Shown piece after piece: positions 1 to 33,699 of a stretch of 33,699 bases of DNA. The stretch is from an uncultured Pseudomonadota bacterium. GTDB taxonomy: Bacteria > Myxococcota_A > UBA796 > SXON01. Positions within the stretch are counted from its first letter, which is position 1; each line of letters starts with the position of its first letter. The notes beneath the pieces were generated by a model. It was not told the DNA's origin, made no database searches, and saw only the letters and a program-made list of their open reading frames with translations. Location of the stretch: NCBI GenBank assembly GCA_903844155.1, contig CAIMSU010000167.1, forward strand, positions 1-33,699, given 5' to 3'. The translations under genes were made by a program, and so were the position numbers.

Positions 1-26
1 CAGGCTATTGACGCGTCAATAGCCTG
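1..26. repeat. 26-bp perfect palindrome at window edge
   Basis: Bases 1-13 (CAGGCTATTGACG) are exactly mirrored by bases 14-26, with no spacer. It lies 61 bp upstream of the eutB start. It has no following T-run, so it is not an obvious intrinsic terminator. It could be an operator for the eut genes, the end of a dispersed repeat, or a snap-back artefact if the contig ends here. Confidence 0.6.
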
Positions 27-87
27 AACTGAGCAGCTCGGATCGGGCCTGCCAGCGGGTGTACCGGCGGCGGGGTAAAGAGCCCTC

Positions 88-1449
88 GTGAACCTCTCGG
101 CCTCCATTCGCGGCGTCGGCTACCGCTTTGCTTCCGTGAAGGAGGTGATGGCCAAGGCGAACCCGCCCAAGAGCGGCGACGATCTGGCCGGGATCTCCGC
201 GCGGGACGCGGTGGAGCGGGTGGCAGCGCGGGCCGTGCTGGCGGACTTCACGCTGGCGGAGCTGCGCGCGAACCCCGTGATTCCCGGCGAGATCGACGAG
301 CTCACGCGGATGGTGGACGCTTCCCTGGACGAAGGCGCGTTCAACGCCGTCAAGCACCTGTCCGTCGGGCAGTTTCGGGAGTGGCTGCTCGAGCCCTCCA
401 CGAAGGGGCCGACGCTGCGCGCGCTTGCGCCGGGCCTCACCCCCGAGATGGCCGCGGCGGTGTGCAAGCTTATGTCGAACCTGGATCTGATGACCGTTGG
501 CGCGAAGTGCGAGGTGGTCGTTCGCGCGAACAACACGCTTGGATTGCCGGGAAGGCTCTCGTCGCGCCTGCAGCCCAACCATCCGACGGACGACGTCGAC
601 GGCATCCTCTACTCGACCCGCGAGGGGCTCTCGTACGGCTGCGGCGACGCCGTCATCGGCGTGAACCCCGCGACGGATACGCCGGAATCCACCGCCCAAA
701 TTCTCCGGCGCTTGCACGAGGTGATGGACAAGAACCGCATCCCGACCCAGGCGTGCGTGCTCTCGCACGTGACCGTGCAGATGAAGGCGTTGGACCTTGG
801 TTGTCCGATGGACCTCATGTTCCAGAGCATGGCCGGCAGCGAGAAGGGCAACCGTGCGTTCGGCATCTCCATCGCGCTGATGGACGAGGCGTACGCCAAG
901 ATGAAGGCGAAGACCTCAAACCGTGGCCCGAACGTCATGTATTTTGAGACGGGCCAGGGCTCCGCGCTCTCCAGCGACGCACACCACGGCGCGGACCAGC
1001 TCACGCTCGAAGCCCGCTGTTACGGGTTTGCGCGGCGTTACAGGCCTTTTTTGGTCAACACCGTCGTTGGCTTCATCGGTCCGGAGTACCTTGAGGACGG
1101 CCCGCAGATCACCCGCGCCGGCCTCGAGGATCACTTCATGGGCAAGCTGATGGGCCTGCCAATGGGCTGCGATGCCTGCTTCACCTACCACGCGCGCATG
1201 ACCCAGGACGAAGTGGAGTCCCTGAAAGTCCTGCTTGGAGTTGCCGGATGCACCTACCTGATGTCGCTCCCGGTCGGCGACGACATCATGCTCAACTACC
1301 AGAGCACCTCCTTCCACGACATCCCCTCCGTCCGAAACCTGCTTGGAAAGCGCCCAACGCCCGAGTTTGACGCCTGGCTGAACGAGGTCGGGATCATGGA
1401 CGGACTCAAGCCCGGCGAGCGTTTCGGCGACCCCACGGTGCTGAAATGA
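88..1449 (+). CDS. eutB: Ethanolamine ammonia-lyase large subunit
   Basis: Catalytic large subunit of the adenosylcobalamin-dependent lyase that converts ethanolamine to acetaldehyde and ammonia. The 453-residue product has the usual EutB length. It keeps recognisable family blocks: RANNTLGLPGRLSSRLQPNHPTD split around residues 146-168, the NYQSTSFHD block near the C-terminus, and the closing LNEVGIM region. The start is GTG at 88, with only a weak purine-rich stretch (AAAGAG) upstream; an in-frame ATG further in would remove conserved N-terminal sequence. The last four bases overlap the eutC start (ATGA), so the two subunits are translationally coupled. No cobalamin riboswitch is visible in the 87 bases upstream. 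Reactivase EutA is not in the window. Identification is firm. Confidence 0.96.
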   Translation: MNLSASIRGVGYRFASVKEVMAKANPPKSGDDLAGISARDAVERVAARAVLADFTLAELRANPVIPGEIDELTRMVDASLDEGAFNAVKHLSVGQFREWLLEPSTKGPTLRALAPGLTPEMAAAVCKLMSNLDLMTVGAKCEVVVRANNTLGLPGRLSSRLQPNHPTDDVDGILYSTREGLSYGCGDAVIGVNPATDTPESTAQILRRLHEVMDKNRIPTQACVLSHVTVQMKALDLGCPMDLMFQSMAGSEKGNRAFGISIALMDEAYAKMKAKTSNRGPNVMYFETGQGSALSSDAHHGADQLTLEARCYGFARRYRPFLVNTVVGFIGPEYLEDGPQITRAGLEDHFMGKLMGLPMGCDACFTYHARMTQDEVESLKVLLGVAGCTYLMSLPVGDDIMLNYQSTSFHDIPSVRNLLGKRPTPEFDAWLNEVGIMDGLKPGERFGDPTVLK

Positions 1450-2360
1450 GCTTCACGCGCGCGGTGATGGCCGCGCTGCAGGAGCGCCTGGCCGGCATGG
1501 ACCCGCTGCCGCCGCCCCCGCCGTTGCCGGAGGTGCCGTTCCCACCCTCCCGCGTATTCCCGACTCCCAAGCGGCGTAGTCCGTACGCGGATGCCGCGGC
1601 CCGCCACACGACGGCGCTTGTCGGCATCGGTCACGTTGGCACGCGCTACGCGACGGACGTCGTCCTGCAGTTCCAGGCGGAGCTGGCGGTCGCGCACGCT
1701 GCCGTCGGCACCGAGCTTCCGGAGGACTGGGCCGAGAAAAACGGCCTGCTCCCGCTGCATTCGCGTGTCAGCTCGCATCGGCAGTTCCTGCTTCGGCCGG
1801 ACCTTGGCCGTCGCCTGGACGCGCCCTCGCTCGCCCGTCTGGGCGAGAAAGCGAGGAAGGGCGTGGATATCCAGCCCATCCTCGCAGACGGCCTCTCCGC
1901 GGTCGCCTGCATGGGCTCGGGCCTTGCGCTGCTGAACCACTTCACGCGCGAGTGCGAGGCGCGTGGCTACAGCGTGGGCACGCCGATGTGCGCCCGCTAC
2001 GCGCGCGTGTGGCTGGAGGACGAGATCGGCGAGACGGTCGGCGCGAAGGTCGCCGCGATCCTGCTCGGCGAGCGGCCGGGGCTGGGGACGGGCGACGGAT
2101 TATCCGCCTACCTCGTCTACAGTCCGAAGATCGGGCGGACGGACGGGGACCGGAACATGATGTCCAACATCCATCAGCGCGGTGCTCCGCCCGAGCAGGC
2201 CGCTCGTCGTCTCGCCGTGCTCGCTGGCGCCATGCTCGACCAGAAAACGTCCGGTGTACCGCTCAATCTCGCGGGCCTCGACCTTGGCGACGCGGGCGGC
2301 GGTGGGTATCGGGCACCGCAGGCGCGGGTCCGGCTCGTTTCGACGGAGGCCTCCAAATGA
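1446..2360 (+). CDS. eutC: Ethanolamine ammonia-lyase small subunit
   Basis: Small subunit of ethanolamine ammonia-lyase, which completes the cobalamin-binding site with EutB. The 304-residue product has a proline-rich N-terminal segment (about residues 18-45), as is common in EutC. Family-typical blocks follow: RPDLGRRLD near residue 118, the RPGLGTGDGLSAYLVY stretch near 210, and a DRNMMSNIHQRG block near 237. The start ATG overlaps the eutB stop and the stop overlaps the eutL start, each by four bases. This places the subunits and the shell protein on one message with coupled translation. Confidence 0.95.
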   Translation: MSFTRAVMAALQERLAGMDPLPPPPPLPEVPFPPSRVFPTPKRRSPYADAAARHTTALVGIGHVGTRYATDVVLQFQAELAVAHAAVGTELPEDWAEKNGLLPLHSRVSSHRQFLLRPDLGRRLDAPSLARLGEKARKGVDIQPILADGLSAVACMGSGLALLNHFTRECEARGYSVGTPMCARYARVWLEDEIGETVGAKVAAILLGERPGLGTGDGLSAYLVYSPKIGRTDGDRNMMSNIHQRGAPPEQAARRLAVLAGAMLDQKTSGVPLNLAGLDLGDAGGGGYRAPQARVRLVSTEASK

Positions 2361-3016
2361 TCCTTGACCGCATCGTCCCCCGCGTGCTCGCCGTCCGTCG
2401 CCTGCCGGGCGCGGATCCCGCCCTACTCACGGCGTACGGCGCCGATCCTTCGCGTCACGCGGCGCTGGGCCTCGTCACTGTCGACCAGGACGACCCAACC
2501 TACGTTGCGCTGGACGAGGCCACGAAGCACGCCGCCGTGGACGTTGTGTTCGCGAAGTCCTTCTACGCGGGTTCGGCGCATGCTTCCGGGGCTTTGTCGG
2601 GCGAGATCCTCGGCGTCATCGCGGGCGCGGACATGGCGGACGTAGACGCGGGACTTGCCGCCCTGATCCGCTGCCTGGAGCACGATGCCTGCTTCTACGC
2701 GGCGAATGAGAAAGGCACCATCACGGTCTTTCCGCACGTCATCGCGTCGCTCGGGCGCTATCTCTCCGCGCAGGCGGGTCTGAATGTCGGGGAAGCGATG
2801 GCCTACCTCGTCGCGCCGCCGATGGAGCACACGATCGGCCTGGACGCCGCGTTGAAGGCGGCGAGTGTGCGAGCGGCGCGGATCTTCACTCCGCCGACGG
2901 AGACCAACTTTGCCGCGGCGTGGCTGTCGGGGGACCTGAATGCGTGTCAGGCGGCAGCGGTGGCGTACGCGGCGGCAGTGGTCGAGGTCGGGCGACAGGC
3001 GTGGGACCTGGGGTAG
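2357..3016 (+). CDS. eutL: Ethanolamine microcompartment shell protein EutL
   Basis: Trimeric tandem-BMC-domain shell protein; in enteric bacteria EutL forms gated pores in the ethanolamine-utilisation microcompartment. The 219-residue product matches the usual EutL length. It carries the typical LGLVTVDQDDPTYVALDEATKHA block (residues about 37-59), a KSFYAGSAHASG block, AYLVAPPMEHTIG near residue 150, and the FTPPTETNFAAAWLSG block near the end. The start used is ATG at 2357 (ATGA overlap with eutC); a longer reading upstream would run antisense-like through eutC. No other shell gene (eutM, eutN, eutK, eutS) or aldehyde dehydrogenase is visible, but the region upstream of the window is unseen. 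Confidence 0.93.
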   Translation: MILDRIVPRVLAVRRLPGADPALLTAYGADPSRHAALGLVTVDQDDPTYVALDEATKHAAVDVVFAKSFYAGSAHASGALSGEILGVIAGADMADVDAGLAALIRCLEHDACFYAANEKGTITVFPHVIASLGRYLSAQAGLNVGEAMAYLVAPPMEHTIGLDAALKAASVRAARIFTPPTETNFAAAWLSGDLNACQAAAVAYAAAVVEVGRQAWDLG

Positions 3017-3063
3017 CCTTCTGACGGATGGCGCCACCAGCCCCTTGGGTTCATCGTTGACGG

Positions 3064-4125
3064 ATGTGGCTGTTCCTCCTCGCGTGCACCTCCGGGCCGA
3101 ACGACTCGGTCGGCGACTCTGCGGCGACGCCGGCGGGTTTTGACGGCGCGGTAATCGCCGTTCAGGGAGACTCGGCGTTGGGCTTTCTCGGTGCGGACGG
3201 CACGCTCGTCGGCACGCTGGATCTTGCGACGGAGGCGGGGTCGTGGATGGTGCACAACGTCCAGATCACGCCCGATGGGCAGACCGTCGTGGCGACCGCA
3301 ATGGCGCCGATGGCGACGATGGACACAGGCAGCGCGGCCGTGGTCCCGGACGAGCTCGTCATGGTCGACATCGCGACCGAAAGCGTGGTGCGACGCTGTG
3401 AGTTCACGACCGGTGCAGGCGTCGCGCACGTCGTCACCGACGGCGTGACGGCGTGGGTCACCGGGTACAACGTCAACCTCGTCTATGTCGTTGACCTCGG
3501 CACCTGCGGCATCGCCGGCGAATGGCCGCTCCCCGCAGGCACCGGTCCGCACGGCATCCGACGCGCCGCCCCCGACGATCCGCTCGGGGACGGCTTCTAC
3601 GTGGCCGGCATGGCCGACGGATCGCTCCACCGCCTCGACATGAACGGCAACGACACCGCCTGGGACCTGCCCGGCGCCGCCGTCCAGGTGGCCGTCCTGC
3701 CCGATGGGTCCGCCGTCCTCGTGACGCTGCTCGACACCGTTCAGATCGCGTGGCTCGACACCGCGACGGGCACAGTCGCCGCGTACAACCTGCCAGAAGG
3801 CGCAGCCGGGCCCGCCCAGATCTATCCGAGCCCCGACAGTCGCAGCGTCTGGGTTGCCGACCAGGGCCCGGCTGGCGGCATCGCCGGGCACGAATTGTTC
3901 CAGTTGGAGGCGGCGACGGGCGCGGGGCTCGCGCGGGTGGTGGTCAATGACGCCCCGCATGGTGTCGTCGTCAGTCGGGACGGGCAGACGGTGTGGACGA
4001 CGACGCTGACGCTGGGGACCGTCGATCGCGTCGACGTGGGCTCGCTCAGCGTCGTGTCGTCGACGATGGTGGGGAACGCGCCGAACGGGATCTCGCTGTC
4101 GGATGTCGACGGGGCGAGGCCGTAG
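3064..4125 (+). CDS. Exported beta-propeller (YVTN-like) lipoprotein
   Basis: A 353-residue protein made of repeated short beta-rich units. Examples are NVQITPDGQTVVATA, QVAVLPDGSAVLVTL, QIYPSPDSRSVWVAD and GVVVSRDGQTVWTTT, which is the pattern of a seven-bladed YVTN/lactonase-type propeller. The N-terminus MWLFLLAC gives a lipobox Cys at residue 8, followed by an Asp/Ser-rich linker, so it is probably lipid-anchored outside the cytoplasm. An in-frame TGA at 3058-3060 lies one codon before the ATG, so the very short signal sequence cannot be extended upstream. It stands between the eut genes and the benzoyl-CoA operon with its own gaps on both sides. No catalytic motif was recognised and the ligand is unknown. 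Confidence 0.8.
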   Translation: MWLFLLACTSGPNDSVGDSAATPAGFDGAVIAVQGDSALGFLGADGTLVGTLDLATEAGSWMVHNVQITPDGQTVVATAMAPMATMDTGSAAVVPDELVMVDIATESVVRRCEFTTGAGVAHVVTDGVTAWVTGYNVNLVYVVDLGTCGIAGEWPLPAGTGPHGIRRAAPDDPLGDGFYVAGMADGSLHRLDMNGNDTAWDLPGAAVQVAVLPDGSAVLVTLLDTVQIAWLDTATGTVAAYNLPEGAAGPAQIYPSPDSRSVWVADQGPAGGIAGHELFQLEAATGAGLARVVVNDAPHGVVVSRDGQTVWTTTLTLGTVDRVDVGSLSVVSSTMVGNAPNGISLSDVDGARP

Positions 4126-4190
4126 GGCTCAAGCCCTCCGTCCCTTGACGTATACGCCGCGCGCCCTCGCGGGCCTACAGGGAACGCACG

Positions 4191-5381
4191 ATGCGCGCCG
4201 ACCCCGCCCCGCTTCTTCCCACAACGTACGGAACGGCGGCGTCCCTGGGCGTCTTTCACGGCTACGCGCTCGCCGGCCCCGGTGTGGCGCCGGTGCTCAC
4301 GGAGCGCGTTGTTCCCGCCCCCGGTCCGGGTCAGGCGCGCGTCCGCGTCGCCGGCTGCGGACTCTGCCACACCGACCTTGGTTTTGCGTACGGCGGCGTC
4401 CGCACGCGTCACGCGCTCCCGCTCATCCTCGGCCACGAGATCAGCGGTTTCGTCGAGGCCGCCGGGGCCGGTGCCGAGGACTGGGTTGGTCGCGCAGTCG
4501 TCGTGCCGGCCGTGATCCCCTGCGACACGTGCGCCGATTGCCGCGATGGCTACCCGATGATCTGCAAGCGCCAGGTCATGCCGGGCAATGACGCCGATGG
4601 GGGCTTTGCGACGCACGTGGTCGTGCCGGCACAGGGCCTGTGTGTGGTCCCCGGCGCGGGCAGCGATTTTGACGCCGTCATCGGGCCGAACGGGCTGACG
4701 CTGCGGCACCTCGCGGTGATCGCGGACGCGGTGTCCACGCCGTTCCAGGCGGTGCGGCGGGCGGAGGTGCAGGCAGGCGATCTCGTCGTCGTGGTCGGGC
4801 TCGGCGGGGTAGGCGGGTACGCGGTGCAGATCGCGCGGCTCGCGGGCGCGGTCGTCGTTGGGCTGGACCCGGATGCCGGTCGCCGGGCGTCGGCGACGGG
4901 GTGCTCGCTCGCCCTGGACCCGCGGGCGATGACACCGAAGGAGCTTCGCGCCGCCGTGACCGAGCATGCGCGCGTGACGGGCGCGCGCGCGAACCGCTGG
5001 AAGATCCTGGAGTGTTCGGGGTCCGCTGCGGGCCAGGAGACCGCGTTCGGGCTTCTGGTCCACGGTGCTACGCTCGTCGTGGTCGGGTTCACGCCGACTG
5101 CCGTATCGGTGCGCCTCTCCAATGTGATGGCGTTTGACGCCCGTATCCTTGGCAATTGGGGCTGCGCCCCCGCGCTGTACTCCGAGATCGTCGCGTTGGC
5201 GCTCGACGGCCGGCTCGACCTTGTCCCTAACGTCGTCATCCGTCCGCTCTCGGACCTCCCGGCTGCCTTTGCAGCCGCCTCGGACGGCCACGCGCACGGC
5301 GGTCCTCGCGTCGTCTTCGCCCCCGACCTCGCCCCCGATCTCGCCCCGAGTGGAGCCAAAAATGCACCTCGTCTCCCATGA
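4191..5381 (+). CDS. had: 6-hydroxycyclohex-1-ene-1-carbonyl-CoA dehydrogenase
   Basis: Zinc-dependent medium-chain dehydrogenase that oxidises 6-hydroxycyclohex-1-ene-1-carbonyl-CoA to the 6-oxo compound in anaerobic benzoyl-CoA breakdown. Visible features are the catalytic zinc motif CGLCHTD (residues 56-62) and GHE (81-83), four structural-zinc cysteines (111, 114, 117, 125) and the NAD-binding loop GLGGVGG. Context with oah, dch and bcrCBAD specifies this substrate rather than a generic alcohol. The ATG at 4191 has a good ribosome site (AGGGA, seven bases upstream). The product is 396 residues, slightly long because of an N-terminal extension and an Ala/Pro/Asp-rich tail. That tail arises where its 3' end overlaps oah by 20 bases. 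Confidence 0.9.
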   Translation: MRADPAPLLPTTYGTAASLGVFHGYALAGPGVAPVLTERVVPAPGPGQARVRVAGCGLCHTDLGFAYGGVRTRHALPLILGHEISGFVEAAGAGAEDWVGRAVVVPAVIPCDTCADCRDGYPMICKRQVMPGNDADGGFATHVVVPAQGLCVVPGAGSDFDAVIGPNGLTLRHLAVIADAVSTPFQAVRRAEVQAGDLVVVVGLGGVGGYAVQIARLAGAVVVGLDPDAGRRASATGCSLALDPRAMTPKELRAAVTEHARVTGARANRWKILECSGSAAGQETAFGLLVHGATLVVVGFTPTAVSVRLSNVMAFDARILGNWGCAPALYSEIVALALDGRLDLVPNVVIRPLSDLPAAFAAASDGHAHGGPRVVFAPDLAPDLAPSGAKNAPRLP

Positions 5382-6474
5382 TCTCCTCGAATGCGCGCTC
5401 CTCGACGGCGTGCGCGTGGAGCGCCGACCCGCTCGGCGCCGCGACGGCACCGTCGTCGACGGACTTCACAACACCTGGATCCTCCTCGACAATCCGTCGC
5501 AGCTGAACTCGTACACGACGGGGATGGTCAAGTCCGTCATCCTCGCCTTCCGGGCCGCGTCCAACGACCGCCGGTGCGTGGCGGTGGTGTTCACGGCCGT
5601 CGGCGACCGTGCGTTCTGTACGGGCGGAAACACAAAGGAATACGCCGAATACTACGCCGGTCGCCCCGAAGAGTACGCCCAGTACATGCGGCTATTCAAC
5701 GACATGGTCACCGGGATCCTGACCTGCGACAAGCCGGTCATCTGCCGCGTGAACGGCATGCGCGTCGGCGGCGGGCAGGAGATCGGCATGGCCTGCGATT
5801 ACTCGATCGCCGCGGATACCGCCCGCTTTGGCCAGGCCGGACCGCGCCACGGGAGCGCGCCCGATGGGGGCAGCACGGACTTCCTGCCGCTCTACGTCGG
5901 GGTCGAGCAGGCGATGTATTCCTGCACCGCGTGCGAGCTCTGGAGCGCCCACAAGGCGCACCGGCTCGGGCTTTTGACGTCGATCGTGCCCGTCTTGCGG
6001 GATGGCGACGGCGCCTGGGTCCCGAACCCGTTGGTGTGGACGGACGGGTCGGTGGACGACTGGGGACGACTGCGGCACGGCGAGCCGAAGACGGGCACGG
6101 ACCTCGACGCGGGGAAGGCGATCCTCCGGCGTTGCACCGCGGACCTGACGCTGCTCGACGCCGAGGTTGACGCCCTCGCTGGCAAGCTGCTCGACACCTT
6201 CCCCGGCTGCCTGACCAAGACGATCGGCTCGATCCGCGCCCACAAGCGCGCGCACTGGGACAAGAACCGCGAGGCGAACCGGGCCTGGCTGGCGCTGAAC
6301 ATGATGACCGAGGCAAACGCCGGCTTCCGGGCCTTCAATGACGGCGGCAAGGCTCGCGACGGGGTGCGGGAGATCGACTTTGGCGCGCTGCGGGTCCGAC
6401 TGGCCGAAGGCGAGCCGTGGACCGAGGATCTCATCCGCAGCGTCGGGCCGGCCGGCATGCGGAGCGGGCAGTGA
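5362..6474 (+). CDS. oah: 6-oxocyclohex-1-ene-1-carbonyl-CoA hydrolase (BamA-type)
   Basis: Crotonase-fold ring-opening hydrolase that adds water twice to 6-oxocyclohex-1-ene-1-carbonyl-CoA and yields 3-hydroxypimelyl-CoA. The 370-residue product contains the signature region used to detect anaerobic aromatic degraders: AFCTGGNTKEYAEYYAG, then DKPVICRVNGMRVGGGQEIGMACD (written here in part), and FGQAGPRHGSAPDGGSTDFLP. A family-typical RAWLALNMMTEANAGFRAFN block lies near the C-terminus. The start is ATG at 5362, inside the end of had; longer upstream readings are shadow frames of had. The stop overlaps the GTG start of dch by four bases. This is one of the most specific markers in the window. 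Confidence 0.95.
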   Translation: MHLVSHDLLECALLDGVRVERRPARRRDGTVVDGLHNTWILLDNPSQLNSYTTGMVKSVILAFRAASNDRRCVAVVFTAVGDRAFCTGGNTKEYAEYYAGRPEEYAQYMRLFNDMVTGILTCDKPVICRVNGMRVGGGQEIGMACDYSIAADTARFGQAGPRHGSAPDGGSTDFLPLYVGVEQAMYSCTACELWSAHKAHRLGLLTSIVPVLRDGDGAWVPNPLVWTDGSVDDWGRLRHGEPKTGTDLDAGKAILRRCTADLTLLDAEVDALAGKLLDTFPGCLTKTIGSIRAHKRAHWDKNREANRAWLALNMMTEANAGFRAFNDGGKARDGVREIDFGALRVRLAEGEPWTEDLIRSVGPAGMRSGQ

Positions 6475-7235
6475 ACCCCGTCGCCGTCCGGACCGAGCGG
6501 GACGGCCAGATCGTCCGGATCCTCCTCGATCGAGCGAAAGGGAATGTGCTCGACGGCGAGATGGTCGGGGGCTTGCGGGCGGCGCTGAGGGGCCTGCGGA
6601 GCGACGGCCCGCTGAAGCTGCTCGTGATCGAGGGCGCCGGACCGCATTTCTCCTTCGGGGCGAGCGTGGCCGAGCATCTGCCGGGCGCGGCGAGGGCGAT
6701 GCTGACGGACTTCCACGCCTTGTTCCGGGAGATCGAGGCGCTCGGCGTGCCGACGGCTTCGCTGGTTCGCGGGCAGTGCCTCGGTGGGGGTTTTGAGTTG
6801 GCGACGACCTGCGGGCACGTCATCTGCGACCCGACGGCGCGGTTTGCGCTCCCGGAGATCACCCTCGGCGTCTTCCCGCCCGTCGCCGCGGTGACGCTGC
6901 CGTGGCGCGTGCCCGGCGCGGTTGCGTGCGGCCTCATCCTCTCGGGCGACGTGGTCGTTGGCGCGCGCGCTGCGCAGATCGGCCTCGCCGACACCTGCGC
7001 GACGGACCCGGAGGTCGCGTTGCACGAGTGGTTTGATCGGACCCTTGCGCCGCGCTCGGCGGTCGCCGTGCGGTTCGCCTGGCGGGCTGCCCGTCGCGGC
7101 ATGGCGCGGGCGTTGGAGGTCGATCTACCGGCGGTGGAGCGGATCTATCTGGACGAGCTCATGGCGTGTCGGGACCCGGTGATCGGGCTCGACGCGTTCC
7201 TCACGCGCACGCAGCCCGTCTGGGAGCACCAATGA
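6471..7235 (+). CDS. dch: Cyclohexa-1,5-diene-1-carbonyl-CoA hydratase
   Basis: Crotonase-family hydratase that adds water to the dienoyl-CoA product of benzoyl-CoA reductase, forming 6-hydroxycyclohex-1-ene-1-carbonyl-CoA. The product is 254 residues, close to known Dch proteins (about 258). The oxyanion-hole segments read HFSFGASVAEHLPG and VRGQCLGGGFELA, followed by FALPEITLGVFPP. The chosen start is GTG at 6471, forming a GTGA overlap with the oah stop; a longer upstream reading gives an Arg-rich tail that is the oah shadow frame. The 3' end overlaps bcrC by four bases. Function rests on motifs plus position in the operon. Confidence 0.92.
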   Translation: MNPVAVRTERDGQIVRILLDRAKGNVLDGEMVGGLRAALRGLRSDGPLKLLVIEGAGPHFSFGASVAEHLPGAARAMLTDFHALFREIEALGVPTASLVRGQCLGGGFELATTCGHVICDPTARFALPEITLGVFPPVAAVTLPWRVPGAVACGLILSGDVVVGARAAQIGLADTCATDPEVALHEWFDRTLAPRSAVAVRFAWRAARRGMARALEVDLPAVERIYLDELMACRDPVIGLDAFLTRTQPVWEHQ

Positions 7236-8404
7236 GCACCCGCGCCGCGATCGTGGAACGCGCACAGGCGCTGTACGACGATCTCTCGCTGGGGTCCGTG
7301 CGGGCGTGGTGTGCAGAGGGCGTCGGGCGAAAAGCCGCGGGCTACCTGCCGGTCTACGTGCCGCGCGAGGTCATCCACGCCACGGGCATGCTCCCGGTCG
7401 GAATCCACGGCGGCGGTGACCGCCTGGAGATCATCCGGGGAGACGCCTATTTCCAGTCCTACATCTGCCATCTGCCGCGCTCGCTCGTGGAGCTGCTGCA
7501 CACCGGCCGGCTCGATGCGCTCTCGGCGATGATCTTTCCGAGCACGTGCGACGTGATCCGCAACCTCTCCGGGATGTGGAAGCTGCTACGCCCGGATCTC
7601 TACGTGCGCTACTGCGATGTGCCGCAGGCGACGGAGCGGTCGACCGGCGGGGCGTTCTGGCGTCGGGAGCTGGAGACGCTCTACGCGGACCTCGCCGAGG
7701 TCGCGGGGGTCGCCCCGGATCTCGCCGCGCTCAACCGCTCCAACGCCGTCTACAACGAGGTTCGACGCACCATCCGCGCGCTGTACGCCGCCCGTAGCGA
7801 TGCCCCCTGGCGCATCCCCACCGAGGAGCTGTACCTGCTGCTCCGCGCGGGCGAGGTACTCCCGCCCGAGGACTTCCTAACGATGGCTGGGGATTATCTT
7901 CGCGCCACGGCATTGGACACCGCCCGGCCGAAGGATCGCGTGCGCGTGGTCGTCGTCGGGGCGTTCTGCGAGCAGCCCCCGCTCGGCCTCATCAAGACGA
8001 TCGAACGCGCCGGATGCTACATCGTCGACGACGACTTCCTGCTTGGAAACCGCCTTTTGACCTCGGACGTCCCGTTCGGCGACGATCCGCTCACCGCCCT
8101 CTCCGACACCTTCCTCCACCACGCGATGGCCAGCTCCATCCTCTACGAGCACGCGCCCGACGGCAAGAAGAAGCTCCTCGCCCGCCGCGTCGCCGACGCG
8201 CGCGCCGACGGCGTCATCTTCGCCGCCCCGTCATTCTGTGACCCCGCTCTCCTCGACCGCCCAATGCTCCTCGCCGGTGCTGAGGCGGCCAAGATCCCCT
8301 GCATGGCCTTCCAGTATTCCGAGAACACCGGTCAGTTCCAGCAATATCGCGAGCAGGCCGGCAGCTTCTCCGACTCCATCAAGCTCTGGGGAGGCCATCC
8401 ATGA
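7232..8404 (+). CDS. bcrC: Benzoyl-CoA reductase, gamma subunit (class I)
   Basis: One of the two 2-hydroxyacyl-CoA-dehydratase-like subunits that form the iron-sulfur, substrate-reducing half of ATP-dependent benzoyl-CoA reductase. The 390-residue product has cysteines at 79 (YICHLPRS), 106 (STCDVIRN) and 128 (RYCDVPQ), and a later FCEQPPLGLIKTIE segment. These are in the arrangement seen in BcrC/BzdN/BadD and are the likely cluster and active-site ligands. The start ATG at 7232 overlaps the dch stop (ATGA), and the stop overlaps the bcrB start. The length is close to the Thauera gamma subunit. Confidence 0.93.
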   Translation: MSTRAAIVERAQALYDDLSLGSVRAWCAEGVGRKAAGYLPVYVPREVIHATGMLPVGIHGGGDRLEIIRGDAYFQSYICHLPRSLVELLHTGRLDALSAMIFPSTCDVIRNLSGMWKLLRPDLYVRYCDVPQATERSTGGAFWRRELETLYADLAEVAGVAPDLAALNRSNAVYNEVRRTIRALYAARSDAPWRIPTEELYLLLRAGEVLPPEDFLTMAGDYLRATALDTARPKDRVRVVVVGAFCEQPPLGLIKTIERAGCYIVDDDFLLGNRLLTSDVPFGDDPLTALSDTFLHHAMASSILYEHAPDGKKKLLARRVADARADGVIFAAPSFCDPALLDRPMLLAGAEAAKIPCMAFQYSENTGQFQQYREQAGSFSDSIKLWGGHP

Positions 8405-9738
8405 CCACGACCGCACCCGCCGCCGTCTCCGCCGATCGGGCGCCCAAAGATCGCTCGATGCAGCTCCAGAAAGACATGATCGCCGAGCACTACCGGCGAC
8501 TGGAGGCCGCCCCGGAGACGCATGAGCCCGTCGTCTACACCTTCGTCCCGGGCAACTTGACGGAGCTGGTGCGGGCGTTCGGCGCGTTGCCGCTGCTCCC
8601 GGAGATCAACGCGCTCCAGTCCGGCATGCGCGGGATGAGCCGAAAATACATCGCCGAGGCCGAGAAAGCCGGGCACTCCGAGGACGTCTGCACGTACGTG
8701 AAGTGTGATCTCGGCATGCTCAAGTCGGGGAACATCGGGCCGACGGGAACGCGGCTTCCAAAGCCGGATCTGCTGCTGTTGAGCTACACCGGCTGCTACA
8801 CGTTCATGAAGTGGTTTGAGCTGCTCCGCGAGGAGTACGACTGCCCCGCCGTGTTCCTGCACGTCCCCTACCAGGGCGACGGAAAAGTCGCCCCCGAACA
8901 CCGGAAGTACGTCGTCGACCAGATCCGCGAGAAGATCATCCCCGCCCTCGAGCAGGTGACGGGGCGGAAGCTGGACGAAGCGCGCCTCTCCGAGCTGCTC
9001 GGCTACTCGCGCGCGGCCGAGGACGACCTCGTCGCCGTATTGCAGTCAGCGAAGCACCATCCTTCGCCGATCGACTCCTGGTTCGGGGCCGTGTACTACG
9101 TCGGGCCGATCTTCTCGTCGTTCCGCGGGACGCCCGAAGGCGCGGCGTACTACCGGGCCTTGCGCGAGGAGGTGGAGGAGCGCGTGGCCCGGGACGAGGG
9201 GCCGATGACGCCATCTGGTCGGTTGGACGAGCAGAAGTACCGGATCGTCGCCGAGGGACCGCCGAATTGGACGAGCTTCCACGACTTCTGGCGCATGTTC
9301 TCGGAGGAGGGCGCGGTGTGCGTCGCGTCGACGTACACGAAGGTCGGGGGAACCTATGATTTTGGCTTTCGCCACGATCCTTCGGACCCGATCGGCACGC
9401 TCGCCGACTACTGCGCCGGCTGCTACACGAACCTGAACCTGCCGCAGCGCGTGGAGATGCTGGCGGACTACGTGCGGAACTACGAGGCGGACGGCTTCCT
9501 CGTCCACAGCGTGAAGTCGTGCAACAGCTTCTCGGCGGGGCAACTGCTGATCCTGCGAGAGGTGGAGAAGCGGACGGGGGTGCCGGGCGCGTTCATCGAG
9601 TCGGACCTCGTCGACCCGCGGTACTTCTCGGCCGCGAACATCAAGAATCGGCTCGAGAGCTACTTCCAGATGCTCGCGGCGCGAAGGGGCGCAGGCGGAT
9701 CGCTCCCGCTTGGCGTGGTCGCGGGCGGTGCGCTGTGA
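8401..9738 (+). CDS. bcrB: Benzoyl-CoA reductase, beta subunit (class I)
   Basis: Second dehydratase-like subunit of the benzoyl-CoA reductase catalytic half, which pairs with BcrC. The product is 445 residues. It has cysteines at 97 and 102 (VCTYVKCDLG), 132 (TGCYTFMKWFE) and 148, and later DYCAGCYTNLNLPQR and VKSCNSFSAGQ blocks. These match the BcrB/BzdO/BadE pattern. The last two blocks resemble the cluster-binding C-terminal domain of 2-hydroxyacyl-CoA dehydratases. It is coupled by four-base overlaps on both sides. An N-terminal stretch of about 18 Ala/Thr-rich residues precedes the conserved part. Confidence 0.93.
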   Translation: MTTTAPAAVSADRAPKDRSMQLQKDMIAEHYRRLEAAPETHEPVVYTFVPGNLTELVRAFGALPLLPEINALQSGMRGMSRKYIAEAEKAGHSEDVCTYVKCDLGMLKSGNIGPTGTRLPKPDLLLLSYTGCYTFMKWFELLREEYDCPAVFLHVPYQGDGKVAPEHRKYVVDQIREKIIPALEQVTGRKLDEARLSELLGYSRAAEDDLVAVLQSAKHHPSPIDSWFGAVYYVGPIFSSFRGTPEGAAYYRALREEVEERVARDEGPMTPSGRLDEQKYRIVAEGPPNWTSFHDFWRMFSEEGAVCVASTYTKVGGTYDFGFRHDPSDPIGTLADYCAGCYTNLNLPQRVEMLADYVRNYEADGFLVHSVKSCNSFSAGQLLILREVEKRTGVPGAFIESDLVDPRYFSAANIKNRLESYFQMLAARRGAGGSLPLGVVAGGAL

Positions 9739-11012
9739 ACGCGTATGTCGGCATCGATCTCGGCAGCACGACGACGAAGGCGGTGGTGCTGGCGGAGGAC
9801 GGCTCGATCCTCGGCCGCGGAATCACCAATTCGCGGTCCAACTACGATCTCGCGGCGGAGGTCGCGCGCTCGGAGGCGTTCGTGACGGCCCGGTTCGGCC
9901 TGCTGCGGCGCGAGGTGCAGAAGGAGGCCGGCGATCGTGTCCTTGACAAGCTCCTGCGCGCCTTCCGGGCGGAGCAGGACCTCGTCCAGATGCGCCGGAT
10001 GCAGGCGCTGATCGACGACGAGGTCGAGAACGGCGTCGTCCGCGACCTCCAACGGGCGACGCGGGAGGCCCTCGCCGGGATCTTCCGGACCGTCGAGGCT
10101 GAGGAGGAAGCCTGGTTCGCCGACGATGATCCGCCGAAGCGCTCGGACTTCTTCCGGGACGTGGTCGGCTCCGCGTACACGCGTGCGGCCGAGGCGCTCG
10201 TGCCGGAGACGGGGCTGTCCTTTGACCTGTTCCTCGGCCTTTGGGACAAGTGCATCATCCGGGTCGAGAACGAGCCGATCAACCTTGGGTTCGCGGACCA
10301 CATCGGCAAGGCGATCCTGCGCATGGGCAGTCCGGCGACCGTGGTGGAGGGGGTGGAGCGGGCCTTGGCGGTCGATCTGGTCGCCGCTGCGACGGTTGGG
10401 ACCGGCTATGGCCGGGCGCGACTCCCTTTTCCGAAGGAGCAGATCCGGTCGGAGATCCTGTGCCACGGCCTCGGCGCGCACGCGATGTACCCGAACACCC
10501 GAACGGTGCTGGACATTGGCGGGCAGGACACCAAGGCGATCCAGGTCGACGCCGACGGGATCGTGACGTCCTTCCAGATGAATGACCGCTGCGCAGCGGG
10601 TTGCGGGCGCTACCTTGGCTACCTCGCCGACGAGATGAACGTCGGCCTGCACGAGCTGGGGCCGATGGCGATGACGTCGACGCGCAGCGTGAAGATCAAC
10701 AGCACGTGCACGGTGTTTGCGGGCGCGGAGCTGCGAGAACGGCTCTCGCTTGGCGAGAAGCGCGAGGACATCCTCGCCGGGCTGCACCGCGCCGTCATCC
10801 TGCGCGCCATGAGCCTGCTGGCGCGCTCGGGCGGGATCGCGGACGAGTTCACCTTCACCGGCGGCGTGGCCAACAACCCCGCGGCCGTCTCAGCGCTCAC
10901 GCAGCTCATTGTAGAGAACTACGGACAGAGAACGCTGAACATCTCGCCCGCGAGCATCTACACAGGCGCGTTGGGCGCGGCGATGTACGCGGCAAGAGGA
11001 GGTCCGTCATGA
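9735..11012 (+). CDS. bcrA: Benzoyl-CoA reductase, alpha (ATPase) subunit
   Basis: ASKHA-fold ATPase subunit that couples ATP hydrolysis to low-potential electron transfer into BcrBC. The 425-residue product has the phosphate-1 motif GIDLGSTTTK (6-15), the DIGGQDTK motif (260-267), cysteines 286 and 290 (NDRCAAGCGRYLG) and 325 (STCTVFAGAE) that would bridge a [4Fe-4S] cluster with BcrD, and FTGGVANN in the adenosine region. Between the first two ATPase motifs lies an insertion of about 150 mainly helical residues that BcrD lacks, as in the larger alpha subunits of Thauera and Rhodopseudomonas. The start is GTG at 9735 (GTGA overlap with bcrB); the upstream extension in this frame is a bcrB shadow. 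Confidence 0.94.
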   Translation: MNAYVGIDLGSTTTKAVVLAEDGSILGRGITNSRSNYDLAAEVARSEAFVTARFGLLRREVQKEAGDRVLDKLLRAFRAEQDLVQMRRMQALIDDEVENGVVRDLQRATREALAGIFRTVEAEEEAWFADDDPPKRSDFFRDVVGSAYTRAAEALVPETGLSFDLFLGLWDKCIIRVENEPINLGFADHIGKAILRMGSPATVVEGVERALAVDLVAAATVGTGYGRARLPFPKEQIRSEILCHGLGAHAMYPNTRTVLDIGGQDTKAIQVDADGIVTSFQMNDRCAAGCGRYLGYLADEMNVGLHELGPMAMTSTRSVKINSTCTVFAGAELRERLSLGEKREDILAGLHRAVILRAMSLLARSGGIADEFTFTGGVANNPAAVSALTQLIVENYGQRTLNISPASIYTGALGAAMYAARGGPS

Positions 11013-11917
11013 TCGTTACCACCGGAATCGATGTCGGCAGCGGCGCCGTGAAGGCCGTCGTCATGCGCGTTGACACAGCCGACGCCTCCGGAGAGGCGCG
11101 GATCCTCGCCCATTCTGTCGGGCGCATCCGGCGGCGCGCCATCGACGCCGTGGTCGAGGAGGTCTACGGCCGAGCGCTCGCGGACGCCGGAAACCCTGAC
11201 GTCGCCTACGTCGCCACGACCGGCGATGGCGAAGACACCCCGTTCGCGACCGGCCACTTCTACGGCATGACCGCCCACGCCCGCGGCGCCCAGTTCCTCG
11301 ACCCCACCGCCCGCGCCGTCCTCGACGCCGGCGCCCTGCACGCCCGCGCGATCGCGATGGCCCCGAACGGCCGCGTCCTCACCTACAAGATGACCAGCCA
11401 GTGCGCCTCCGGCTCCGGCCAATTCATCGAGAACATCGCGCGGTACCTGGGCGTTTCCCTCGCAGACGTCGGCGCGATCTCGCTGCAGGGCGCGAACCCC
11501 GAGAAGGTCAGCTCGATCTGCGCGGTGCTGGCCGAGACGGACGTCATCAACATGGTCTCGCGCGGCATCTCCACGCCTGACATCCTGCGCGGCATCCACC
11601 AGAGCATGGCGGGGCGATTTGCCCGCTTGATCCGGTCGGTTCATCCGGCTGGGCCGGTGTTCGTGAGCGGCGGGCTTGCAGGGGACACCGGCCTTCTCTC
11701 GGCGTTGGAGGAGGCGCTGGGGCAGGGGCCGCTCGCCGACCGCCCTGCGCGAATCGTCGCCACAGAAGCGCACATTCCGCTCGTCACCCACGCGCTGTCG
11801 ATCCATGCGGGGGCGATCGGGGCGGCGTTGTGGGGGGCGTATCGGTTTGGGCGGCTCAAGGCACCTCCGTCTGCCCCGCCAGATCCGCGCCCCAACACCC
11901 CGCCGTCCCGTCATTGA
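11009..11917 (+). CDS. bcrD: Benzoyl-CoA reductase, delta (ATPase) subunit
   Basis: Smaller ASKHA-fold ATPase partner of BcrA. The 302-residue product has the phosphate motif GIDVGSGAVK (6-15) and a BcrD-typical variant LDAGALHARAI in place of the GGQD motif. Cysteine 132 lies in TSQCASGSGQFIENIARYLG and cysteine 171 in SSICAVLAETDVINMVSRG; these are the likely cluster ligands. The ATG at 11009 overlaps the bcrA stop. The last 20 or so residues (after FGRLKA, Pro/Ala-rich) are encoded in the 62 bases shared with the convergent RCC1-repeat gene, and they look like a non-conserved tail. This is the last gene of the seven-gene block. Confidence 0.93.
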   Translation: MIVTTGIDVGSGAVKAVVMRVDTADASGEARILAHSVGRIRRRAIDAVVEEVYGRALADAGNPDVAYVATTGDGEDTPFATGHFYGMTAHARGAQFLDPTARAVLDAGALHARAIAMAPNGRVLTYKMTSQCASGSGQFIENIARYLGVSLADVGAISLQGANPEKVSSICAVLAETDVINMVSRGISTPDILRGIHQSMAGRFARLIRSVHPAGPVFVSGGLAGDTGLLSALEEALGQGPLADRPARIVATEAHIPLVTHALSIHAGAIGAALWGAYRFGRLKAPPSAPPDPRPNTPPSRH

Positions 11918-12746
11918 GCAGCCCGCAGGCGTAATACTGGCCGACGGTAACCGCTGAGAAGGGTCCCGGCGGAGCGACGGTCACAGCGCCGTTCGTCGTC
12001 CCCCAACACGTCACCCCGCCGCCGGCGTCCAGCGCGCACGTCGCCTGATCCCCGGCTTCAAGCGCGACAAACGCGCCGGATGGTACGTCCGACTGACCGT
12101 CCCCGTCGGCACCCCAGCACGCGATCGTGCCGTCGACGTGCAGGCCGCAGGCGTGATCTCGGCCGACGGAGATCGCCGACCAGGGCCCAGCGGGGATGGC
12201 GCAGTCGTCGTTCGTGCAGGCGCCCCAGCACGCGGCCTCGCCGGTTCCGTCGATTGCGCAGGTGGCGTCGTACCCGGCGGCGACGGCGACGAAGCTGCCG
12301 GCTGGCGCCCGCGTGAGCGCAGACTCGCCCCAGCAAGTGAGGGCTCCCGCGCCGTCGAGCGCGCAGCCGTGCCAATCCCCCCCGGCAATCGCGGTGAATG
12401 TGCCGGCGGGTGGGTCTGACTGCCCGGTGGTGTCCGAGCCCCAACACGTGATCGTTCCGTCGGTGCCGAGGGCGCAGGTGTGGTCCTCGCCGAGCGCGAC
12501 GGCGCTGTACACCCCGTCGACGACGTCGATCTGGCCGTAGTGATCCTGGCCCCAGCAGGTCACCGCGCCGGTGGCTGCGACGCCGCAGGCGTGCTCGGAG
12601 CCGGCGTCCAACGCCACGAAAGGTACGGTGCCGTGATTCCAGGCGGTTGGGGCGGAGTCAGTGGCCGAGTCGGGGGAGACGGAGTCGGGGCTGATGGGGG
12701 CGGGGGCGTGGCAGGCGAGGAGGAGGGCGAGGGCGGCGAAGCGCAT
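11856..12746 (-). CDS. RCC1-like repeat lipoprotein
   Basis: A 296-residue exported protein. The signal sequence MRFAALALLLAC places the lipobox Cys at residue 12, followed by a Ser/Asp/Pro-rich linker with repeated DS motifs. The rest is seven repeats of about 35-38 residues, each ending in CWG (for example VTCWGQD, ITCWGSD, LTCWGES, IACWGAD) and containing a preceding Cys (HTCALG, HGCALD, HACGLH). This is the RCC1-type beta-propeller repeat, with an extra conserved Cys pair per blade that probably forms disulfides. The start was chosen at the signal peptide; 45 more in-frame residues upstream are low-complexity and cross a hairpin repeat. No enzymatic motif is seen; binding or surface display is likely. 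Confidence 0.85.
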   Translation of the reverse strand: MRFAALALLLACHAPAPISPDSVSPDSATDSAPTAWNHGTVPFVALDAGSEHACGVAATGAVTCWGQDHYGQIDVVDGVYSAVALGEDHTCALGTDGTITCWGSDTTGQSDPPAGTFTAIAGGDWHGCALDGAGALTCWGESALTRAPAGSFVAVAAGYDATCAIDGTGEAACWGACTNDDCAIPAGPWSAISVGRDHACGLHVDGTIACWGADGDGQSDVPSGAFVALEAGDQATCALDAGGGVTCWGTTNGAVTVAPPGPFSAVTVGQYYACGLLNDGTAGCWGADLAGQTEVP

Positions 12747-12829
12747 GGGCGAACCTACCTCGGATTCTTCCTCCCCTTCTCCCGGAGGGCTGATCGGACC
12801 ACACGTGTACCGGCGTCGCTCCATCCTCC

Positions 12830-12869
12830 CCCTCTCCCTCCGGGAGAGGGTGCCGGCGTAATCGCCGGC
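12830..12869. repeat. Paired GC-rich hairpins, dispersed-repeat-like
   Basis: Two adjacent perfect stem-loops. CCCTCTCCC (12830-12838) pairs with 12842-12850 across a 3-base loop, and GCCGGCG (12852-12858) pairs with 12863-12869 across TAAT. It is followed by GGGTGAGGGCA. This form is common in intergenic repeats of GC-rich bacteria. It lies downstream of the beta-barrel gene and could end transcription on the minus strand, but there is no T-run. Confidence 0.55.
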
Positions 12870-12908
12870 GGGTGAGGGCATTACGTAGGATCTTTCTTAC
12901 GTTTAGAC

Positions 12909-12933
12909 GGCCACCACCGGTGGCCAGCTGGCC
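12909..12933. repeat. Two overlapping palindromes
   Basis: GGCCACC (12909-12915) pairs with 12919-12925 across a 3-base loop. GGCCAGCTGGCC (12922-12933) is a perfect 12-bp palindrome sharing four bases with the first. The two folds are mutually exclusive. It may belong to the terminator region of the minus-strand beta-barrel gene. Confidence 0.4.
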
Positions 12934-13165
12934 GGGATGCGCCGACCAGTCTTCCGTGAGGCACTCATCCGGCCGGGTACTGGCCCTGCCCCGATCCCGG
13001 GCTCCCGGCGGGAGAAGGGGAATACCGTTGGATTTCGGCCGAGTTTCTACCCTCAGCCATGCCCCGATCCTGACCCCCGCCACTCCCGAACGCGCCCCGA
13101 TGCAAAATGGAGTGGGAACGACCGCGCAGGATCTGGATCCCGCGAGGATGAGCCCCAAAATAGGC

Positions 13166-14011
13166 TTAGATCGCCACCCCAATCCGGAACCGCGCCGTGT
13201 AGACATACCCGGGCGCCGTGTAGAACTCCGCCGCGCCCTGGATGCGCTTCCACTGCGCCTGCGTGCCCGCGGATCCCGTAAAACCCTGGTACGGCGTGTG
13301 ATTGCTGGCCACGACGCCATCGTCGCCGACCCAGAAGAACGTCGCGACGTTCGTGAAGCCGAGTGCCACGTAGGGCGAGAGGGCGAGGGGGTGGTCGCCC
13401 TTGCCGATATGCAGGTTGTACCCGGCCATTGCGTCGACGCCGTAGGTCGAGCCGCTGTAGAAGTCGAGGACGGGCGGGGCGGTCGGGTCAAAAGCCGTGG
13501 CGACGTCGGCGACGGTCTTGAGCATGGTGTAGTGGTAGCGAAGTCCAAAGCCGAGGCCGCTTTTCAGCGGGAGGGCGATGCCCGCCTCGCCGCTGGCGAT
13601 GACGTTGCGCGTGCCGAACACGGTGAGCGGCGGGACGTAGCCGAGGCCGCCGTAGAGCGCGATGGGGCCGAGCATCGGGAACGTGAAGGTGATGCGCGGG
13701 CGAGGAAGAACCGGCGCTTTGTTCGTGTCTTCCGTCTTCGTCGCCCCAAAGACGAGGCGGTGGTAGCACGAGACGGGCGGGATGACCGACGCCTCAAACG
13801 AGATCGCGCCATGCCCGGGCTCGTTCGGCATGAAGCCGTGGAGCGGCGAAAAGGTCGTCGAGAGCGAGAAGAAGTTCAGCAGGTAGTCCTGCTGGTCCTG
13901 GTCGGCGGGCGGGTTCGCCTGGGCGGCGGTCGCGACGGCCTGACAGGCGGGGTCGATGTTGCTGGCGTGCGCCGTGCCTGCGGCGAGAATGGCAGCGAGG
14001 AGGATGATCAT
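13166..14011 (-). CDS. Outer-membrane beta-barrel protein (unknown family)
   Basis: A 281-residue protein with a cleavable signal (MIILLAAILAAGTAHA, residues 1-16) and then alternating amphipathic strands rich in Gly and aromatic residues. Examples are ITFTFPMLGPIALYGGLGYVPP, GLGFGLRYHYTML and SPYVALGFTNVATFFWVG. Two Cys (residues about 23 and 82) could form a disulfide. The final strand ends in FRIGVAI rather than an aromatic residue. Its ATG overlaps the stop of the upstream diheme lipoprotein gene by four bases, so the two are made together and may act together at the outer membrane. Family not recognised. Confidence 0.75.
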   Translation of the reverse strand: MIILLAAILAAGTAHASNIDPACQAVATAAQANPPADQDQQDYLLNFFSLSTTFSPLHGFMPNEPGHGAISFEASVIPPVSCYHRLVFGATKTEDTNKAPVLPRPRITFTFPMLGPIALYGGLGYVPPLTVFGTRNVIASGEAGIALPLKSGLGFGLRYHYTMLKTVADVATAFDPTAPPVLDFYSGSTYGVDAMAGYNLHIGKGDHPLALSPYVALGFTNVATFFWVGDDGVVASNHTPYQGFTGSAGTQAQWKRIQGAAEFYTAPGYVYTARFRIGVAI

Positions 14012-14844
14012 TGTGCGTTCGCTCCGCGGGCGATCCAGCCGTAGATGACGCCGAGCTCGTCCGGTTTGAGCTGGTCACCGTCGAATGGCATCACAGCACC
14101 CTCGCCCGTGTGGAGCTGGTGGTCGACCTTGCGCCAGAGGAAGCTGTGCTCGGGATCGTAGGGCTTGACGCGTTCGTCGCTGGACTTCGTCGACGGTTGA
14201 CCGACGATCGCGGCGTACGAGTCGCCGTCCGTCAGGTACATGGGTGGGGTTGCGTTCGGGGGCCTGTAGCCGTCGACGGAATGGCAGGAGATGCAGTGTG
14301 CGTCGAAGATGTTCTGCACCTGCGCAAAGGCGTAGAGGTCGCCGCCGCCGCTGTCACCGCCGGTATCGCCGCCGCCCGTATCGGACTGCGTGTCCGTGTC
14401 CGACCCGGTATCGCCCGAGGTGCATGGCGCGCCGCTGTCAATCCATGTCTCGACCGCCGTGATCGTCGCGTCGTCCAACTGCCCGCCCTGGGGCATGCGC
14501 TGGCCGTCCACGTCCGTGCCATTGATCTTGTTCCAAAGCACGCTTGAGGCGTGGTCGCCGGGCACGATTCGGAGCGCGGGCGAGTAGGACGTCGAGCTGG
14601 CGTCGACGAGCGCCGCGCAGGCGTCCGTTTGCAGGTCGAGCCCTCCCAGCGCAGGAGTCGTGCCGTGACACGAGTAGCAGTTTGCGCTGAAAATACCCTG
14701 CATCCCGGCATAGTCGCTGGTCAGCGCCGCGCCGGTGGAAGCGGTGATCGGCGCGGGGAAGATGGTGTTGTCGCACCCCGCGACGGTTGCAGCCAAAGCG
14801 CAGCCGGCGAGGGCGAGGAGGGGGGGCCAGACGGTTCGGAGCAT
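14008..14844 (-). CDS. Diheme c-type cytochrome lipoprotein
   Basis: A 278-residue exported lipoprotein, with a hydrophobic signal and lipobox VAGC ending at Cys24. It has two haem-binding CXXCH sites: CYSCH (56-60) and CISCH (184-188). Each lies in a small domain of the Planctomycete-type cytochrome style (IFSANCYSCHG, then GGLDL), with Met-containing segments (QRMPQGG near 116, AVMPFDG near 250) as candidate sixth ligands. The two domains are joined by a linker of about 28 Asp/Thr/Ser/Gly residues (142-169). It is translationally coupled to the beta-barrel gene that follows. The likely role is periplasmic or surface electron transfer; its partner is not known. Confidence 0.88.
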   Translation of the reverse strand: MLRTVWPPLLALAGCALAATVAGCDNTIFPAPITASTGAALTSDYAGMQGIFSANCYSCHGTTPALGGLDLQTDACAALVDASSTSYSPALRIVPGDHASSVLWNKINGTDVDGQRMPQGGQLDDATITAVETWIDSGAPCTSGDTGSDTDTQSDTGGGDTGGDSGGGDLYAFAQVQNIFDAHCISCHSVDGYRPPNATPPMYLTDGDSYAAIVGQPSTKSSDERVKPYDPEHSFLWRKVDHQLHTGEGAVMPFDGDQLKPDELGVIYGWIARGANAQ

Positions 14845-14945
14845 GGCGGCGATTCTACCGCATCCCGGCCGGCGCGTCCGCGGTGGGTCGGTGGCGTGTG
14901 CGTTGAAACTCCGATAACGGAGCGGTGCTCCCCAAGGATGTCTAC

Positions 14946-15179
14946 ATGGCCTACATCATCGGGCTCGCCAGCAGCTGCCTCTGCTGCGCCGGCTTCGTCT
15001 TCTTCATCATCCTCATCGTCGGCTTCCTCGCCATGCGCAAGCGCGGCAAGACCGGGAGCGCCAAGGAGGTCATGGCCGTTGGCGTCGAGGAGGTCTCGCG
15101 CGCGTTCGTGAAGACCAAGAAGTCGCGCGAGGAGATGATGCGCGAGGAAGAGGAAGAAGAGCGCAAGAACAAGCGCTGA
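14946..15179 (+). CDS. Small single-pass membrane protein with charged tail
   Basis: A 77-residue protein. One transmembrane segment (about residues 3-31) contains a Cys cluster (SSCLCCAG). A cytoplasmic tail follows, ending in an almost pure Glu/Arg/Lys helix (REEMMREEEEEERKNKR). The ATG at 14946 is preferred over a GTG at 14925 because AAGGA sits seven bases upstream of it. It stands alone between a divergent cytochrome operon and a convergent zinc-transport operon. No family was recognised. Codon use and the clear hydrophobic-then-charged layout support a real gene. Confidence 0.65.
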   Translation: MAYIIGLASSCLCCAGFVFFIILIVGFLAMRKRGKTGSAKEVMAVGVEEVSRAFVKTKKSREEMMREEEEEERKNKR

Positions 15180-15330
15180 CGTCAGCTCTCCAGTGTGTCC
15201 GCGTCGCTGGACGCCCAGCGGTAGAGCACCGGGCATCAGAAAGCGTGACGGCAGGACGCGGGCCCCGAATGCAGCAGGTTGTTCGCGTACGGGTCCTTAG
15301 CCCCCCGCCGCCTCGGCGTTGCCTCCGGGC

Positions 15331-16182
15331 CTAATGGGTGCCGGACCCGAGCTTCGTCTGTACGTCGCCTGGGATCAGCACCCGCGCCACGAGCGCCACG
15401 GCGAGCAGCGCGCCGAAAGTGGCCACCACGGCGGCGCCGGTTGGCATGTCGAGGCTGAACGACGCGTAGATGCCGAGCACGCTACCGACGAACCCTACCG
15501 CCCAACCCGCCAGCAGGCGCCGGCCAACGCCCTGCGTGAACAGCGCCACGATCACCGTCGGCACGACCAGGAACGAGAACACGATGAGCACGCCGCCAAT
15601 CGTGACCGACAGCGAGATCACCACGCCAAACGTCGCGTAGAACGCCAGATCCCACCACCCGATGCTCATGCCGTTCTTCTCAGCTTGCTCCGGATCGAAC
15701 GAGAGCAGCAGGAACTTTTCGCGAAAAGCGTAGTGGATCGCCGCGATCACCGCGTACACCGCCGCCGTGATCTCGATGCGCTCCGGCGTGACGACGAGCA
15801 GGTTCCCGACCAGGATCTGCTGGATCTCGTCGGCGCCGTGCGGTCCCCGGTCAGCCACGATGATCGCGACCGCGCTCGCGACGGCGTACACGATCCCGAT
15901 GAACGCCTCGACCGGCACCCGCTTCGCCTGCGATCGTGCGAGGGTGAACAGGATCGCGCCCACAAACGTGAACCCGAGCGAGACCCAGTAGCTCTCCAGG
16001 CTCCCCGGCTCCGCGTTGAAGAACAGCGCACACGTGGCTCCCAACGCGGCGATTTGCGCGAGCGCCAGGTCCACGAAGATCACCCCCCGGGTGATCACGT
16101 GGATGCCAAGGTACACGTGGATGCCGAGCAGCACCAAGCAGGCCACGAAGGCTGGGAGGAGAAGTTGGAGGATTTCGGACAT
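15331..16182 (-). CDS. znuB: Zinc/manganese-type ABC transporter permease
   Basis: A 283-residue integral membrane protein of the ABC-3 permease family (ZnuB/MntB/TroC), with about eight or nine hydrophobic segments. Family features are the N-terminal FVACLVLLGIHVYLGIHVITRGVIFVDLALAQ region (quoted only as a landmark at residues 12-43), a VGNLLVV segment near 124, and SFLVVPTVIVALF near 205, which precedes the coupling region. It starts six bases after the binding-protein gene stop, so the two are co-transcribed. No ATPase gene is adjacent; the permease would need one encoded elsewhere. Zinc is favoured by the partner binding protein. Confidence 0.9.
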   Translation of the reverse strand: MSEILQLLLPAFVACLVLLGIHVYLGIHVITRGVIFVDLALAQIAALGATCALFFNAEPGSLESYWVSLGFTFVGAILFTLARSQAKRVPVEAFIGIVYAVASAVAIIVADRGPHGADEIQQILVGNLLVVTPERIEITAAVYAVIAAIHYAFREKFLLLSFDPEQAEKNGMSIGWWDLAFYATFGVVISLSVTIGGVLIVFSFLVVPTVIVALFTQGVGRRLLAGWAVGFVGSVLGIYASFSLDMPTGAAVVATFGALLAVALVARVLIPGDVQTKLGSGTH

Positions 16183-16188
16183 GTGGAA

Positions 16189-17103
16189 TCAGGCCCCGGT
16201 CGTCAGGATGCGGACGATGGTGTCGAACAGCTTGAAGTAGTCGTCCGCGCCCGTCAATCCGCCCACGCTGGAGGGGAGAGTCAGCACCTTGGCGCCGGAG
16301 CCGCTTGCGATTGGCCCGGCATCGGCCGCGTTGTGAAAGGGCTCGACGATCACGTACTTCACGCTGTTTGCCTTCGCGAGCGCCACGAGATCGAGCGTGT
16401 GCTGGGGAGTGGGCGGGATCCCTGGCTTCGGCTCCACAAAGCCCACGACGTTCAGGCCGTACGCCTTCGCGAGGTAGTCAAAGGTCGAGTGGTAGCCGAT
16501 GATCGCCGAGCCCTTCATCGGGGCGAGCGCTGAGGCCCAGGCGGCCTCCTTCGTGGTCATCGTTGCATCGAACGTCGCGAGGTTCGACTTGTAGGACGCC
16601 GCGTTTTGGGGGTCGACCTGCTCCAGCCGGGCCTCGATCAGGTGGGCGACCTTGCGGCCGTTCTCAGGGTCGAGCCAGTAGTGGGGGTTGCCAGCCGGGT
16701 GGATGTCGCCCCGGGACCGGTCGATGGTGCCGTCCGGGACCTCGATCGGCGTGATCGCCTGCGACGCCTCCAGGTAGCCCGAGGTACCAGATTGCACCTT
16801 GGGATTTCCCGCCCCCGAGAGCAGCGGCGGCAGCCAGCCGACCTCCAGCTCCATCCCCACGCACACCACCAGATCGGCGCTTGCAAGCTTGAGCATGTAC
16901 GAGGGCTTGGCGTCGACGAAGTGCGGATCGAGGTCGCCCCGCGCGATCCAGCTCACCTTCACGTTGGAGCCGCCCACGGCCTGCGTGAGCGCCGCGAGGT
17001 CCTGAGTGGTGGTTACGACATTGACCGTCGCGAACGCGGGCGCAGACGCGAAGAGGCCGGCCAGCACCAGCAGCGCGCGGGCGGGGGAGATGTTCGAAAG
17101 CAT
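16189..17103 (-). CDS. znuA: Periplasmic metal-binding protein, zinc type
   Basis: A 304-residue cluster A-I substrate-binding protein with a signal peptide (1-25, ending APAFA). The metal-site histidines are visible: His61 (DLDPHFVDAKPS), His141 (GNPHYWLDP) and His205 (GYHSTFDYLAKAYG). A His rather than Glu at the third site favours zinc over manganese. The long His/Asp-rich loop of enterobacterial ZnuA is missing. The start used is ATG at 17103; the longer frame upstream is a shadow of the porin gene. It lies 11 bases after the porin stop and six bases before the permease, giving the order porin, binding protein, permease. Confidence 0.9.
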   Translation of the reverse strand: MLSNISPARALLVLAGLFASAPAFATVNVVTTTQDLAALTQAVGGSNVKVSWIARGDLDPHFVDAKPSYMLKLASADLVVCVGMELEVGWLPPLLSGAGNPKVQSGTSGYLEASQAITPIEVPDGTIDRSRGDIHPAGNPHYWLDPENGRKVAHLIEARLEQVDPQNAASYKSNLATFDATMTTKEAAWASALAPMKGSAIIGYHSTFDYLAKAYGLNVVGFVEPKPGIPPTPQHTLDLVALAKANSVKYVIVEPFHNAADAGPIASGSGAKVLTLPSSVGGLTGADDYFKLFDTIVRILTTGA

Positions 17104-17114
17104 GGGACCTCGGT

Positions 17115-18260
17115 TCAGTAGGAGTGGGCGGGGTGAACCCCGATGACGAAGTTGAGCTGCCCGGTGACGGAGTCGGCGGTGTGGCCGCCGGGGAGGAACT
17201 GGCGCTGGGCCTGGACGCGGAAGGACGAGAACTCCGTCGGGGCGAGGACGGCAATGGCGGTACCGGCGAGCGTCTGCCCGCCGTTCCAGGATTTTTCGGT
17301 CGCACCGGGTAGCCCGACGAGGTCGAACCTTCCACCCAGCCAGAACACTCGAGTGAGGGAGTATTCCAGGGTGGAGTAGAACCCGCCGAGCTGGCGGTCG
17401 TCGGTGCTGAGATTTGCTCGCGATCCCGTCTTGTTCGCGTAGATGAACTCGTTCTGCCAGATGAGCCTGTTCCACTGGTGGTGGTTGGAGCCGTGGCCCT
17501 TGACGGTGATGTCGGCGCCACCGACCACGCTGCGCCCGCCGATGTCGTCGAGCCCAGTCAGACCCGAGACGCCGATCTCGGCGCTGTAGTTGTCCGAGAG
17601 GTCGATGAGGTTCTTCCAGTGCGCCAGGTAGCCGAGCCCGCCGGCGTTCCCGGACCCCAGCACGACGTCGTTCTGGCCCGCGTCGAAGCCCAGGGTGAAC
17701 TGCGAATACCAAGGGAGCGGGAGCATGTATTGGGCGTTGATGCCAACGTCGTTGAGCCCCTCGCTGCCGAACACCTTCTGGGAGATGAGCGCACGGTCGA
17801 TGGTCAGGAGCGCATGGGTGTGCGTCATGTTCTCGCGGCCGAAGGGCTCCTTGATCTTGCCGATGTTCAGCAACAGGTGCGGCACGGCCGTCATGGTCAC
17901 GTTGCCCTCCTCCACGCCAATCCCCTCGGTGCCGGGGATGGAGAGGACCATGTTGGCCTTGAAATAAGGGTCGACTGCAGCCGTCAATTGCACCTCCATC
18001 TCCTGAACGGAGATGCCCGTGCCGTACGTCTCACCCTTCCCCGCGAGCGCCTGTGACTTCCCGGTCCACGACGCGGGCTGGATCGTCCCGTCGTCGCTCT
18101 CCACGCCGGCCAGAAAGAGGCCGTTCGCCGAGATGCCAGGGTTCATCGCGGAGATGAAGGACTGCCCGCCCCCTCCGCCATCGGCCGCCATGGCCCGGGA
18201 CGGGAGCGACAGGATGCCGCCAAGGAGGGAGAGGATGGCGAGACGGATAGGCAGTTGCAT
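17115..18260 (-). CDS. Outer-membrane porin linked to metal uptake
   Basis: A 381-residue protein with a signal peptide (about 1-25, ending RAMA) and a Gly-rich mature N-terminus, followed by amphipathic strands typical of a porin. A recognisable block, KIKEPFGRENMTHTHALLTIDRAL (landmark, residues about 136-159), resembles the FG-x-N-x-x-H-x-H segment of outer-membrane proteins found beside zinc uptake genes. It is the first gene of the znuA-znuB operon, so it probably lets the metal or a metal complex cross the outer membrane. The closing residues (HPAHSY) end in an aromatic residue, as many barrels do. A possible Fur-family operator lies 32 bases upstream. Confidence 0.8.
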   Translation of the reverse strand: MQLPIRLAILSLLGGILSLPSRAMAADGGGGGQSFISAMNPGISANGLFLAGVESDDGTIQPASWTGKSQALAGKGETYGTGISVQEMEVQLTAAVDPYFKANMVLSIPGTEGIGVEEGNVTMTAVPHLLLNIGKIKEPFGRENMTHTHALLTIDRALISQKVFGSEGLNDVGINAQYMLPLPWYSQFTLGFDAGQNDVVLGSGNAGGLGYLAHWKNLIDLSDNYSAEIGVSGLTGLDDIGGRSVVGGADITVKGHGSNHHQWNRLIWQNEFIYANKTGSRANLSTDDRQLGGFYSTLEYSLTRVFWLGGRFDLVGLPGATEKSWNGGQTLAGTAIAVLAPTEFSSFRVQAQRQFLPGGHTADSVTGQLNFVIGVHPAHSY

Positions 18261-18291
18261 ACGTATTGCAATAACTCGGCACAGCGTTCAT

Positions 18292-18306
18292 TGCAACTCA
18301 GTTGTG
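18292..18306. promoter_or_regulatory. Possible Zur/Fur-family operator (7-1-7)
   Basis: TGCAACT, one base, then AGTTGTG. The half-sites match as an inverted repeat at six of seven positions, the 7-1-7 spacing typical of Fur-family boxes. It sits between the divergent porin/zinc operon and the gene at 18377. A second imperfect palindrome, TTGCA-N7-TGCAA, overlaps the porin start at 18256-18272. The assignment to Zur is an inference from the zinc genes. Confidence 0.35.
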
Positions 18307-18376
18307 TCTATTGTTGTCCGCGGCTCGTGGCCGCCGCCCTAGCGCGACCGCTACATTGCGCGAATCCGGTGAATTG

Positions 18377-19333
18377 ATGCTTCTGGCCGTCCTCGCGCCC
18401 GCGCTGTTCGACGTCGCCCTGGCCGACCCACCCGTCTCGGTCGGCGGCGCCGTCGCCGTCCGCCCCTCCTACGCCCCCGTCACCGGCGGCTCCTCGTTGG
18501 ACGTCCCCGGCCTCGGCGGAGAAGTCGAGGGTGATCTGACCTTTACGAAGGGCATCGTCAGCGGCCGCTTCGACCTCGACGTCCAGGGTACAGTGCTCCC
18601 CACGCTCGGCATCGTCAACGCGCCACCGGGCTTTCCGGTGAACATCGTCCGGCCCGAGCAAGCGCAGATCCAGGTTGGCGGCGACACATGGCTCGCGCGC
18701 GGGGGCGTGTTGAACGCGAACCTCGGCCTGGACGACTGGGACGAGTGGCTCAACTACCTGCCGACCTGGGGCGAGAGCTTCGGGCCCAGCCCCGGGCGCA
18801 TGGCGGGCGCCGAGGTCGGGCGGGTGTTCGGCGATGGCGGCCCAGAGATCGACGTGGGTGGCGGCCTCGACATGGACAGCGTCCTCCCCATCGCGGAGGC
18901 GAGCGTCGATTACCAGGGAACAAACTGGACGACCGACTCGGGCTTCGCGGCCTACCCAACCACCGGCGCCTACATGATTGTCGCGTCCGGCACGGTCAGC
19001 CCCGCGCCCGTCGTCACCATCGCCCTCGACGGCCTTGCGGGCATTGCACCTGCCGGAACGGCCGAGACGGCCTACGCAGGCCTCACCGTCGACGGGGTCT
19101 TCCTGCCACAACTCTGCGTCCAACCTACCGTTCGCGTCGAAGGCCAGTTTGACCCCAGTGGCTTCACCGGCAACGCCCCCTGGACCGCGAGCATCGGCGG
19201 TGCCCTCGAACCGACGTCCTGGTCAAAAATCCTCGTCGAAGGCAAGCTGATCGGGTCGCCCATCGCGTCCGACGCCACGCCCACCCCCGCCCTCTACGCC
19301 TCCTTCGCCGTCTTCCGTCCTGATCCGGACTGA
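18377..19333 (+). CDS. Exported beta-rich protein, probable outer-membrane barrel
   Basis: A 318-residue protein with a short signal (MLLAVLAPALFDVALA) and then Gly-, Thr- and Val-rich alternating strands, such as GEVEGDLTFTKGIVSGRFDLDVQG and TVRVEGQFDPSG. A Trp/Asp-rich block, DDWDEWLNYLPTWGESFGPSPG (residues about 123-144), is a distinctive loop. The last residues (LYASFAVFRPDPD) hold a strand followed by a short polar tail. The ATG at 18377 is chosen because it begins the hydrophobic signal; the frame is open 25 codons further. It is divergent from the zinc operon and may share its operator. Family not recognised. Confidence 0.7.
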   Translation: MLLAVLAPALFDVALADPPVSVGGAVAVRPSYAPVTGGSSLDVPGLGGEVEGDLTFTKGIVSGRFDLDVQGTVLPTLGIVNAPPGFPVNIVRPEQAQIQVGGDTWLARGGVLNANLGLDDWDEWLNYLPTWGESFGPSPGRMAGAEVGRVFGDGGPEIDVGGGLDMDSVLPIAEASVDYQGTNWTTDSGFAAYPTTGAYMIVASGTVSPAPVVTIALDGLAGIAPAGTAETAYAGLTVDGVFLPQLCVQPTVRVEGQFDPSGFTGNAPWTASIGGALEPTSWSKILVEGKLIGSPIASDATPTPALYASFAVFRPDPD

Positions 19334-19348
19334 CTCTTCACGCGACGA

Positions 19349-20041
19349 TCAGTGCGCGACCTTCGCCCACGCTACGGCAAAATCGAAGTCGGGTGAACGC
19401 TCCCATGTGTGGCAGGCAACGCACGCTGCAGCCGAGCGAGGGAGCTCACCGTAGGTTGGGCGGCTCGCTCGGCCCGGCGCGGGTGCCGCCGTGTGCTTTG
19501 GAACGCCGCTTTGCCCCTCGGCAGTTCCTGAAGCGCCCTCCTTCGCCCGGACGTGATCGGAGCCGGGGCCGTGGCAGGCTTCGCAGTCCACCGCAGGCGA
19601 CGGCGGTGGTTGCAAGGGTAGCCGGTCCGGCACTCCGCCCGGCTGCAAGTAGCCGGTGTAGTGGCAGCCCACGCAATCCGCGCGGTTCTCCGCGCCGGCT
19701 TTCGCGAGGCCGTACTCGGCGAGCGGGTGGGCGGTGGTCAGCCAGATCGCGTATTCGGCGGCGTGACAGCCGGCGCAGGTCCGTTGGCCCGCGTAGCCGG
19801 CCGTCGCCCGATTCACCCCAGCAAACGGGGGTAGTGGGCTCGCGTAGGGTAGGGGCGTCGGCCCACCTCTCGCCTGATCTGGCACCAACCGCGCTGCTTC
19901 AGCCGCCGCGGCGATGAAGCGGGCGGTGGGGTCCGGCTCCAGCGCCTGGGGCTGGGCGATCCGGTGACAGGCGAAAACGCCGACGGTAAGCACCGCAATC
20001 CGGCTCCCTGGCCAGCGATGTACGAAAACCGACGACGTCAC
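19349..20041 (-). CDS. Tetraheme cytochrome c554-like protein
   Basis: Four haem-attachment sites lie in the C-terminal two-thirds: CAGCH, CVGCH, CEACH and CVACH (residues 89, 123, 153 and 207 counted from the GTG at 20041). The arrangement ADCVGCHYTG, then VDCEACHGPGSDH, is typical of the cytochrome c554 / multihaem CXXCH family, which is periplasmic. The start is uncertain. The frame is open to an ATG at 20092, but that adds sequence encoded by a large palindrome. GTG at 20041 gives a plausible hydrophobic signal ending VGVFAC. GTG at 19993 has AGGGAG ten bases upstream but leaves only eight residues before that Cys. The function is electron transfer; partners are not evident. Confidence 0.85.
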   Translation of the reverse strand: MTSSVFVHRWPGSRIAVLTVGVFACHRIAQPQALEPDPTARFIAAAAEAARLVPDQARGGPTPLPYASPLPPFAGVNRATAGYAGQRTCAGCHAAEYAIWLTTAHPLAEYGLAKAGAENRADCVGCHYTGYLQPGGVPDRLPLQPPPSPAVDCEACHGPGSDHVRAKEGASGTAEGQSGVPKHTAAPAPGRASRPTYGELPRSAAACVACHTWERSPDFDFAVAWAKVAH

Positions 20042-20093
20042 TTTTCCTACGTCTGCGACGTACGAAAAGTGACGTCGTCGGTTTTCATACATC
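20017..20093. repeat. 77-bp nested palindrome (37-bp arms, 3-bp loop)
   Basis: Bases 20017-20053 are the inverse complement of 20057-20093 with only two mismatches, around a TGC loop. Each arm is itself an inverted repeat: GTACGAAAA (20020-20028) opposite TTTTCCTAC (20042-20050), and GTACGAAAA (20060-20068) opposite TTTTCATAC (20082-20090), around a CGACGACGTC core. This gives four related half-sites. It lies between two minus-strand genes and carries an open frame that runs into the cytochrome gene. Confidence 0.85.
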
Positions 20094-20158
20094 GTGCGAC
20101 ATGCGGCGAGTCGGAGCTTCGCTCGTCATGGGTTCGCCGTCATGTGGCGCCGAGGCGC

Positions 20159-21790
20159 TCAAAACAGGTACGCAATCCGCGTCTGGAACGTGAAGTAGTT
20201 GCCGTAGGTGCTGCCATCCTTGGCGGTCTCGTACTTCAAGCCCGTGTTCTCCAGCGGCACCCGGTCGGTGATGTGTGCGTAGCCGGCCTCCAGCGACAGG
20301 TTGATGTGGTCGTGGAACGTGTGCTTGACGGCAGCGTCTGCCTCCCAGCCGATCGTCTTCTTGGTGGCCTTGTATTGGGCACACTCAATCGGGTTGCCCT
20401 GCGCATCTTTGTCGCCTTTCGCGCACAGGATGCGGGAGCCGTCGGGCTTGTCGGGCCACGCCGTCAAAAACGCGCCGACAACCTCCCAGTTGGGCAGCGG
20501 GTGGTACTTCACCGTGGGGTAGAGGTACCGGCTGTTGTACACGCCGCCGTTGGACCAGAGCCCCTTCGCCTCATCCGACCACGTCTCCGACGTCACCCGC
20601 GCGAGCACCTCTTCATAGAGGATCAAGCCCACATTGTAGTCGGGGTTGAGGGCGCGCCCGGTGAACTTCTCGTCCGCAGCCTTGTCGTCGCCCGAGGCGT
20701 ACCCGGTCTCCAGGTACGCGGTAACAGGCTCGCTGGTGTACCCGGCGCGGGCCACGTAGCCCCAGATGTCGACGTCCTTGAGCAGCGGATCCGCCGTGCC
20801 CGAGGGGTCGTACACACCCGCGAGCGTGATCGCGCGGGAGGTCCCGCCGATGTGGTAGGCCTCGCCCTCAAAGTAGGTGTTGGCGATGACCTCTTTGCCG
20901 TACGCATCTGCGATGAGGATGTTGGAGTCTGTCTCCTTCTGCCGACGATTGACCACGTAGACACCGGCGTTGATGTCGCCGTCCAGGTTCTTCGTCAGCT
21001 TCTGGTTGTCGCCCTTGTACAGCAGGACGTAGACCATCTCCCACACGTCGTCCTTGGTGTCGACCCACCATGTCTGTCCACGCGTCGACGCGTCGCGCGG
21101 CTCGGAGAAGCCGTGATCCTCGGTGGGATCGGCGCAGCCGTCGTTCGGGTCTGTCTTGGAGCAGGTGTAGCCGTAGTATTGGATGAGCGGATCCTCAACC
21201 AATCGATCGACGCCGACGGCCGCGATCAGCGGCACCTCTTTCGCGCCCTTCTTGCCCATGATCGTCTGCGCGATGGTGATCGGCTTGGTGGCGAAGATCG
21301 CCCGGTCGTACGTCGATCCGTACTGGTTCTCGCCGAACGTGTCGTCAAAGCCGTTGCCCTCGTTCGCGAGCGCGCCCATTCCCCAGTTGGAGCCTTGACG
21401 GCCGATCTTCAAGAGGCCGATCGGCACCTTGAACTCCATCCACACCCGCTTGAGCTCGATGGGGCTGATTTCACCGCCCGTGTAGTTGGTCGCCGAGGGA
21501 TCCGCCGCGAACAACGCCGTGCTTGCGAGAGAGGCGTTGTCGCCCCAATAGACGCCGTCGATCCCGTCGATCATCATGAAGAACTTGGCGCGGTCCTCGA
21601 AATTCAACTGCGGCTGCAGCCGGAGCTTGTGGGTCATGTACGTACCCGGCTTCGTCTGCCCCTCGAACAGCCCCGCAAACACGTAGCCGCGCGTGCGATA
21701 GTACCCGTCCAACGAGAACTTCCAGTTGTCGGGTGCGTCCGCGTGCGCCAGGCCCGAGGCCAGCATCGCGCCAAGGAGCGCCGGGATCAT
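20159..21790 (-). CDS. Large outer-membrane beta-barrel protein
   Basis: A 543-residue protein with a signal peptide (MIPALLGAMLASGLAHA). Long alternating strands follow, beginning WKFSLDGYYRTRGYVFAGLF and ending YGNYFTFQTRIAYLF. The terminal Phe is the classic C-terminal signal for barrel assembly. The first strands (KLRLQPQLNFEDRAKFFMMIDG; KVPIGLLKIGRQGSNWGMG) resemble alginate-export or phosphate-porin style barrels, which show a similar GRQ-x-x-WG turn. An extracellular loop has two Cys (CSKTDPNDGC). The ATG at 21790 overlaps the stop of the upstream lipoprotein gene by four bases; the longer open frame upstream is a shadow. The substrate is unknown. Confidence 0.82.
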   Translation of the reverse strand: MIPALLGAMLASGLAHADAPDNWKFSLDGYYRTRGYVFAGLFEGQTKPGTYMTHKLRLQPQLNFEDRAKFFMMIDGIDGVYWGDNASLASTALFAADPSATNYTGGEISPIELKRVWMEFKVPIGLLKIGRQGSNWGMGALANEGNGFDDTFGENQYGSTYDRAIFATKPITIAQTIMGKKGAKEVPLIAAVGVDRLVEDPLIQYYGYTCSKTDPNDGCADPTEDHGFSEPRDASTRGQTWWVDTKDDVWEMVYVLLYKGDNQKLTKNLDGDINAGVYVVNRRQKETDSNILIADAYGKEVIANTYFEGEAYHIGGTSRAITLAGVYDPSGTADPLLKDVDIWGYVARAGYTSEPVTAYLETGYASGDDKAADEKFTGRALNPDYNVGLILYEEVLARVTSETWSDEAKGLWSNGGVYNSRYLYPTVKYHPLPNWEVVGAFLTAWPDKPDGSRILCAKGDKDAQGNPIECAQYKATKKTIGWEADAAVKHTFHDHINLSLEAGYAHITDRVPLENTGLKYETAKDGSTYGNYFTFQTRIAYLF

Positions 21791-22716
21791 CCGCCGCACG
21801 TCGCGAGGCAGGAGGCCGGGAGGTAGACGCCGTCCTCGATGCCCGTGTAGATGTTGGAAATGACGACGGAATCGGGCTCCATTGTGAGGTGCGTGGACCC
21901 CATCATCAGGTACTGCGTGCCGTCCCACACCCACATCTCCACGATCCAGTCGCCGGGCGGCACGTTGATCGCCGACCACAGGCCGTCGTCGTTGGTGTCG
22001 GGCTGATCCGAGTTCGGCAGGTTGTTCGCGAAGTAGCGAACGGCAAGGTCGGGCGGGACGTTGCCGTCCGCGTCGTGGATGTACACCTGCGCGTGCTGGA
22101 TCTTGCCCATGTTGCAGTCGTACGCGGTGCCGGCGATGATCGCGGTGCCGGACTCCCACTCAAGGCCGAGGAGCGAGGGGATGAGGCGCGAGGTCGCCAC
22201 AGACACCGAGTTCCACGTGTCGGTCGTGGCGCCGCTGGCGTCCCACTCGTAGACCTGGTGCACCTCGTAGGTGTTGACGGTCTCCTCCCAGGCGGCCGGC
22301 GTGTAGGTCTCGTAGCCGAGCGCCGTGCAGGCCGGGACGGTGATCGAGCCCGCGCCGTTCGCATCCACGTCAAAGCTCATGTCCGGCGTGGAATTGATGT
22401 CGTCGTTGGACCAGAAGTACACGCTCGCGTCGGCGACCGGGAGGTCCTGCTGGAAGTCGCTGACGGTGGCGCTCACGGTCATGTCGCCGGTGCAGCCAGT
22501 GGCGGGCGTCTGCTGGAGCCAGGAGACGCCGTCGCCGTTGTAGCAGGTGGTGTCGCCGACGTAGGTCGACGTCGTGTTCACGAACGCGTCCATCGGGTTG
22601 CCGCTGCCGCTGTCGCTCGTGGCGGTGTCGTCTTTCGCGGCGGTCCCGCCGGAGCACGCGGGGAGGGCGGTCAGGGCGACGAGCGCGGTAAGGACAGGAA
22701 GGAAGAAGCTTTTCAT
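21787..22716 (-). CDS. Lipoprotein with carboxypeptidase-regulatory-like domain
   Basis: A 309-residue lipoprotein with a signal MKSFFLPVLTALVALTALPAC (lipobox LPAC, Cys21) and a linker KDDTATSDSGSGN. The mature part contains beta-sandwich segments, including HAQVYIHDADGNVPPDL and GLWSAINVPPGDWIVEMWVWDG, typical of carboxypeptidase-regulatory-like or transthyretin-like folds. Six or more Cys in the mature part suggest disulfides. GAGGA lies five bases before the ATG at 22716; the frame is open further upstream but that part is Arg/Pro-rich non-coding sequence. It is coupled by four bases to the barrel gene that follows, so it may be a surface partner of that barrel. Confidence 0.78.
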   Translation of the reverse strand: MKSFFLPVLTALVALTALPACSGGTAAKDDTATSDSGSGNPMDAFVNTTSTYVGDTTCYNGDGVSWLQQTPATGCTGDMTVSATVSDFQQDLPVADASVYFWSNDDINSTPDMSFDVDANGAGSITVPACTALGYETYTPAAWEETVNTYEVHQVYEWDASGATTDTWNSVSVATSRLIPSLLGLEWESGTAIIAGTAYDCNMGKIQHAQVYIHDADGNVPPDLAVRYFANNLPNSDQPDTNDDGLWSAINVPPGDWIVEMWVWDGTQYLMMGSTHLTMEPDSVVISNIYTGIEDGVYLPASCLATCGG

Positions 22717-22825
22717 GCGGATCCTCGGTGCGGGCGGGTAACGGTGTGTGCGATGCAAAGACCGGGCGCTTATAGGGGAAGGGGGAGGGAAAGTCAAGGG
22801 GTTGCCGGGTTCGCCTGACCGGAGC

Positions 22826-22852
22826 GCCCGATCCGCCCGATGCGGATCGGGC
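22826..22852. repeat. 11-bp perfect hairpin in divergent intergenic region
   Basis: GCCCGATCCGC (22826-22836) pairs with 22842-22852 around a 5-base loop. It lies in the 194-bp gap between the divergent lipoprotein and CotH-like genes, where no terminator is expected. It may be an operator, an mRNA leader structure or a small dispersed repeat. Confidence 0.5.
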
Positions 22853-22910
22853 TCTCGACGGGTCAAGGGCGCGGTGCCTGCACGGTGCGCCGCGGAATAG
22901 CTAGGCGTCG

Positions 22911-24194
22911 ATGATCCTCCTGCTGCCGCTCTCGCTCGCGTGCGTGGCCTCCCGCTCGGACCCGTCGTCGAGCGACACGGTCGGGCTGGGCTCGCCTGCG
23001 CTGGAGTCGAGCCCGCTGGAGACCGTTCCGCCGGACACTGGCCCGACGCCCCAAACGGCGCCAGGACTCGCCGACCTTGAGTGCGCCGAGGCGCCTCCCG
23101 CCGTCGGAAAAGTAGTGTGTACGCTCACCATCACCGACCGCGACGGCACGGTGGAGTGGGCGGGCCCCGCGGGCGTCGGGCTTCACGGCCGCTCGTCGAT
23201 GGACTTTCCCAAGAAACAGTTCGTGGTGGCGCTGCAGGACGCAGGCGGGGCCGAGGTCCAGGCGAACCTGTACGGCATGGGGAAGGGCTCCGACTGGATC
23301 CTCAACGGCATGTACATCGACCGGGCGTTGTTCCGGAATCGCCTTGGTTTTGACCTCTACCGCCTCCTCACGGGCGACCGGGAATGGGCGCCGCAGTCGA
23401 TGTACGTCGAGCTGACCTACGGCGGGCAATACTGGGGCGTGTACCTGCTTGAAGAGCGCGTCCAGCACTCGAAGTACCGCGTGCCCGTCCCGGACGACGA
23501 CGGCACCGGCACCAATTTCATCGTGCGGGCGGACGAGAGCGGGATCCCGTCGGCGTTGCAATATGGCAGTTGGGACATCATCTATCCCGGGTCGTCCAAC
23601 CAGACGGCCGCTGTTGTGGCGGGCGTGACCGCGCGCATGGGCGCCGCAGAGACGGCCATCGCCGCGGAAGATGCGTCGACGTGGTCGCAAGTGGACCTCG
23701 ACAGCGCCGCCGCGTTCGTCCTGCTCGAAGAATTATTCAAGAACAACGACGGCTATTACCTCTCCCACCACCTCTACACGGCGAGCGACGGGCTGCTGCA
23801 TTTCGTGCCCTGGGACCTCGACCTGACGCTTGGTCAGCCCAACTACAACGACAACGAGAACCCCCACTCGTGGATCCTCTATCGTCCGGCGTTTATCGCC
23901 GATCTTGGGGCGGCTCCCGGCTTCTCCGACCGGCTGAGCTCGATGTGGTCGGAATGGCGTGCAGGCGCCATCTCGGACGCGAACATGGACGTAGAGCTGG
24001 CCGCCAACCCGGCGTTCCTCGGAGACGCCGCGACGCGCAACTTTGACCGGTGGCCGATCGCCGACGTGCAGTGGCAGGGCTACCTCTACACGGTGACCTC
24101 CTACGATGACGAGCTGGCGCGGGTCGCCACGTTCGTGCACGCCCGCCTCACGTGGATGGACGCGCACGTCGCGACCTGGGCTTCGGGGCCGTGA
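22911..24194 (+). CDS. CotH kinase-like lipoprotein
   Basis: A 427-residue protein of the CotH family, whose Bacillus founder is a protein kinase of the spore coat. Visible motifs are GLHGRSSMDFPKKQF (residues 90-104), equivalent to the RGNSS...PKK ATP-binding segment, a YWGVYLLEERV block near 175, and WDLDLT (301-306) with Asp302 and Asp304 as candidate metal ligands. The N-terminus MILLLPLSLAC has a lipobox Cys at residue 11 and then a Ser/Pro/Thr-rich linker of about 40 residues. A stop codon in frame at 22902-22904 fixes this start. Being exported, it may be a structural or extracellular member rather than an ATP-using kinase. The stop overlaps the next start (GTGA). Confidence 0.85.
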   Translation: MILLLPLSLACVASRSDPSSSDTVGLGSPALESSPLETVPPDTGPTPQTAPGLADLECAEAPPAVGKVVCTLTITDRDGTVEWAGPAGVGLHGRSSMDFPKKQFVVALQDAGGAEVQANLYGMGKGSDWILNGMYIDRALFRNRLGFDLYRLLTGDREWAPQSMYVELTYGGQYWGVYLLEERVQHSKYRVPVPDDDGTGTNFIVRADESGIPSALQYGSWDIIYPGSSNQTAAVVAGVTARMGAAETAIAAEDASTWSQVDLDSAAAFVLLEELFKNNDGYYLSHHLYTASDGLLHFVPWDLDLTLGQPNYNDNENPHSWILYRPAFIADLGAAPGFSDRLSSMWSEWRAGAISDANMDVELAANPAFLGDAATRNFDRWPIADVQWQGYLYTVTSYDDELARVATFVHARLTWMDAHVATWASGP

Positions 24195-25312
24195 CGACGG
24201 GCGAGAGCGCGCCCGAGCTGCCCGAGCGACAGCGCTGGGGTTTTTGGGGGTGGTGGGCGACCGGTCTGGCCGTGGCGACGGGGCCGCTGGCGTTCGGGCT
24301 GACGCAGGCCGTCAGGCCGTCGTGGGTGGAGGCCCACTATGCGCTGGGGATTGGGCAGCCGTTGGCGGGCCTGCTGGGGCGTGCGACCGGCCTCGCCCCG
24401 TTTTCGGTCGTCGAGATGTTGATTTACGTGGTTATCGGCGGTTTGTTCGTTGGCATCGTGGCGGCGATGCGGACGGAGGCTGGGCGGGCGAGGCGCGCGC
24501 TCCTCCCGCGCTGGGGCCTTCGGGGGCTGGTCGCGTTGTCCTGCCTCTACGCCGTGTTCGTGCTGGTCTGGGGGCTCGATTATCGCCGCCAGCCGATCAT
24601 CGGCCGCTTCGGCTTTCACAAGGGACCGCCTACGCACGAGGAGATCGCCGGCCTCGCCATCGCGCAGGTGGACGCGGTCAACGCCGCACGGGTGCTCGCA
24701 CACGAGGATGCCGACGGCGTCGCCACCTTCGCCACCTCGGAGGCCGACGCGTTCGACCACGTCGCCGCCGACTACGACCGCGCGGCGGCGCGCTGGCCGT
24801 TCCTCGGCGGGCGTTACTGCCACGCCAAGCCCGTCCAGCTCTCGCTCATCCTCTCCTATGCCGGCGTTGGCGGTGTGTATTCCCCGTTCACCGGTGAGCC
24901 GAACGTGAACGTCGGCCAGCCAGCGTTCGACATCCCCTTCTCCATCGCGCACGAGACGGCCCACCAGCGCGGGATCGCCCGGGAGGACGAAGCCAATTTC
25001 GTCGCCTGGATCCTCCTGCGCGACTTCGGCGACCCGGATGAGCGGTACAGCGCGCTGCTCGAAGGCGCCTACTACGCGATCCACGCGTATGGCCAGCTCG
25101 ACCGGCCCGCCGCCCGTGGCCTATGGGACAGCATGAGCCCTGGCGTTCAACGCGACATTGCCGCCGAGGACCGCTGGCGGGCGCGCTACACCACACCGCT
25201 GGCGGAGTGGAGCGCGGACCTCAACAGCGCGTATCTCAAGTCCAACGGCGTGAAGGACGGCGTCGAGAGCTACGGCCGGATGGTCGATCTCATGGTGGCC
25301 GAGCGGCGCTGA
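24191..25312 (+). CDS. DUF3810 membrane protein with HExxH motif
   Basis: A 373-residue protein with three hydrophobic segments in the first 130 residues (about 30-45, 80-95, 115-135) and a long C-terminal domain. The domain carries HETAH (254-258) with Glu267 in EDEAN downstream, the layout of a gluzincin metalloprotease site, preceded by a VYSPFTGEPNVN segment. This matches the DUF3810 family. The substrate is unknown. The start is GTG at 24191, four bases overlapping the CotH-like gene; the frame is open further but only as shadow. The coupling suggests a functional link between the two products. It ends one base before the convergent gene at 25314. Confidence 0.82.
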   Translation: MTTGESAPELPERQRWGFWGWWATGLAVATGPLAFGLTQAVRPSWVEAHYALGIGQPLAGLLGRATGLAPFSVVEMLIYVVIGGLFVGIVAAMRTEAGRARRALLPRWGLRGLVALSCLYAVFVLVWGLDYRRQPIIGRFGFHKGPPTHEEIAGLAIAQVDAVNAARVLAHEDADGVATFATSEADAFDHVAADYDRAAARWPFLGGRYCHAKPVQLSLILSYAGVGGVYSPFTGEPNVNVGQPAFDIPFSIAHETAHQRGIAREDEANFVAWILLRDFGDPDERYSALLEGAYYAIHAYGQLDRPAARGLWDSMSPGVQRDIAAEDRWRARYTTPLAEWSADLNSAYLKSNGVKDGVESYGRMVDLMVAERR

Positions 25313-25313
25313 C

Positions 25314-26819
25314 CTACTCCTCCTCGGGCGCGGACTTTGGCTCTCCCTTTGCGCCGAAGAGCCGGATGTTGAGGCCCGCTGTAATGCCCGCGCCCACGAC
25401 GGATGGCCCGGGCGGCGTCGTCGGCGTGACGACGTCTTGACTGCTCAGCCGGTTCGTTTGCGCGGATGTGCCTGTCAGCATGAACGTGATCGGCACCTGG
25501 AGCACAAAATCGACGGTGCGCGCGATCCGGGCCTCACCGCCGCCGTACACCTGCCCGATGAGCAGGTTGGGCGCCGGGAACACCATCAACCAGGGCGGCA
25601 GCGTCTCAAACTGCGTGACCGAGTAGCCCTGCATCCAGTCGAGCCCGCCGCCGAACCGCGGTCGCAGCGTGCGCGCCGGCAGCAGGCTGGCGTTCACGCG
25701 CACACCAAAAGTCGGCCGCTGCGCTGGGAAGCTCGTCGGGTTGGTCGGCTCCGCGGGCTGGCCGACGACAAAGTCGTCAATGTCCAGGGTGTAGGCGCCG
25801 GTTTGCAGCCCCACCGCCACCCCCACGTCCACGGCTGGGAGAATCCCGTAGCTGACCACGCCCGTGATCCACGCCCCGCCGCCCGTCTGTTGGGTCTGCG
25901 CGGACCAGGAGTCCACGGTCGTGGTCGTCGAATCCGTGGCGTACGCGCCGTAGAAGCTGCCAGCCATCGCGCCATTCGCGTACCCGAACATCGGCGAGAT
26001 GAGCAGTTGCCCTTGTCGCCCCGCCGATCGCTGCCGCCACTCAATCAGGTTGTACCCCGAGTTCTTGTAGCGCAGGTACTCGCCCGGCGTCATCGACAGG
26101 CGCTCCCAGGGCTTGGCGGCGTCCGTGTTGCCCTCGCCCGCCAGGTCCGAGATCGTGTACGTCGTCTTCGGGATGGCCTTGTCGGGCCGCGAGAGGGCGA
26201 CGGTCACGTCACCGAGATCCTTGGAGAGCTGGGCAATTTCCCTGGCGACGGCGGCGTTGTCGAGCTTGGGCGCGGGGGTGTCCTCGTCGTCGTCGCCCTG
26301 GTGCCGGATGTCCTGCTGCTGGCCGACCTCCCCGTGCACGGCGGCTGCGAGAATACGGGCGACGCCCGCCGCGAAGACCTTGTTGTCGTCACCGCTCGTC
26401 AGCTCGCTCTTGAAGCTCACGACCACCCGGCTCTGCTTCATGTCGAGCACGTCGACCTCGACCTCGCTTCCCGTCGCAGTCGTCGTGACGCTCCCGCTCA
26501 CCGCGAAATCGGCGTTCCCGCGCTCGGCGATGATGTTGGTGCATCCGAGGATATCGCCGGGCGGGCAGCCCTCGATGTAGACGCGCGCGGAGTAGTCCTC
26601 GAAGTTCTTCGTGTCTTCGATGCGGACGACCCGCAGGTCCTTGTCGAGCGCGACCTGCTGGGCGAGCGCGGATTCGAGCATCGTCGCCAGCGGCTTGGCG
26701 TCCGGCGAGGCGGGCTGCAGCGCTGAGACCAGCACGGGGACAGGATCAGCGGCGTGGGCGACCGGAACAAGGAGGTGGGAGTCGAGGATGAGGATGGGAA
26801 GTAGGCAGGCGAGAGGCAT
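25314..26819 (-). CDS. Outer-membrane protein with N-terminal periplasmic domain
   Basis: A 501-residue protein. It has a signal peptide (residues 1-24, ending AHAA) and then a domain of about 150 residues of alternating alpha and beta type (VLVSALQPASPDAKPLATMLESALAQQVALD; FAVSGSVTTTATGSEVEVDVLD). That domain resembles the FlgO/TolB-N-like nucleoside-hydrolase-like fold often found before barrels in Myxococcota. An Asp/Glu-rich hinge (near 195) and a helical stretch with a DLGDVT motif follow, then a C-terminal barrel of about 250 residues (LISPMFGYANGAMAGSFYGAY; ITAGLNIRLFG) ending in a charged tail. The start chosen is ATG at 26819; upstream ATGs lack a signal. Function unknown. Confidence 0.75.
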   Translation of the reverse strand: MPLACLLPILILDSHLLVPVAHAADPVPVLVSALQPASPDAKPLATMLESALAQQVALDKDLRVVRIEDTKNFEDYSARVYIEGCPPGDILGCTNIIAERGNADFAVSGSVTTTATGSEVEVDVLDMKQSRVVVSFKSELTSGDDNKVFAAGVARILAAAVHGEVGQQQDIRHQGDDDEDTPAPKLDNAAVAREIAQLSKDLGDVTVALSRPDKAIPKTTYTISDLAGEGNTDAAKPWERLSMTPGEYLRYKNSGYNLIEWRQRSAGRQGQLLISPMFGYANGAMAGSFYGAYATDSTTTTVDSWSAQTQQTGGGAWITGVVSYGILPAVDVGVAVGLQTGAYTLDIDDFVVGQPAEPTNPTSFPAQRPTFGVRVNASLLPARTLRPRFGGGLDWMQGYSVTQFETLPPWLMVFPAPNLLIGQVYGGGEARIARTVDFVLQVPITFMLTGTSAQTNRLSSQDVVTPTTPPGPSVVGAGITAGLNIRLFGAKGEPKSAPEEE

Positions 26820-26877
26820 CAGGCTCAGCCTACCACGGGCGCCGGCTACGCCCCCGGGCCCGGAATAGGCCGGAGGC

Positions 26878-27249
26878 ATGTGGCCTCTCCCCGCTCGTTG
26901 GCACCCGTGGCTCCTGCTTCCATGGTTGTGGAAGAACAAGCTGTGGATACTGCTGCTGATCGCGTTCAGCTACGGCGCGCAGCGGGATCTCCGCTTTCTC
27001 TGCACCGCGGCGCCCTTTGCGGGTCGCGCCGTCGACGCGAAGACCGTCCAGCTCGCCGACGGCCGCACGCTCCCCTATGAGGGGACGAACCCGGATTTAT
27101 CGGCGACGCACTACCTCGTCGCGCTCGGAGTGGCGCGGGACGACACGCTCTCCGGCCGTGTCGGGCAATTCCTGCCGATTGTCGGCCTCTTCGCTGCACT
27201 TGTCGGTTGGCGCCGCTGGACAAGGCAGCCCGCGCCTCAACGCCCGTAG
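26878..27249 (+). CDS. Small membrane protein, unknown function
   Basis: A 123-residue protein. A Trp-rich hydrophobic N-terminal anchor spans residues about 10-33 (LLLPWLWKNKLWILLLIAFS in part), and a second hydrophobic segment spans about 97-111. Between them is a soluble loop containing the phrase TVQLADGRTLPYEG. It is divergent from the barrel gene at 26819, and its last 13 bases overlap the end of the convergent malQ. No family was recognised; the two-anchor layout and start position support a real gene. Confidence 0.65.
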   Translation: MWPLPARWHPWLLLPWLWKNKLWILLLIAFSYGAQRDLRFLCTAAPFAGRAVDAKTVQLADGRTLPYEGTNPDLSATHYLVALGVARDDTLSGRVGQFLPIVGLFAALVGWRRWTRQPAPQRP

Positions 27250-28691
27250 ACCTCTCCCAACCCGCGCATCATCGTGCAGCGGTCCCACGGCAGGTCGCGC
27301 ATGCGCCAGGTCCAGCTCCCCGTGCCCTCGCCGGGTGTGTTCATGCGGGCCTCGTCGCCAAGCTCCAGGACGTCCTGCATCGGGGCGATGGCGGTGTGCG
27401 CGACGGACGCCCAGGCCTCGCGGAGCAAGGCCCAGACAGCGTTTGAGCCGTCGCGGCCGGTGTAGCGGCGGAAGCGGTCCTGGACGATGTCGCCGGCGGA
27501 CCGGTACCACCCCAGGGCGGTGTCGTTGTCGTGGGTGCCCGTGTACGCGATCCAGTTTGACCCTTGGAAATTGTGAGGCAGGAACGGGTTCTGCGTCCAC
27601 ACGTCGGGCTCGCCGCCAAAGCCGAACTGGAGGATCTTCATGCCGGGGAGGCCGAGGGAGTCACGCAGGGCGACGACTTCCGGGGTGATGTCGCCGAGAT
27701 CCTCGGCGATGATCCGGCCAAGCGCGTCGGGCATCGCACCAGCGACGGCGTCCAACAGGGCGCGACCGGGGCCGGGCGTCCAGGCGCCTGCGCGCGCGTC
27801 CGGCTCGCCCGCGGGGATCGCCCAGTTGGCGACGAGCCCGCGGAAGTGGTCGAGGCGCAGCTCGTCCACGTGCTCCAGCTCGCGGCGAACCCGGGCGATC
27901 CACCACGCAAAGCCGTCCTTCTGGTGCGCGTCCCAGCGGTAGGTGGGGTTGCCCCAGCGCTGGCCGTCGGGCGAGAAGTAGTCCGGGGGAACGCCGGCGA
28001 CGGGGTCGGCGATGGCGTCGTCGCCCTTGCCGCTGAACTGGAACAACTCCCGGTTGCACCAGACGTCTGCGCCGTCGCCGCTGACGAACAGCGGGATGTC
28101 GCCGAGGATGCGGATCCCGCGCGTCGCGGCGGCTGCCCGTAGGTCCTTCCACTGCGTCGCGAACAGGAACTGGACGCCTTCTTCCTCGGCGATCTGGGTG
28201 GCGTAGGTCTTCCGCAGCTTGGAGCTCGGACGTTGTCCCCCAAAGCTCTCCCAGCCCGCGCCCGTCTCGCTCCGCAGCGCATTGTAGAGCGCCCAGTCCG
28301 CGAGCCACGGCTGCTGCTCCACCCACGCCCGGCACTCCGGCGATGCGGTCACCGCCTGCGCAGCCCAGCGGACCAGCGGCCGCTTCCACGCGTCCACGGC
28401 GTCCGGGTCCAGCCGGTCCGTTCCCCAGGGCAGCGGCCCCGGATCGACGAGCCCACGCTGCACGAGATCCTCGACGGAGATGATCCGCCAGTCGCCCGCG
28501 AACGCCGACGGACTCGCGTAGGGCGAGTTGCCCGAACCGACCGGATGCAGGGGAAGGACCTGCCAGATCGTCAGGCCGCTCTGCGACATCCAGTCCAGGA
28601 AGGCGTGCGCGTACGGTCCCAGCTCACCGATCGGTCCGGGACCGGGCAAGCTGGACGGGTGCAGCAGGACGCCACCGCGGCGGGGAGGCAA
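27237..28691 (-). CDS. malQ: 4-alpha-glucanotransferase (amylomaltase)
   Basis: GH77 disproportionating enzyme that transfers glucan segments between maltodextrins; cytoplasmic. The 484-residue product has the family opening GGVLLHPSSLPGP, the IWQVLPLHPVG block near 42, the nucleophile Asp281 in LRLDHFRG, the acid/base Glu330 in IAEDLG and the third carboxylate Asp388 in GTHDND. The start codon is TTG at 28691, which gives the normal N-terminal length; no ATG or GTG exists closer in frame. Its start is 12 bases after the stop of the small basic protein gene, so the two may share a message. It appears complete and active. Confidence 0.95.
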   Translation of the reverse strand: MPPRRGGVLLHPSSLPGPGPIGELGPYAHAFLDWMSQSGLTIWQVLPLHPVGSGNSPYASPSAFAGDWRIISVEDLVQRGLVDPGPLPWGTDRLDPDAVDAWKRPLVRWAAQAVTASPECRAWVEQQPWLADWALYNALRSETGAGWESFGGQRPSSKLRKTYATQIAEEEGVQFLFATQWKDLRAAAATRGIRILGDIPLFVSGDGADVWCNRELFQFSGKGDDAIADPVAGVPPDYFSPDGQRWGNPTYRWDAHQKDGFAWWIARVRRELEHVDELRLDHFRGLVANWAIPAGEPDARAGAWTPGPGRALLDAVAGAMPDALGRIIAEDLGDITPEVVALRDSLGLPGMKILQFGFGGEPDVWTQNPFLPHNFQGSNWIAYTGTHDNDTALGWYRSAGDIVQDRFRRYTGRDGSNAVWALLREAWASVAHTAIAPMQDVLELGDEARMNTPGEGTGSWTWRMRDLPWDRCTMMRGLGEVYGR

Positions 28692-28703
28692 GGGTCGCTC
28701 GCC

Positions 28704-28844
28704 TTAGCGAACGAGGCGGCCGTCGGACTTGCGCTTGCGCAGCATGCCGGACTTGCGCATGCGCTGCTTGAGGTGCTTGGCCTTCAAGCCGGCGCGGAGG
28801 CGGGCGGACTTGCGGCGATTACGGGCAACGGGCTTCTTGGGCAT
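28704..28844 (-). CDS. 46-residue highly basic protein
   Basis: ATG at 28844 to TAA at 28704-28706. The product starts MPKKPVARNRRKSARLRAG and ends RKRKSDGRLVR, with roughly half of the residues Lys or Arg and no acidic residue except one Asp. AGGAA lies five bases upstream of the ATG. The composition resembles a small ribosomal or nucleic-acid-binding protein, such as the COX24/mS38-like or bTHX-like proteins, but I cannot assign it to either. It is just upstream of malQ on the same strand. The clear ribosome site, the fixed stop and the strong basic bias make a chance frame unlikely. Confidence 0.7.
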   Translation of the reverse strand: MPKKPVARNRRKSARLRAGLKAKHLKQRMRKSGMLRKRKSDGRLVR

Positions 28845-28896
28845 GGGAATTCCTGTTCGGGTCGGGCGCGGCAGCTATTGTGCCCCGCGCGACGGG

Positions 28897-30465
28897 TCAA
28901 GCACGCCGGGTCAGCCGCATCCACATCGGGCCATCCGGGCGCAGGGTGACGGACGCCTCGGCCCGAATGGGCGCCTCCGAGTCCATCTGGAAGCTGAAGT
29001 TGCGGGCGAGGATGGCGAGCACAATGCGCGCCTCCATCATGGCAAAGTTTTCGCCGATGCACTTGCGCTGGCCTTCGCTGAACGGGAGGTAGGCGAGGCG
29101 GGGCCGAGGGGAGCCGTCGGGGCAAAGGTGGGGTTGGTCCTTGCTCGTTGGGGCGAAGCGGGTCGGGTCGAAGCGCGCGGGGTCGGCCCAGTAGCGCGGG
29201 TGACGGTGGGTGGCGTACTGCGTCATGAAGACGAAGCTGCCAGCAGGCACATCGTAGCCGTTGATGGTGTCCGCCTCGACGGCCATGCGCGACTCGATCC
29301 ACGCGGGCGAGTTCAGGCGCATGCCCTCCTTCAGCACCTGGTCGGTCCAGATGAGCTGACCGTACTTTTCGAGCGAGAAGGGGTCGTTACCAAGGACGGC
29401 GTCGACCTCGGCGTGCAGCGTCGCCGCGGGGTCGGGGTTGCGGGCGAGGTGGTAGAGCGTCCAGGCGAGGGCGTTGGCGGTCGTCTCGTGGCCGGCGAGG
29501 AGCATGGTGAGGACCTCGTCGCGGAGCTGCTCGTCGCTCATCGCGGCGCCGTCTTCGTCGCGCGCGGACATGAACATTCCGAGGAGGTCGTCAGAGGTCG
29601 CGGCCAGCTCCGGGTCGGCGCGTCGACGGGCGATCAGCTCCATGACGACGCGATCGAGGGTCTTCTTGCCGCGCTTGTAGCGGCGGACGGACGGCAGCGG
29701 GAGGTAGTCGAGCAGCGGGTTCGTGACGGTCGGGAGGAACCCGCCGAGCATGTCCGAGAGCGCCCCGCCGATGACGTTGCTGTCGCCGGAGATGTCGAGG
29801 CCGAACAGCGTCTCGCCGGCGATGCGCAGGGCGAGGCGGTTCATCGCCTCGGCGATGTCGACCTTCCGCCCTTCGGAAGCCGCAAGCTGCCACTCCTTCA
29901 CGAGATCCTCCGCGGCCTTCTGGAAGGTGGACGCGAAGCCCTGCAGGCGCTTGGCTTGGAACGCCGGCTGCGCGATCTTGCGCTGACGTTTCCAGAAAGC
30001 CCCTTCGGACGTCAACAAGCCGTTACCGAGTAGCCGGCGGAGCGCCTGGTAGCCGCGCGTCTGCTTCACGTAGTTGGGCTGCTTCTCGACGAGCACGTGG
30101 TGGACCGCCTCGGCGTTGTAGACGACGGTGAGGTACCGCATGCCGACGCGGATGCGCACGGTGTCGCCGAGCGCGCGGGCCTCTTCGAGCAGCGCGAGGG
30201 GGTCGTTGCGGAAGCGGAAGAGGTGGCCGAAGAGGTTCGTCGACGGGAAGATCGGCGGGAGAGGCAGCGAACCCGGGGCGAGGAGGGGGGCGGGGAGCGT
30301 GACGGCGGTGGGGGCGACGGTCCCGGGCGAGGCCGCGGTCGCGCGGGCGCTGGGCTGCGGGAGGCCGAGGGCCTTGTGGAAGGGGCATTCACCCGCCGGA
30401 CCTGCCCCGGGGCTGCTGGCGGTGACGGGCGAGGGGGCGACGGGCGAGGCGGGGAAGGCGGTCAT
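28897..30465 (-). CDS. Cytochrome P450 monooxygenase
   Basis: A 522-residue haem-thiolate oxygenase. Motifs are the I-helix oxygen-binding AGHETT (324-329), the K-helix ExxR (Glu380-Arg383), the PERF-like FDPTRFAP (432-439) and the haem loop FSEGQRKCIG, with the proximal Cys at 469. The pattern is closest to the CYP4/CYP102/CYP110-like fatty-acid or alkane hydroxylases, but the substrate cannot be read from sequence. The first 70 residues are Ala/Pro/Ser-rich and lie outside the fold; no membrane anchor is seen. The start is ATG at 30465. It is divergent from a TetR regulator, with a palindrome in the shared promoter region. Redox partners are not nearby. Confidence 0.95.
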   Translation of the reverse strand: MTAFPASPVAPSPVTASSPGAGPAGECPFHKALGLPQPSARATAASPGTVAPTAVTLPAPLLAPGSLPLPPIFPSTNLFGHLFRFRNDPLALLEEARALGDTVRIRVGMRYLTVVYNAEAVHHVLVEKQPNYVKQTRGYQALRRLLGNGLLTSEGAFWKRQRKIAQPAFQAKRLQGFASTFQKAAEDLVKEWQLAASEGRKVDIAEAMNRLALRIAGETLFGLDISGDSNVIGGALSDMLGGFLPTVTNPLLDYLPLPSVRRYKRGKKTLDRVVMELIARRRADPELAATSDDLLGMFMSARDEDGAAMSDEQLRDEVLTMLLAGHETTANALAWTLYHLARNPDPAATLHAEVDAVLGNDPFSLEKYGQLIWTDQVLKEGMRLNSPAWIESRMAVEADTINGYDVPAGSFVFMTQYATHRHPRYWADPARFDPTRFAPTSKDQPHLCPDGSPRPRLAYLPFSEGQRKCIGENFAMMEARIVLAILARNFSFQMDSEAPIRAEASVTLRPDGPMWMRLTRRA

Positions 30466-30523
30466 GGCGGGCTCCGGCGGTTGAATGTGAGCAAGGACTC
30501 GTGTAAGATGACGGCCTGAATAT

Positions 30524-30539
30524 ACGAGCGCGCGCTCGT
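30524..30539. promoter_or_regulatory. Perfect 16-bp palindrome, likely TetR operator
   Basis: ACGAGCGC followed by its exact inverse complement GCGCTCGT. It is centred in the 105-bp region between the divergent P450 (start 30465) and TetR (start 30571) genes. The position and symmetry suit autoregulation and co-control of the P450 by the adjacent TetR protein. Confidence 0.7.
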
Positions 30540-30570
30540 CTTTTCTACTCGCATCCCAGGATTTGTTGCT

Positions 30571-31203
30571 GTGACCCAAACAATCGCTATAGAACCTCGA
30601 AAATCTCCGCGACAGGAGCGTGCGAAAGCCACGGTCGACGCGATAATCCGAGCGACCGCTCACGTTTTGGCGAAGGACGGGTACGCGCGCGCGTCGACCA
30701 ACCACATCGCCGAGGTGGCGGGCGTGAGCGTCGGCTCGTTGTACCAGTATTTTCCCAACAAGGACGCGCTGGTGCTCGCGGTGGCCGAGGAGCACTCCAA
30801 CGCGATGATCACGCTGTTGACCGAGACCGCGGTGGCCTACCGCGAGGGCTCACTCACCGACGGGGTGCGCCATTTTGTGCGCGGGATGATCGGCTGTCAC
30901 GCGATCGATCCGGAGCTGCACCGTGCGCTCGTCCAGCAGCTCCTGCACCTAGGGTTCGAACAGTTCCGCCACCTTCAGAACCAGGCGCGGGAGCTTGTCG
31001 CTGCGTGGCTGGCGCTGCGCGCGGACGAAGTCCGGGTCCAGAATCCAGAGATGGCGGCGTTCATCCTGGTTTCGTCGGTCGAGAGCGTGATCCACACCGC
31101 GCTCTTTGAGGAGCCGGCGCTGCTGCGCGAGCAGGCGTTTGAGGATGAGCTTGTTCGGCTCGTGCTGAGGTACCTCGGCGTTGCGGAAGCGGCGGGTGGG
31201 TAA
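30571..31203 (+). CDS. TetR-family transcriptional regulator
   Basis: A 210-residue regulator. The N-terminal helix-turn-helix (residues about 20-65) reads TVDAIIRATAHVLAKDGY, then TNHIAEVAGVSVGSLYQYFPNKDALV, the usual TetR signature. The C-terminal ligand-binding part is helical and includes a TetR_C-type segment (VESVIHTALFEEP). The start is GTG at 30571, the only start near the head of the domain. It is divergent from the P450 gene and probably represses it and itself through the palindrome at 30524-30539, with a hydrophobic P450 substrate or related compound as inducer. The last two points are inferences from layout. Confidence 0.92.
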   Translation: MTQTIAIEPRKSPRQERAKATVDAIIRATAHVLAKDGYARASTNHIAEVAGVSVGSLYQYFPNKDALVLAVAEEHSNAMITLLTETAVAYREGSLTDGVRHFVRGMIGCHAIDPELHRALVQQLLHLGFEQFRHLQNQARELVAAWLALRADEVRVQNPEMAAFILVSSVESVIHTALFEEPALLREQAFEDELVRLVLRYLGVAEAAGG

Positions 31204-31318
31204 AGCGGCGTTCCATGGGTGGTTTGGAGCGGCACCGGGCCAACATAGCCGCCCAGAGGAAGCGCGCGCGCCAGCCGGAATGTTACAATCCTCGGCGTGT
31301 ATTTCACCACGCGCTGAT

Positions 31319-32506
31319 ATGAAATGCGGGATGAGGATTGTTTCGGTGCTTGGCGTGATGATCACGGTGGGCGGGTGTGGGAAGGGGCCGGTGGCGACGC
31401 AGCCGGCGCGGTTGACCATCGCGGTGGCGATGCCCACGGGTGGGCCGGACCGGGCGACCGCAGAGGAAGTGGTCCGCGGGGTGCGGCTCGCTGCGGGCGA
31501 CGCATTCGCGGTGTTGGAGGCGGATGATGCCCAGTCCGGCGTCGAGGACGATCTCGCCCGCTTGCCGGAGGTGATGGGTGTGGTGGCGCACGTAGGCCAC
31601 GCAGCGGCCCAGCGGGGTGCGCCGGAGTGGGCGCGGACGCGCTTGCCGACGGTGGTCGCGGCCCCGGGCGAGTACGCAGTCATCCCTCGCGTGGTGCCGC
31701 CAGCGGTGGATCTGGCGCTGTGCTCCGCGGCGCTGCTGCCAGCCGGGTCCTACGTCGTTCGGACCGACGGGGAGCCGGGCAGCTTGCGCGCGGCTCAGGC
31801 GCTCGAAGCGGCGGTCCCCAAAGGGTTTCTGGGTGACGCGGCCGTCGCTCCGGGCGGCGTTGGTGCGGAGGCGGGCGCCCTGCACGCGCTTGCCGGTGCG
31901 GGCGACTCCCCGCCACGCGTGGTCTGGTTCGGGGACCCGGGTTTCGGCGGGAACCTCCTGCACGCGCTGCGACAGGTAGCTGCTCCGGCTGGAGCCAAGC
32001 GGGCAGGCTCGGACTTCGTCGCGATCTCGGGGTATGGAAACGCTTTTCTGAAGGCGGCGGGGGCTGCCGCCGAAGGCGCGCTTGTGACCGGCCTCGGTGG
32101 AAAGGCCTTTGACCCGGCGTTCAGCGACGGCTACCAGCGGCTGTACAGTACGGCTCCGGGGGCCTCCGCCGCCATGGGCTACGACGCAGCGCAGATGCTG
32201 ATCGCCGCATGGCAAAGCGCTCACGCTGCGAGCTCCGAGGTCACCCGGTCGGCGGTCCTGGCCGCGCTCTCCAGAGTCAGCGCCCTCGGTGCCGAAGGGA
32301 CGATCAGCTTCGACGCTGGCGGCGTGCTCCGGCCGGTGCCCTGTAGCGCCTGGCGCGTCGTGAACGGGGCCTTCGTCGCCCCTGATCCCCCCGTTCAACG
32401 CCCTCGGAAGCCTGCACCGAAGGGCGAATGGCTGGGCCTCCGCCATCCCGCCGCCGCCGACCCCGTCGTCGGCCCCGCTACGTCGGTCACGCCCCCCGGA
32501 AAATGA
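31319..32506 (+). CDS. LivK-like periplasmic binding lipoprotein
   Basis: A 395-residue protein with a lipoprotein signal (MKCGMRIVSVLGVMITVGGC; lipobox VGGC). Its two-lobed organisation matches the branched-chain amino-acid binding / receptor-ligand family: LTIAVAMPTGG at the head, ATAEEVVRGVRLAAGD, a central RVVWFGDPGFGGNLLHALRQ, then GYDAAQMLIAAWQ and GTISFDAGGVLRPVP. No transporter genes lie beside it. A second ATG at 31331 is possible. Its 3' end overlaps the convergent DUF486 remnant by 20 bases. The ligand is unknown, and the pocket residues differ enough that I do not claim amino-acid binding. Confidence 0.8.
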   Translation: MKCGMRIVSVLGVMITVGGCGKGPVATQPARLTIAVAMPTGGPDRATAEEVVRGVRLAAGDAFAVLEADDAQSGVEDDLARLPEVMGVVAHVGHAAAQRGAPEWARTRLPTVVAAPGEYAVIPRVVPPAVDLALCSAALLPAGSYVVRTDGEPGSLRAAQALEAAVPKGFLGDAAVAPGGVGAEAGALHALAGAGDSPPRVVWFGDPGFGGNLLHALRQVAAPAGAKRAGSDFVAISGYGNAFLKAAGAAAEGALVTGLGGKAFDPAFSDGYQRLYSTAPGASAAMGYDAAQMLIAAWQSAHAASSEVTRSAVLAALSRVSALGAEGTISFDAGGVLRPVPCSAWRVVNGAFVAPDPPVQRPRKPAPKGEWLGLRHPAAADPVVGPATSVTPPGK

Positions 32507-32726
32507 AGAACGCAGCGCCGACCATGCGGACGGCCGCCGCCAGGTAGTTCCATGTCAGCGTTTCCCCAAGGTAGAACAGGGCGAACCCGGCAAAGACCGT
32601 CAATGTGATCACCTCCTGCGTGATCTTGAGCTGCGCGACCGTCATCGTCTCGGCGCCGATCCGGTTCGCTGGCACCATGAGGCAATACTCGAAGAACGCG
32701 ATGCCCCAACTGGCGAGGATGGCGAT
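32487..32726 (-). pseudogene. 5'-truncated DUF486 (DMT-type) membrane protein
   Basis: The frame encodes 79 residues clearly matching the C-terminal two-thirds of DUF486 proteins: AILASWGIAFFEYCLMVPANRIG, then QLKITQEVITLTVFAGFALFYLGETLTWNY and AAFFIF (landmarks). Full-length members are about 105-117 residues, so roughly the first 30, including the first membrane helix, are missing. Directly before the conserved part stands the TAG stop of the cytochrome gene at 32727-32729, in the same frame. The first in-frame ATG (32678) would remove still more. It is probably a remnant left by a deletion or rearrangement that brought the cytochrome gene against it. Confidence 0.8.
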
Positions 32727-33050
32727 CTATGGCCCGCTGTCGCCGCCGCTGTCGGTCTGCGCAGGAAACGTCGCGCGCAGGTACGCGATGCAGTCGGCGG
32801 TCTCGGAGTTCTTCAGGGGTTGAGCGGGCATCTCCCGCTTGCCGTTCAGGATCGCGTCGGCAAGCTCATCGTCGGTACGTTGGCCGGTCACCACCGTGAG
32901 ATCGGCGGCGGGCTTGCCGTTCATCTCGACGCCGAGCGTGCCATCCGCGCCGTGGCACGATGTGCACCATTGCTCGTAGATCGCCGCTCCCGCCGTAGCG
33001 TCGCCATTGGAGTAGTCGGGCGCGCACGCCAGGAAGAGCAGCAGGGCCAT
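32727..33050 (-). CDS. Monohaem c-type cytochrome lipoprotein (copy 1)
   Basis: A 107-residue class I cytochrome c. A very short hydrophobic head (MALLLFLAC) places the lipobox Cys at residue 9. The haem site is CTSCH (residues 29-33) and a later MPAQPL gives the likely Met axial ligand. The C-terminal helix ATFPAQ is followed by a DSGGDSGP tail. It closely resembles the adjacent gene at 33059-33385, and both share SNGDAT at the start and PAADLTV in the middle. It lies eight bases after that gene's stop, on the same strand. The role is periplasmic or surface electron transfer; its stop abuts the DUF486 remnant. Confidence 0.85.
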   Translation of the reverse strand: MALLLFLACAPDYSNGDATAGAAIYEQWCTSCHGADGTLGVEMNGKPAADLTVVTGQRTDDELADAILNGKREMPAQPLKNSETADCIAYLRATFPAQTDSGGDSGP

Positions 33051-33058
33051 GGCTGATC

Positions 33059-33385
33059 CTACGGGAACGTCGCCCGGACGTAAGCGAGCACGTCCGCGGT
33101 GTCGCTGTCGCTCAGGCCCTGTGCGGGCATTGCGATGGCGCCGCCGTTCTGGACCTGGTTGACGATGAAGTCGTCCGTGTCTGCGGGCACGCGCACCGTG
33201 AGGTCGGCCGCCGGCGTTCCGCTGACCACGGTGCCTTGCTTTCCGTCGGCGCCGTGGCAGTTGATGCAGGTGTTCCCGAACACGGTCGCGCCATTCGTGG
33301 CGTCGCCATTGGAGAAGTCAAACGTGCCGGAATCGCCCCCGGAGGGAGAGCCGCAGGCGAGGAGGGAGAGGAGGGCGAGGGTCAT
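33059..33385 (-). CDS. Monohaem c-type cytochrome lipoprotein (copy 2)
   Basis: A 108-residue class I cytochrome c. The head MTLALLSLLAC gives a lipobox Cys at residue 11 and is followed by a GDSGTFD linker. The haem site is CINCHGADG, and MPAQGLSD supplies the likely Met ligand, with a closing DVLAYVRATFP helix. It is a tandem paralogue of the gene at 32727-33050, and the two form a two-gene unit with an 8-base gap. The start was chosen at the signal peptide; the frame is open for another 88 codons upstream, but that part is Arg/Pro-rich and looks non-coding. Confidence 0.85.
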   Translation of the reverse strand: MTLALLSLLACGSPSGGDSGTFDFSNGDATNGATVFGNTCINCHGADGKQGTVVSGTPAADLTVRVPADTDDFIVNQVQNGGAIAMPAQGLSDSDTADVLAYVRATFP

Positions 33386-33699
33386 GGTGTCTCCGGGGTC
33401 AAAGGGCGGATTGCGCGGAAGGACGAACGGGGAAGGCGATGATGTCACAGTGCCGCAGCGGTGTCGAGGGCGGTAGTCATCCACCGGGCGGCGCGCCGCC
33501 GATCCCGGCGCTCGGCGACCCCCTTCACGGCCGCCCTTTGCGGGCGTCCTCCAGGGGCGGGCTGCGCCGCCTGAACGCCTTGCCGGCGTTCGCCGTCGCA
33601 GTGCTCCGGCCGGCGGCTCCGCGTCGGGCGCGGACGCCCGACCGCGCAAGCCTCGGCGTTGATTTTTCGGCGTTCCGAGGCCACGTTCGCCGCCAGCCG
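33386..33699. other. 314-bp right edge without a supported gene, hairpin-rich
   Basis: Holds the upstream region of the cytochrome pair. Several perfect palindromes are crowded here: 33487-33500 (GGCGGCG mirrored), 33573-33591 (7-bp stem, 5-base loop), 33623-33642 (8-bp stem, 4-base loop) and 33651-33680 (CCTCGG/CCGAGG, 18-base loop). Open frames are Arg-rich and unlike proteins. It may be an intergenic repeat or the edge of a mobile element that continues beyond the window. Confidence 0.5.

Follow-up and report, generated by a model that had tools for sequence, protein, structure and literature searches.

A REPIN-like family of paired palindromes and its probable Y1 transposase partner in an uncultured Myxococcota_A bacterium

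The element between the porin and cytochrome genes

The window (the whole stretch of 33,699 nucleotides that was analysed) carries a REPIN-like element between two minus-strand genes, one porin-like and the other for a multihaem cytochrome (Table 1). An earlier note had described a nested palindrome at this position, and the description is borne out: the two arms (20016-20053 and 20057-20094) are 95% complementary, with two mismatches, and lie 3 nt apart, and each of the 38-nt arms contains a 31-nt imperfect palindrome whose stem is interrupted by a mismatch and closed by a 3-nt loop. The T-run of a terminator is absent, as the same note had claimed. Its four GTACGAAAA half-sites are only partly recovered: two are exact (20020-20028 and 20060-20068), whereas the remaining pair, GTAGGAAAA and GTATGAAAA, each differ by a single change. 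The copy is a '+-' pair with a spacing of 40.

Table 1. Coordinates of the features in the window
Feature	Position	Strand	Description
REPIN-like element	20016..20094	.	pair of 31-nt palindromic units, '+-'; 38-nt arms, 3-nt centre
Unit 1	20020..20050	+	GTACGAAAACCGACGACGTCACTTTTCCTAC; '+' core GACGACGTC; CC/AC internal mismatch
Linker	20051..20059	.	9 nt, GTCTGCGAC; symmetry centre TGC at 20054-20056
Unit 2	20060..20090	-	same family as unit 1, inverse orientation
Multihaem c-type cytochrome ORF (Cytochrome_C554)	19349..20092	-	first ATG within the element; true start probably downstream of the element
Porin-like beta-barrel outer-membrane protein ORF	20159..22159	-	end 65 bp from the element; true start probably internal
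Family 3 copy	1..44	.	unrelated palindrome, cognate to RAYT3; the contig begins inside it

The single-strand fold of the element and its flanks comes to -40.1 kcal/mol, where shuffles average -13.8 (z -11.6; 0/200 shuffles); that of the 79-nt element without flanks, computed with DNA parameters, comes to -42.8 kcal/mol (z -13.2). The hairpin of a lone 31-nt unit is weak (-2 to -5 kcal/mol) and not clearly above shuffles in stability. The standout feature is the long hairpin, not the unit hairpins.

The 3' part of the porin-like ORF is 79-81% identical to its counterparts in three genomes of the same genus (G002, G003 and G004). The cytochrome ORF has its first ATG (20090-20092) within the element's outer arm, and the insertion may thus offer this gene an upstream start codon; conservation of the cytochrome with G003 starts downstream of that ATG.

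A dispersed, extragenic and lineage-restricted family

In the genome (8.13 Mb, 375 contigs) the symmetrical core pattern identifies 148 units (0 with the reversed control), and a 20-mer finds 77 forward and 83 reverse matches at ≤3 mismatches, with none for its reversed control. The genome-wide search for copies proposed in the earlier note thus returned about 150 dispersed copies, counted as 31-nt units. Because these units sit in many unrelated contexts, with unrelated flanks, the assembly foldback artefact against which that note had warned is excluded.

Statistics on arrangement, mismatches and gene context refer to 118 units in 76 clusters, taken from about 1.1 Mb around copies rather than from all 148. 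The consensus of the 118 units is [GAC]TA[TC][GC]AAAACC-GAC-GAC-GTC-AC-TTTT[CG][AG]TAC, with little or no variation in the inner GAC/GTC pairs. The C.C and C.A mismatches between the AAAA/TTTT and GAC/GTC stems occur in 73/118 and 63/118 units, and covariation in the unit stem is weak since most positions are nearly invariant. No GTAG or GGAG head was found 5' of the hairpin; the unit begins with [G/A/C]TA[T/C][G/C] within the stem and has no asymmetric head. Units occur singly, in tandem at a 31-nt period, or as inverted pairs spaced mostly by 31 or 40 nt, and the order of the inverted pairs is strongly polar ('+-', n=24; '-+', n=1).

Genes around the copies were called with a simple home-made codon-usage caller trained on the fetched loci, and some assignments are imperfect, since it missed the window's cytochrome gene; on this basis 65 of the 76 clusters are intergenic, while random positions fall outside genes in 14% of cases and inside them in 86%. 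With the same calls, clusters lie between convergent genes in 20 of the 56 classifiable intergenic cases (36%), compared with 17% of all gaps. An exact 22-mer search of viral contigs did not recover the repeat.

Many contigs begin or end within copies of this family (family 1) or of family 2: C82, C124, C192 (both ends), C201, C287, C294, C296, C298, C54, C74, C101, C113, C218, C259, C268, C321, C323, C335 and C349. Long palindromes of this kind therefore matter for assembly, and those of the two families probably cause a good part of its fragmentation.

Among 37 relatives, four of them of the same genus, only seven have any match to family 1 at 3 mismatches, with at most two each; these matches are at chance level and none is a true copy. 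The porin gene aligns to its stop codon in G002, G003 and G004, and the cytochrome gene is next to it in G003 and G002. The junction of the two genes in these last two genomes has no palindrome and is about 85-160 nt shorter. Since the relatives are only about 80% identical, this empty site is not exact to the base and the boundaries of the insertion are unreadable. The element could have been lost from the relatives rather than gained here, but the absence of the whole family from them favours gain in the genome of the window.

Y1 transposase genes, their flanking repeats and the alternatives

A Pfam Y1_Tnp search of the genome gives one gene above the cut-off, C268:23798-24592 (RAYT1), and repeat dimers lie on both sides of it. 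One is directly upstream (C268:23693-23743); the other (24601-24651) overlaps the stop codon of the gene and supplies it. Taking about 100 clusters among several thousand gene gaps, a rough estimate is that chance alone would fill both gaps of a given gene for about one in several thousand genes. The HUH motif of RAYT1 is SAHLH and its tyrosine motif YIHAN; both histidines and the tyrosine are invariant in nine homologues. The tyrosine context reads YIHANV, compared with Y---NP, and YIHANPSP in the paralogue RAYT2. At the position of the W-Q pair these enzymes have F followed by a variable residue. The best NCBIfam model for RAYT1 is REP_Tyr_transpos (NF047646; E 4e-10), at 39.8 bits and so below the cut-off of 80, and the C-terminal third matches helix-turn-helix (HTH) models, all sub-threshold. 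A PDB search gave nothing relevant with the single sequence and only weak IS200-type transposases with a nine-sequence profile (2xm3 and 2f4f; E 0.003 and worse). The enzyme was not found in plasmids, and a scan of genome contigs with two enzymes, possibly not covering the window's own genome, returned a single remote homologue.

A profile built from RAYT1 and RAYT2 and run across the order recovers five full-length homologues in the window's genome, two in G001, which belongs to the same genus, and one in G004, all with at least 146 bits; the remaining matches score 54 bits or less. The five genes are divergent single-copy paralogues (RAYT1 and RAYT2 are 49% identical), and an IS200/IS605 insertion sequence, with a multicopy and near-identical transposase, was rejected on this account. 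Four of the five have their own distinct flanking palindrome, recurring at least 24 times. RAYT2 is flanked by ACCACAACTGCAGAGA hairpins of a family with 58 hits, whose inverted dimers are built like those of family 1 (junction TACATC-NNN-GATGTAC, paired matches 51 nt apart), RAYT3 by GATCTGAGC[A/T]GCTCAGATC (29 units) and RAYT5 by GTCTCAGAAACGCCCTACGCGATTCTGAG (24 copies); no clear repeat was seen in the flanks of RAYT4. One G001 homologue is flanked by GGGTAGGATCCGCCCTCCG, present in 37 copies in that genome at 0-1 mismatch and giving chance-level matches only in G003 and G004. The G004 and G002 homologues have their own palindromes alongside.

RAYT4 (L164, G000:C259:18124-18909) and the G001 homologue (L169, G001:C170:16801-17586) adjoin the same neighbour gene in opposite orientations, and clear flanking palindromes are present in G001 only. 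Two distant Y1 homologues, L172 (G011) and L171 (G002), have flanking inverted repeats of GGTGTCAAACTGCAGGGTCTGACCCC and GTGTCAGGTTGTTACC type, which resemble the published TIRYT GGGGWSAS type.

The element in the window is very probably a REPIN/BIME-type REP copy and the substrate of a domesticated RAYT/TIRYT-type Y1 (HUH/tyrosine) transposase, RAYT1. Direct support comes from the family itself, its copy number and extragenic location, the polarity of the dimers, the linkage of transposase and repeat, which recurs in independent families, and the absence from relatives. The family was likely spread within this genome by the Y1 transposase whose gene the repeat brackets, and we infer that the repeat is mobile. 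Of the three options offered in the earlier note, the non-autonomous mobile repeat thus stands, given the many copies and the repeat-flanked transposase gene, but not in the form of a classical MITE. The other two, a site for a multimeric protein and a structured RNA, are unneeded to explain the family; secondary roles of that kind may exist.

The palindromic units, with their regular 31- and 40-bp spacing, would also suit binding by a multimeric protein that organises the chromosome or acts as a regulator, the transposase neighbourhood then being incidental, and gyrase, Pol I and IHF do bind E. coli REPs (PMC6006769). The family is, however, confined to one genome and absent from genomes of the same genus. 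Moreover, five families of unrelated sequence (four here, one in G001) are each found around a Y1 gene of their own, a pattern not expected of a host-protein site. This explanation is very unlikely. Still harder to sustain is a structured RNA, in which the intercistronic hairpin between porin and cytochrome genes would stabilise or attenuate the mRNA. The strong fold (z -13, DNA parameters), the position between co-oriented genes and the enrichment of copies between convergent genes agree with such a role, but an Rfam search of the element gave no match, copies stand beside unrelated genes with none at the same junction in relatives, and any effect on RNA would be secondary and would not account for the family. 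Descent from a DDE-transposase insertion sequence, as a classical MITE, is rejected as hardly conceivable despite the terminal inverted symmetry, small size and high copy number: direct target duplications in the flanks, which the earlier note had proposed as a sign of a MITE, were not seen among 24 inverted dimers, whose flanks are if anything complementary, the arrays are modular and variable (monomer, tandem, inverted), and the gene with the same ends encodes a Y1, not a DDE, enzyme.

The complementarity of the flanks was examined in 24 '+-' dimers (L041-L100 and the window) at several offsets. It is copy-specific and reaches 0.81 at offset 1-2 (0.58 in shuffles, P 0.002) and 0.54 at offset 5-6 (0.35 in shuffles, P 0.004); it is not seen around monomers or tandem copies. 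In at least seven cases the dimer occupies a single fixed position within another dispersed repeat, copies of which also occur without it. These features could reflect insertion into hairpin loops, or a correction of the long hairpin by template switching. The other repeat has the form GCGGCGTTCC...GGATCGGCG...GAGCGAGCCGCCCAAAGGAT; it was observed with a '+-' element at L054, L060, L061, L062, L077, L082, L086 and L095, and without one at L048, L064, L068, L082:3515 (minus strand) and L097.

If the element is a REP-type substrate of RAYT1, its proliferation would start when the region becomes single-stranded, as on the lagging-strand template. The folded hairpin would be bound by the enzyme, which would cut beside it through a 5'-phosphotyrosine link, and the excised hairpin would be joined elsewhere, by analogy probably on lagging-strand templates. 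Copies would thereby build up between genes while the enzyme gene remains single-copy. Cleavage, joining, strand preference and present activity are attributed to this putative enzyme by analogy with known systems.

Comparison with known REP and TIR systems

A GTAG head is the usual defining mark of REPs. The present system apparently has the whole REPIN anatomy (extragenic location, polar inverted pairs, a cognate Y1 enzyme, one family per enzyme) without it. Like the REP/REPIN/BIME-RAYT systems of E. coli and Pseudomonas, it consists of short extragenic hairpins (PMC2817692, PMC3116915, PMC8266576), arranged in inverted pairs with one preferred order, and of a single-copy HUH/Y1 gene flanked by repeats, in keeping with the RAYT rule of one enzyme for one repeat family (PMC2817692, PMC6006769). 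The stem mismatch is conserved in family 1 as in E. coli REPs, and recalls the one required by E. coli TnpA_REP in its REP (PMC8266576), a resemblance only. Unlike REP/REPIN systems, family 1 lacks the GT[AG]G head and has an A/T-rich stem foot, and the enzyme is without the W-Q pair and has a putative HTH-like domain at its C-terminus.

The W-Q pair is kept in the GTAG-reading subclasses (PMC6006769) and is replaced here, so that the hairpin is probably recognized through its stem and mismatch. A more tentative proposal, for which the case falls somewhat short of even, is that these enzymes form a lineage-specific Y1 clade without GTAG-reading residues, in which hairpins would be read by stem mismatch and sequence alone and which would have diverged, within one genome and genus, into several enzyme-repeat pairs of mutually exclusive specificity. 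Such a clade would provide a natural series for how HUH enzymes shift their hairpin specificity. With four pairs in one genome and one in a sister species, specificity would be testable by swaps of enzymes and hairpins.

The TIRYT/TIRtron systems (Di Nocera et al. 2013, PMC3733652), for example S. maltophilia ORF 1152, resemble the present one in that the Y1 gene lies between self-complementary inverted repeats that lack a GTAG head, and in that the repeats make up a family of moderate abundance, with single copies, dimers and clusters. They differ in that the sequence here is unrelated, the family counts about 150 units and several enzyme-repeat pairs occur together in one genome. The GGGGWSAS motif, common in the TIR of many TIRYT but not of all (PMC3733652), was not found in the flanks of RAYT1. 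CGTC-tagged repeats (PMC3733652) are likewise short, palindromic and intergenic, and mostly inverted dimers; however, CGTC is terminal in them and central in the unit here, and they lack the flanked transposase gene that family 1 has.

The enzymes also appear to share with TnpA_Y1 subclass 2.1 (Quentin et al. 2018, PMC6006769) a length of about 260 aa, F (FQ-like) at the position of W, a low copy number, a YI-HxN tyrosine motif and a putative HTH-like C-terminal extension, and differ in their HUH motif (SAHxH here, NHxH in subclass 2.1). In a large survey of Y1 proteins, subclass 2.1 genes were reported to have no REP-like sequences next to them (PMC6006769), whereas such repeats are present beside the genes described here. 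To judge by their motifs, the enzymes resemble TIRYT and subclass 2.1 proteins. The system has most REPtron features but neither the GTAG head nor enzymes that reach the curated RAYT cut-off, and it agrees with the looser description of TIRYT/TIRtrons with self-complementary repeats; for these reasons, together with its subclass 2.1-like enzymes, it is set outside the GTAG REPs.
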